Under the pieces are notes generated by a model, which saw only the letters and a list, made by a program, of their open reading frames with translations, ran no database searches and had not been told where the DNA came from. This document shows, one piece after another, positions 1 to 31,210 of a stretch of 31,210 nt of DNA (position 1 is its first letter; each line of letters opens with the position of its first letter). Both the position numbers and the translations under genes were made by a program. Origin of the DNA: a virus; the IMG/VR virus record IMGVR_UViG_3300047550_001289, positions 1 through 31,210 of that record; one strand, given 5' to 3'.

Positions 1-939
1 GAAAAGAACAACTTGCTCAGGGTAAGCAACCTGCACACCATATTTGAAAGCGGTGTGGAATTGTACTCTGCGCTCGAAAGGATTGAAGATGAATTCAAAC
101 TCTTCTTCTTCGTTCATCATGTCAGTTCCCAAGAAGAAATTGCTCCACAGACCGGCAACGATTTTGTTGGTGCTGTTCATACCGTGCAGACCATAAATCT
201 TGATGCCAGTGATAGGGTCAACGATTTCCATCTCTGCGATTTCGTTTGCAGGGTAGTGGTAAAGGTTAGCAGTTACCAACCACTGACGATACAGGCGGAA
301 GGTGTCAGTACCCATTGCGATGAACAGGTCGGGTTTGCCCAACAGTTCAGCAGGAATAACGCTGTAAATGGTAGTGATGATATCATCGATGTTTGAAGCA
401 GTGATAGAAGCGTAAGCGTTACCCACGTTACCTTTGATTGGGTCACCTGCACCACCGAAACCTAAATCACCCAAGATGGTCAAGAAGCCATCCCAAAAGC
501 CGTTGTTTCCAGCACCGCCTGTGGTATCACCCTGCCATATAGCAGTTTCGATAGCTTCGGCAATTTTGGCAGCTTTTTCAGCTCCTATTTGCTCGGTGAA
601 TACACCCATGTCGATAGCTTCACCTGCGGCAAGAGCTTTCTGTGTGTATTTGGTTTCGAGGTCTTTGGGGCACAAAGTTTCCTGAACCTTAACTTTTCCA
701 ACGGTCAGGGTGCGCTTGGACAGGGTGGTGTTGCCACTGGTCTGATAAGAGCAGCTGTCGCTTTGGAAGTAAACATCGCTGTACAGCAAAGGCAGTATTT
801 CAGCGGATTTGATACCTGGAAGAACCTGTCCAGCACCCTGCAACATACGTGCAGTTTTGGCGGTGAACATAGCTTTGGTCAGAAGCTGTAAACTTTCTTC
901 TTTGGTGTAATTGGTGAGACCTGTTACGTCAAATGCCAT
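1..939 (-). CDS. Major capsid protein, HK97-like, 3' end cut by window edge
   Basis: This is probably the main shell protein of the head. The minus-strand frame opens with ATG at 939 (MAFDVTGLTNYTKEES) and stays open to base 1, giving 313 residues with no stop. It follows the protease and scaffold genes directly, the usual head order. The C-terminal part (FKYGVQVAYPEQVVLF) looks like the last beta strand of Bacteroidota phage capsid proteins, so few residues are probably missing. Codons are strongly biased (GGT, CTG, ACC, ATC), unlike the more A/T-rich early genes, as expected for the most abundant protein. The leader is pure A/T with no Shine-Dalgarno sequence. The assignment rests on order, length, codon bias and family resemblance; I cannot point to a catalytic motif. 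Confidence 0.8.
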   Translation of the reverse strand, partial: MAFDVTGLTNYTKEESLQLLTKAMFTAKTARMLQGAGQVLPGIKSAEILPLLYSDVYFQSDSCSYQTSGNTTLSKRTLTVGKVKVQETLCPKDLETKYTQKALAAGEAIDMGVFTEQIGAEKAAKIAEAIETAIWQGDTTGGAGNNGFWDGFLTILGDLGFGGAGDPIKGNVGNAYASITASNIDDIITTIYSVIPAELLGKPDLFIAMGTDTFRLYRQWLVTANLYHYPANEIAEMEIVDPITGIKIYGLHGMNSTNKIVAGLWSNFFLGTDMMNEEEEFEFIFNPFERRVQFHTAFKYGVQVAYPEQVVLF

Positions 940-951
940 GATTTTATTTTA

Positions 952-1515
952 TTATTTTATTGATTTGATTGCGGAAACAAAGCCAAAGAAATTTTCCTCT
1001 TTTTCGGGTTTAACTGAACCGAATGGCTTTTTGGTCGGCTCAGGGGTTTTGGCTGCAAACTTTTCAAACACGCTGAAAGTTTCTTCAACTTTGCCAAGCA
1101 CGTTGATAAGGGCAGTTTCAAGGGTAGCGATTTTCGCTGCAAGTTCTTCGTTAGCGGCACGGAGTGCGTCGAACTGCTCAACGGATGCAAACTGATTTTC
1201 AACCTCAACTTCCTCAACGGCAGTTTCTTCTTTGGTTTCAATCATTTCAACCACACCATCTTTGGTTGTAACCAAAAGTCCGGTGGTGGTTTCATGCACT
1301 CCATCGGGAGCAGGAACAATACCCTCTTCGCCTTTAACATTCAGGAGCATTCCGGCTGCAAGTTCCTCGCCTTCAAAAACTACGATTGTTCCATCAACCA
1401 AAGTCAACTCACCAAACGCAATCTCGGCAGGAACTTCGCTGAAACGCTGCTTCACCTCTGACATAAATGCTGTCAATGAGGCTTTCATTTCGGCTAATTC
1501 TGATTTAAATTCCAT
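952..1515 (-). CDS. Probable scaffold / head assembly protein
   Basis: This 187-residue acidic protein lies between the protease and the major capsid gene, where scaffolding proteins usually sit. Residues 1-25 are helical and charged (MEFKSELAEMKASLTAFMSE). The middle is beta-rich (FGELTLVDGTIVVFEGEEL, roughly 34-52). Residues about 110-145 form a heptad-like coiled coil (FDALRAANEELAAKIATLE). The basic tail ends in SAIKSIK, like the capsid-binding ends of scaffolds. ATG at 1515 is preceded by the CTACCTTTT motif also seen before the protease gene, and both genes begin ATGGAATT. No fold is recognised with certainty; another minor head protein is possible. Confidence 0.55.
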   Translation of the reverse strand: MEFKSELAEMKASLTAFMSEVKQRFSEVPAEIAFGELTLVDGTIVVFEGEELAAGMLLNVKGEEGIVPAPDGVHETTTGLLVTTKDGVVEMIETKEETAVEEVEVENQFASVEQFDALRAANEELAAKIATLETALINVLGKVEETFSVFEKFAAKTPEPTKKPFGSVKPEKEENFFGFVSAIKSIK

Positions 1516-1529
1516 ATCTTAAAAGGTAG
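1516..1529 (-). promoter_or_regulatory. Late-gene 5' motif (CTACCTTTTAAGAT)
   Basis: Read on the minus strand, CTACCTTTTAAGAT abuts the ATG of the scaffold gene. It is nearly identical to the motif before the protease gene, and the first C is 14 bases before the start in both. Function is unknown: a -7-like promoter box (TAnnTTT) or a translation signal. Confidence 0.4.
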
Positions 1530-1541
1530 TTACGTTTTTAC

Positions 1542-2549
1542 CTATGCAAAATTTTTCAGCATGGCAGTAATTTCACGCATCATTTCCAGAACTTCGTCTT
1601 GTTCTTCCATGTCGAATAAACCCTCAACTGAAAATCCTTTCCACTCGCCATCCTTAACTTTTGCCCAAATTTCCTCGTTGTCTATTAAATAGGTCAGAAA
1701 CCAGCTTCCATCCTTTGCATCTTCGTACCCGGTAGGTGGCATTACACCACGTTTGCGGTCAATGAAGTAGCTTTCAATCATGTGGACACCCTCTTTCACT
1801 GGGTTGGCATGGTCGGTATTGACTGCTTTGTAGGCATCGTTGCGGACAAACTTCTTTGCTATTTTCCAAATAGTGTCGGCATCAAATGTCACGTAGTATT
1901 CACCACGTATATCATCGTATCGGTAAATGGGTAAATCTGCCAACATTGCAGGGCCAGTCACGATACGTTTTTCTTCGGACTGCACCGAGTATGCCTGACG
2001 CATATCTATCTGCTGTAATTTGCGACTTGCCCATTCAATTCCTTCATCACCGCCCCAAGCCAACCACATCAGGCGGCCACATCCGTCACCAAGTTCTTTT
2101 TGGCTGTTCTGTCTGTGTCTTTCAAATCCTGCCATTCTTGCAATAGTGTCACGGGTGATGGCTTCACCGTTAGCTAACTGATTAGCCCTGATTTTACCCA
2201 CCGCAGTTCCGCAATCACCCCATCCGTTTTCTTCTGCCCAACGTAAAGCAATCTTTGCATTTTCTTTGGCGGCTTCGGGGTAGTCATCATAACTTTCAAA
2301 CTTCTGTCGGCTTTCCCATTTGCTGTAACACACGGCAGCGGCTTGTTCCTGTTCCATACCTTCGCCAATCATGTAAGGAATACAACGGCTGATAAATTCT
2401 TCTTCATTTTCAGTCGGGCCGGGTTCAACGAACTGCTCATTAAACAGCATGAAGTCTTTTTGTATGGCTGGTCTGTCAACGAGAGAAACAAAGTCCACCC
2501 CTGTTTCATCATCATCATTGACCACAATTTTGTAAACGGGTAATTCCAT
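1542..2549 (-). CDS. XkdF-like prohead maturation protease with inserted domains
   Basis: A likely head maturation protease of the XkdF (putative phage serine protease) type, 335 residues. The N-terminus has the family's VDFVSLVDRPAIQKDFMLF segment. The last third carries HANPVKEGVHMIESYFIDR and DGEWKGFSVEGLFD, typical of XkdF proteins. Between them are two added modules. Residues about 50-80 form a Cys-containing helical segment (CIPYMIGEGMEQEQAAAVCY). Residues about 85-185 carry GWGDCGTAVGKIRANQLANG and WLAWGGDEGIEWA, also seen in other phage head proteins. I chose ATG 2549 over the longer GTG at 2576: it gives a normal start (MELPVYKI), follows the tape measure stop and has the CTACTTTTA motif at the same distance as the next gene. 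Catalytic residues cannot be named with confidence. Confidence 0.75.
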   Translation of the reverse strand: MELPVYKIVVNDDDETGVDFVSLVDRPAIQKDFMLFNEQFVEPGPTENEEEFISRCIPYMIGEGMEQEQAAAVCYSKWESRQKFESYDDYPEAAKENAKIALRWAEENGWGDCGTAVGKIRANQLANGEAITRDTIARMAGFERHRQNSQKELGDGCGRLMWLAWGGDEGIEWASRKLQQIDMRQAYSVQSEEKRIVTGPAMLADLPIYRYDDIRGEYYVTFDADTIWKIAKKFVRNDAYKAVNTDHANPVKEGVHMIESYFIDRKRGVMPPTGYEDAKDGSWFLTYLIDNEEIWAKVKDGEWKGFSVEGLFDMEEQDEVLEMMREITAMLKNFA

Positions 2550-2563
2550 ATCTTTAAAAGTAG
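2550..2563 (-). promoter_or_regulatory. Late-gene 5' motif (CTACTTTTAAAGAT)
   Basis: CTACTTTTAAAGAT immediately precedes ATG 2549, in the gap after the tape measure stop at 2566. It is the best match to the recurring motif and supports the 2549 start. No -33 TTG box lies at the spacing used by the early promoters. Confidence 0.4.
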
Positions 2564-2565
2564 GT

Positions 2566-4596
2566 TTAGACAACACTTGTATTTCTTAACCTGCGGACAC
2601 GGGTCTGCGTTTTGGTGATGTCGCCTTCCAAGACGTATACTCTACCCATGCCACCGAACTGACCTTCTTGTGGTAATGTACCGCCTGTCAACGGGATTGC
2701 TGGGGCTGGGGATGGTGGTGCTGGTGGGTTTCCACCGCCACCGCCACCGCCTGAACCGCCTTTTAGAATAGCTTTTGCACGTGATACAGCACCTAATACA
2801 GCTGCGACTTGCTGTGCATAAAATATTGGAAATGCGTATGGTGCTGCTGGGCCTGTACCTGCTGCACCTTTTTGAGCAATATCCAAACCCTGTGCAAAGC
2901 CTACACCTGTTTTGATAGCAATATCCAAAAGTGCTGCTGCCTTTGCTGCATCACTTCCTTCTTTTAAGATACCACCAAGCGCACCAATAGCGTTTGCCGC
3001 TTCGGTTAATGTTGCCATCTGTGCTTCACGTTTTGCCTTTTCGCTTTCCTCTTTTGCTTTTTCGTCAGCAAGATAAATTTCCTTTTTCTTTTGAGCCAGT
3101 TGCAATTCTAATTCAACCGTGCTTTGACCATAATCTTTTGCATTTGTTATTTGTGCTTCAAGCCTTTCAACTTCAAGTTGTGCCAATGCTTCATTATTTC
3201 CGACAAGCGCAGCCTGTTGTTTTTTGTAGTATTCATCGGTTGATTTTACTGTTTCAGAAAACTCCTTATCTGTTATGGCTTTTCTCTCTGCTTCCGCTTT
3301 CTCCTGTGCTGCCTTTTGTTCCTCATCAAACTTTTCCTGTATAGTTTTAACCTTTAAATCGTGTTCACGTTTTAACTGTTCTTTGGTTAAATTCTTTTTG
3401 GCTTCACCTTTTACTTCTATTGCCCATTGCTTTTCAAAGGCATCAATTCTTTCTTTTAGTGTTTTGGCTGTTTCCTGTGCATATTCAGCGTCAGCCCTTG
3501 CTCTATCTTCGGCAATCTTCTTTTGATTGTCTGCTGCTGCTTTTGCTGCTTCCTGATTTTCTTTTTGTATTGAAAGTATTATCCCTGCCTGTTGATTTTT
3601 AAGGTCAAGCAATGTGGCTTCTGCTTCGGCAATAAGTTTGTCACCTTCTGCGGCTGTTTCTTCTGGGTCAAAAATTGCATTTGCCATGCTTTCTGCCAAA
3701 TTAAATTCCCAATCAGCACCTAAAAAATTTGCAACTTTTGTTACTGTGTCAATAACAAGTTGTAGCGGTTTGTTGACAAAATCTAAAATTCCCTTTAAAA
3801 TTTCCCGATTTCGTTTTGCTGCTTCAACTTGTGCATCTTTGGTTATCTTGGCATTTTTGACAGATGTTTCCGCATTGGCAATTGCCAGTTGCAACTGGTC
3901 AAGTTTCATCTGCCGTATTTCCTTTTCAGACTTGCCCTGTAATTTTAGGATATTGTCTGATTTATCAAGGACATCAAGTTGCTTTTGGTTAGCTTCAAGG
4001 TTCTTTTGTGTTTCTTCATTTAGTTTTTTCTGCTCAGCCGATACACCACTTATGGCGGATTTTATGTCATCCCAATAGGCAACAACGGCAGCAATAGCAG
4101 TCAACACCAATCCAATACCGGTAACCATAAAGGCTTTGGATGCTGCGGTCATTCCTTTGAATGCTTCAATACCTTTTAATCCAAGCGACTTTAATTGCTT
4201 ACCTGCTTCACCAAGTCCTTCCAATCCCTGTGCGAGTGCCATTGCACCCTGAACTTTTAACAAGGCCTTTTGCACATCTTCGCTTTCAGCACCAAACAAG
4301 GCCATTGCACCCTGTGCCGCCTGAAAACCATTTGCAATACCTTTGGCTATTGTGTTTATTCGGTTGAACTTGTCGGGGTTTAATGCCTGAACTTTCTGCT
4401 GAAAGTCTTGCATTTGGTCTTTCAACAACGCAACTCTTTCGGCTGCCTTTGTCGCTTCTGGTGAAAATTCACCAAACTTTTGTGCGAGTGCGATTGCTTC
4501 GTTGGTCGCCTCTTTGATTTGTAATTTTAGCGACTTAACGCTTTCCGTGCCACTGGTTTTGGCTTCTAAATTTATTGCTACTGTGGTTTGTGCCAT
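2566..4596 (-). CDS. Tape measure protein
   Basis: Sets tail length and probably helps DNA delivery. The protein has 676 residues, a size that by the usual rule of about 0.15 nm per residue fits a tail near 100 nm. After an N-terminal coiled coil it has a hydrophobic, membrane-like segment (AFMVTGIGLVLTAIAAVVAY, about residues 155-174). A very long Lys/Glu/Ala coiled coil follows (about 185-540), then a second hydrophobic Ala/Gly stretch around ALLDIAIKTGVGFAQGLD. It ends in a flexible Gly- and Pro-rich linker (GGSGGGGGGGNPPAPPSPAP) before a short tail. ATG 4596 is one base after the stop of the upstream tail gene (TAAAATG). Length, coiled coil and position among tail genes make this a firm call. 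Confidence 0.85.
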   Translation of the reverse strand: MAQTTVAINLEAKTSGTESVKSLKLQIKEATNEAIALAQKFGEFSPEATKAAERVALLKDQMQDFQQKVQALNPDKFNRINTIAKGIANGFQAAQGAMALFGAESEDVQKALLKVQGAMALAQGLEGLGEAGKQLKSLGLKGIEAFKGMTAASKAFMVTGIGLVLTAIAAVVAYWDDIKSAISGVSAEQKKLNEETQKNLEANQKQLDVLDKSDNILKLQGKSEKEIRQMKLDQLQLAIANAETSVKNAKITKDAQVEAAKRNREILKGILDFVNKPLQLVIDTVTKVANFLGADWEFNLAESMANAIFDPEETAAEGDKLIAEAEATLLDLKNQQAGIILSIQKENQEAAKAAADNQKKIAEDRARADAEYAQETAKTLKERIDAFEKQWAIEVKGEAKKNLTKEQLKREHDLKVKTIQEKFDEEQKAAQEKAEAERKAITDKEFSETVKSTDEYYKKQQAALVGNNEALAQLEVERLEAQITNAKDYGQSTVELELQLAQKKKEIYLADEKAKEESEKAKREAQMATLTEAANAIGALGGILKEGSDAAKAAALLDIAIKTGVGFAQGLDIAQKGAAGTGPAAPYAFPIFYAQQVAAVLGAVSRAKAILKGGSGGGGGGGNPPAPPSPAPAIPLTGGTLPQEGQFGGMGRVYVLEGDITKTQTRVRRLRNTSVV

Positions 4597-4597
4597 T

Positions 4598-7354
4598 TTA
4601 TTTTTTGCTTATTACTCTCCATTGTGTGCCGTCAGACACGATTTGTACGCACTCATAATGCGTTCCCAGAACATAGGTTGCACCATCATCAATTAACTGT
4701 GCTTCGTATGGATCAATAGTCAACTGATGTGCGCTGGTATTTTTATATACATAGTATGCCTTGCCTAAACACGTGGTCGCATCGGGTAGATTTAACGTGG
4801 TGTTGGCCGTACAATCCATGATGTAAATGTCTTTGTATAGGTCAGCGGTCACGGTTGTTGCTGTGGTCAACTGAACTCTGTTCGTGCTGAAATTGACCTG
4901 TGTCATTGAGTGGCCTTGCAGCCATACTTCATCACTCCCCACATTTTCAACACCCTCGCCAATTACGATGCTACGTTCACTATCGGGCAGGAATGTTGTG
5001 CCACTTGTTGCAAAGGCAGCGTTTGCCCTGCCGTAGTTTGTCACCGCATCACCTGCCACAATGCCATCACCCACAGCATTGAAATCACCCAGCGAAAAGC
5101 CTTTGTTCTGAATAACCTTGCCGGGCAAGTTACCGCCACCAATCGGGTCGTATTCTTCCTGTCCACTTCCACCGCCACTTGACTGCGTTCCGCCACCGCC
5201 AACGCTTCCGGTTGTTGCTGTGAATGTCGGCCCTGTTTTCAGGAACAGAAACTCGCAGATATTGACGGATGGGTTTATCGGGTCATAGTCCTCAATCTTA
5301 TTCAGCCTGAAATAATTGCCGTCAAAAAAATACAAGTCACGGAATGACAGCTTTTCCATGTCAGCAGGGGTAAGGTAAAAATTACCCTTTACAATCTTGC
5401 TGTCTTTGTCTGTGATTTCGTTAATGTACTTTGACCAATATGCGTTAAATAGGTTGTTATTTGTAACGGCTGTGCCTGATGCAAGTCCTATATATCTCGG
5501 CAATCCAAAGTTGATGTCTGATGTTGAAGCGAGAGGGTCATCCAAATGCCCCATGAAAGGGTATTTTGTTTTTACGTGACCAGCTCCCGCATTGAAAATT
5601 GTATTGCTTCCCTCACGCACCAAATAAGATGCACAGGTTTTTGCTTTATATTGCAATATTCGAACATTGCCTGACTTTGTGCTTTCAGATGCAGTTGCAA
5701 TTTCAGGCAGGTATTTATCAACTTCATTTTCAGGTTTTACAATCAGCGTAGGTACAAAACCAATCTCAATTTTCTTTTCATCCTTTACAAAGTCATTTTC
5801 AACAAGTATCTGCCTGTCGCCATATGTACGGCTGTAATCTTCTTTGTAAAATTTATTTCCGTCATCATCACCATCTTTGTAGGTAAATAGATATTTTCCT
5901 GCATCCAATTCACCCATTGGTGTAATATCTAACGGTTGTGACAAATCCCTTTTTTCTGTCCAATCTGAAACGCTATTTGTATAAAACTCCTCACGTGGTA
6001 ATATCACTACATTTTTGGCTATCTCGGTAGGCTCAATATACAAATTGAACATGGTAAAAAGCCACTTCATAAATTCACGCTGTTTTACTTCGGTTGCCGT
6101 GAAGAAACCAGCCAAATCCATTGTATCATCAAGTCCATAACTGCTTTCAACAATAGTATTATAAAACTTTGATGATGTATTTATTGTTGTTGTTGCCGCT
6201 GATATTATTGCACCAAATTGGTCACGTATATAACCCGGTTTTATTGTGACAGTATCATTTTTTTGCAGTGTTATATTGCTGAAAATAATGGTATCATCAA
6301 ATGTTGCCGTTCCTGCTGAATTTGCAACTTTAAAGACAACAACTTCCTTTATGAATTTACTATTTATAAAAAGGCGAAATCTTATTGTATTTGTTACATT
6401 TGCCTGTAAATTATCAGCACTTCCGTTTACATAAAAATTGAAATCATAAACTTGACCTGCAAATCCATTTGTAAATGTGCTTGTGCTTGTATTCCATTGG
6501 TTTGATGGGTCAGTTATTTCAGTTTGAAAATTGTATTGTCCGCCTTGTCCATATGTTGTAGTTCCTGACGGCTTTGCTTCAAACTGCCTATTTTGTATCT
6601 GCGTTTCAGATAATATCGGCATCCGTGATGGACACGGCACAACCAATCTTTTGAACTGGGCTGTGTTGAAGAATGAACCACTTGAATAACTGTAACCTGC
6701 ACCGCTAAAAATCTTGTCAACTATTGTCTTTGCATAAATGTAGGGAGTGACATTATCGGTGTATAAAGTTTGATAATCTGCATATGTGCCATTGTCAACC
6801 CATCCATAAACATAACCCTCGCCTGTTGGTGCGCCACTGCTAAAATTCACATATCCGCTGCTGCCGTTTTTGACAATCGAAGTGTCCCAGCTATTGAAAA
6901 TATTTGTTGCGTTTAAAATATGGTTGTACTCGGTAAAGTCAAGGTCGGCAAGTTTGGCATCGGAAATCTTTGCAAACAGGTCGGCCAACTCTCCGTGCAT
7001 AGAACACTCATATTCAATTTGATTTAGGTCGTTAACCTTAATCGAAAGCAAACGAATAAAGCCCTCTATCTGTGTGACTTCATCCACCATAAGCAGCGCA
7101 TCTGCTTTTAGGTTGGGGTTGAAATCAGGGCTAAAATTTACCGCACTGGTATTGCGGATGCTCAAATTCAAATCAAACAAGTGTGTGAACAGCTTGTTGT
7201 TTGTCTTTGTACCGGGCAGCGTGAATGTCTTTGTCCAATCCGATGACCTGCTTTCAGGCTCCCGAATATCGGCAATGGATTTATTTATCTGTATTCCAAA
7301 ATCGGTAGGCAGATCAACGCTGTACCCACCGCAAACAAGTCTTACATTGTTCAT
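4598..7354 (-). CDS. Large tail / baseplate protein with C-terminal fiber-like region
   Basis: This 918-residue protein is probably part of the tail tip. The N-terminal part (about 1-160) has KSIADIREPESRSSDWTKTF and KTNNKLFTHLFDLN, a pattern common in tail-tip proteins of Bacteroidota phages and prophages. The middle (about 160-700) is beta-rich with many Asn, Thr and Tyr. After a glycine-rich linker (about 720-740, GGGGTQSSGGGSGQ) a C-terminal module (about 760-918) has repeated beta segments (LTTATTVTADLYKDIYIMDC, TLNLPDATT, TIDPYEAQLIDDG) like the shaft or tip of phage fibers. Its ATG overlaps the upstream stop by four bases (ATGA), implying coupled translation. The receptor is unknown. 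Confidence 0.7.
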   Translation of the reverse strand: MNNVRLVCGGYSVDLPTDFGIQINKSIADIREPESRSSDWTKTFTLPGTKTNNKLFTHLFDLNLSIRNTSAVNFSPDFNPNLKADALLMVDEVTQIEGFIRLLSIKVNDLNQIEYECSMHGELADLFAKISDAKLADLDFTEYNHILNATNIFNSWDTSIVKNGSSGYVNFSSGAPTGEGYVYGWVDNGTYADYQTLYTDNVTPYIYAKTIVDKIFSGAGYSYSSGSFFNTAQFKRLVVPCPSRMPILSETQIQNRQFEAKPSGTTTYGQGGQYNFQTEITDPSNQWNTSTSTFTNGFAGQVYDFNFYVNGSADNLQANVTNTIRFRLFINSKFIKEVVVFKVANSAGTATFDDTIIFSNITLQKNDTVTIKPGYIRDQFGAIISAATTTINTSSKFYNTIVESSYGLDDTMDLAGFFTATEVKQREFMKWLFTMFNLYIEPTEIAKNVVILPREEFYTNSVSDWTEKRDLSQPLDITPMGELDAGKYLFTYKDGDDDGNKFYKEDYSRTYGDRQILVENDFVKDEKKIEIGFVPTLIVKPENEVDKYLPEIATASESTKSGNVRILQYKAKTCASYLVREGSNTIFNAGAGHVKTKYPFMGHLDDPLASTSDINFGLPRYIGLASGTAVTNNNLFNAYWSKYINEITDKDSKIVKGNFYLTPADMEKLSFRDLYFFDGNYFRLNKIEDYDPINPSVNICEFLFLKTGPTFTATTGSVGGGGTQSSGGGSGQEEYDPIGGGNLPGKVIQNKGFSLGDFNAVGDGIVAGDAVTNYGRANAAFATSGTTFLPDSERSIVIGEGVENVGSDEVWLQGHSMTQVNFSTNRVQLTTATTVTADLYKDIYIMDCTANTTLNLPDATTCLGKAYYVYKNTSAHQLTIDPYEAQLIDDGATYVLGTHYECVQIVSDGTQWRVISKK

Positions 7355-8544
7355 GCGTTTTGCAGCCTTTCAGGTTCTGTATATTCAACTGTGATTTGTA
7401 GGTTGTTCGGGCCGTCTATGTAGTCCATTACCTCATAGCTTGTGTCGGTAATGTTGACAGGTATTGTGCCGAGAAATACCACAGGCGAAGCAATCAAATC
7501 TTGCAGCCATTCAAATTCGGTTTCGGTCAGCCAGTTCGTGTTGAGGACAACTTGCTTTGTTTTCTCGGTGGCATAGTTGGTCATGCCGTGTTTGGTTTTA
7601 TCGTATGCGAATGAAGTGCCTGTAAGCGTATAGTTATTCCGCTTAAATTGCTTTCTGCTGACCGTGTATTTGTCTTTGTTCATCATGCTGCACCGCACAC
7701 TTTCAAAGCCACCTAACGGGTTCAGAAAGTACAGATACTGCGGAGTGTATTTGCTGCACTCCTCAACCACATCAAAGCGGTAAAGTTCGGTCTGTGCGTT
7801 TGATGATGCGTTAATTACCTGCATTGTATAATAGCTTGTGTTGGCTGGGATGATATTTCCCGCTGTACCGCTGACCAATTCCCCTGATGCAACATCGTTA
7901 AGGTTGTCAGGCCCGGCAGGAACACGCAGTAAAAACTCCGATTTATCCCCTGCATCTGTAAAACTATTATTTATCACGCTGGTAGTTGTGCCACCTGCTG
8001 CATCGTAAGCAATAATTTTCACATCACTGCCATTGGCTACATTGCCACGTAAAAAGTAAAGGTAGTCAGTTTGACCGAGCGATACCCTGCGAGTGCGTAC
8101 ACGGGTCAGAAACTGTGCTGAACCTGTCAATGGCAGTTGGTATGTCGCTGTGGTTTCACTGCCATATAAATCAAATAACCCATTCCACACATATTTACCC
8201 GTATCGGTTGCAAGTGCAAGATATTCCGTGCCGCCACACTCCTCGCCAAACTCAACTGAATAAGCTAAATAAGAATTGGTGCATTTTGATATAGTTGCCA
8301 ATCCCTGTGTGAAGTCATATGTCACATAATTTTGCAGTATGCGGCTGATATTGAATACACCCTTGTCCGTAGTGCCGTGAAATATCGGGGCTTTCAGTTT
8401 GGCTATGGTGGTTCCGGCTGCATTTTTTACAACCGCAATGAATTTGAAGTTTGCCTGTGCGTAGTTTGTGGTCGTTACCACGTATGAAATATCTGAATAT
8501 ACCGGGCTGATGTCATTCGGCTCGGTGTTGATAGTGATTGCCAT
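7351..8544 (-). CDS. Tail / baseplate structural protein
   Basis: A 397-residue beta-rich protein upstream of the large tail-tip gene. The N-terminus (INTEPNDISPVYSDISYVV) and the segment LYFLNPLGGFESVRC resemble proteins repeatedly found paired with the 918-residue type in Bacteroidota phages, probably a distal tail or baseplate component. Eight Cys are scattered and form no metal motif. There are no membrane segments. ATG 8544 is preceded by the CTACTTTTT motif. The 3' end overlaps the next gene by ATGA, so the two are probably made together. A structural role is secure from context; the exact place in the tail is inferred. Confidence 0.6.
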   Translation of the reverse strand: MAITINTEPNDISPVYSDISYVVTTTNYAQANFKFIAVVKNAAGTTIAKLKAPIFHGTTDKGVFNISRILQNYVTYDFTQGLATISKCTNSYLAYSVEFGEECGGTEYLALATDTGKYVWNGLFDLYGSETTATYQLPLTGSAQFLTRVRTRRVSLGQTDYLYFLRGNVANGSDVKIIAYDAAGGTTTSVINNSFTDAGDKSEFLLRVPAGPDNLNDVASGELVSGTAGNIIPANTSYYTMQVINASSNAQTELYRFDVVEECSKYTPQYLYFLNPLGGFESVRCSMMNKDKYTVSRKQFKRNNYTLTGTSFAYDKTKHGMTNYATEKTKQVVLNTNWLTETEFEWLQDLIASPVVFLGTIPVNITDTSYEVMDYIDGPNNLQITVEYTEPERLQNA

Positions 8545-8559
8545 TACTTAAAAAAGTAG
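8545..8559 (-). promoter_or_regulatory. Late-gene 5' motif (CTACTTTTTTAAGTA)
   Basis: CTACTTTTTTAAGTA lies directly before ATG 8544 on the minus strand, in the 27-base gap between two tail genes. It is one of seven copies of the motif in the window. Confidence 0.4.
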
Positions 8560-8571
8560 GAAATCGGCTAC

Positions 8572-9153
8572 CTATGTAGTGGTTTCGCTGCTAACGTAAA
8601 CAGCAATAGGTTTGCCTAACATCTCGCCAAGATGCTGCCCAATACTTTCAATCGTTTGTGGTGTTAACACATCCCCAATAAATCGGCTACCTTTATAACC
8701 AAAACGCTTGATTGTACCTTTGCTGTGTATTTTTCCTGCAATGGCTACCGCAAATGACTTGACGGCTTCCTGCATTGTTTGTCCTTGCTTTGGTTTAACC
8801 TCACGATAAACGCTGCGTTTGTTTCTTATCCAATTTTCAAGTGAAGCAATATCAACTTTTCTGCCGGGCTTTGTTCCGTATTCCACGTCTTCCCAATACG
8901 ATGCCATTTTGATTTCAATGCTGACACCATTGGCATCTTCTGTTATGTTTGTCGGGTCAATACTTGCTTTTAAATTACCAGTTGCAACAAGGTCTTTGTC
9001 CTCAATACTTTTGCGTAGTGTATCAACAAGAACTTGTGCGACACCAATTACAGCATCTCCCAATAATGAATTAGGCATCGGGCTGTCGGGTATTCCGAAC
9101 TTGTCCAGCAAACCTTTGTTGATTGCATCCAGTTGGTTTTTGGTAATGTTCAC
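8572..9153 (-). CDS. HK97 gp10-like tail completion protein
   Basis: A 193-residue protein of the HK97 gp10 / tail-component type, acting at the head-tail joint or tail end. Supporting segments are LVDTLRKSIEDKDLVATGNL with KASID (about 42-66) and MASYWEDVEYGTKPGRKV (about 83-100). Together these give the family pattern of 'tGnL..si' followed by 'Y...vE.Gt.pg'. The start is GTG at 9153: no in-frame ATG lies near, and the CTAC motif is 14 bases before it, the same distance as in the protease and scaffold genes. The gene follows a 133-base non-coding gap that holds the tRNA-like element. Confidence 0.7.
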   Translation of the reverse strand: MNITKNQLDAINKGLLDKFGIPDSPMPNSLLGDAVIGVAQVLVDTLRKSIEDKDLVATGNLKASIDPTNITEDANGVSIEIKMASYWEDVEYGTKPGRKVDIASLENWIRNKRSVYREVKPKQGQTMQEAVKSFAVAIAGKIHSKGTIKRFGYKGSRFIGDVLTPQTIESIGQHLGEMLGKPIAVYVSSETTT

Positions 9154-9167
9154 ACTTATAAAAGTAG
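9154..9167 (-). promoter_or_regulatory. Late-gene 5' motif (CTACTTTTATAAGT)
   Basis: CTACTTTTATAAGT sits directly before the GTG start at 9153. Its spacing helps fix that non-ATG start. Confidence 0.4.
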
Positions 9168-9170
9168 AAT

Positions 9171-9190
9171 GCCCTGCGTATGGTCAGGGC
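9171..9190 (-). other. Hairpin (GCCCTG / CAGGGC)
   Basis: A perfect 6-bp inverted repeat, GCCCTG (9171-9176) and CAGGGC (9185-9190), encloses an 8-base loop just 3' of the tRNA-like element. It may be a processing site or weak terminator. The U run is not immediate, so termination is uncertain. Confidence 0.35.
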
Positions 9191-9193
9191 AAC

Positions 9194-9280
9194 TACTCCG
9201 TATGGGATTTGCACCCATGTCCTCACAAAGTGAGATGCTACTCAAAGGCAGTATTCATTCCTGCTTACACCAACGGAAAT
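9194..9280 (-). tRNA. Divergent class II tRNA-like element (Ser UGA-like)
   Basis: Read on the minus strand, this 87-base stretch folds like a long-variable-arm tRNA. It has an acceptor TTTCCGT (9279-9273) against ACGGAGT (9201-9195), T8, a GTGT/ATAC D stem, a D loop with A14, G18G19 and A21, a variable arm CTCAC-TTT-GTGAG, and a T arm ATGGG-TGCAAAT-CCCAT. Weak points are the anticodon stem, in which only TGC/GCA pairs, a U-U first acceptor pair, and G instead of U at position 55. If the loop is TTTGAGT the anticodon would be UGA (serine), but the discriminator A does not suit serine. CCA is not encoded. It could be a fast-evolving phage tRNA, a decayed copy, or a tRNA mimic. Confidence 0.35.
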
Positions 9281-9286
9281 TCAAAG

Positions 9287-9598
9287 TTACAACATTTCTT
9301 GCAAAAGTGCAATCTTGTAAACGGTGCTATCTTTGGCAGACTTTGCCGACTGCGCTGCTGTATTGAGCCGTTCTGTCCTTGCCCTGTCTTTTTCAATTTG
9401 GAAACTGACTGCGTTTAGAAACTCCACAAGCGGCATATTCAAAAAGAAATCCCACTTGGTGCGGTCACCACCTGCCATGTTGTCAACTGTTTTCAACCAA
9501 CTGATGGCTGGTCTGTCTTTTCTTCTGACATCTTCTTCAACTTCGCCACTTCCTGCTCTAAATATGCTTGGGTAACTTCGAGTAATTCCGGCAAGCAT
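9287..9598 (-). CDS. Tail assembly chaperone T-like frame, probably made by -1 frameshift
   Basis: This frame encodes 103 residues in the -1 frame relative to the upstream 197-residue ORF and overlaps it by 106 bases. It matches the layout of lambda G/GT-type chaperones, which are made upstream of the tape measure gene and recruit it during tail assembly. The conserved-looking core is KWDFFLNMPLVEFLNAVSFQ, followed by a charged helix (IEKDRARTERLN). A run of nine T (9603-9611) lies directly upstream and the frame is open through it. A -1 slip there would give a 266-residue G-T fusion (161 + 2 + 103). The ATG at 9598 comes just after the slip site, so separate initiation cannot be excluded. 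Confidence 0.6.
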   Translation of the reverse strand: MLAGITRSYPSIFRAGSGEVEEDVRRKDRPAISWLKTVDNMAGGDRTKWDFFLNMPLVEFLNAVSFQIEKDRARTERLNTAAQSAKSAKDSTVYKIALLQEML

Positions 9599-10086
9599 AG
9601 AGAAAAAAAAAGCGTGTAAGCATAGGCAAATGAAATCGGCATCCGTTCTCGGAACTGCGCTGCAATCTTTTCAAAGTCATCGGTCTTGACTTCTTTGCGC
9701 TTGGGTGGGAATATCCGGTAAGGCACACACAGGGCAGCCATAATCGTGTGAAGGTTCTGCACCCACTTGTCCTTTTCTGCAAACAAGTCCTGCACCATGA
9801 TAAATTGGTGTGCTTGTAAGTGGTGTTGATTGGCTGCGAATTTATACAGCGTGTTGCCGATGCGGAAACTACCCACGTTTTTTGCAGTGGGTAACTCTGT
9901 CATAAATGCAAGTTTCGATAGTGCAGCCGTGATGTCCACAATCCGCATCTCCTCAATTATGTCCAGTTTTTTCCCTGATAAAATGGACAAAGTTTTGAGC
10001 TGATTGTCAAAACTCGGCTCGGTTAGCAACTGCAATTCTTGAAACTGCGCTATGCTTATTTGGTTCCAATTCTTTGGTAATTTCAT
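9493..10086 (-). CDS. Tail assembly chaperone G-like protein
   Basis: A 197-residue, mostly helical protein starting MKLPKNWNQISIAQFQEL. It overlaps the TerL stop by ATGA, and its 3' end overlaps a second frame, as in tail chaperone G genes. Features include a small beta segment around VGSFRIGNTLYKF (about 91-103), a Phe/Leu stretch encoded by the T run (AYAYTLFFSLCLPELLEV) and a Lys/Glu-rich end (LEQEVAKLKKMSEE). Chaperone identity is inferred from length, overlap, slippery site and position before the tape measure gene; the family itself diverges too fast to name from sequence alone. Confidence 0.6.
   Translation of the reverse strand: MKLPKNWNQISIAQFQELQLLTEPSFDNQLKTLSILSGKKLDIIEEMRIVDITAALSKLAFMTELPTAKNVGSFRIGNTLYKFAANQHHLQAHQFIMVQDLFAEKDKWVQNLHTIMAALCVPYRIFPPKRKEVKTDDFEKIAAQFRERMPISFAYAYTLFFSLCLPELLEVTQAYLEQEVAKLKKMSEEKTDQPSVG
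9603..9611 (-). other. Slippery U9 run, candidate -1 ribosomal frameshift site
   Basis: On the minus strand the G-like ORF reads CTT TTT TTT TCT across nine T. This contains U UUU UUU in the correct phase, so both tRNAs can re-pair after slipping one base back. The -1 frame then reads TTC TCT ATG into the 103-residue ORF. A sequencing miscount of the homopolymer or transcriptional slippage would look the same here. Confidence 0.55.
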
Positions 10087-11270
10087 ATGATTACAAATAC
10101 TCCTTTTTTATTTTTTTGTGAACAATACCGGGCAAGTGCCAACGCACAAACAGCGTCATCATGCAATCCTGATGGTGCAGAATAACGCAACCCAGTTGCC
10201 GTGTGTTCAAATTCAAAGTTACGCATCTCGTCTGCTATTATGCCTTCGGGAAACTTAATAAGCCCAGCGTGAACGTCAGCCGTTAATTGCTCCATCATCT
10301 GTTGCTTTGATACCGATGTGAACTTCACACCAACAGAACGGGGGCAATGCCTTTGTATTTTCTCAACAATCGGGTCACCAACCCCGGTGCTATCTATTGC
10401 GGCAGGGGTTTGGCCTACAACGCGAATGATGTGCTGTTCAGTTTGCGCCCAATCTTTTTGGAAGCGTTCAAAATGACAGACACGATATTCAGCATCAAGG
10501 CCAATAATGACCGTGTAATCGCTGTACTTTGCAAGGTCAATGCCATACCACTCAACAGGTGCGGTGGAAATCGGTGCGATACATTGCGAAATGTAAGACA
10601 ATCCAAACGGGTTGCTTCCATCTTCGGTAGGCTCTGCCAAATACAACTCGCTAAATATGTGCTGTGGCAGGTCACGTTTGGCCTGTTCAACTTCTTCAAG
10701 TTTCAGCACACCAGCATTGACTGCGTCATAAGCGGTAATCTTATAAAAGCCATAGTTCGGCTCACCCATCCTTGCCCGTTCACTCAACTTGTAACCCCAG
10801 TTCTTTTTGCCTTTTACGTTACCGATTAGCTTTGCCTTGCCTTCGGTTTTGGTCAGGGTGGAACGCAGGGCAAACCACGCATCTTCCCTTGCCCGTGTGA
10901 ACTCATCAAACACCGCAGCATAGACGTCATCACCATAAAGGTTGTCTGGCTTGTCTGCGGACTTAAATTCTATTATGCCGCCCGTTGGCAACGTCAAACG
11001 CAACTTGCTTTCATTGACCTTGAAAAAGTCACGCACGGTCACTTGGTTACGCATTCGCCTGAATGCTATCTCCGCCTGTTGGTACACGGGTGCCACCCAC
11101 CACACCGATTGGTTTTCTTTTAGCTTCAACGCCTGTTCAAACAGCCAAATGATATGACTTGCTGTCTTGCCAACTTTGGTGGCAGCAGCGGTCACGGTGT
11201 ACCTATCTGGGCTGTCAAGTATTGCCCGTTGGTAGTCCGTTACGAATGGCCGGGTGTAGCTAATGTGCAT
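10083..11270 (-). CDS. Terminase large subunit (TerL)
   Basis: The DNA packaging motor: an N-terminal ATPase pumps DNA and a C-terminal RNase H-like nuclease cuts it. The protein has 395 residues. The Walker A-like loop is AAATKVGKT (28-36, a deviant form common in phage terminases). Walker B is VYAAVFDEF (116-124) with the acid pair D122-E123. The nuclease acids are probably D245 (GIDLAKYSDYT), D293 (AIDSTGVGD) and D371/D372 (GLHDDAVCA). The size is slightly short for the family but all landmarks are present. Its first 31 bases overlap the glycosyltransferase gene, and its stop overlaps the next start by ATGA. Placement of two sugar-transfer genes and a methyltransferase between TerS and TerL is unusual. 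Confidence 0.9.
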   Translation of the reverse strand: MHISYTRPFVTDYQRAILDSPDRYTVTAAATKVGKTASHIIWLFEQALKLKENQSVWWVAPVYQQAEIAFRRMRNQVTVRDFFKVNESKLRLTLPTGGIIEFKSADKPDNLYGDDVYAAVFDEFTRAREDAWFALRSTLTKTEGKAKLIGNVKGKKNWGYKLSERARMGEPNYGFYKITAYDAVNAGVLKLEEVEQAKRDLPQHIFSELYLAEPTEDGSNPFGLSYISQCIAPISTAPVEWYGIDLAKYSDYTVIIGLDAEYRVCHFERFQKDWAQTEQHIIRVVGQTPAAIDSTGVGDPIVEKIQRHCPRSVGVKFTSVSKQQMMEQLTADVHAGLIKFPEGIIADEMRNFEFEHTATGLRYSAPSGLHDDAVCALALARYCSQKNKKGVFVII

Positions 11271-12298
11271 TGATAGAATTCCAGTCGGTCTTTGTTTATG
11301 GCTTCAAGGTTGTGGTGTTGGTTACAGTAAACTTGATTTGCAACCCCTCGTATTTTGTTCACTTCCGGTTGGCTCTCCATTGCCTGTTTCATTGCCTTAT
11401 ACCATTCGTCTGGTGTGTTGAGGCAGAACTTCACCCCTGCATTGTTCAGGTGTTGCAGGTAAGGTTCTACACCAGATGCGATAACCGGCAACCCATACGC
11501 AGCCGCTTCGATTATTTTCAGCTCACTTTTGCAGCTATTCCATTCGTTTTGTTCCAATGGTGCTAACGCACAATCAAACAGGCGGTAAAAATTGCCGTAC
11601 TCGTTTGGCTGCTGTGCGTGAGATACCAATACCTGTGGCCGCAGTACCGGGTTGTTTCCGTTGAACTTGTAAAGGATGCTATCCCAAATGTAGTTATTCG
11701 CCATCCACCCGCATAAAACGAAGCGGACATTGTCATGCTCGTTGCAGATGCGTTCAATGGCTTCTGATAGTATCATGATGTCATTGCTGTGGGTAAGTCC
11801 ACCCACCCAGCCAAAAGTGAAGTATTCTCTTTCCTGCGGTGTTGAAAGCCACTGGTCATCGGTCAGGTCAAGTGCATTCGGCAGCACCTGAACATTGCGG
11901 TTGTACTTGCTGATTTTCTGCGCCAAATAATCTGTGGTCGTGGTCACACCATCTGCGTAGCGGATGCCGTCAATGATCTGCTGCTTTAATTTGTGTTCTC
12001 GGAAATACTTATAAGTCGGGTGGTGTTTTGGCAGTACCCAATAGTCGTCAATGTCCACGATGTATTTGATGCCGTTCTTTGCAAGGTAGTGGAGTATCTC
12101 GTAGTGGTTCTCTCCCAGCCACCTGTTGAAAATGACCAAGTCATAGTTTGATAAATGCGGTATTCCATTGCGTTCAAAGTTTTGTGAAATGCTTACGGTT
12201 ATATCATCAGGGTAATCAATCTGCAATCGTTTCAGGGGTGTGTACAAGCGGTGGTATTCAACACCACCCATTCCTTCCCATAGTGCTAATACTTTCAT
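11240..12298 (-). CDS. GT-B glycosyltransferase (GT4-like)
   Basis: A 352-residue glycosyltransferase with a GT-B fold. The N-terminal half begins MKVLALWEGMGGVEYHR and includes IKYIVDIDDYWVLPKHHP (about 96-113). The C-terminal donor-binding half starts near FGWVGGLTHSNDI (about 177-189) and has the GT4-type signature LKIIEAAAYGLPVIASGVEP (about 275-294), whose first Glu would contact the nucleotide sugar. It probably moves a sugar onto a phage protein, modified DNA or host surface glycan; donor and acceptor cannot be read from sequence. ATGA overlap with the upstream 46-residue gene and a 31-base overlap with TerL tie it to the late operon. Confidence 0.75.
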   Translation of the reverse strand: MKVLALWEGMGGVEYHRLYTPLKRLQIDYPDDITVSISQNFERNGIPHLSNYDLVIFNRWLGENHYEILHYLAKNGIKYIVDIDDYWVLPKHHPTYKYFREHKLKQQIIDGIRYADGVTTTTDYLAQKISKYNRNVQVLPNALDLTDDQWLSTPQEREYFTFGWVGGLTHSNDIMILSEAIERICNEHDNVRFVLCGWMANNYIWDSILYKFNGNNPVLRPQVLVSHAQQPNEYGNFYRLFDCALAPLEQNEWNSCKSELKIIEAAAYGLPVIASGVEPYLQHLNNAGVKFCLNTPDEWYKAMKQAMESQPEVNKIRGVANQVYCNQHHNLEAINKDRLEFYQCTLATPGHS

Positions 12299-12435
12299 TG
12301 TAGTAATAGGTATTTTATGCGGTCAAAGATTGCCCTGATTTCGGCTGAATGTAATTTGAGGTATGCCGTGCGTAATTTAATATCACGTTTTGTTTTTGTC
12401 CTGCTTAATCGCAGTCGCTGTGCGTAGTGTTTCAT
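12295..12435 (-). CDS. Small basic helical protein, unknown
   Basis: A 46-residue protein starting at ATG 12435 (MKHYAQRLRLSRTKTKRDIK). The start is chosen because it overlaps the lipoprotein stop by ATGA; the longer frame would run deep into that gene. Its own stop overlaps the glycosyltransferase ATG by four bases, so both ends are locked into the operon. The N-terminal half is rich in Lys and Arg and may bind nucleic acid; the rest (SAEIRAIFDRIKYLLL) looks like an amphipathic helix. I do not recognise a family. Confidence 0.55.
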   Translation of the reverse strand: MKHYAQRLRLSRTKTKRDIKLRTAYLKLHSAEIRAIFDRIKYLLLQ

Positions 12436-12644
12436 CGGATATAAATTTCTTTGGCTTCGATTATTTGTCTTTTGCCGTTTGCAAACACTTCGGACTTCCA
12501 CCCGCCCTTTGTGGGTGCTGTGCAAAAAACGCTGTCCACTTTCATTTTGCGGTATTTGTCACCGTAGATATGCAGAGTATATCCGCATGGGTTTTTTGGT
12601 GCAGCACAGCCGATTAAGGCAATAGTAATGATTAGGTATTTCAT
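12432..12644 (-). CDS. Small lipoprotein, moron-like
   Basis: A 70-residue protein with a short signal peptide and lipobox (MKYLIITIALIGC, Cys at position 13), so the mature product should be lipid-anchored at the cell envelope. After the anchor come a CGYTLHIYGDKY strand and three more Cys/Lys-rich turns. It sits between TerS-side genes and a glycosyltransferase, with ATGA overlaps on both sides. Phages often carry small lipoproteins that block superinfection by masking a receptor or the DNA entry path; that role here is only an inference. Confidence 0.6.
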   Translation of the reverse strand: MKYLIITIALIGCAAPKNPCGYTLHIYGDKYRKMKVDSVFCTAPTKGGWKSEVFANGKRQIIEAKEIYIR

Positions 12645-12832
12645 TCGTAGTTTTCTGTAAAGTATTCAAATGCGTCAATGTCATCATCAAATATGGTGGC
12701 GTTTACCGCATCCAATATCTGTTGCTTTTCCATTGCCTTTGCTTTTTCAATGATTTTTTTAGGAAGCATTGCACCGTAGTAGCTTTCCACATTTTCAACA
12801 AGCCAGTCTATTGCTGTAATTCTATTGCCCAT
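12641..12832 (-). CDS. Small acidic protein, unknown
   Basis: A 63-residue protein (MGNRITAIDWLVENVESYYG), predicted all helical with an acidic end (FDDDIDAFEYFTENYE). The segment LPKKIIEKAKAMEKQQILDA resembles small proteins often found near terminase genes of Bacteroidota phages, but I cannot name a function. It overlaps the TerS-like gene by 11 bases and the lipoprotein gene by ATGA. Confidence 0.55.
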   Translation of the reverse strand: MGNRITAIDWLVENVESYYGAMLPKKIIEKAKAMEKQQILDAVNATIFDDDIDAFEYFTENYE

Positions 12833-13184
12833 CGAGATTTAATGTTATTTTGATTTCGCCTGTGACCGTTTGATTTACGTCTGCCGTTTCTTTCGGTTTG
12901 CCGTACACCCTGCTGAGTAGTGTTTCAATGGAATACAAGCTGCCCTTTTCAAGTGACTTCCGCATAGCATTGGCAATGGTCTTTTCCAACACCGTTGCTT
13001 TCGGGTTCTGCCACACCTCTTTCAGTTCGTCAAGATCCATTGACAACATCGCCTGAATGGTGTCGTTTATTTCGGCAAGTTTGTACCCCTGCTCTTTGAG
13101 TAGCGTGACGTACTTTTTTGGTCGCCCGTTGGGGTTGGCGACCTCGCCTTTTTTGAATGGTGTTAAGTTGTGTTCGTTTGCCAT
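12822..13184 (-). CDS. Small terminase-like DNA-binding protein (DUF5681-like)
   Basis: A 120-residue protein with the phage motif FKKGEVANPNGRPKKYVTLL (about 10-29), typical of DUF5681-type proteins encoded beside terminases. A helical middle (about 35-90) and a short C-terminal strand (TGEIKITLNLDG) follow. It probably acts as the small terminase subunit that recognises phage DNA for packaging, although the gene is separated from TerL by a lipoprotein, two small genes and a glycosyltransferase. ATG 13184 leaves an 18-base gap after the ParB-like gene. The packaging role is inferred from family and context. Confidence 0.6.
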   Translation of the reverse strand: MANEHNLTPFKKGEVANPNGRPKKYVTLLKEQGYKLAEINDTIQAMLSMDLDELKEVWQNPKATVLEKTIANAMRKSLEKGSLYSIETLLSRVYGKPKETADVNQTVTGEIKITLNLDGQ

Positions 13185-13202
13185 TTTCTCACTATTGTTT
13201 CA

Positions 13203-13622
13203 CTATTTTCCGCAAGTTGGACACATTTCTTTTTCTTCGGGTTCATCCTTGATTTCGGGCAGGTCAATTCCCCATGTGATCAGTTCCTCTGCATCCCATT
13301 CATTTGCCAATTCATCCCAGTTCCACTCCCCAAAAGATACGTTGTCCTTTATCAAAAATTCATCACGCTGTTTGATTGTCCACTCATCTGCTAATATGAT
13401 TGGAACTTCTGCTGCCCCTATATCGCAAAGTGCCTTATATCTCATGTTACCGCCTAAAATTGTATAACCCCCAAATTCGGAAGTAACACAAACCAATGGT
13501 CTGGCAGTCAGCATTTCGGGAAATTCAATAAGTGACCGCTTTAATTTAGCGAACTTATCCGCATTGATTGTCCGAGGGTTATTTACGTTTGGATGAATTT
13601 CGCTTAACCTTACCCACTGCAT
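13203..13622 (-). CDS. ParB N-terminal-like nuclease domain protein
   Basis: A 139-residue protein with the start of a ParB/Srx domain: VRLSEIHPNVNNPRTINADK (about 4-23) and YTILGGNMRYKALCDIGAAE (about 53-72), where GGNMRYKA corresponds to the G-[GN]-x-R box that binds nucleotide in ParB proteins. The middle (WTIKQRDEFLIKDNVSFGEW) matches ParB-like proteins that sit beside phage terminases. It ends with a single knuckle, CPTCGK, which may bind metal with a partner. It overlaps the methyltransferase gene by 44 bases. Possible roles are DNA processing before packaging or support of DNA modification. Confidence 0.7.
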   Translation of the reverse strand: MQWVRLSEIHPNVNNPRTINADKFAKLKRSLIEFPEMLTARPLVCVTSEFGGYTILGGNMRYKALCDIGAAEVPIILADEWTIKQRDEFLIKDNVSFGEWNWDELANEWDAEELITWGIDLPEIKDEPEEKEMCPTCGK

Positions 13623-14175
13623 TTTTTTTGATTATTACTTCGATTGAAAATTCCCCGTTGCTGTGTTCTTCGGGTTTGTCCTTATTCGTTGCCGTGTCGA
13701 TTATCTCAATATCCCAATATTCCTGAATGCCTGTTGCAAGTAGTATGCCCTCTACTGAAAAAGTATGTGGTGGCTCACATGAATACGGCAGGTAGAAATA
13801 TCGGTGGTCTAAATTCCAACGGCTTGGTAGTGTCTTTTTGCGTTCGTATAGGTCACGATGCGGAATGCTCATAATAATATGACCACCGGGTTTGCAAATG
13901 CGATACCAGTTTTGAATTGCTGTGATTGGGTCATCCAAGTGTTCCAATACGTGGGATGCGTACACATAGTCAAACGTGTTGTCTGCATATATCTCCATCG
14001 TTGTTGCATCGCAGTCATCTTTGTCATGGTGGATGCAATCGGTCAATGAAATGGTATCAACTCCATCGTATGTGTCAATCCTTCCGCACCCGATGTCAAT
14101 ACCTTGCCCTTTGATGTAGGTATCATAAAACCCGGATGCAAGTCTGCGTTGGTGTGCCTTTGCTGTTTCAGCCAT
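13579..14175 (-). CDS. Class I SAM-dependent methyltransferase
   Basis: A 198-residue methyltransferase with a Rossmann fold. Motif I is GIDIGCG (about 25-31). The segment TFDYVYASHVLEHLDDP (about 67-83) is the post-II region typical of small-molecule and sugar methyltransferases, followed by RICKPGGHIIMSIPH (about 92-106). The usual DNA methylase motifs (DPPY, NPPF) are absent. It lies between two glycosyltransferase genes, so it may methylate a sugar or lipid in the same pathway. The Lys-rich C-terminus (KVKRNSSKRK) overlaps the ParB-like gene. The substrate cannot be decided from sequence. Confidence 0.75.
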   Translation of the reverse strand: MAETAKAHQRRLASGFYDTYIKGQGIDIGCGRIDTYDGVDTISLTDCIHHDKDDCDATTMEIYADNTFDYVYASHVLEHLDDPITAIQNWYRICKPGGHIIMSIPHRDLYERKKTLPSRWNLDHRYFYLPYSCEPPHTFSVEGILLATGIQEYWDIEIIDTATNKDKPEEHSNGEFSIEVIIKKNAVGKVKRNSSKRK

Positions 14176-14923
14176 ATTTCTGTTTTATTATTTGTGTCAA
14201 ATTCATAATTGTCCATGCACCATAACCATTGTCACCAGTTGGTATGACATTATGGGCAGTAGGGCATATTTCAACTACTCTCGGGTGCTTCATTACCTCG
14301 GCTATTGCATAGGCCATTGACTGATTGCCGACAAATAACTCACAGCCTTTTATTATTGCGCATAGTTCCGCAAAGTCATTTACTTTCAAATGTTCAATGT
14401 CAGGCAGTTTGGCCGAAATTATCCGGTATTCATCAGGCAGTCCTACGAACTTAATCTTGTCCTGATACCTGCGAATGATGCTATAATCAAAAGTAGGGTT
14501 GTGGTAACGGGCAGTGCGGTTCAAAATGATTTGATGGTTACCTATTGGGGCAATATCAAACTCTATCGGCTCGGCTAAATTGCAGGTCAGTTCAGGGTAA
14601 ATGTGAAAATACCACTGCGAGATGTGGCCCGTGTAATTGTGAAACTTCCGGAATAGGTTGAAATTGTAATCGGTTTTGACCGCTTCATCAGTGATTGTGC
14701 ATTTGCCTATGAAGTCGGTGGACATCAAAAGCGGTACAAGCATCTGCGCCATCTTCAAATTCATTTGCACTTTTCCCATAGGATGATTGAAATTGTATTG
14801 TGCCGGTACATCCACCTGTAAATACAGATGCACCTTGCTATCGTGCAACCGAGATGCTGCTCTCATTGCTGGGAGTGAGTAAATCAAATCCCCTGCGTTA
14901 CCGCCATGAATTATACTAACCAT
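14168..14923 (-). CDS. GT9-like (heptosyltransferase family) glycosyltransferase
   Basis: A 251-residue protein with the N-terminal signature IIHGGNAGDLIYSLPAMRAA (about 4-23), which matches the 'GD.l..lP.lr.l' start of ADP-heptose:LPS heptosyltransferases. The C-terminal signature FVGNQSMAYAIAEVMKHPRV (about 199-218) matches their donor-binding loop. It is shorter than cellular GT9 enzymes (about 330-350 residues), as phage versions often are. It overlaps the methyltransferase by eight bases and the upstream small gene by eight. With the GT4-like enzyme it forms a sugar-modification set inside the late operon. The target could be a virion protein or host glycan. Confidence 0.65.
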   Translation of the reverse strand: MVSIIHGGNAGDLIYSLPAMRAASRLHDSKVHLYLQVDVPAQYNFNHPMGKVQMNLKMAQMLVPLLMSTDFIGKCTITDEAVKTDYNFNLFRKFHNYTGHISQWYFHIYPELTCNLAEPIEFDIAPIGNHQIILNRTARYHNPTFDYSIIRRYQDKIKFVGLPDEYRIISAKLPDIEHLKVNDFAELCAIIKGCELFVGNQSMAYAIAEVMKHPRVVEICPTAHNVIPTGDNGYGAWTIMNLTQIIKQKYG

Positions 14924-15122
14924 TTAAAGCCTCCCGATATAACTTTTTCAGAGCGTCAAACATACAACTGCGACACGCTGGGAATGGCTGCCCATACAAC
15001 TGCCTGTGAACTTCGTTTAATTTGGCATAGTAACCTGCTTCAAGCGAGTAGGTGCCGGTCTTGTTAATCCGGTCAATGTGCGGTTTCAAGTCAAGACAAA
15101 GGCTACGCTGTTCAGGTGTCAT
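14916..15122 (-). CDS. Small CxxC protein, unknown
   Basis: A 68-residue helical protein (MTPEQRSLCLDLKPHIDRIN) with a CRSC pair (about 50-53) in PACRSCMFDALKKLYREALN. Similar small proteins are common upstream of terminase or glycosyltransferase genes in Bacteroidota phages. The ATG overlaps the 28-residue peptide gene by ATGA and the 3' end overlaps the glycosyltransferase by eight bases. No function is known to me. Confidence 0.6.
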   Translation of the reverse strand: MTPEQRSLCLDLKPHIDRINKTGTYSLEAGYYAKLNEVHRQLYGQPFPACRSCMFDALKKLYREALNG

Positions 15123-15205
15123 ATTTTTGAAATTATGAAATAAACAAACAGGCTCACGCTAACTGCAACGATGCTGCCTATCAATGCTAATTCAATTATG
15201 CTCAT
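15119..15205 (-). CDS. 28-residue single-span membrane peptide
   Basis: A very small ORF, MSIIELALIGSIVAVSVSLF followed by VYFIISKI, that is almost entirely one membrane helix. Reality is supported by both ends: its ATG overlaps the upstream membrane-protein stop by ATGA and its own TGA overlaps the next ATG in the same way. Without it the operon would have an 80-base gap in an otherwise gapless run. Possible roles include a holin-type or regulator microprotein; none can be shown. Confidence 0.6.
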   Translation of the reverse strand: MSIIELALIGSIVAVSVSLFVYFIISKI

Positions 15206-15456
15206 AGGTATCTATCAATTAACGCCCCAAAGATAGCACATAATGCACCATAAATTACACCGTATATTCCAAACTCGGTAATATAGCAAGCCATGCCAAT
15301 CCAAAATGAAAGGCAATAGCCACATTCAAAAGGTTTGATTGTCTTTCTATTTCGGCTGTCAACTTTATAGATTGCCGAAACAAAAGGCGGGAAAAAGTAA
15401 CGGGATAACAGCACACATAATGCTGACAGCCCCAAAATGTCAGTCATCGTATTCAT
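15202..15456 (-). CDS. Small membrane protein, DUF1360-like
   Basis: An 84-residue integral membrane protein with hydrophobic segments at about 5-18, 46-63 and 65-80, and a central CGYCLSFWIGM motif (about 45-55) resembling the CxxC-xxFW box of DUF1360 proteins. These occur in many phages and bacteria; the function is unknown. ATG 15456 (MNTMTDIL) or ATG 15447 could be the start, and both overlap the sigma-like gene by a few codons. Confidence 0.6.
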   Translation of the reverse strand: MNTMTDILGLSALCVLLSRYFFPPFVSAIYKVDSRNRKTIKPFECGYCLSFWIGMACYITEFGIYGVIYGALCAIFGALIDRYL

Positions 15457-15973
15457 TGTATTTTTCTTTTATTTGTGTTTTTATTGCGTTGATTATTTGG
15501 CTGATTTCACGATAATTTATTTTGGTATCACGAGCAATCATTGCCATGCTTTGTTTATCTTCCCATAACTGCCAAAGTTTTACCACATACCATTCGGAAC
15601 GGTTAAAATGGTTTGCAACTTCTTTGAAATTAATGCTTTCAACTGCTTCCTGTTTTCTGCGGATGTGTGTTTCGTCATAATCCTCAGCTTCCTCATCGTA
15701 ATTTTCAGGTAGGGTTTCGGTTGTTCGCAGGAAATCCCGGTAAAACTTTGTGTATCTGTTGCCGTTTACCGCATTGCACCCCACCCTTACTAAATAGTAG
15801 ACAAGTCCATTATTTTCGTGTAGTTTAACCAGGCGGTCTGCATCCATTTCGCAGCAGATAAGCAGAAGGTGTTGTTGTAGGTCGGCAGCAACATGACCGC
15901 CAATTTTGTTGCAGAAGTCTGGAAGCCATTTACTATTGGCAAGTTCAATCAGTATCTTGGTGCGGTTTTCCAA
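15440..15973 (-). CDS. Sigma factor-like / HTH protein, candidate late regulator
   Basis: A 177-residue protein whose parts resemble a divergent sigma-70-type factor. The N-terminal region (HVAADLQQHLLLICCEMDAD, about 27-46) looks like sigma region 2 in phage proteins from Bacteroidota. It continues LVYYLVRVGCNAVNGNRYTK, an acidic linker (YDEEAEDYDE), and a C-terminal helix-turn-helix (SMAMIARDTKINYREISQII, about 141-160). It is the second gene of the late operon, a sensible place for a factor that switches on late transcription, and the CTACTTTTA motif before late genes could be its target. Both the sigma call and the target are inference. Confidence 0.5.
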   Translation of the reverse strand: MENRTKILIELANSKWLPDFCNKIGGHVAADLQQHLLLICCEMDADRLVKLHENNGLVYYLVRVGCNAVNGNRYTKFYRDFLRTTETLPENYDEEAEDYDETHIRRKQEAVESINFKEVANHFNRSEWYVVKLWQLWEDKQSMAMIARDTKINYREISQIINAIKTQIKEKYNEYDD

Positions 15974-16214
15974 GTCGGATTGCGTGGACTTTTTTTAGCC
16001 ACTCTTTGAATTGTTTGTTGTCGCCATACCGGGCATGGTCACGTCTGCACAATGCCATCAAGTTGTCAATAGTATCAACGTGTTTGCTCCCACCCATACC
16101 CCGTGCTTCAATGTGATGAATGTCCACAGCAGCAGCACCACAGACCTCGCAAGGAATGAATGAGCTTGTATCATAGCCGAAATGCTGCATATAGATTTTC
16201 GTGTGCTTTTTCAC
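15945..16214 (-). CDS. HNH endonuclease
   Basis: An 89-residue HNH nuclease. The core is CEVCGAAAVDIHHIEARGMG (about 22-41, with a CxxC half-knuckle and catalytic-type His pair), then NLMALCRRDHARYGD (about 51-65). Small HNH proteins encoded near terminases often assist DNA packaging in HK97-like phages; a free-standing homing function is the alternative. The start is GTG 16214, the first gene of the late unit; GTG follows TTTGTAGC exactly as the early ATGs follow TTTGCACC. An internal Met (MQHFGYD) is a weaker choice. Confidence 0.75.
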   Translation of the reverse strand: MKKHTKIYMQHFGYDTSSFIPCEVCGAAAVDIHHIEARGMGGSKHVDTIDNLMALCRRDHARYGDNKQFKEWLKKVHAIRLGKPHQDTD

Positions 16215-16218
16215 GCTA

Positions 16219-16226
16219 CAAATTTT
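16219..16226 (-). promoter_or_regulatory. Possible divergent late promoter -7 box
   Basis: On the minus strand AAAATTTG (16226-16219) matches TAnnTTTG at 7 of 8 positions counting the free bases, and its last G is five bases before the GTG of the HNH gene. No TTG lies at the expected -33 position, so the promoter is weak or needs a factor. Confidence 0.35.
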
Positions 16227-16291
16227 ATTCGCAAATAATCTATTCTGTGAAATTGTGGATAACTTTTACAAAAATAATTTAACAAAAAGTA

Positions 16292-16321
16292 TTGCAAGTA
16301 TAGAAAAGTATATTACATTTG
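16292..16321 (+). promoter_or_regulatory. Bacteroidota-type promoter, leaderless, for the RMF-like gene
   Basis: TTG (16292-16294), 19 bases, then TACATTTG (16314-16321). The last G is five bases before ATG 16326, so transcription should begin at or within a base or two of the start codon. Confidence 0.7.
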
Positions 16322-16325
16322 CAGC

Positions 16326-16553
16326 ATGGAAAACACAAAAACGCCTTTCGAGCTGGGTTATGAAGCCTGTCAGCAATTCAACTACTGGGGAACAAACGAT
16401 GAAAACCCCTATTGGAACAACACAGATGAGTTTAAAGAATGGGAAAAGGGATGGTCTTGGTACATCACTCAGACGATTGAATGGGAACGTGACGAAGCAA
16501 TGGATATTTCAGATAGAGAATATCATGACCGCCAAGAATACTGCAACGATTAA
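16326..16553 (+). CDS. RMF-like small protein (ribosome modulation factor pattern)
   Basis: A 75-residue acidic, Trp-rich protein: PFELGYEACQQFNYWGTNDE, then NPYWNNTDEFKEWEKGW. The spacing of GYEA, NPY and W..GW follows the ribosome modulation factor family, whose bacterial members dimerise ribosomes and which has many uncharacterised phage relatives. It is the first early gene, with its own promoter, so it may act on the host translation machinery soon after entry; this is inference. It is more acidic than cellular RMF, which argues against simple rRNA binding. Confidence 0.45.
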   Translation: MENTKTPFELGYEACQQFNYWGTNDENPYWNNTDEFKEWEKGWSWYITQTIEWERDEAMDISDREYHDRQEYCND

Positions 16554-16561
16554 AAAATAAA

Positions 16562-16593
16562 TTTGGAAATCTGAAATCTTTGTTTTAATATTG
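16562..16593 (+). promoter_or_regulatory. Promoter for structured RNA / initiator operon
   Basis: TTTG (16562-16565), 20 bases, then TAATATTG (16586-16593), one mismatch from TAnnTTTG. By the geometry of the other promoters the transcript would begin near 16598. Unlike them it is 140 bases from the next credible start codon. Confidence 0.5.
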
Positions 16594-16597
16594 CATA

Positions 16598-16733
16598 TCG
16601 GAACAACAGGACTTCAACCCCCTGCCGAGAAAAGAAGATGAAAAAAGAACTTTACCAAACGCCCTACACAAGTACTATGCGGCTGCAATCTTCCAGCCGG
16701 GTTGAACATAGGAAAGTGTGGGGCGTTTTGTTT
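16598..16733 (+). ncRNA. Candidate structured RNA (small RNA or leader)
   Basis: The expected transcript starts with a short hairpin (TCGG 16598-16601 with CCGA 16625-16628; CAGG 16607-16610 with CCTG 16621-16624). An A-rich linker follows, then a compact fold. P1 pairs 16657-16669 with 16716-16728, 13 bp with one G-U. P2 pairs CTATG (16675-16679) with CATAG (16707-16711). P3 pairs CGGCTG (16680-16685) with CAGCCG (16694-16699). Between P1 and P2 lies an AAGTA/GAAA internal loop, and a 7-base bulge GGTTGAA separates P3 from P2. P1 is followed by TTTTGTTT, so the element may also end transcription. The ATG at 16638 inside it would give an unconvincing peptide. No known RNA class is recognised. 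Confidence 0.5.
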
Positions 16734-16943
16734 ATGATTAAATTACCAAAACGAATGCCGATTGACATCTGCGACAGATGCATCGAAGAACTTTCCCAGC
16801 AGATTGGAAAGTTGGAAGTTGACTTCCTGACAAAAAAAGTAAAAAAGCACGTTTACGATTACCGCAAAATGAACCTTGATTTTGAAGTGTTGTATTGGAA
16901 CCAATGCAAAAAATTAACCTTGAAAGGAAAGCCAAATGAATAA
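16734..16943 (+). CDS. Small protein, unknown
   Basis: A 69-residue protein (MIKLPKRMPIDICDRCIEEL) with one CDRC pair and a basic helical second half (LTKKVKKHVYDYRKMNLDF). I use ATG 16734 because the upstream extension to 16638 would run through the paired RNA element and reads like random sequence. It overlaps the initiator gene by eight bases. Its position directly before the initiator suggests a role in replication control, but I do not recognise it. Confidence 0.5.
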   Translation: MIKLPKRMPIDICDRCIEELSQQIGKLEVDFLTKKVKKHVYDYRKMNLDFEVLYWNQCKKLTLKGKPNE

Positions 16944-17736
16944 CGGCTGGATAAAGATACACCGTTGCATGATGGATAACCCATTGTACCATTCCGAACC
17001 ATTTAACAGAACCCATGCTTGGATTGACCTGTTATTGTTAGCCAATAGCAATGATAACTTTTTTTACAAGCGTGGCATCCGTGTCAACATTCAGCGTGGA
17101 CAAATTGGCCACGATGCTGATACTTTGGCCAAAAGATGGAAGTGGTCAAGAGGTAAGGTGGAAAGATACTTGACTATGCTTGAAAGTGATGGCATGATAG
17201 TAAGGCAAAAAAGCAACGTAACTACCTTAATATCAATATGTAAGTACGATGACTATCAGGCAAACGATAAAGCAAATAGTAAGGCAAATGATAAAACAAA
17301 CGGACAGCAAACAGTAAAGCAAACGGACACTAACAAGAATGATAAGAATTATAAGAATGAAAAGAATGAAGAGAATATATCTTTCCTGCGTTTTTGGAAT
17401 TTGTATGATAAGAAGATTGACAGGCAGGCATGTGAACGCAAATGGAACAAGATAGACAGTGAGCTGCATGAATTGATTTTTGCTCACGTTGCTGATTATG
17501 TTGCATCTACTCCGCAGGTGCAATACAGAAAAAACCCTGAAACATACCTAAACAATCGTAGCTGGGAAAATGAAATCGTAATGGAAGCAAAGCCAACAGA
17601 AAAAAAATACAAGGTAGAAACTGAATGGGCTTTCGGCCTTATCAAAGATGAATTTGAATCCCTTGAAGAAGCACAGGCCAAAGTTGAATGGTATAACAAC
17701 CGTAAAGACGCATCATTTAGAGCAAAAATAGTATGA
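16936..17736 (+). CDS. Replication initiator-like protein (phage O / DnaD type)
   Basis: A 266-residue protein. The N-terminal winged-helix (about 1-105) starts NNGWIKIHRCMMDNPLYHS and contains TLAKRWKWSRGKVERYLTML, a form typical of phage replication organizers that bind the origin. A low-complexity Asn/Lys linker (about 110-150) follows. A C-terminal module around SFLRFWNLYDKKIDRQACER and NPETYLNNRSWENE matches the region of such proteins that recruits the helicase. ATGA overlap with the primase-helicase gene fits that partnership. AAGGAAAGCCAA before ATG 16936 is a modest ribosome site. The linker DNA is itself repetitive and may be the origin. Confidence 0.7.
   Translation: MNNGWIKIHRCMMDNPLYHSEPFNRTHAWIDLLLLANSNDNFFYKRGIRVNIQRGQIGHDADTLAKRWKWSRGKVERYLTMLESDGMIVRQKSNVTTLISICKYDDYQANDKANSKANDKTNGQQTVKQTDTNKNDKNYKNEKNEENISFLRFWNLYDKKIDRQACERKWNKIDSELHELIFAHVADYVASTPQVQYRKNPETYLNNRSWENEIVMEAKPTEKKYKVETEWAFGLIKDEFESLEEAQAKVEWYNNRKDASFRAKIV
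17261..17379 (+). repeat. Iteron-like repeats and AT-rich 9-mers, candidate origin
   Basis: Inside the initiator gene, six CAAA-headed units of 11-12 bases (CAAACGATAAAG, CAAATAGTAAGG, CAAATGATAAAA, CAAACGGACAG, CAAACAGTAAAG, CAAACGGACACT) run from 17261 to 17331. Five 9-base units (AAGAATGAT, AAGAATTAT, AAGAATGAA twice, GAGAATATA) run from 17335 to 17379. Protein-binding repeats followed by easily melted AT-rich repeats within an initiator gene is the lambda-O origin layout. The repeats also encode the linker, so protein-level low complexity is the alternative. Confidence 0.5.
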
Positions 17737-19364
17737 GTTACGCATTTCACAATATCGAAATTCCACAGGGTAAAACCACAGGAGAGGTGCAAACACTTTG
17801 TCCGCAGTGTAGCCATACACGGAAAAAGAAAACAGACCGCTGCCTGTCGGTTAACCTTGATAAGAAAGCATGGATTTGTCATCATTGCGGTTGGAAGGGT
17901 GCAATAATTGACCGCCCGGAAGTAATCAAGTACGAAGTGCCGGAATGGAAAAACACCACCGCACTATCCGACAAGGTGCTAAAATGGTTTGAAAGTCGCA
18001 GAATAACGGCTGCCACCGTCAACAAGATGCAAATCACCGAACAGCTGGAATGGATGCCACAGGTCAGCAAAGAAGTAAACTGCATCTGTTTCAATTACTT
18101 TGAGGATGGTGTGCTTAAAAACGTGAAATACAGGGATGGTGCAAAGCATTTCAAGATGCACAAAGGCGCAGAGCTGATACCATACAACATTGACTGCCTT
18201 GCAAACGCTACTGAATTGTGGATAGTGGAAGGCGAAATGGATGCACTTGCACTTATCGAAGCAGGAATTGAAAATGTGATTAGTGTACCAAATGGCGCAC
18301 AGCCAAACCTAACTTTCTTTGACCGCTTCATGCCGGCATTTGACCACATCGAAAAGATACACATTGCAGTTGATAATGATGCACCCGGTATAGAATTACG
18401 CAATGCCATTGCAGACAGGTTTGGAAAAGACAAATGTAATTACATTGTATTCACTGATTGCAAGGATGCAAACGAGTATTTGCTGCTGAATGGTGCGTTT
18501 GCCCTGAGAGATGCCTGTTTGAATTTTACAGAATTCCCCATGATTGGTGTGTTCGGAGTTACCGATTACCTGACAGAGATTGAAAACCTTTACAACTATG
18601 GATTGCCGGAAGGTGCGAAAACAGGAATGCTTGGTTTTGATAAATTCTTGTCATTTCATAAAGGTTATTTGACTACGATTACAGGCATACCCGGACATGG
18701 TAAATCGGACTTTTTGGATCATGTGCTGCTGAAACTATTGCAAAGACATCAATGGAAAGGTGCGTTTTATTCACCTGAAAATAGACCAGTTGAATTGCAT
18801 ATCAGCAAGATGCTGCGTAAGTTGACCAAGCGGCCATTTATGGGGCAGCACCGCATGAACCAGCAGGAAATATACGAAGCACTTTACCTGCTTGAAAACA
18901 GCATATTTTTTGTCAAACCTGAAAAGGACTTCTCACTTGACAGCATACTTGCAAAAGTTGCCGAACTTAAAAACCGCAAGAATATAGACTGGTTTGTCAT
19001 TGATGCGTGGAATAAATTAGAACACCAATACGCTGAAAGTGAAACTAAATATATCGGGCAGTCGCTTGACAAGATTGTAAATTTCTGCGAAAGGTACAAC
19101 GTGCATTGTTTTTTGGTGGCACATCCACGCAAGATTTCAAAAAACGCTGATGGACTTTATGAAGTGCCGAGCCTTTATGATATAGCCGGGTCTGCTAACT
19201 TTTATAATAAGACAGATAATGGACTGACTGTGTACCGGAATTTCAAAAATAATTCAGTGGAAGTTTACATCCAAAAGGTAAAGTTCAGCCACTGGGGTGA
19301 AGTCGGAATGCAGAAATTTAACTATGATATTCCAACCGGGTTATATATTGAAACTAATGTTTAA
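17733..19364 (+). CDS. Bifunctional primase-helicase, T7 gp4 / Twinkle-like
   Basis: Makes primers and unwinds DNA at the fork. The protein has 543 residues. The N-terminal zinc ribbon has C23/C26 (LCPQC) and C49/C52 (ICHHCGW). The TOPRIM core has E166 and D170 (WIVEGEMDALAL) and the DND acids 214-216 (IAVDNDAPG). The DnaB/RecA-type helicase has Walker A GIPGHGKSD (318-326), a segment WKGAFYSPENRP (341-352), Walker B WFVIDAW (420-426) and VHCFLVAHPRK (about 452-462) as the H4-like motif. All key residues appear intact. It starts with an ATGA overlap at the initiator gene. Confidence 0.9.
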   Translation: MSYAFHNIEIPQGKTTGEVQTLCPQCSHTRKKKTDRCLSVNLDKKAWICHHCGWKGAIIDRPEVIKYEVPEWKNTTALSDKVLKWFESRRITAATVNKMQITEQLEWMPQVSKEVNCICFNYFEDGVLKNVKYRDGAKHFKMHKGAELIPYNIDCLANATELWIVEGEMDALALIEAGIENVISVPNGAQPNLTFFDRFMPAFDHIEKIHIAVDNDAPGIELRNAIADRFGKDKCNYIVFTDCKDANEYLLLNGAFALRDACLNFTEFPMIGVFGVTDYLTEIENLYNYGLPEGAKTGMLGFDKFLSFHKGYLTTITGIPGHGKSDFLDHVLLKLLQRHQWKGAFYSPENRPVELHISKMLRKLTKRPFMGQHRMNQQEIYEALYLLENSIFFVKPEKDFSLDSILAKVAELKNRKNIDWFVIDAWNKLEHQYAESETKYIGQSLDKIVNFCERYNVHCFLVAHPRKISKNADGLYEVPSLYDIAGSANFYNKTDNGLTVYRNFKNNSVEVYIQKVKFSHWGEVGMQKFNYDIPTGLYIETNV

Positions 19365-19377
19365 TTTACTATATTTG
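19348..19377 (+). promoter_or_regulatory. Leaderless promoter for the methyltransferase gene
   Basis: TTG (19348-19350), 19 bases, TATATTTG (19370-19377), then CACC and ATG at 19382. The 25 bases at 19360-19384 recur exactly at 20755-20779. Confidence 0.75.
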
Positions 19378-19381
19378 CACC

Positions 19382-20353
19382 ATGCGACACGGCAGTTTAT
19401 TTTCAGGAATCGGTGGGTTTGACCTTGCAGCCGAATGGATGGGGTGGGAGAATGTGTTCCATTGCGAATGGATGGAGTTTCCACGAAAGGTATTGGAATA
19501 CTACTGGCCTGATGCTGACAGCCACGTTGATATATGTAAAACTGATTTCAAAAAATATGCAAACAGAATTGATATTCTCACAGGGGGATTTCCCTGCCAA
19601 CCATTCTCCCTTGCAGGAAAGCGAAAGGGAACAGATGATGAACGCTACTTGTGGGGCGAAATGCTACGAGCAATACAAGAGATTAAACCCACATGGGTCA
19701 TTGCAGAAAATGTCTTTGGTATCGTCAATATTGATGGCGGACTGGTATTCGAGCAGGTGTGCCTTGACTTGGAAAATGAAGGGTACGAAGTTCAACCGTT
19801 TATTATTCCAGCTGCGGCCAAAAACGCACCACACCGCAGAGACAGAGTCTGGTTTGTTGCCCACACCAACAGCAGGGATTGTAAATGGATCAGAAATGAA
19901 AAAGAATATGATTCCAAGAGGGTTAGGTGCAATGGCAAAATTAAGCATGTTACCCACCCCGACAGTAATGGACAGCACCAATGCAACGGCAACAATGAAA
20001 TCAACCCAAGTGAAGGAAGGATCAATGCACTCGGTAACGCTGAACAGGGCAATGGCAATGGGAATGCTACCGACACCGAGAGTATTTGCATACAAGGACA
20101 GCGCAACGGACAGGGGCAAGGGCAATTTAGGGGAAGTGACTGGAGCAGGTTCCCAACTCAATCCCCGATTTGTAGCGGAGATGATGGGCTTCCCACCCAA
20201 CTGGACGGAATTACCTTTTCAAAGTGGAGAAACGAGTCAATCAAAGGATATGGAAATGCCATAGTGCCACAAATAGCATACGAACTTTTCAAAATAATAG
20301 AACATGAGAATAAAACTAAAAGCACCACAGCACAACAGCAGGACAACATTTAG
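19382..20353 (+). CDS. C5 cytosine DNA methyltransferase (orphan)
   Basis: Adds a methyl group to C5 of cytosine in DNA, probably to protect phage DNA or mark it for control. The protein has 323 residues with the family motifs in order: motif I FSGIGGFD (7-14), catalytic PCQPFS (71-76, Cys72), ENV (109-111), RRDRVW (151-156), a Gly/Asn-rich target recognition region (about 162-265) and motif X GYGNAIVPQIAYELF (about 289-303). No restriction partner is encoded nearby. The 3' end overlaps the DnaA-like gene by 50 bases. The recognition region is also open in the +1 frame, listed separately. The specificity cannot be read from sequence. Confidence 0.9.
   Translation: MRHGSLFSGIGGFDLAAEWMGWENVFHCEWMEFPRKVLEYYWPDADSHVDICKTDFKKYANRIDILTGGFPCQPFSLAGKRKGTDDERYLWGEMLRAIQEIKPTWVIAENVFGIVNIDGGLVFEQVCLDLENEGYEVQPFIIPAAAKNAPHRRDRVWFVAHTNSRDCKWIRNEKEYDSKRVRCNGKIKHVTHPDSNGQHQCNGNNEINPSEGRINALGNAEQGNGNGNATDTESICIQGQRNGQGQGQFRGSDWSRFPTQSPICSGDDGLPTQLDGITFSKWRNESIKGYGNAIVPQIAYELFKIIEHENKTKSTTAQQQDNI
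19413..20264 (+). CDS. Overlapping +1-frame ORF inside the methyltransferase gene
   Basis: A 283-codon frame, shifted +1 relative to the methyltransferase and open from GTG 19413 (first ATG 19452) to TAG at 20264. It does not read like a random shadow. It contains three LPTP units (LLPTPTAGI, MLPTPTVMD, MLPTPRVFA) and ends SQLNPRFVAEMMGFPPNWTE, sequences that, from memory, recur in proteins from other phages and Bacteroidota genomes. The canonical methyltransferase frame covers the same DNA with all its own motifs. It may be a true overprinted gene, an alternative C-terminus reached by frameshift, or a frame kept open by DNA-level conservation. No ribosome site is evident. Confidence 0.4.
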   Translation: MGLTLQPNGWGGRMCSIANGWSFHERYWNTTGLMLTATLIYVKLISKNMQTELIFSQGDFPANHSPLQESEREQMMNATCGAKCYEQYKRLNPHGSLQKMSLVSSILMADWYSSRCALTWKMKGTKFNRLLFQLRPKTHHTAETESGLLPTPTAGIVNGSEMKKNMIPRGLGAMAKLSMLPTPTVMDSTNATATMKSTQVKEGSMHSVTLNRAMAMGMLPTPRVFAYKDSATDRGKGNLGEVTGAGSQLNPRFVAEMMGFPPNWTELPFQSGETSQSKDMEMP

Positions 20354-20759
20354 GCGCAGCGAAATTGAAAGGCTCAATGAAGTCATTTATCACCAGTCAA
20401 TCCGCATTGCAGAACTTGAAAGGATGCTGAAAATGGACACAATGAACAAGGATGAATACTACATAAAAGCAGCACACATGGCAATTAAGTCTGTGTTCAC
20501 TCATTATCAGCCTGAATATATCACCATTGAAACCCGGAAGCGTGAAATTGTGGAAATGCGTCAGATATTTCAATGGCTATGCCGCAATAAAATGACACTT
20601 TCGTTGCACAAAATCGGTCAAATATGCGGTGGTCGTGACCATTCAACAATCATTCATTCGTGTAAGGTGGTTGACAACCTGATGATGTATGACCGCAGGT
20701 TTGCAAAAAACCTTGAAAGCGTGAGAAATAAGTTTGAGGAGTTTGCAGAACAGATTTAA
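20304..20759 (+). CDS. DnaA domain IV-like DNA-binding protein
   Basis: A 151-residue protein. The N-terminal part (about 15-50) is a charged helix (RSEIERLNEVIYHQSIRIAE). The C-terminal part carries the DnaA domain IV pattern: KREIVEMRQIFQWLCRNKMT (about 79-98), then LHKIGQICGGRDHSTIIHSC (about 101-120). The GGRDHSTIIH box is the DnaA signature that contacts DnaA boxes. The AAA+ domain of DnaA is missing, so it may bind origin DNA or compete with host DnaA without ATP-driven melting. It overlaps the methyltransferase gene by 50 bases. Confidence 0.75.
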   Translation: MRIKLKAPQHNSRTTFRRSEIERLNEVIYHQSIRIAELERMLKMDTMNKDEYYIKAAHMAIKSVFTHYQPEYITIETRKREIVEMRQIFQWLCRNKMTLSLHKIGQICGGRDHSTIIHSCKVVDNLMMYDRRFAKNLESVRNKFEEFAEQI

Positions 20760-20772
20760 TTTACTATATTTG
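20742..20772 (+). promoter_or_regulatory. Leaderless promoter for the SSB gene
   Basis: TTTG (20742-20745), 19 bases, TATATTTG (20765-20772), CACC, ATG at 20777. The -7 box, stop codon of the previous gene and start codon form the same 25-base block as at the methyltransferase gene. Confidence 0.75.
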
Positions 20773-20776
20773 CACC

Positions 20777-21049
20777 ATGTTAATACTCGATATATGTTTA
20801 AGTGACCTCCCCAGTGAGGCAATCACCACCGGAAAGAACGGAAAGAAGTACATCAAGCTCGTATGTGCTGAAAGAAAGACCGAAGGAAAGTTCGGAGAAA
20901 CCCATTACATTGCCCTGTCGCAAACCAAAGAAGAACGGGAAGCGAAGAAACCTGCAACCTATGTGGGGGGTGCTAAAAATGTAAGTTACAAAAATGTAAC
21001 ATCCGAGCCGAAGCCAAGTTACACCGCAACCGATGACTTACCTTTTTAG
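20777..21049 (+). CDS. Small single-stranded DNA-binding protein
   Basis: A 90-residue protein with an OB-fold-like N-terminal part (MLILDICLSDLPSEAITTGK, then KYIKLVCAERKTEGKFGETH) and a flexible tail ending in TATDDLPF. The last residues match the acidic SSB tip (DDIPF type) that docks replication and repair partners. It is shorter than bacterial SSB (about 170 residues), as in several phages. Its own promoter, and its place between the DnaA-like and nucleotide-related genes, fit a role at the fork and with the Rad52-like annealing protein. Confidence 0.7.
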   Translation: MLILDICLSDLPSEAITTGKNGKKYIKLVCAERKTEGKFGETHYIALSQTKEEREAKKPATYVGGAKNVSYKNVTSEPKPSYTATDDLPF

Positions 21050-21050
21050 T

Positions 21051-21299
21051 ATGAAAACAGAAATCATTGAAACCTGTGATGAAATTTGCGGAATGCTTAT
21101 TTTGAAAAATGAAAAGTATGGCAATTCAGCCCTTGAGCCAACACGGATATTCAGCAAGGCATCTACCACAGAGCAGTTGCTGGTTCGCATTGATGACAAG
21201 TTGAGCCGTATTAAAACAACCGGATTGGAAGCACCTGATGAAGACACTTTGAATGATCTTATTGGCTACCTAATTTTACTAAAAATCGCAACGAAATGA
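21051..21299 (+). CDS. DUF1599 / Nmad1-like protein
   Basis: An 82-residue protein from ATG 21051, one base after the SSB stop. The pattern KYGNSALEPTRIFSKAS (about 22-38), RIDDKLSRI (about 46-54) and DEDTLNDLIGYLILLKIA (about 63-80) matches DUF1599, also called nucleotide modification associated domain 1. This is a small helical family related in shape to MazG-like proteins and often found with modified-base systems. The biochemical role is unproven. Its stop overlaps the next start by ATGA. Confidence 0.6.
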   Translation: MKTEIIETCDEICGMLILKNEKYGNSALEPTRIFSKASTTEQLLVRIDDKLSRIKTTGLEAPDEDTLNDLIGYLILLKIATK

Positions 21300-21469
21300 C
21301 ACACGAAGAACAAATAAAAATGGAAAAATCAAGTTTATTGGCAGAAATGCTCATTGCTATTATTGATGAAAATAAACTTGTGCAGGAAAGTAATGAAGCA
21401 GAAGCATGGAAACTTGGCTATGCGGAAGCAGTAGAATTCATGATTGAAAAAATTGATAATTTAAGATGA
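21296..21469 (+). CDS. Small acidic protein, unknown
   Basis: A 57-residue ORF (MTHEEQIKMEKSSLLAEMLI) ending in EAVEFMIEKIDNLR. It is supported by ATGA overlaps at both ends and fills what would otherwise be a 170-base gap. It is predicted helical, and LGYAEAVEFM looks like a short packing helix. Its first 15 coding bases (ATGACACACGAAGAA) are identical to those of the next gene. Confidence 0.65.
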   Translation: MTHEEQIKMEKSSLLAEMLIAIIDENKLVQESNEAEAWKLGYAEAVEFMIEKIDNLR

Positions 21470-21660
21470 CACACGAAGAAAAAAGAAAACACTTTATTGC
21501 ACACGCCAGAAAGGGTATGAAAATGCAGGTAGTAGATGCCTGTAAAGGTGTGGCAAGTTATGCCACCGTGATAAAGGCATTGAACAGCAGCAGCAAGTAT
21601 AAAAGCAAAAAAGAGCAGCAGGTAATTGACACAGCATTTGACCTTTTAAATGTCAACTGA
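21466..21660 (+). CDS. Small basic helical protein, HTH-like
   Basis: A 64-residue basic protein (MTHEEKRKHFIAHARKGMKM). The segment QVVDACKGVASYATVIKALN (about 21-40) could form a helix-turn-helix, and a Ser/Lys stretch follows. Possibly a DNA-binding regulator of early genes; I do not recognise a family. Its start overlaps the previous gene by ATGA and its end overlaps the next by 11 bases. Confidence 0.55.
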   Translation: MTHEEKRKHFIAHARKGMKMQVVDACKGVASYATVIKALNSSSKYKSKKEQQVIDTAFDLLNVN

Positions 21661-21832
21661 AACACGAGGTTATAAAACGGTGGTGTACTGGAAAGGTGAG
21701 ATGCTATCATTTGAGCCGGTGCCTGATGAAGAAGTTGAAAAGACGCTGAAAAAATATCGGAAAAAAGGATTTAACGCAGAGCCGATTTCGGATGACCTGA
21801 TAAAAAAAATCGCACAAAGTTTGAAAATATAA
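21650..21832 (+). CDS. Small protein, unknown
   Basis: A 60-residue protein (MSTETRGYKTVVYWKGEMLS) with a beta-like start and a Lys-rich helical end (LIKKIAQSLKI). No motif is recognised. It ends just before the next promoter, whose TTTG box lies inside its last codons. Confidence 0.5.
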   Translation: MSTETRGYKTVVYWKGEMLSFEPVPDEEVEKTLKKYRKKGFNAEPISDDLIKKIAQSLKI

Positions 21833-21850
21833 AAATTTATACTATATTTG
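21820..21850 (+). promoter_or_regulatory. Leaderless promoter for the recombination genes
   Basis: TTTG (21820-21823), 19 bases, TATATTTG (21843-21850), then CATC and ATG at 21855. It has the same box-to-start distance as three other early promoters. Confidence 0.75.
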
Positions 21851-21854
21851 CATC

Positions 21855-22076
21855 ATGGAAACCAAAATAAAAGTCACACACACAGGCAGCTATTCTGCCA
21901 AATTCGAACACGATGATGTCATCTACAACATTGATTGGGAAGATGACAGCGACACAGTGTATTTCATTCAGGAGTTTGCACCCGGTCAAGACGGACGCAA
22001 ATGCGTGAGCATCCCTGCTGAAATTCTGCCGACTATTGTAGGTATTTTTAACACAATCAAGGAGGCAAAACAATGA
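21855..22076 (+). CDS. Small acidic protein, unknown
   Basis: A 73-residue protein with a beta-rich first part (METKIKVTHTGSYSAKFEHD, DVIYNIDWEDDSDTVYF) and a helical end (ILPTIVGIFNTIKEAKQ). It is the first gene after its own promoter and leads the Rad52 cluster, so it may assist recombination; no family is recognised. The codons for KEAK contain a strong Shine-Dalgarno sequence (AAGGAGG, 22059-22065) for the next gene. Confidence 0.55.
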   Translation: METKIKVTHTGSYSAKFEHDDVIYNIDWEDDSDTVYFIQEFAPGQDGRKCVSIPAEILPTIVGIFNTIKEAKQ

Positions 22077-22534
22077 ATGACATTTTAACCGCACCCATTC
22101 AGTCCAATGAGATTGAATGGAGAGTGCAACAACAGACAAGCACAGGCAAGTTGATCATCGTGCCGTACATTAACAATCGTTGTGTGATGCAACGCTTTGA
22201 TGCAGCATTCGGGCCGACAAACTGGACTTCCGAATTTCGGGAGATAACCAACGGCTTCATCTGCCGCCTGACTGTGACCGTAGACAAAAAGACTGTGTAC
22301 CGTGAAGATGGTGCATCCAAGACAAATATCGAACCTGAAAAGGGTGGTATATCGGACGCAATGAAAAGGGCTGCTGTGCAGTTTGGTCTTGGTCGGTGCC
22401 TGTACGATTACCCAAAAGTAATGATTGAATGTCAGGACAAGTATATTCCAGATTGGGCATACGATAAACTGGGCAAACTGGTTGAATGGATAAACGCTGG
22501 GAACTGGAAGGAAATAATAATTTTGAAGCAATGA
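22073..22534 (+). CDS. Rad52/Sak-like single-strand annealing protein
   Basis: A 153-residue recombinase that anneals complementary single strands. Diagnostic segments are LIIVPYINNRCVMQRFDAAF (about 26-45), GPTNWTSEF (46-54), REDGASKTNIEPEKGGISDA (about 82-101) and KRAAVQFGLGRCLYDYP (about 104-120). These match the Rad52 core that binds ssDNA in a ring. It overlaps the upstream gene by ATGA and has AAGGAGG seven bases before ATG, the best Shine-Dalgarno sequence in the window, suggesting high output. It probably works with the small SSB in recombination-dependent replication. Confidence 0.8.
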   Translation: MNDILTAPIQSNEIEWRVQQQTSTGKLIIVPYINNRCVMQRFDAAFGPTNWTSEFREITNGFICRLTVTVDKKTVYREDGASKTNIEPEKGGISDAMKRAAVQFGLGRCLYDYPKVMIECQDKYIPDWAYDKLGKLVEWINAGNWKEIIILKQ

Positions 22535-22935
22535 CAGATATCGTGAATTTATTATTTGATGTTGAGGAAGGCAACGCATCCGCTTTGGATGCGTTCTGCC
22601 AACTCACCCGGTTAGAAAAGCAAATCAAAGCGGCAAAAGAACAGATACAATCCCAAGCCATAAACGAAGCGCAGATGTACGGCAAGACTTTCAATCACAT
22701 GGGTTTTGAAATTCAATGCCGTTCAGGTGCAGGTCGGTGGAAGTTTGATCACCTTGATGAATGGGTTGTTGAAAAGAACAAAATGGCTGCCATTGAACAC
22801 GCTGCAAAGTGGGCATATCAGTCGATTGAAAAGGGCATGACACCCATAACCGATGACGGGGATATTATTCAACCTGCTGTGTATGTGGCAGGAAGTGACA
22901 CCATAGCATTAAAGGAGATTAACCATGCTGATTAG
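22531..22935 (+). CDS. Coiled-coil protein of the recombination cluster
   Basis: A 134-residue protein from ATG 22531 (MTDIVNLLFDVEEGNASALD), chosen for its ATGA overlap with the Rad52-like gene. A coiled coil (LTRLEKQIKAAKEQIQSQAI, about 25-44) leads into a mixed region (FEIQCRSGAGRWKFDHL, about 58-74) and a helix with EWVVEKNKMAAIEHAAKWA. Proteins of this form often sit next to Rad52-like genes in Bacteroidota phages. A helper role in recombination is inferred from position only. Confidence 0.55.
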   Translation: MTDIVNLLFDVEEGNASALDAFCQLTRLEKQIKAAKEQIQSQAINEAQMYGKTFNHMGFEIQCRSGAGRWKFDHLDEWVVEKNKMAAIEHAAKWAYQSIEKGMTPITDDGDIIQPAVYVAGSDTIALKEINHAD

Positions 22936-23107
22936 ACGTGAAATTCCGAAGTCAATAGAAAGATGGCTGCCGCCTTGCGAGGAAGAAGTCATTGAAGCAC
23001 AGCCATACGATTACAGCCAAATGCCTGATGACTTGCCAAGCGTGGATGATTGGTTCAAAATCAGGGTGTGGGTTGATGAAATTGAAGGAAAATCCCTAAC
23101 AGGTTAA
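22925..23107 (+). CDS. Small protein, unknown
   Basis: A 60-residue protein (MLIRREIPKSIERWLPPCEE) rich in Trp, Pro and acidic residues. A clear Shine-Dalgarno sequence (AAGGAG, 22912-22917) sits seven bases before ATG 22925. It overlaps the upstream gene by 11 bases. No family is recognised. Confidence 0.5.
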   Translation: MLIRREIPKSIERWLPPCEEEVIEAQPYDYSQMPDDLPSVDDWFKIRVWVDEIEGKSLTG

Positions 23108-23294
23108 TGTGCTATAAAATGCACTATATCATTTAAACAATGTCAAAAGCGACATAATGTATATGAATAGTGAAATATACCGCACTTTATGTTAGCACTC
23201 GGATTGCTGTTGTATATTGCCCCTGCATTGTTAGCATTCATTGACTTTTTGGTGGATGTTAGCAACCGCAGGGGCTAACTACTTTTATAGATAG
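23108..23294 (+). promoter_or_regulatory. Repeat-rich intergenic control region
   Basis: The longest clear gene-free gap (187 bases). It holds an inverted pair ATGTC/GACAT (23140-23144, 23151-23155) and three direct GTTAGC copies (23191, 23230 and 23259 regions) with one inverted GCTAAC. A long-range inverted pair, GCCCCTGC (23219-23226) and GCAGGGGC (23268-23275), encloses two of the GTTAGC copies. The layout suggests binding sites for a regulator or replication protein. It ends in the CTACTTTTA motif. Confidence 0.45.
23279..23294 (+). promoter_or_regulatory. CTACTTTTA motif before the phosphoesterase gene
   Basis: CTACTTTTATAGATAG directly precedes ATG 23295. This is the only plus-strand copy of the motif otherwise seen before minus-strand late genes, so the gene may share their timing. 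Confidence 0.4.
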
Positions 23295-24299
23295 ATGACT
23301 AAAATAGAAATCGTCAAGTCCATAATGCAACAGCATATGTTCGAAGGGCAGCTAATGTTGCCAAAACAAACACTCGCCAAACTTATTTACGAACAAAATC
23401 CCGGTGTTTGGAATAGCCCTGATGCAGTACGAACACTCATAAGGGCTTGTACTAGTTCAGCCACAACAGGACATTCAAAAAAACACAGCGAAAATATGCC
23501 CGGAAAATCTACCATTGAAGAAGGCTTAAAGAAATTTGGCCTTTACACAAAGCTTCCAGTTCGAAAAGATGTAGTGCTACCAGCAGGAAAATACCTTGTC
23601 ATATCGGATATTCACTTCCCTGAACATGATCCACTTGCAATCCAAGCATCTTTGGAATATGGCAAGGAAAAAGGCATCACAGGAATTGTTCTAAACGGTG
23701 ACATTATTGATATGTATATGGTGAGCAGATTTTTGCAAGATACAAAACGGCCCAGCATCCGTGAAGAACTTATCATGACACGCAATTTTTTTCAATTACT
23801 GCGTGAGCAGTTTGCAGATCTGCCAATTTGGTATAAGTTTGGCAATCACGAGGAAAGGATGCGCCACTATTTGTTAAGCAATGCTCGTGCCATTGAAGAT
23901 TTGGATGGCATAACACTTGAAGAACAACTGCACTTGAAAAAGTACGACATCAAAGTTGTGTTTCGGGAAAGGATAAAGGCAGGGAAGTTAGACATCCTGC
24001 ACGGCCACGAATTTCAAAAGTCAATCATGGCTCCGGTTAACCCAGCAAGGGGTGCATTTATGAGGGCAAAATCTTCGCTGCTTATCGGACATCACCATCA
24101 GACAAGTTCACACCACGAAAACAACTTGAAAGGTGATGAGATTGTTTGTTATTCCACCGGATGTCATTGCACACTTACACCCGAATATAACCCATACGGC
24201 TACATCAAACAAAATCATGGCGGCGCAATCGTTACCGTTCTGCCAAATAGAAATTTCCACGTTGAAAACTACCGAATAATAGAAGGGAGAGTATATTAA
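23295..24299 (+). CDS. Calcineurin-like metallophosphoesterase
   Basis: A 334-residue two-metal phosphoesterase. The N-terminal 95 residues form a helical DNA-binding-like domain (FEGQLMLPKQTLAKLIYEQN). The catalytic domain has all motifs: SDIHFP (104-109), NGDIID (134-139), GNHEER (183-188), HGHE (236-239) and GHHH (265-268), which supply the metal ligands and catalytic His. Related phage enzymes act on DNA or nucleotides; the substrate here is open. ATG 23295 follows the control region, and the stop overlaps the next start (TAATG). Confidence 0.85.
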   Translation: MTKIEIVKSIMQQHMFEGQLMLPKQTLAKLIYEQNPGVWNSPDAVRTLIRACTSSATTGHSKKHSENMPGKSTIEEGLKKFGLYTKLPVRKDVVLPAGKYLVISDIHFPEHDPLAIQASLEYGKEKGITGIVLNGDIIDMYMVSRFLQDTKRPSIREELIMTRNFFQLLREQFADLPIWYKFGNHEERMRHYLLSNARAIEDLDGITLEEQLHLKKYDIKVVFRERIKAGKLDILHGHEFQKSIMAPVNPARGAFMRAKSSLLIGHHHQTSSHHENNLKGDEIVCYSTGCHCTLTPEYNPYGYIKQNHGGAIVTVLPNRNFHVENYRIIEGRVY

Positions 24300-24562
24300 T
24301 GTTTAGCACTCCTTTATGTTTGGAAGTCATTGCAGGGAATGAAATGGAAGATGACCTGTATGAAATGGGAATAGCACCAGCTGAAACAGACCTTTACAAA
24401 GAGCCAACATTCCCGGTTTGTTTTTACAAGATTGACGCAATGATGATGGACAACCGCAGCACTTTAAAAAAGCCATTGACAATTATTGTCTGCGGAGAAT
24501 TGACTTATCTTGTCAAATTCAGCCTTGAATATATGATTGAATTGGTGCGGTTGCACAGATAG
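24299..24562 (+). CDS. Small protein, unknown
   Basis: An 87-residue acidic protein (MFSTPLCLEVIAGNEMEDDL) with a beta-rich second half (KPLTIIVCGELTYLVKFSLE). It is the last gene of the early block and is translated from a TAATG overlap with the phosphoesterase stop. A terminator follows immediately. No family is recognised. Confidence 0.55.
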   Translation: MFSTPLCLEVIAGNEMEDDLYEMGIAPAETDLYKEPTFPVCFYKIDAMMMDNRSTLKKPLTIIVCGELTYLVKFSLEYMIELVRLHR

Positions 24563-24565
24563 TTT

Positions 24566-24589
24566 TTACTCAAAGCATTGAGTAATTTT
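24566..24589 (+). terminator. Intrinsic terminator ending the early block
   Basis: A perfect 8-bp stem TTACTCAA/TTGAGTAA (24566-24573, 24578-24585) with an AGCA loop is followed by TTTT. The U run exists only on the plus strand, so it should stop early transcripts between the converging operons; late transcripts meet the stem without a U run. Confidence 0.65.
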
Positions 24590-24591
24590 GC

Positions 24592-25221
24592 TCAACCGAA
24601 TGTGCAAAATAGCGTGAAATCTATGATCTGCCCCTGATTAAAACGCTTAACAATTTCGAACCAGTGCTTATCTGGAACTACTTGACATCCTGCTGACCAT
24701 TTATTTACCCAATCCCCCAACCCGGCACGGTGAAAGTTTATCCCAAACAATCCAAACTGTGTGATTTTTTGGTCAATCTGTCTGTCTTTATTGCCATCCC
24801 GGTAAATGGTAATGGGTAAAACCTGCTGAAAATAAGGTGCTTTTCCCCATAAATTTGACCAATTCGCACCCGTTACAAACTTATGAGAGCCGACAACTTG
24901 CTGCTCAATAGGCACTGCTGTTCCTGTTATACCGCCAACAGTGAATGGATTGTAAATATAAAAGTCACCTGCGGTGGTCGAAGCAGGGCAAACATACACA
25001 ATCTGCCCATATTTGTACACCACACAGAAATCATCGAACTTATTTGTGAGCTTGTCATCGGTTCGCAGCCATACAATGCCGTGATATTGTGGCAACCACT
25101 TGCGTTTTTTGAGTTCACCTGCAATATAGTTGGCCAGTGCTTCGGTAGATTTCGGGCCGATAACTCCGTCAACTTTGAGATTTGCCCCGTTTTTGTTCAA
25201 TAGTTCTTGCAGTGTTTTCAT
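24592..25221 (-). CDS. Endolysin: L,D-transpeptidase (YkuD)-like with peptidoglycan-binding start
   Basis: A 209-residue cell wall enzyme. Residues 1-36 (MKTLQELLNKNGANLKVDGV, then IGPKSTEALANYI) match the first helices of a peptidoglycan-binding domain. The catalytic part carries GINFHRAG (160-167, His164) and WSAGCQVV (175-182, Ser176, Cys179), the His...SxGC pattern of YkuD-type L,D-transpeptidases, whose nucleophile is the Cys. No signal peptide is seen, so a holin is needed. ATG 25221 is chosen because it overlaps the spanin stop by ATGA; the longer frame would lie inside that gene. Whether it cuts or rearranges cross-links cannot be read from sequence. Confidence 0.75.
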   Translation of the reverse strand: MKTLQELLNKNGANLKVDGVIGPKSTEALANYIAGELKKRKWLPQYHGIVWLRTDDKLTNKFDDFCVVYKYGQIVYVCPASTTAGDFYIYNPFTVGGITGTAVPIEQQVVGSHKFVTGANWSNLWGKAPYFQQVLPITIYRDGNKDRQIDQKITQFGLFGINFHRAGLGDWVNKWSAGCQVVPDKHWFEIVKRFNQGQIIDFTLFCTFG

Positions 25222-25724
25222 TTTGCTATGAATAATAATGATGAAAGGATTGCCAAATTTCGCCACATATTTCGTTTCCTACGCATTTTATTGTTGTCTG
25301 TGATACATTGTTCCATTTGTTGCTTTTGAGTGCTTGTAATGGCTTCTAAATGCGTAATCGCACTATCCTGTAATTTTATCACTTGCTCTTGGCTGTAAAT
25401 TATGATGCTATCTTCTTCGATAATTTCCCAGCATAGCTTATTTTCATCAATCAGTGAAATGAGTTTGACCGTGTCTTTTTGCAGTTCGGTAATGGTCAGG
25501 GTATCGTGGACATATTTTGTCCTAATTTGGCGGAGTGTTTTTATCTTTTCGGGGCGGTTAATCAGCAGCAGCGAGTATTCATTTTTGATGCTGTCAATTT
25601 CGGCTGTCAGCGAGTCAATTAGTCCTGTGTCTGCCTGTGGTTTTTCTGATACCGGGCATGACCTAAATACAAGCATACTGACAAATATGCCAAAAAGCAC
25701 AAAAAACCAATCATTTCGCTTCAT
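25218..25724 (-). CDS. Spanin-like protein, possible unimolecular spanin
   Basis: A 168-residue envelope protein directly before the endolysin gene. It starts MKRNDWFFVLFGIFVSMLVF, a signal or anchor segment followed by RSCP with Cys23 as a possible lipid site. A periplasmic coiled coil follows (SLTAEIDSIKNEYSLLLINR to SAITHLEAITSTQKQQMEQC). A second hydrophobic segment (MWRNLAILSSLLFIAK) sits at the C-terminus. Outer-membrane lipid plus C-terminal inner-membrane span is the u-spanin layout of T1 gp11; the lipobox (VFRSC) is poor. If Cys23 is not lipidated, it is an Rz-like protein with two spans. ATG 25724 has GAGG just upstream. Confidence 0.6.
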   Translation of the reverse strand: MKRNDWFFVLFGIFVSMLVFRSCPVSEKPQADTGLIDSLTAEIDSIKNEYSLLLINRPEKIKTLRQIRTKYVHDTLTITELQKDTVKLISLIDENKLCWEIIEEDSIIIYSQEQVIKLQDSAITHLEAITSTQKQQMEQCITDNNKMRRKRNMWRNLAILSSLLFIAK

Positions 25725-25899
25725 CCTCTGCAAAGAAATTAGTCACGAACTTACCGATAGCACCGCACACCCCTGAAATCAGCATCAATTTGGGATTATC
25801 CAAGTTAAGCCCGGCAATAAATAAAGATGCAGCCGCAATGCTGTCACCCAAAACCCTGAAACGCTTGGGGGTGGGTTGGAAATAGTTTTTAAATTTCAT
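25711..25899 (-). CDS. Small membrane protein of the lysis cassette
   Basis: A 62-residue protein (MKFKNYFQPTPKRFRVLGDS) with one or two hydrophobic segments (IAAASLFIAGLNL and LMLISGVCGAIGKFVTNFF) separated by DNPK. Size, hydrophobicity and place before the spanin fit a holin or antiholin. Its ATG overlaps the basic-peptide stop by ATGA and its 3' end overlaps the spanin gene by 14 bases. Confidence 0.5.
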   Translation of the reverse strand: MKFKNYFQPTPKRFRVLGDSIAAASLFIAGLNLDNPKLMLISGVCGAIGKFVTNFFAEDEAK

Positions 25900-26015
25900 C
25901 TGCCTTGTCCTCTGTATGGTTTTGCTGATTTATGTTTGTTCGCTGATTTGGTGTGTCTACCCAGTTTCCGTTTGCTTTTCGGTTGCCACTTGATTACCTC
26001 TTTACTTTTTGCCAT
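25896..26015 (-). CDS. 39-residue highly basic peptide
   Basis: MAKSKEVIKWQPKSKRKLGR, then a His/Lys/Ser-rich stretch ending KPYRGQGR. About a third of the residues are Lys or Arg, with no acidic run. It is supported by an ATGA overlap with the next gene and a 14-base overlap with the holin-like gene. It could bind RNA, DNA or the acidic cell envelope; it resembles no lysis protein that I know. Confidence 0.5.
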   Translation of the reverse strand: MAKSKEVIKWQPKSKRKLGRHTKSANKHKSAKPYRGQGR

Positions 26016-26160
26016 GTTTGAAGAACTTGTAAATGCCTATGCAGGATAAAACAAGGGCAGCTGTGAAAGACAAGAATTGAATAATAGGCAGCAACTTTGC
26101 AGCAGCACCTGCAAGCCATAACAGCCAACTACCTACGATTGTTTCAGTTTCGTGTTTCAT
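26002..26160 (-). CDS. Holin-like membrane protein
   Basis: A 52-residue protein (MKHETETIVGSWLLWLAGAA) with two likely membrane helices (IVGSWLLWLAGAAAKLLPII and FLSFTAALVLSCIGIYKFF) and a basic tail (KHGKK), the layout of a small class II holin. It lies first in the lysis cassette, its start joined to the upstream stop as TGATG. The holin role is inferred from topology and context. Confidence 0.55.
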   Translation of the reverse strand: MKHETETIVGSWLLWLAGAAAKLLPIIQFLSFTAALVLSCIGIYKFFKHGKK

Positions 26161-26399
26161 CAGGGGAATGGCGGTGCAATTACTTCAAATTCTGTCGGCT
26201 GACCTAAAACGGGCAGCAAAGTTTCATCATAAAGAATATACCAAAATTGTGGATTATTCAGTTCTGCAAATCTGTATTCTACCCAGTTTTGTGTCACATC
26301 ATCAGGGGCAACAGGAATGCCATAAAAAGCATCACACGCTTCACGTGCATTAATTGCTTCCTGTTCTGTTGTAAATTTATATCCGTTAATAAATGGCAT
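26160..26399 (-). CDS. Fiber-associated small protein, unknown
   Basis: A 79-residue protein (MPFINGYKFTTEQEAINARE) with Trp/Tyr-rich strands (NWVEYRFAELNNPQFWYILY) and a Pro-rich end (EFEVIAPPFP). It follows the fiber gene with a 14-base overlap, so it may be a fiber chaperone or minor virion part. No family is recognised. Confidence 0.5.
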   Translation of the reverse strand: MPFINGYKFTTEQEAINAREACDAFYGIPVAPDDVTQNWVEYRFAELNNPQFWYILYDETLLPVLGQPTEFEVIAPPFP

Positions 26400-27297
26400 A
26401 GTATGTATTTATATTTGACTCAACACCTGTTGTTGATACCGTTAAATTTGGGTAATAAATATATTCCGAAAAGTTACCAATCCATAATTGAATTGGCCCG
26501 CTTACTGAACCTATTGCACCAATTCTTAAAGGTTCAAGATTATTCATCATTGAAGTAACCAAGCTATTACCTGACCTCAATGATAATGTTTCTACTGCGC
26601 CATTTTTCCTTAATCCCTGTATTGTTGAAGCTGTTAATGCGCCATTATATGTATAGGTATAAAGTGTAGTATTTGTGGTGTGTACGTTAGTATTTGTCCA
26701 GTAGTCATTTGGCAGAATTGCGGATGCACTAACATTTACATCAATTCTGTTTGAACTTGTATTTGCACGTATCAAAAAACTCCTATTGTTTGGTGGGTCT
26801 TGCACGGTAAATCTACTTGCTAATACTTGATTCGTTGTTGTTGTATTTGTACCCTTAACCGCTAAAAATTGAGTAAAATTAGTCAATGATGCTGTAAATG
26901 CTGCCGCAGACAACGAATCATTGCTACCATCAAATAAAAGTGAGGGTTTTGAATTTACCTTATTTACCACACCCGATGAAACAATTTGTGGTTGATTTGT
27001 AGCTGTGCTTTGTGTGGCATTTCTTCCATTACCACTTTGGTCATACCAAGTTGTTACAAAACCATTTCCAGCACCTACAAAGGTAGTCAATGCGCTTTCA
27101 TTAAGATTGCCCAATGCCGTAAATCCAATATCTTGCTCTGTGTTATCGGATGACCTACGCACACGAATAGCACTACCTGTGTAATCCGATTTCAATAGAC
27201 GAACAGAATAAGCAACCGATGCCCCAGTGTAAGTGTCAAGGACACCAACAAATGGTTCTGAACCTGCTACAAATGACCGAACACCTATCCTAATCAT
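26386..27297 (-). CDS. LamG / arabinofuranosidase-like virion protein
   Basis: A 303-residue beta-sandwich protein. The region AYSVRLLKSDYTGSAIRVRR (about 29-48), SSDNTEQDIGF (49-59) and NGFVTTWYDQSGNGRNATQ (about 78-96) matches the fold seen in alpha-L-arabinofuranosidase B-type and LamG-like domains found in many phage and marine proteins. KPSLLFDGSNDSLSAAAFT continues it. It probably binds or trims surface sugar and acts in host recognition as a fiber or head decoration. Catalytic acids cannot be named, so binding is more likely than cutting. It overlaps the 89-residue gene by ATGA. Confidence 0.65.
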   Translation of the reverse strand: MIRIGVRSFVAGSEPFVGVLDTYTGASVAYSVRLLKSDYTGSAIRVRRSSDNTEQDIGFTALGNLNESALTTFVGAGNGFVTTWYDQSGNGRNATQSTATNQPQIVSSGVVNKVNSKPSLLFDGSNDSLSAAAFTASLTNFTQFLAVKGTNTTTTNQVLASRFTVQDPPNNRSFLIRANTSSNRIDVNVSASAILPNDYWTNTNVHTTNTTLYTYTYNGALTASTIQGLRKNGAVETLSLRSGNSLVTSMMNNLEPLRIGAIGSVSGPIQLWIGNFSEYIYYPNLTVSTTGVESNINTYYAIY

Positions 27298-27563
27298 ACG
27301 TTGTAAGCTACGATGCTTCCGCTTGTCAGGGTTATGCTGCTGAAATAGTCACCTTCGGGAAGTGAAATAAACGTGCCTTGTTTCAGGGTTACACCTGTCA
27401 GTCCAAGGGTTGTCATTACACTTGCCGCATTTTTGTCAAGGGCTGCGGAAACAACCGCATCTGCATTAACGACAAAACCCTGCCATCTGCCAGTGTTTGC
27501 GCTTGTTCCTGATAATACCTTGCAGCCAGTGAAGCCGCTCATAAATTCTGTTGCTGTACTCAT
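27294..27563 (-). CDS. Small virion protein, head decoration-like
   Basis: An 89-residue Gly/Ser/Thr-rich beta protein (MSTATEFMSGFTGCKVLSGT; TFISLPEGDYFSSITLTSGS). Proteins of this kind often sit near head or fiber genes in Bacteroidota phages and may coat the capsid or cap a fiber. It starts two bases after the previous stop and overlaps the fiber gene by ATGA. The role is inferred. Confidence 0.45.
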   Translation of the reverse strand: MSTATEFMSGFTGCKVLSGTSANTGRWQGFVVNADAVVSAALDKNAASVMTTLGLTGVTLKQGTFISLPEGDYFSSITLTSGSIVAYNV

Positions 27564-27564
27564 T

Positions 27565-28029
27565 TTATTCTATTGTTGGGAATGTTAAATTGTTATTTGG
27601 TGTGTCGCAGTAATCTCTCAAATTTGGGCAATGGTATTCGATAACGGCTGCAACTCCGCTAACGATGTCAGTTTGTGCGTCATAAAATGGTGTAATGCTG
27701 TCATTTATTACCCATGTTCCGGCTATGTTGTTTCGGTACACGTAACGCAGCATGGAGTAAATGTCCAGCATCACCGTGTGCATATCGCTGATGCGTTCTA
27801 CTGCATCGGTAAAATCTTCTCTGTGCCTGTCAGCAATGGCAACCGCAAAGCGGTAAATCACCTTGTCAACAGTCACCTGTGAACCATCAGGAAAAATCCG
27901 CATCAACGGATAAAGCTGTTCACCGCTTGTATTGATATTCGGCTCAATATTTACGATGGTTGCCTTTATCTGCTTGTGATTGTTCCCGGCAGTTTCGAGT
28001 GCTTCCAGTAGTTGGTTGATTGTTACCAT
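27565..28029 (-). CDS. Tail terminator / neck-like protein
   Basis: A 154-residue alpha/beta protein (MVTINQLLEALETAGNNHKQ), with IADRHREDFTDAVERISDMH (about 68-87) and a C-terminal strand (VSGVAAVIEYHCPNLRDYC). Length, fold pattern and position after the connector suggest a tail terminator or head-closure protein. ATG 28029 is preceded by CTACTTAA. Confidence 0.5.
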   Translation of the reverse strand: MVTINQLLEALETAGNNHKQIKATIVNIEPNINTSGEQLYPLMRIFPDGSQVTVDKVIYRFAVAIADRHREDFTDAVERISDMHTVMLDIYSMLRYVYRNNIAGTWVINDSITPFYDAQTDIVSGVAAVIEYHCPNLRDYCDTPNNNLTFPTIE

Positions 28030-28037
28030 TTAAGTAG
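28030..28037 (-). promoter_or_regulatory. Short late-gene 5' motif (CTACTTAA)
   Basis: CTACTTAA abuts ATG 28029 on the minus strand. It is a shortened copy of the late motif, with only eight bases from the first C to the start. Confidence 0.3.
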
Positions 28038-28074
28038 AGTTTCAGTTTGTTTTCGTTCTTTGTTCTTACTTTAT

Positions 28075-28626
28075 TCATGAGAAAAATCCACGCAGGAATT
28101 TGTAATCATCATCTTCACCCAAGTAAAACCCACCAAATAAATATTGGTTTTGCGGGTTGATCACATCAAGCCCACTCGCAGGGTTTTGATATTCGGGGAA
28201 TAATGTATCGTTTTCAGCAAGGTACAAACGCAATCTTTCAGCGTAGTATTCTGCCTTATTTTGATAACGCTGTTCAATCATGCGAAGCTGGTCAACATCC
28301 ACCGCATTTGCATTTTCTGCTCCACGACTTGCCGCTGACTTATTCATCATTTTGTAGGTCAATGGAAGCATACTATCCAAAATCACATAGTGATACAGGC
28401 AAGGTGCAACATATTTATTTACCAATGTCAGGTAGTTTCCACCCAGTCCAGCCCCGTTGATGTCATCACAAATCTTGTCATATAGGGTGCTGCCCAAAAT
28501 ATCACGGATATACACATCCTGTGCGGTACGCATGGCAGTTTGCAACAACTTGCTATCGACATTCTCATCGATAGGGGTGTTTTTCTTTACATCCTGCTCT
28601 GATACGAAATATGCGAAATTAGCCAT
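28075..28626 (-). CDS. Head-tail connector-like protein
   Basis: A 183-residue helical protein (MANFAYFVSEQDVKKNTPID) with TAMRTAQDVYIRDILGSTLY (about 31-50) and a Tyr/Arg-rich helix (MIEQRYQNKAEYYAERLRLY). It matches connector proteins commonly found right after the portal in Bacteroidota phages. Its start overlaps the portal end by eight bases, and AAGGAG eight bases before the ATG is one of few strong ribosome sites in the window. The connector role is inferred from family pattern and order. Confidence 0.6.
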   Translation of the reverse strand: MANFAYFVSEQDVKKNTPIDENVDSKLLQTAMRTAQDVYIRDILGSTLYDKICDDINGAGLGGNYLTLVNKYVAPCLYHYVILDSMLPLTYKMMNKSAASRGAENANAVDVDQLRMIEQRYQNKAEYYAERLRLYLAENDTLFPEYQNPASGLDVINPQNQYLFGGFYLGEDDDYKFLRGFFS

Positions 28627-30370
28627 TTGATTTTCTCCTTACTATTCTTTGTTTCCATTCGTGACGGCAATGCGGAATATGCAATGGTGGGTCAGTATTT
28701 GGCACGGTGTACCAACCGCCCCTGCGAAGCCATACGCTATAACCTAAAATTGCACTCATCTGGTCGATTTCATCGCGGGTGTATAGCTTTTCCATTTTAA
28801 GCATTTGCACACAAAACTCACGGCTTTCACCACCGGGCTGCAACGGCAACGCATCGGGGTCTAAATCATACTTATAACGCAGTTCCAACTTGGGCAGTTC
28901 GGTGTCTGCAATATCACCGCGACCAATGTCGGTAATTTTGATTGCATTGTTAGTCCAGTTAATCTTACCGCTGTCCTGCAAAGTTTTCAAAATCTTAATG
29001 ACTTCTTCTTCACCTATTTTTGTGGCGGTAGATATGTCTTTCAATGTGGCTTTTTCATCGGAATTTACCACTGCCAAAACCCTCTTTTCTTTGGTGGTAA
29101 GTTCAAAGGTCAATTTCACTTCCTCAAATTCGGACTCATCAGCCCCAAATTTGGCAAAAACTGACAAGTCATTATCCGACCATTTGTGAAATTCGCAGGT
29201 ATGACCGTCAAACTTCTGCGCCTGAATGGTAGTGTTTTGCAGTCCGAGTGCTGCCCTTGCTTCCTCACGGCTTACAATTCCAAATTGATACAATGCCACG
29301 TAATCAACACCCAGAAAGTCGCTGTCTTTGGTGCTTAATTCAATACCTGGATAAACGTATTCAAGGGTATTTTCAAGGCAAGTGTCAATCTTTTCCTGTC
29401 TGCGGTTAACGTATGATTTATGAAATAACTCATACGCTTCAATCATCTCATTACGCTGTCCAAGTGCGCCTTCGGTTGCGTAGCCGAGCAGAATTTTCGG
29501 GAAGTTGTGACCGATAAAAATCTCATCCTGCACCGTTTCATTCAGTTGCAAGAACTGTTTGTCCATGTCGGAAGGTTGCAGGTGTGCAATCTCTGCCGAC
29601 TTTTCATTCATCTCGTTGAACTGAATAAGCACACCACCTGCATTGTCTGTACCTGTGGTTTTCTGTTTGAATTTCCTTTCAAAGTTGTATGCAATCTCTT
29701 CGGTCGGTTGTCCTTTAAACAACTGAACCAGTGTTCCGTTGGCAAACCCGTTGCGAATGTTGTTGTTGTGAAAGTTGGCTATCTCAACATCGATTTCAAT
29801 GTATTGCAAACAATGCTGATAAGGTGGAAGCGGATAAACACCCAAAGCAGGTGCGTATTCACGGAAGTAAAACAGTTGTACCTCCATCGGCTGCGCCTTG
29901 TTTGGATTGAAAGGTGCATAATGCTTCATATCCTCATGCTTTGCCTTTTTCCAATCTTCGGCATACATGTAAATCTCGTGGTCAAGTGTACGCACGTTGC
30001 TAAAATCTACGTGGTAAAGTGCAGAAATTTGCCCCACTTTGTTGTAGTGTACCTCATACGCAAACCCGTTGAACAATTCATAATCCAGGGCCAGTTTATT
30101 TTTGAACTCTTGTATTCCCTCGTATGGGTTTACATAGTCAACAACCTTAACCGCACTTGGGTTGCCATCCACCAAAGTTTCTTCACCTGCCACAAATCGG
30201 GCTTTTTGTCTTACAATAGCCCCGTGTTTTGGACTGCGGTTGTAAAATTCAAGTAAGGTATCAGGGAAATCGTTCTTTTCCCCATAGGTAACGATGCCTT
30301 TATTCTTGTTTTCCTTGAATTTAGGCAACTTTGACTCCGTGAAATTTATGCGTAGTAAATCGAAACTCAT
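28619..30370 (-). CDS. Portal protein with wHTH and MuF-like C-terminal modules
   Basis: The ring at the head vertex through which DNA passes. The protein has 583 residues. The portal body spans about 1-410: IVTYGEKNDFPDTLLEFYNR (26-45), KHGAIVRQKARFVAGE (48-63), ANFHNNNIRNGFANGTLVQL (198-217) and FPKILLGYATEGALGQRNEM (290-309). Two additions follow. A winged-helix segment (about 424-485) has LKDISTATKIGEEEVIKILK. A C-terminal part (about 500-575) has ESREFCVQML, YTRDEID and PHCRHEWKQ, like the end of Mu gpF-type minor head proteins. Fused portals of this kind occur in Bacteroidota phages. It overlaps the upstream gene by ATGA. Confidence 0.8.
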   Translation of the reverse strand: MSFDLLRINFTESKLPKFKENKNKGIVTYGEKNDFPDTLLEFYNRSPKHGAIVRQKARFVAGEETLVDGNPSAVKVVDYVNPYEGIQEFKNKLALDYELFNGFAYEVHYNKVGQISALYHVDFSNVRTLDHEIYMYAEDWKKAKHEDMKHYAPFNPNKAQPMEVQLFYFREYAPALGVYPLPPYQHCLQYIEIDVEIANFHNNNIRNGFANGTLVQLFKGQPTEEIAYNFERKFKQKTTGTDNAGGVLIQFNEMNEKSAEIAHLQPSDMDKQFLQLNETVQDEIFIGHNFPKILLGYATEGALGQRNEMIEAYELFHKSYVNRRQEKIDTCLENTLEYVYPGIELSTKDSDFLGVDYVALYQFGIVSREEARAALGLQNTTIQAQKFDGHTCEFHKWSDNDLSVFAKFGADESEFEEVKLTFELTTKEKRVLAVVNSDEKATLKDISTATKIGEEEVIKILKTLQDSGKINWTNNAIKITDIGRGDIADTELPKLELRYKYDLDPDALPLQPGGESREFCVQMLKMEKLYTRDEIDQMSAILGYSVWLRRGGWYTVPNTDPPLHIPHCRHEWKQRIVRRKSNG

Positions 30371-30744
30371 CCTATATGGTGCTGCTTAATGGTTGTATTG
30401 ACCTCATGGTCGTTAAATGCGGTATGTGATGCCGTTACATAGGCCAATCCCCTGTCAATTTCCTGATTTGCTGATGCAGGATTTGTATTTGTTGGAGATG
30501 TTTGTGCATATAAAGTCCAATAATGCGTACCTACGGCCAATGTTTTTGCTGCGCTGCTGCCCTCTACAAATGAAAATAACTGATATCTGTTGGGTGCTGT
30601 GCTTGTATCGGTAACGATAAATGCCTTTTGTTCCTGCGACATTTCGGACTCAAACACCAACAGATAATACACGGGAGAAACGGTCACTTTTTCTCTGCCG
30701 GTGATTATCAGTTCAGGTGTTCCTGCTTTGGTTATGTACAGCAT
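30367..30744 (-). CDS. Virion-associated protein, unknown
   Basis: A 125-residue beta-rich protein (MLYITKAGTPELIITGREKV; VSPVYYLLVFESEMSQEQKA) between the tail-tube-like gene and the portal. A terminator and a CTACTTATA motif precede it, so it may open a separate late transcript. No family is recognised; a head or tail accessory role is likely from position. Confidence 0.5.
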   Translation of the reverse strand: MLYITKAGTPELIITGREKVTVSPVYYLLVFESEMSQEQKAFIVTDTSTAPNRYQLFSFVEGSSAAKTLAVGTHYWTLYAQTSPTNTNPASANQEIDRGLAYVTASHTAFNDHEVNTTIKQHHIG

Positions 30745-30761
30745 CCTACCTATATAAGTAG
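30745..30761 (-). promoter_or_regulatory. Late 5' motif with inverted repeat (CTACTTATATAGGTAGG)
   Basis: CTACTTATATAGGTAGG abuts ATG 30744. With one further base it forms an inverted repeat CCTAC/GTAGG (30758-30762, 30745-30749) around TTATATAG. It follows the terminator, as expected of a promoter or operator. Confidence 0.4.
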
Positions 30762-30779
30762 GTCGATTTCATGTTAAAC

Positions 30780-30804
30780 AAAAAAGGCCGGGAAAACCCG
30801 ACCT
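30780..30804 (-). terminator. Intrinsic terminator after the tail-tube-like gene
   Basis: On the minus strand GGTCGGG-TTTT-CCCGGCC (30803-30786) forms a 7-bp stem with one G-U pair, extended by an A-U pair, followed by six T. On the plus strand the same site has a C-A mismatch and no U run. It divides the late unit between the tail-tube-like gene and the portal group. Confidence 0.75.
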
Positions 30805-30827
30805 CCTTTGCATGAAAAACACAAAAA

Positions 30828-31210
30828 TCAAAGACCAAGCGAAGTTACAACAGCGGCCTGAACTTTCAAAGGCAAATCAGTTTCTTTGTGCAAAAAGTTA
30901 AGCACATGACCTTTGAAGTCACCGAACGCTTGTCCGAAGTTGGTTTCTGATTGCTGCAACTGAACGCCATAATCAGCACCCAACAGCCAGTAGTCACCAC
31001 TTGCATCAAGGGCAATGGCTAACATTCTGTTTTGAGCAAGGAGTTTAATCTCGTTGCGCTGTGCGGTGGTAACTTTGTGCAGACGAGCAACCAAGTCAGC
31101 TTCGTAAAACACAGTTCCGTTTTCAGTTGAAGGAATGGTTCTCCAAGTCATGGAGCCAGTTTCCTTTTCCAATTCATATTTGAAGTAGCTTTTGCCACCT
31201 GTCAAAGTGT
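30828..31210 (-). CDS. Tail tube-like protein, 5' end cut by window edge
   Basis: The frame is open to the right edge, giving at least 127 residues. Visible parts are KSYFKYELEKETGSMTWRTI, NGTVFYEADLVARLHKVT and LDASGDYWLLGADYGVQLQQ. The pattern of charged strands, 'NGtv.y...l...l.k' and 'G.ywllG' resembles major tail tube proteins of Bacteroidota phages, which have a further 50-80 residues before this region. A TTG at 31205 could serve as a start but lacks any support, so I treat the gene as partial. A terminator follows, fitting an abundant protein at the end of a transcript. Confidence 0.55.
   Translation of the reverse strand, partial: TLTGGKSYFKYELEKETGSMTWRTIPSTENGTVFYEADLVARLHKVTTAQRNEIKLLAQNRMLAIALDASGDYWLLGADYGVQLQQSETNFGQAFGDFKGHVLNFLHKETDLPLKVQAAVVTSLGL

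Follow-up and report, generated by a model that had tools for sequence, protein, structure and literature searches.

To our knowledge, Shine–Dalgarno leaders are absent in Bacteroidota, and how start codons are chosen in this phylum is still being worked out. Phage transcripts may lack a leader, as in lambda cI, a repressor gene whose leaderless mRNA comes from a sigma-70 promoter. Promoters of the primary sigma factor of Bacteroidota (sigma-ABfr) are described as carrying a −33 TTTG and a −7 TAnnTTTG element (PMC6847099, PMC7366714, PMC9723704), the latter extending from T-12 to G-5 with 4 or 5 nt to +1 in F. johnsoniae (PMC6847099) and from −12 to −5 in F. psychrophilum (PMC9723704). Reported leaders have a mean of 33 nt in F. 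johnsoniae (PMC6847099) and medians of 24–32 nt elsewhere (PMC7366714, PMC9723704). Leaderless messages make up 5.5% of the mRNAs of 890 CDSs in F. psychrophilum (PMC9723704), and about 3.7% of 5′ UTRs in Bacteroides thetaiotaomicron are under 10 nt (PMC7366714). In Actinobacteria and Deinococcus-Thermus, leaderless genes have a −10 element at a fixed distance from the start codon (PMC3160421); by its own statement, that survey may underestimate leaderless genes in Bacteroidetes because only Pribnow-like boxes were sought.

We analysed a 31,210-nt viral sequence (hereafter the window, meaning the whole stretch) from a virus whose host probably belongs to the Bacteroidota. Leaderless mRNA is very likely at four of its genes, judging from sequence comparison. 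We place high confidence in a reading in which four Bacteroidota promoters are set so that transcription would start at the A of the ATG, giving leaderless transcripts with direct initiation at a 5′-AUG. A sequence-only reading had proposed that transcription of these genes begins at the ATG or right beside it, and both comparative sequence and the published start-site geometry of two Flavobacterium species support this prediction well.

Promoter sites in the replication region

Direct reading gave TTG/TTTG-N19-TAHHTTTG-N4-ATG at all four sites, each on the plus strand. At promoter 1 a −33-like TTG (16292..16294) lies 19 nt 5′ of the −7 box TACATTTG (16314..16321), followed by the spacer CAGC and the ATG at 16326; the predicted +1 is A16326 from the box numbering of PMC6847099 and PMC9723704. 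The other three sites share the −7 box TATATTTG. Promoter 2 has its −33-like TTG (19348..19350) within the 3′ end of the primase/helicase gene, its −7 box at 19370..19377, the spacer CACC and the ATG at 19382 (predicted +1, A19382). Promoter 3 has a −33 TTTG (20742..20745) within the 3′ end of the DnaA-C-like gene, its −7 box at 20765..20772, again CACC, and the ATG at 20777 (predicted +1, A20777). At promoter 4 the −33 TTTG (21820..21823) and −7 box (21843..21850) are followed by CATC and the ATG at 21855 (predicted +1, A21855).

The sigma-ABfr −7 sequence TAnnTTTG, TAHHTTTG in F. johnsoniae, is thus present at 4/4 sites; for the −33 element, TTG at the 19-nt spacing is found at 4/4 and the full TTTG at two (20742, 21820). 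Identical box-to-ATG geometry at the four genes, with TTG or TTTG 19 bases upstream of each box, is what the sequence-only reading had described, and both points hold at every site. Besides the box sequence, the phage sites share with sigma-ABfr promoters an AT-rich spacer and a 4-nt (or 5-nt) distance to +1, the last predicted here. Since transcription in Flavobacterium starts four (or five) nt downstream of the box, +1 would here fall on the A of the ATG, although this rule may not be that of the host; the 5-nt spacing seen in F. johnsoniae would place it at the U of AUG.

The same four-of-four geometry had been judged unlikely to arise by chance, and the counts agree. Both strands of the window hold five TANNTTTG-N4-ATG matches (TAnnTTTG-N4-ATG) against 0.77 expected (sd 0.94), and five were reached in 0/100 dinucleotide shuffles. 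The fifth match (8327-8341, plus strand) is antisense within a minus-strand ORF, and a TTG looked for 19 nt upstream of it was not found; it was counted as chance and dropped because of its antisense position and lack of a −33 box. TTG-N19-TAHHTTTG occurs five times in the window against 0.69 expected (0/100 shuffles reach five), and 4/5 occurrences are the promoter sites. Six TAHHTTTG boxes lie ≤80 nt upstream of the window's 46 ORFs (≥60 aa), four of them at N4 (a box-to-ATG spacing of 4 nt) and two at N72 and N78.

Typical sigma-ABfr transcripts have longer leaders, whereas in the phage the ATG coincides with the predicted +1. The sites resemble the short-leader class of F. psychrophilum and B. 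thetaiotaomicron, from the same phylum, with a leader absent or <10 nt (predicted in the phage). That class is a minority in both bacteria, whereas here N4 accounts for 4/6 boxes near ORF starts and is the dominant spacing among relatives. As in lambda cI, a phage mRNA is predicted to start at its AUG; lambda cI, however, is a repressor gene with a sigma-70 promoter, and the present case concerns several internal promoters that carry Bacteroidota boxes. A promoter element at a fixed distance from the start codon also recalls the leaderless genes of Actinobacteria and Deinococcus-Thermus, which have a Pribnow-like box unlike the phage TAnnTTTG.

The four sites would then be housekeeping-type Bacteroidota promoters (−33 TTTG/TTG, 19 nt, −7 TAnnTTTG), positioned such that RNA polymerase would start at the A of the ATG. 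Transcripts starting there would for that reason be leaderless, with translation beginning by direct recognition of the 5′-terminal AUG. In this way a minor initiation mode of the host has probably become the main mode of the phage at internal promoters of its replication region, where the promoter would be fitted tightly between one gene's stop codon and the ATG that follows.

The stop codon of the preceding gene falls inside the promoter in two cases, at 19362-19364 in promoter 2 and at 20757-20759 in promoter 3, and a 25-nt stretch (19360..19384, plus strand) containing the upstream gene's stop codon, −7 box and ATG is the same as 20755-20779, with no differences. The placement of these stop codons would also suit an N4 spacing that follows from how closely the genes are packed, with no selection for leaderless mRNA as such, which we regard as a serious possibility though short of probable. 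Packing alone sets no single exact value, however, and the same phages also have leadered promoters (N20–N22), while the same N4 value occurs in a bacterial chromosome (G060, below). The packing reading addresses why the spacing arose and not how transcription starts, and it can stand alongside a start at the A of the ATG.

Related phages

A scan of related phages for TAnnTTTG followed by four bases and ATG, suggested by the sequence-only reading, found 87 of 251 boxes ≤80 nt from an ORF start to be at N4 across 73 loci. The second-highest single spacing was N68 with 26 boxes, and none lay at N0–N3; an unfiltered ORF scan of these loci gave an N4 count of 112 forward vs 1 reverse. ORFs in the related-phage, G060 and IMG/VR scans were mechanical (ATG plus a minimum length) rather than annotated genes, and the most upstream ATG was taken as the start in the 80-nt box counts, the G060 scan and the base-composition counts. 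N4 members occur in 14/28 box-headed gene families. The promoter slot after the primase leads into different genes (the methylase, the DnaA-C gene and two others), and the spacing is N4 in every case. Because N4 is kept though the gene behind the slot differs, the box-to-ATG spacing goes with the promoter.

Its fixed distance to the ATG could also make TATATTTGCANN a translation signal, either a Shine–Dalgarno substitute or a Kozak-like context 4 nt from the ATG of an mRNA that starts far upstream, and the base at −3, an A in 89% of the distinct phage sites with N4, is consistent with this. We nonetheless consider a translation signal improbable. The exact 19-nt distance between TTG and box is found in 36/51 distinct N4 upstreams of related phages, but it is kept in 17/48 distinct non-N4 upstreams too; since the −33 box holds its distance with or without an N4 ATG, the element is a promoter and not a ribosome site. 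Furthermore, the same box stands 20–22 nt from another gene family in related phages, A at −3 occurs in just 24% of the G060 N4 class, and virus-wide starts are at N4, N5 and N19 (N4 among the matches listed), not N3 or N9, as a promoter predicts.

Certain genes of related phages lie 7, 8, 15 or 20–22 nt behind the box, and not all promoters of these phages are predicted to be leaderless. Relatives of gene 16326 have N7 in 11/37 rows and N5 in two, and the N4 geometry is not invariant among them. Spacings of N5–N8 in some relatives and some G060 genes, together with the 4- and 5-nt spacing in F. johnsoniae (PMC6847099), would accord with real promoters whose mRNAs are near-leaderless, with leaders of 1–4 nt since +1 varies. 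We think this rather unlikely, as boxes are nearly absent at N0–N3 and have their maximum at N4, which for most cases puts +1 on the A, and the pyrimidine-A step at the ATG (below) also speaks against it.

No N4 site was found in eight distant viral loci (36–41% primase identity), and three named Flavobacterium phages had no N4 excess (0/4, 1/11 and 0/4 boxes). Across 75 loci (1.03 Mb) from non-Bacteroidota genomes with this primase family there was no N4 peak, with 2 forward and 2 reverse, a control weakened because these genomes are more GC-rich (0.55).

Viruses at large and a bacterial chromosome

A broad CTATATTTGCA-N0..25-ATG scan of viral contigs was swamped by chance matches within genes and gave no clear peak; among the matches listed (at least 120 stretches), N after CA was 2 (the N4 geometry) in 9, and 16 and 25 in 14 each. 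Strict −33/−7 scans at single spacings were adopted for IMG/VR because chance matches dominated the broad scan. These returned 69 stretches at N3, at least 119 at N4, 101 at N5, 63 at N9 and 87 at N19; distinct sequences were counted, so totals fall below stretch counts. Among the matches listed, 90/106 distinct strict promoters at N4 opened an ORF, with 6/52 at N3, 52/75 at N5, 3/50 at N9 and 37/69 at N19. In the N4 loci among the matches listed, 25% of ATGs overall open an ORF. The box-N4-ATG layout is common to many viral gene families.

Chromosome G060, from a sampled relative of the host group, has 204 boxes, with 4 at N0–N3 together and 21 at N4; its opposite-strand control has one box at N4. 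In at least one bacterial genome sampled, box-N4-ATG precedes ordinary genes of the chromosome, and a sharp lower edge at N4 is present in viral contigs at large and at least one chromosome of the expected host group.

Surveys call leaderless mRNA rare in Bacteroidota; here one spacing recurs in many viruses and some host chromosomes. We tentatively suggest that Bacteroidota viruses and some of their hosts may have a separate, quantised class of genes with mRNAs beginning exactly at AUG, which could be the default for internal promoters in many phages and might be switched or exploited as a block through changes in initiation (IF2/IF3 ratio, 70S initiation, bS21-deficient ribosomes). With a sharp-edged promoter-to-ATG rule, leaderless genes can be tested for by sequence in phages, hosts and metagenomes, start-codon calls become easier to correct, and genes ready for testing are identified. 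Should phages depend on the leaderless mode, it would provide a handle on phage–host translation control in an abundant phylum.

Start codons

The possibility that real starts lie downstream of the annotated ATGs, raised in the sequence-only reading itself, is not borne out. Variable columns over codons 2–24 in six families number 3/2/14, 1/0/7, 6/4/11, 2/4/17, 2/0/11 and 0/1/7 at codon positions 1/2/3; substitutions fall at third positions from the ATG onward, and therefore the starts are real. The methylase N-terminus is identical in 12/12 rows listed. A pyrimidine stands just before the ATG in 41/45 distinct N4 phage sites vs 49% of box-less genes, and in 19/21 N4 sites vs 60% of box-less genes in G060.

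Genes behind the promoters

All four genes are on the plus strand and predicted to be leaderless: a 75-aa ORF of a weakly RMF-like family (16326..16553), a C5-cytosine DNA methylase gene (19382..20353), a 90-aa ORF (20777..21049) and a 73-aa ORF (21855..22076), the last two of unknown function, with an Erf/Rad52-like gene next at 22073. The region encodes a DnaD-like loader, primase/helicase, C5-methylase, DnaA C-terminal domain and Erf/Rad52-like protein, and it is from this gene content that the genes may be called early.

The sequence-only reading had called the first gene RMF-like and suggested that the early genes might use leaderless initiation to take advantage of ribosomes changed early in infection. 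Resemblance to RMF is weak. The protein encoded in the window matched nothing in Pfam at E≤10 and nothing in PHROGs or NCBIfam, and one relative (L154) matches PF04957 RMF at E 0.027, with 15 bits vs the gathering score of 27.9, below any cut-off. The RMF link was dropped as support for altered ribosomes for want of a PHROGs, Pfam or NCBIfam match. That sub-threshold match is the point in favour of phage-altered ribosomes, which we consider very improbable given that the geometry is found in many viral families and ahead of ordinary genes in a bacterial chromosome.

The genes predicted to be leaderless stand in a co-directional array in which read-through from upstream promoters is possible. 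The A at −3 would be compatible with leadered translation as well, and these ATGs may therefore also serve read-through transcripts.

Promoters set against start codons

The window is a virus record of 31,210 bases. Its plus-strand half, from 16.3 kb, is a replication and recombination region encoding a DnaD-like loader, a primase/helicase, a C5-methylase, a DnaA C-terminal domain and an Erf/Rad52-like protein; the minus strand carries the structural genes that PHROGs identified (tape measure, terminase, portal, virion protein). Four plus-strand genes, with ATGs at 16326, 19382, 20777 and 21855, share a geometry that the sequence-only reading had described correctly: TTG or TTTG, 19 nt, a TAHHTTTG box (the putative -7 element), 4 nt and ATG. 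None of 100 shuffled windows equalled the observed count for any of three promoter patterns. Writing Nx for x nucleotides between box and ATG, the window has six boxes no more than 80 nt from an ORF start, and four of these are N4. The second and third promoters are identical across 25 nt (19360–19384 and 20755–20779), including the stop codon of the preceding gene.

Of 51 distinct N4 upstreams, 36 have a TTG exactly 19 nt upstream of the box, as do 17 of the 48 distinct ones with the ATG at another spacing. Because this spacing is also held at non-N4 ATGs, the sequence pattern identifies box plus TTG as a promoter rather than a ribosome signal anchored on the ATG. A pyrimidine directly precedes the ATG at 41 of 45 distinct N4 phage sites compared with 49% of box-less genes, and a pyrimidine–purine step is the usual start-site context. 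The corresponding box is placed at -12 to -5 in Flavobacterium johnsoniae, 4 or 5 nt from the mapped start (PMC6847099), and at -12 to -5 in F. psychrophilum (PMC9723704); at all four window sites the A of ATG stands four nucleotides past the box. An A occupies -3 in 89% of distinct N4 phage sites. This base may be compatible with leadered translation as well, so that read-through mRNA may also be used.

Spacing across viral contigs

Distinct cases of a strict promoter, TTTG-N19-TATATTTGCA, were counted across IMG/VR, an ATG being scored as opening an ORF when that ORF reached 45 aa, or 20 aa where the contig end cuts it. The ATG opened an ORF in 6/52 cases at N3, 90/106 at N4 among the matches listed, 52/75 at N5, 3/50 at N9 and 37/69 at N19, against a baseline of 25% for all ATGs in N4 loci. 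The jump from N3 to N4 is what transcription starting at N4 would require, because a nearer start codon would lie outside the transcript. The low at N9, followed by recovery at N19, suggests a leaderless mode and a leadered one, short leaders being disfavoured. Among the matches listed, N4 ORFs numbered 107 before duplicate removal and represented at least 51 families.

Start codons and a proposed mechanism

Within codons 2–24 of the six families tested, variable columns fall mostly at third positions (positions 1/2/3: 3/2/14 in the 20777 family and 2/4/17 in another). This pattern fits translation from the ATG onward, making a later start unnecessary; it identifies the ATGs as true starts and speaks against real starts downstream, which the sequence-only reading had named as a refuting outcome.

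The genomes themselves show the promoter elements, their exact spacing from genuine start codons, the conservation and the N4 edge. The geometry, start codons and N4 edge favour an mRNA start at or next to the ATG, as originally proposed, and from them we infer the start and the lack of a leader: transcription would begin at the A of ATG, and ribosomes would recognise the 5'-terminal AUG directly, probably along the IF2-favoured pathway reported for mRNAs without leaders (PMC10783764). The accompanying idea of ribosomes altered by an RMF-like protein found no support.

A search of titles and abstract openings, with most subscription journals and all preprints outside it, found no description of leaderless transcripts in Bacteroidota phages. 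For the bacteria, published work gives 5.5% leaderless transcripts in F. psychrophilum (PMC9723704), ~3.7% of 5' UTRs below 10 nt in Bacteroides thetaiotaomicron, a length above 10 nt for 87% of F. johnsoniae leaders (PMC6847099), and leaderless genes in 1/37 Bacteroidetes/Chlorobi genomes in a 2011 survey which itself warns that Pribnow-like boxes alone were sought (PMC3160421).

Related phages

Related loci came from an IMG/VR primase query (60), with more added by an alignment query, and 73 with primase identity of at least 83% formed the comparison set. Scanning them for the box, four bases and ATG, as had been suggested, placed 87 of 251 boxes at N4 and none at N0–N3. ORFs with a box within 30 nt upstream, the window counted in, numbered 207 in 28 families, 14 of which have at least one N4 member. 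The slot behind the primase gene holds the methylase, the DnaA-C gene or two other genes, at N4 every time (13, 10 and 3 rows counted), so genes have been swapped behind one promoter with the start codon as junction. Of 37 rows with relatives of the 16326 gene, 11 have N7 spacing. The geometry is not universal, as it is missing from three named Flavobacterium phages (0/4, 1/11 and 0/4 boxes at N4). The gene family whose products begin MKHDLE, with an A-rich leader and its promoter 20–22 nt upstream (L136, L138, L149, L171, L174 and other loci), offers a natural leadered control within the same phages, behind the same strong promoter.

Tight packing of promoters between genes would be a sufficient cause of the phage preference, but these phages also retain leadered promoters (N20–N22, 19 rows, one family).

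Bacterial chromosomes

Leaderless initiation may be a mode on which the phage draws and of which bacteria of this group seem capable; with the N4 layout present in bacterial chromosomes, the phage need not create it. Across 149 genomes from the class of G001, a MAG titled uncultured Bacteroidetes bacterium, TATATTTG-N4-ATG occurs 1216 times versus 615 for TATATTTG-N12-ATG, with N4 ahead in 113 genomes, N12 ahead in 24, and 12 ties. In a 1.2 Mb sample of one of them, G060 (60 stretches, L286–L305 and L346–L385), 204 boxes have an ORF start no more than 80 nt away: 4 at N0–N3, 21 at N4, 10 at N5, 15 at N6, 9 at N7, 5 at N8, 12 across N9–N15, and 6, 8, 7, 10 and 6 at N16–N20. The opposite-strand control gave 43 boxes in total, 1 at N4. 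This bimodal distribution, sparse at N9–N15, suggests that leaders of ~5–11 nt are avoided. A pyrimidine directly precedes the ATG in 19 of the 21 N4 sites versus 60% of box-less genes, and N-termini encoded by N4 genes resemble, by eye, those of DnaE, a DNA polymerase III delta-prime-like protein, PyrR, TadA and NadD. Only 2 of 122 boxes are at N4 in four other genomes, so N4 use differs between lineages.

A structured RNA and a DnaA-related protein

Covariation in 22 sequences delineates a conserved structured RNA at ~16598–16733, between gene 16326 and gene 16734/16638, adjoined by a promoter-like TAATATTG at 16586–16593. Fifteen of its 27 predicted pairs have compensatory changes, 99.8% of cells are paired, and 0/500 shuffles were equally good. 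It consists of a short 5' hairpin, a long terminator-like hairpin whose AGUA/GAA internal loop we take to be loop-E-like, and a U-rich tail. Rfam at E ≤ 1 over 16000–23000 returned no family at this RNA, the sole entry being a sub-threshold snoRNA match elsewhere. The ORF at 16638–16943 traverses the RNA and, as far as the alignment extends, is open in 22/22 sequences, and the hairpin is read in differing frames among relatives; translation across it could be attenuation.

On the minus strand of the divergent intergenic region, TTATCCACA at 16254–16262 resembles a DnaA box. The product of the plus-strand gene at 20304–20759 has a DnaA C-terminal domain (Pfam Bac_DnaA_C, E 1.1e-17), and the two together perhaps provide the phage's own origin recognition.

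Follow-up and report, generated by a model that had tools for sequence, protein, structure and literature searches.

A covarying, double-pseudoknotted RNA before the replication genes of Bacteroidota-type phages, with the layout of a candidate translation-sensitive attenuator

What does a folded RNA do when it stands between a promoter and the replication genes of a phage? The question is raised by a stretch of 31,210 bases, a single virus record (IMGVR_UViG_3300047550_001289) that we call the window. A sequence-only reading had drawn a structured RNA there, framed by a promoter and a U-rich end, and had offered two alternatives for it, a free small RNA or a leader controlling the replication operon through attenuation. 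Folding recovered every part of that drawing: the 13-bp outer stem with its single G-U pair, the AAGUA/GAAA internal loop, the inner stems of 5 and 6 bp, the 7-base bulge and the U-rich end after the outer stem. The folding energy of positions 16655-16735 was -34.6 kcal/mol against -19.96 (sd 3.27) for shuffled sequences (z -4.48; 0 of 200 shuffles equal to it). Beyond the drawing, there are a 5' hairpin (P1), two pseudoknots (PK1 and PK2) and an invariant AUG (AUG1). It is thus near certain that the folded structure is real, and it is larger than first drawn. The features of the locus are the following:

16562-16594, + strand: promoter of the Bacteroidota type (TTTG, 20 bases, TAATATTGC), from sequence; transcript start expected near 16597
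16597-16733, + strand: whole RNA element, from its 5' end to the end of the U-run; model R1, whose training relatives include the window's own RNA type, matches 16597-16732 with 120.7 bits
16599-16627, + strand: 5' hairpin P1; CGG/CCG pairs 16599-16601 with 16625-16627, and CAGG/CCUG pairs 16607-16610 with 16621-16624
16613-16619, + strand: 5' strand of PK1, UUCAACC, in the P1 loop; partner 16700-16706; from covariation and a re-pairing test
16634-16639, + strand: 5' strand of PK2, GAAGAU; partner the apical loop 16688-16693; overlaps AUG1 by two bases in the window
16638-16640, + strand: AUG1, start of a leader or N-terminal ORF (16638-16943, 101 aa)
16657-16669, + strand: 5' arm of the outer stem P2; partner 16716-16728; from folding and covariation
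16670-16674, + strand: internal-loop strand AAGUA, opposite GAAA at 16712-16715; from folding
16675-16711, + strand: inner stem P3, 16675-16679 with 16707-16711; all five pairs covary
16680-16699, + strand: apical stem P4 (16680-16685 with 16694-16699) and its loop, of which 16688-16693 is the 3' strand of PK2
16700-16706, + strand: 3' strand of PK1, GGUUGAA, the 7-base bulge of the drawing; from covariation and a re-pairing test
16716-16733, + strand: 3' arm of P2 running into the U-run (UUUUGUUU at 16726-16733), a terminator-like end; from sequence, stem and T-run being kept among relatives
16734-16943, + strand: small downstream ORF of 69 aa from the next ATG (ATG2), in frame with AUG1
16936-19364, + strand: replication genes behind the leader, a DnaD-like helicase loader (16936-17736) and a primase/helicase (17733-19364)

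The ORF at 16638-16943 used as a query led to 12 viral contigs, a DNA pattern for the 5' hairpin to 96 stretches, and two further patterns to additional variants; among the 75 stretches from one added pattern, four (L208, L210, L213 and L217) were judged by eye not to be members. The resulting 156 occurrences (overlapping loci of one contig counted separately) correspond to 65 distinct sequences, compared up to 30 bases past the U-run, and to 51 distinct RNAs. A covariance model built from 28 relatives matched in 52 of the 54 sources given to it, both misses being named phage records with related primases, and recovered a divergent relative outside the training set (L057) with 105.3 bits. Blastn searches of named phages with the window element and with a divergent relative gave no match. 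In cellular genome contigs the pattern scan returned 12 stretches, which were rejected as members: script filters found the 3' domain in none of them (five failed at the first step and seven at the second), and the one from Bacteroidota scored only 19.9 bits with the covariance model. A search of 395 Bacteroidota genomes gave no covariance model match under stricter filters, which lose weak matches. We provisionally call these phages Bacteroidota-type, a label taken from the promoter type and from related primases in Flavobacterium and other phages.

Compensatory changes, which according to the sequence-only reading would support the structured RNA if seen in its three stems, turned out to be abundant once relatives had been aligned with a covariance model. 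Across 51 distinct model-aligned rows, 96.0% of the 1874 cells of P1 to P4 and PK1 are paired. Changes on both sides occur in 19 of the 37 pairs and amount to 207 cells, counts that treat related sequences as separate, the independent events being fewer. None of 500 shuffles reached any of the five measures, and sliding the partners by 1-3 columns left a pairing of only 33-45%. Both sides have changed in 7 of the 13 pairs of P2 and in all five of P3, and the CAGG/CCUG helix of P1 becomes CACG/CGUG in 10 of the 51 distinct RNAs. PK1 is paired in 93.4% of cells, with double-sided changes in four of its seven pairs, and constitutes an independent result, since the alignment was fitted to P1-P4 and not to PK1; its own-sequence total was reached in 0 of 5000 re-pairings. 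Because PK2 loses register in the model alignment, it was tested by pairing the pre-AUG strand of each RNA with its own apical loop and with the apical loops of the others. The mean was 5.2 pairs with its own loop and 3.5 with others, and again none of 5000 re-pairings reached the observed total. A PK2 helix of at least five Watson-Crick pairs exists in 50 of the 51 distinct RNAs, and in the remaining one (L199) CCAAG/CUUGG was found by eye. The pairing types turn over completely among relatives (GAAGAU/AUCUUC, CCAAG/CUUGG, GGAAG/CUUCC, CAGAG/CUCUG, CCGAC/GUCGG). The opposite strand adopts a similar fold, which is expected of any inverted repeat, but its long stem is interrupted; G-U pairs are common on the + strand across the 51 distinct RNAs, and the RNA is therefore assigned to that strand.

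The AAGUA/GAAA internal loop presumably resembles the bulged-G (loop E) motif; variants are GAUUA in L148 and, on the other side, GAAC in L089 and L116. Two relatives (L206 and L216) carry AAUUCGG before the 5' hairpin and GCCGCAAUU after it, which may lengthen P1.

No family of Rfam 15 matched in the window at gathering score, and ten loci bearing relatives yielded only one tRNA elsewhere. The best sub-threshold match, DUF3800-VIII (RF03075) at 16658-16727, was rejected as chance level (16.9 bits, where the gathering score is 40.2; E 1.3). As for riboswitches, conserved unpaired bases are present, and the gene context is that of phage replication genes. SAM-II is a pseudoknot, and no Rfam match to it was found in the window at gathering score. 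In the literature covered, from which subscription journals and preprints fall outside, no title or abstract start describes the element, those on phage or Bacteroidetes leader RNAs or structured RNAs included. The pseudoknotted RNAs form a family whose covariation is very strong and which Rfam 15 lacks at gathering score, and the earlier description as an undescribed structured RNA is borne out by both properties.

The surroundings of the element were compared with the window proteins at 40 loci. Replication-block genes lie ahead of it in the same direction at 31; of the nine loci lacking such a match, eight extend only 207-2093 bases ahead. In the ninth (L212) there is a primase/helicase match 561-1145 bases beyond the element, but on the other strand, which would reflect a rearrangement or a misassembly. 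Behind the element, an HNH gene on the opposite strand is found at 37 loci, and the other three (L089, L102 and L215) extend only 482-745 bases on that side. A gene matching the one that had been labelled RMF-like occurs at 34 of the 40 loci; the label itself found no support in Pfam, where 16326-16553 has no match even at E<=10, and the gene has only a weak match to a PHROG of unknown function. The replication genes of the window match phrog_2514 (5.5e-28) and phrog_239 (6.8e-94), and the 69-aa ORF at 16734-16943 gave no Pfam family above the cut-off. Elsewhere in the window, a phage protein encoded at 20304-20759, oriented like the replication genes, contains the C-terminal domain of bacterial DnaA (Pfam 1.1e-17). 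The tRNA found among the ten loci is a gene in a phage contig of the same group (L156:4646-4716, - strand; Rfam tRNA, 49.5 bits).

The promoter, placed at 16562-16593 by the sequence-only reading, coincides with a Bacteroidota-type match at 16562-16594, and the pattern is kept upstream of the relatives. A -7-like TAnn(n)T(T/C)G is present in all 39 distinct upstream sequences, a loose pattern with no chance control, and 37 of them also have a TTG 17-23 bases before this box. The consensus for Bacteroidota promoters is TTTG/TAnnTTTG in the passages cited (PMC7366714). At the other end of the element, a GC-rich stem directly before a T-run is kept despite strong sequence change in the stem among relatives. 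A generic intrinsic-terminator scan found none here, since it allows only loops of 3-8 bases, and the loop of P2 measures 46 bases in the window and is structured, unlike that of a textbook terminator. The U-run is interrupted in some members (UUUUGUUU, UUUUACUUUUU).

AUG1 is found in 51 of 51 distinct RNAs (in L199 by eye), in a position ranging from a two-base overlap with PK2 to four bases after it. Its frame has no stop up to the U-run in any of the 65 distinct sequences, while the other two frames are open in 0 and 1 of them. Under a null that preserves column make-up, 65% of simulated rows are open, with a probability of about 10^-1.7 (0.02) over the four frame configurations; the open frame is thus supportive but not proof, its significance under this conservative null being moderate, suggestive rather than decisive. 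Among relatives, the frame set by AUG1 falls differently on the RNA, so that only the openness is kept and no peptide sequence is conserved throughout. The sequence-only reading had proposed that codon-level conservation in the 16638 frame, together with a lack of covariation, would refute a structured RNA. The outcome was mixed, the frame being always open but the amino acids not kept and covariation abundant.

The distance from AUG1 to the U-run is 82-89 bases. In 32 of 40 distinct sequences, no more than 8 bases separate the beginning of the U-run from that of the next ATG, leaving no space for another promoter, so that the operon would have to be transcribed through the element. This ATG is in frame with AUG1 in 60 of the 65 distinct sequences. 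The component lengths vary by single bases (compared with L147, L177 has one more base before the stem and one T less in the run), and the distance between AUG1 and the next ATG, which comes in 10 combinations of lengths, is a multiple of three in 7 of them; the in-frame ATG2 fails in the other three combinations and in L139 and L165. An out-of-frame next ATG was seen in 5 of 55 distinct sequences, and in these the ORF still crosses the U-run and ends 14-44 bases beyond that ATG. In L139 (position 4061) and L165, whose RNA is of the same type as that of L096, the U-run has nine T instead of eight, which puts the next ATG out of frame; the extra T could be an error of assembly, or it may point to the polymerase slipping on the T-run.

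The fold, both pseudoknots, the conserved promoter, the U-run, the invariant AUG1, the open frame and the position of the element were all established computationally. The layout is of the pyrBI type, with a leader ORF that crosses the stem and the U-run and a GC-rich stem that abuts the latter. A stem and U-run crossed by an in-frame leader ORF is the layout of translation-controlled attenuation, with precedents in pyrBI and metA, and for this reason we favour, with a probability of about one half, a cis-acting leader that attenuates the early replication operon in a translation-sensitive way, terminating when folded and read through when translated. Of the two alternatives offered at the outset, the leader fits better than a purely free small RNA, and the spacing between the U-run and the next ATG points the same way.

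In such an attenuator, transcription would begin just 5' of the P1 hairpin. If no ribosome arrived in time, the nascent RNA would compact into the double-pseudoknotted fold, in which PK2 would mask the bases just upstream of AUG1; P2 would form directly before the U-run, and RNA polymerase would presumably halt, releasing a small RNA of about 135 bases, which may be a by-product or a second product. If instead a ribosome initiated at AUG1, beside an A-rich unpaired linker, and translated through the fold, P2 would be blocked and the replication operon transcribed and translated, the leader-coded residues usually being joined in frame to the N-terminus of the first small protein. The two states would compete, with the balance perhaps set by the supply of ribosomes, by a protein of the phage or by a ligand. 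Seven truncated folds, computed ignoring pseudoknots, revealed no recurring antiterminator helix. In E. coli, a terminator lying less than 100 bp into a coding region remains functional, a range that would take in the 82-89 bases of the phage leader; over so short a stretch, however, the leading ribosome is unlikely to draw level with RNA polymerase (PMC4824070, cited portion). Coupling in the phage leader would therefore need a pause or fast initiation.

The alternatives can be ordered by how well they survive. The main product might be a free trans-acting small RNA, with the operon reached by leaky readthrough and the open frame a side effect or due to chance. Its own promoter and U-run are kept among relatives, sequence conservation in P1 and in the AAGUA/GAAA loop exceeds what pairing needs, and the RNA type switches between near-identical flanks, all of which would suit such a molecule; nevertheless, we consider it unlikely, given that the next ATG follows the U-run directly in most members, that AUG1 and the open frame are always retained and that no target is known.

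It is rather improbable that the leader is purely translational, the fold hiding AUG1 or presenting it to the ribosome on a protein or metabolite cue, without termination, and the U-run being merely a low-structure start region for ATG2. PK2 does overlap AUG1 or end within four bases of it, and Bacteroidia ribosomes fail to recognise Shine-Dalgarno sequences, as stated in the cited part of PMC9976891, so local structure should weigh more; on the other hand, the long GC-rich stem and its adjoining T-run are kept through strong sequence change of the stem.

The switching of RNA types bears on a further possibility. Between L097 and L113, the upstream 200 bases are 99% identical, the RNA 71% and the downstream 200 bases 98%, and the RNA type looks as if it had been exchanged as a unit. 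Among 11 pairs whose flanks share 90%/95% identity or more, the RNA window falls below 80% identity in one, three more lying at 0.80, 0.80 and 0.82; control windows do so in 7 of 975 cases. With such small numbers, these comparisons are only suggestive of RNA swapping between phages. We regard as doubtful the idea that the RNA is a swappable specificity cassette, in which the terminated RNA would pair with the nascent leader of another phage, co-infecting or arriving later, and make it terminate, providing a diversifying superinfection immunity or incompatibility; the differing PK1 and PK2 types between near-identical flanks would then be explained by cross-phage RNA pairing that selects for diversity.

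An RNA antiterminator like the put sites of phage HK022, a folded leader that would make RNA polymerase ignore later terminators of the early operon, is very unlikely. The location at the head of the early operon, right after the promoter, and the two compact conserved domains would fit, but a U-run resembling that of a terminator closes the element, and put hairpins are not known to have pseudoknots or an ORF. Finally, that 16638-16943 is a plain gene with an incidental fold is a negligible prospect, since, in spite of the frame being open in all members, it is refuted by covariation (both sides having changed in 207 cells), the reading frame differs between similar RNAs, and the ORF begins only after the 5' hairpin and one strand of each pseudoknot.

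The RNA sits where the replication genes of uncultured Bacteroidota-type phages would be controlled. If the fold-or-translate attenuator is correct, it would be a compact natural device for sensing whether a ribosome has engaged, in a group with ribosomes blind to Shine-Dalgarno sequences, and early phage gene control in Bacteroidota would become testable with one reporter. The changing pairing types also offer a case for testing RNA-based phage incompatibility.

By analogy, the mode of action would be like that of pyrBI or metA attenuation, the element itself belonging to no known sequence family. In pyrBI of E. coli, the pyrL ORF runs across the terminator; no pseudoknots are known there, nor any sequence relation to the phage element. 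As the cited part of PMC5021804 describes it, an intrinsic terminator lies ahead of the ribosome that reads this leader ORF, and by advancing behind the polymerase the ribosome prevents the hairpin. The phage differs in that its ORF is usually fused to the first gene and in that its terminator loop is itself a structured domain. A terminator inside a coding region is also found in brfA of Bacillus subtilis, where it gives rise to a non-stop message, as is the case for arfA of E. coli (PMC6881298, in the part cited); unlike in the phage layout, the brfA terminator lies late in the ORF, at about codon 62 of 71, and is part of the tmRNA-dependent control of a rescue factor. In metA of Sinorhizobium meliloti, a validated terminator stands between AUG1 and an in-frame AUG2, and termination releases a small RNA, an arrangement similar to that of the phage (PMC9373788, cited section). 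However, in metA, according to the same section, a riboswitch (SAM-II) precedes the terminator and translation starts from AUG2 and not from AUG1, whereas in the phage element both pseudoknots enter the insert of the terminator stem itself.

Follow-up and report, generated by a model that had tools for sequence, protein, structure and literature searches.

A phage gene for a C5 cytosine DNA methyltransferase carries a second long open reading frame in its +1 frame, and the question raised by this locus is whether that second frame is itself a gene and, if so, what its product would do for the enzyme. In the window (by which we mean the whole stretch of 31,210 nucleotides analysed here, from IMG/VR virus record IMGVR_UViG_3300047550_001289), the +1 frame is open from stop to stop over 19365-20264 (299 codons), or over 283 codons when counted from a GTG at 19413. 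It contains two LPTPT units and one LPTPR unit and terminates in LNPRFVAEMMGFPPNWTELP; the methyltransferase frame over the same bases retains SPICSGDDGLP...GYGNAIVPQIAYELF. The initial annotation, made from the sequence alone, had described the 283 open codons, the LPTPT units and the endings of both frames, all of which held, and had proposed a real overlapping gene encoding a partner of the enzyme, a main claim that the analyses below support. The features referred to throughout, here called alpha (the methyltransferase) and beta (the nested frame), are as follows.

19382..20353, plus strand: alpha, C5 cytosine DNA methyltransferase of 323 aa, with motifs I-VIII and X, the large catalytic domain
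19394..19429, plus strand: alpha motif I (SLFSGIGGFDLA), from the sequence; invariant or near-invariant in alignment A3
19550..19562, plus strand: beta initiation region AAAAAATATGCAA, silent in the alpha frame (K K Y A)
19557..20264, plus strand: beta, nested gene in the +1 frame, 235 aa plus stop, identified by phrog_1008, stop depletion, its own start and selection
19583..19609, plus strand: alpha motif IV with the catalytic Cys (GGFPCQPFS), from the sequence; P71, C72 and Q73 invariant in A3
19706..19714, plus strand: alpha motif VI (ENV); E109, N110 and V111 invariant in A3
19829..19861, plus strand: alpha motif VIII (PHRRDRVWFVA), from the sequence
19857..19949, plus strand: beta LPTP cassette 1 (LPTPTAGIVNGSEMKKNMIPRGLGAMAKLSM), by module parsing
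19931..20182, plus strand: alpha residues 184-267, N/G/Q-rich, predicted disordered (pLDDT) and neutral in the alpha frame (omega_alpha)
19950..20066, plus strand: beta LPTP cassette 2 (LPTPTVMDSTNATATMKSTQVKEGSMHSVTLNRAMAMGM), by module parsing
20067..20156, plus strand: beta LPTP cassette 3 (LPTPRVFAYKDSATDRGKGNLGEVTGAGSQ), by module parsing
20157..20219, plus strand: beta motif-IX-like block LNPRFVAEMMGFPPNWTELPF, collinear with RLAAxFxEWMxGWPxGWVT of one-chain enzymes
20252..20272, plus strand: alpha motif X (GNAIVPQ), from the sequence; G291 and N292 invariant

Alpha is a member of PF00145, with motifs I, IV (PCQ), VI (ENV), VIII and X in order; it matches that family with E 3.3e-45, the match being confined to aa 1-192, and phrog_363 with 1.2e-69. 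Its AF2 model (AF2 inputs were restricted to window, IMG/VR and genome loci) has pLDDT >90 for most of the core (residues 1-165 and around motif X) and <50 over residues 184-186, 188-253 and 263-267, and the best Foldseek match of the model is M.HhaI (1.9e-16, ~167 columns). As predicted by the model, alpha amounts to a large domain whose insert, lying over the cassettes, is disordered, and it has no folded target-recognition domain (TRD). Because the PF00145 match ends at aa 192, residues 184-267 are disordered and neutral, and a motif-IX-like block lies in the +1 frame, alpha is not a one-chain C5 methyltransferase, a type that it fails to match in having no folded TRD and no motif IX between motifs VIII and X.

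A nested gene under purifying selection

The homolog set comprised 75 distinct genes, gathered from annotated phages and from two separate IMG/VR scans, one using beta and one using alpha; the alpha-based scan is unbiased with respect to the +1 frame, but returns the closest relatives. Between alpha codon 58 and the end of beta, stops in the +1 frame occurred at 0.013 per gene in these homologs, against 6.06 expected from within-gene synonymous shuffles, and no comparable depletion was found in other frames or in alpha codons 0-50. For the window gene itself, none of 300 synonymous shuffles was free of +1 stops, and since shuffles of alpha within the gene give ~6 such stops, the open frame lies far outside what chance would produce. 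The occurrence of stops in the +1 frame of close homologs would have refuted the overlapping gene; internal stops are essentially absent, and the reading is not refuted on this count.

The pattern of substitution gave a second view of the two frames. The third-position difference between homologs in alpha was 0.41 over aa 1-50 and 0.40 over aa 294-318, against 0.12 over aa 111-140, and in the variable region the fastest sites were the first positions of alpha, which are the third positions of beta. Normalised synonymous change in alpha stood at ~1 up to codon 48, fell to 0.74 at codons 49-56 and to 0.21 at codons 57-64, was uneven thereafter (0.05 at both 129-136 and 257-264), and recovered to 0.80 at codons 281-288 and 0.94-0.96 at codons 289-304. 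Synonymous constraint in alpha thus begins with the beta ATG and has waned by codon 281, shortly ahead of the beta stop at codon 294.

Two-frame dN/dS estimates assigned this constraint to the separate frames. Upstream of beta (alpha codons 1-56) omega_alpha was 0.04 and omega_beta 0.89; over codons 81-165 the values were 0.17 and 0.49, and over codons 266-290 they were 0.19 and 0.22. Across the cassettes (codons 166-265), where the estimate rests on 75 close pairs, the alpha-frame alignments being trustworthy for close pairs only, omega_alpha was 1.19 (0.96-1.46) and omega_beta 0.37 (0.28-0.47). These computations show that alpha is neutral in the variable region while beta is constrained there, and that selection on both frames, rather than on the methyltransferase frame alone, is required.

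The start of beta was located by the same means. The conserved start is the ATG at 19557-19559, preceded by an A-rich leader. Synonymous change at alpha codons 57-60 was 0.021, 0.001, 0.000 and 0.001, against ~0.46 upstream; these near-fixed codons are AAAAAATATG, with the beta ATG inside, and the ATG is retained also where alpha reads YAN or YEG. A +1 ATG just 5' of motif IV was present in 156 of 161 homologs, against 38.7 expected. The GTG at 19413, from which the initial annotation had counted the second frame, was rejected as the start, many homologs carrying +1 stops before alpha codon 58; hence the length of 235 aa. From the stop depletion, the fixed codons around the ATG and the two-frame dN/dS, beta is shown by computation to be a nested gene that has a start of its own and is held under purifying selection.

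Beta cassettes, one-chain relatives and distribution

In beta, the frame over alpha motif VIII encodes a stretch running into the first LPTP cassette, and the C-terminal part, after the cassettes, is the LNPRFVAEMMGFPPNWTEL block, which resembles the motif IX found in classical C5 enzymes, as in LHPRECARVMGYPDSY of M.HhaI. Beta proteins carry from 0 to 5 LPTP cassettes of ~40 aa each, three of them in the window. Among 633 cassette pairs that were at least 80% identical, 360 were flanked by cassettes less than 40% identical; cassettes are thus exchanged.

Beta meets membership of phrog_1008, a family annotated as DNA methyltransferase (E 2.3e-31, aa 51-272 of P0002). No match above cut-off was found in Pfam or NCBIfam, nor any convincing match to solved structures (PDB) by profile, and the identification of beta as an HNH or other known domain was rejected on these grounds. 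The AF2 model of beta alone was poor (mean pLDDT 61), and this low-confidence model gave no usable fold match in the structure search. Such a result might be expected if beta folds on its partner, but is not evidence of a fold; a small-domain fold of beta is accordingly not shown.

The nature of beta is most directly suggested by one-chain enzymes of actinobacteriophages. Prophage prophi104-2 gp17, Estave1 gp75 and Gordonia phage Ailee gp4 carry motifs I-VIII, LPTP cassettes, an EWM-type block and motif X in a single chain, the block being followed by LRIIGNGVVPQQA or similar; order, cassettes and IX block correspond to those of the window, but all lie in one frame, and in gp17 and gp75 the +1 frame is broken by internal stops. 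A beta HMM matched the three enzymes with E 3.5e-9 to 1.2e-11, the best of 200 shuffled controls reaching 8.9 (effective database size set to 1000, with a small test set). The interval between the leucine that opens the IX block and the motif X glycine measures 31 residues in gp17 and 32 in gp75; in the window, where it spans both frames, it measures 31.7 codons. On account of this collinearity, the HMM matches and the IX-X spacing, we assign to beta the target-recognition region and motif IX, that is, the small domain (PMC3404938). The likeness depends, as a caveat, on short repeated motifs and the IX block, and the N-terminal ~90 residues of beta have no counterpart in the one-chain enzymes.

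In Mycobacterium phage Tucker, motifs I-VIII lie on gp91, and the +1 frame encodes gp90, which carries the cassettes, RLAARFSEWMMGWEEGWVTDL and motif X (MVGNGVCTQQA), a pair that we read as a split intermediate between the one-chain and the nested forms. Loci L312, L365 and those of other cluster A mycobacteriophages have adjacent 'DNA methylase' genes corresponding to alpha (motifs I-VIII) and a +1 beta (cassettes, IX and X). The two genes overlap only briefly, and the enzyme is here split in the manner of M.AquI. In Gordonia phage Ailee (L364, gp4/gp5), the one-chain methylase gene is annotated as two joined pieces, with a LAGLIDADG endonuclease within.

The nested arrangement itself recurs in phages and in bacterial genomes of several phyla. 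A tblastn search with the +1 frame gave matches at less than 60% identity in 65 phage records, and the first nine inspected all had beta overlying a C5 methyltransferase gene in frame +1; the earlier impression that strings of this frame were familiar from other proteins was therefore borne out, both here and by the phrog_1008 match. The same arrangement is found in coliphage K1G (ORF30/31), Pseudomonas phage PMG1, Synechococcus phage Ssp-JY39 and some Mycobacterium phages, as well as in the cultured Bacteroides phages BS-TP4 and BKO1-TP3 and Lactobacillus phage Lc-Nu. A beta profile recovered 80 loci in bacterial genomes, mostly of Bacteroidota but also of Bacillota, Proteobacteria and others, and further viral contigs. 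All 142 new loci (not deduplicated) overlap alpha in frame +1 of a C5 methyltransferase, and no standalone beta occurred among them, plasmid matches to the K1G beta lying outside this count.

Seven loci in Bacteroides and Parabacteroides genomes (L223, L231, L233, L234, L241, L242 and L243) have two or three in-frame TGA codons in alpha, without TAA or TAG, and an intact beta. The three TGA codons outside the cassettes sit at positions occupied by Trp in most relatives, and in alpha codons 2-57 synonymous differences exceed nonsynonymous ones (e.g. 24:8); long ORFs nearby are mostly free of TGA, so that a general recoding is possible but not established. Either TGA is read as Trp in alpha, or alpha has decayed with beta kept; both are possible and we do not rank them. 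A further locus, in Mucilaginibacter sp. (L210), is a decayed copy, with alpha frameshifted and bearing several stops.

The split-enzyme reading and its rivals

The locus is, in our judgement, likely to encode a split C5 methyltransferase in which a catalytic alpha and a target-recognition beta are overprinted, although no biochemistry, expression, binding or activity data are available. In this reading, frame 0 would supply the large domain, for AdoMet binding and catalysis, with a disordered linker in place of the small domain, and the +1 frame, from its own ATG at 19557, would supply a conserved N-terminal part, the cassettes and the motif-IX block as the equivalent of that small domain. 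Each protein would be translated on its own from a shared mRNA, and the two would join in trans to form a single active methylase, whose DNA target would be set by the cassettes. We infer, rather than show, that the two proteins are produced and bind one another, that the pair methylates DNA and that the cassettes read its sequence. Naturally split C5 enzymes and the complementation of artificial fragments show that such assembly works (PMC3404938, PMC3439449).

A bolder reading, towards which the evidence leans by a narrow margin, is that the nested frame constitutes an exchangeable specificity code, phages swapping ~40-aa cassettes and so changing or stacking their methylation targets. Since all that these bases encode in alpha is the disordered linker, specificity would be free to change without affecting catalysis, and the catalytic gene would, if this is true, physically carry its own recognition subunit.

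Among the alternatives, the best to survive, though unlikely, is that beta is a real overprinted gene with another function, e.g. inhibition of the methylase or of host restriction, the former having been raised by the initial annotation. In its favour, the N-terminal part of beta is absent from the one-chain enzymes, its fold is without match, and the seven Bacteroidales loci keep beta intact despite in-frame TGA in alpha. Against it, the cassettes and IX block have homologs that lie in frame within C5 methyltransferases, beta was never found without alpha among the 142 loci, and the alpha model has no folded TRD; a target-recognition and motif IX subunit was judged the most likely function instead.

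Also proposed initially, and very unlikely, is a programmed frameshift by which ribosomes translating alpha would pass into the +1 frame; this would give an alternative C-terminus joining the catalytic half to the LPTP/IX end. In the cluster A phages Tucker and Peaches the cassettes, IX and X all lie in the +1 ORF, where one shift would give a full enzyme. In window-type genes, however, motif X is back in frame 0, so that a full enzyme needs two shifts, and constraint starts exactly at a conserved ATG of beta's own, with its A-rich leader, kept in the great majority of homologs as counted above.

That the +1 similarity is a mere shadow of strong alpha conservation and codon bias, without a second protein, is all but excluded: several beta motifs do overlie conserved alpha motifs (the stretch into LPTPT lies over PHRRDRVWFVAHTN), but synonymous shuffles of the same alpha proteins give ~6 stops, synonymous constraint in alpha begins at the beta ATG, and beta is still constrained where alpha is neutral, with alpha first and beta third positions the fastest in the cassettes.

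Relation to known systems and genomic context

The split enzyme that we favour has partial precedents. M.EcoHK31I consists of two polypeptides, the large one with motifs I-VIII and X and the small one with motif IX, and its TRD is predicted on the large subunit (PMC3404938); the small gene is reported to lie inside the large gene in another frame (Lee, Kam and Shaw 1995). Alpha and beta of the window meet the same motif distribution as this enzyme (YGGCCR; related to M.EaeI), a likeness that rests on motif content alone. M.EcoHK31I belongs to a restriction-modification system, whereas here no nuclease gene was recognised nearby, and selection and homology place the recognition cassettes on the nested small protein. 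If our reading is true, the recognition part of M.EcoHK31I-like enzymes may lie on the small subunit.

M.AquI (CYCGRG) is a C5 enzyme split after motif VIII, with the recognition part on a second polypeptide (PMC3404938), and the gp91/gp90 pair of Tucker looks similar. The window does not conform to the M.AquI type: motif X of M.AquI is on its beta, whereas in the window GNAIVPQ is in the alpha frame and beta, without motif X, is fully nested. Multispecific C5 methyltransferases of SPbeta-type phages have consecutive recognition modules of ~40 aa in one chain; beta resembles them in its consecutive modules, a likeness of layout rather than one based on sequence comparison, but theirs, unlike those of the window, are in one chain.

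An out-of-frame HNH element, ShiLan, is known from mycobacteriophage methylase genes (PMC11855218) and, like beta, it is an ORF concealed out of frame within such a gene. It is, however, a sporadic homing-endonuclease insertion, whereas beta was present in every close homolog examined, and beta is not of ShiLan type, having no HNH match in Pfam.

M.EcoHK31I already shows that a C5 methyltransferase can consist of two polypeptides with motif IX on the smaller one; what is new is a phage-wide family, with variable cassettes in a nested frame, cassette shuffling and a neutral overlapping segment of alpha. A search confined to open-licence literature turned up no description of nested recognition subunits in phage methylases. 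Should the split reading hold, a gene that is common in phages and prophages, and is annotated either as one methyltransferase or as a pair of overlapping 'methylases', is an overprinted split enzyme. As no Pfam or NCBIfam model finds beta above cut-off, beta has probably been missed in most annotations, where alpha looks incomplete. The locus also offers a large, old and well-sampled example of overprinting on the same strand, with measurable freedom in one frame and constraint in the other.

In its IMG/VR record, alpha lies between a gene for a TOPRIM/DnaB-like protein on one side and one for a DnaA-HTH protein on the other. The neighbouring genes include no recognised restriction nuclease, and for this reason alpha and beta probably form a solitary phage methylase, the use of which would, by inference, be shielding against host restriction. 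The gene directly after alpha (20304-20756), which overlaps its end, encodes a DnaA C-terminal helix-turn-helix domain (PF08299, E 1.1e-17). Elsewhere in the window, a group 1 glycosyltransferase gene (11240-12295, minus strand; PF13692, E 6.5e-11) adjoins the terminase gene of the same phage.
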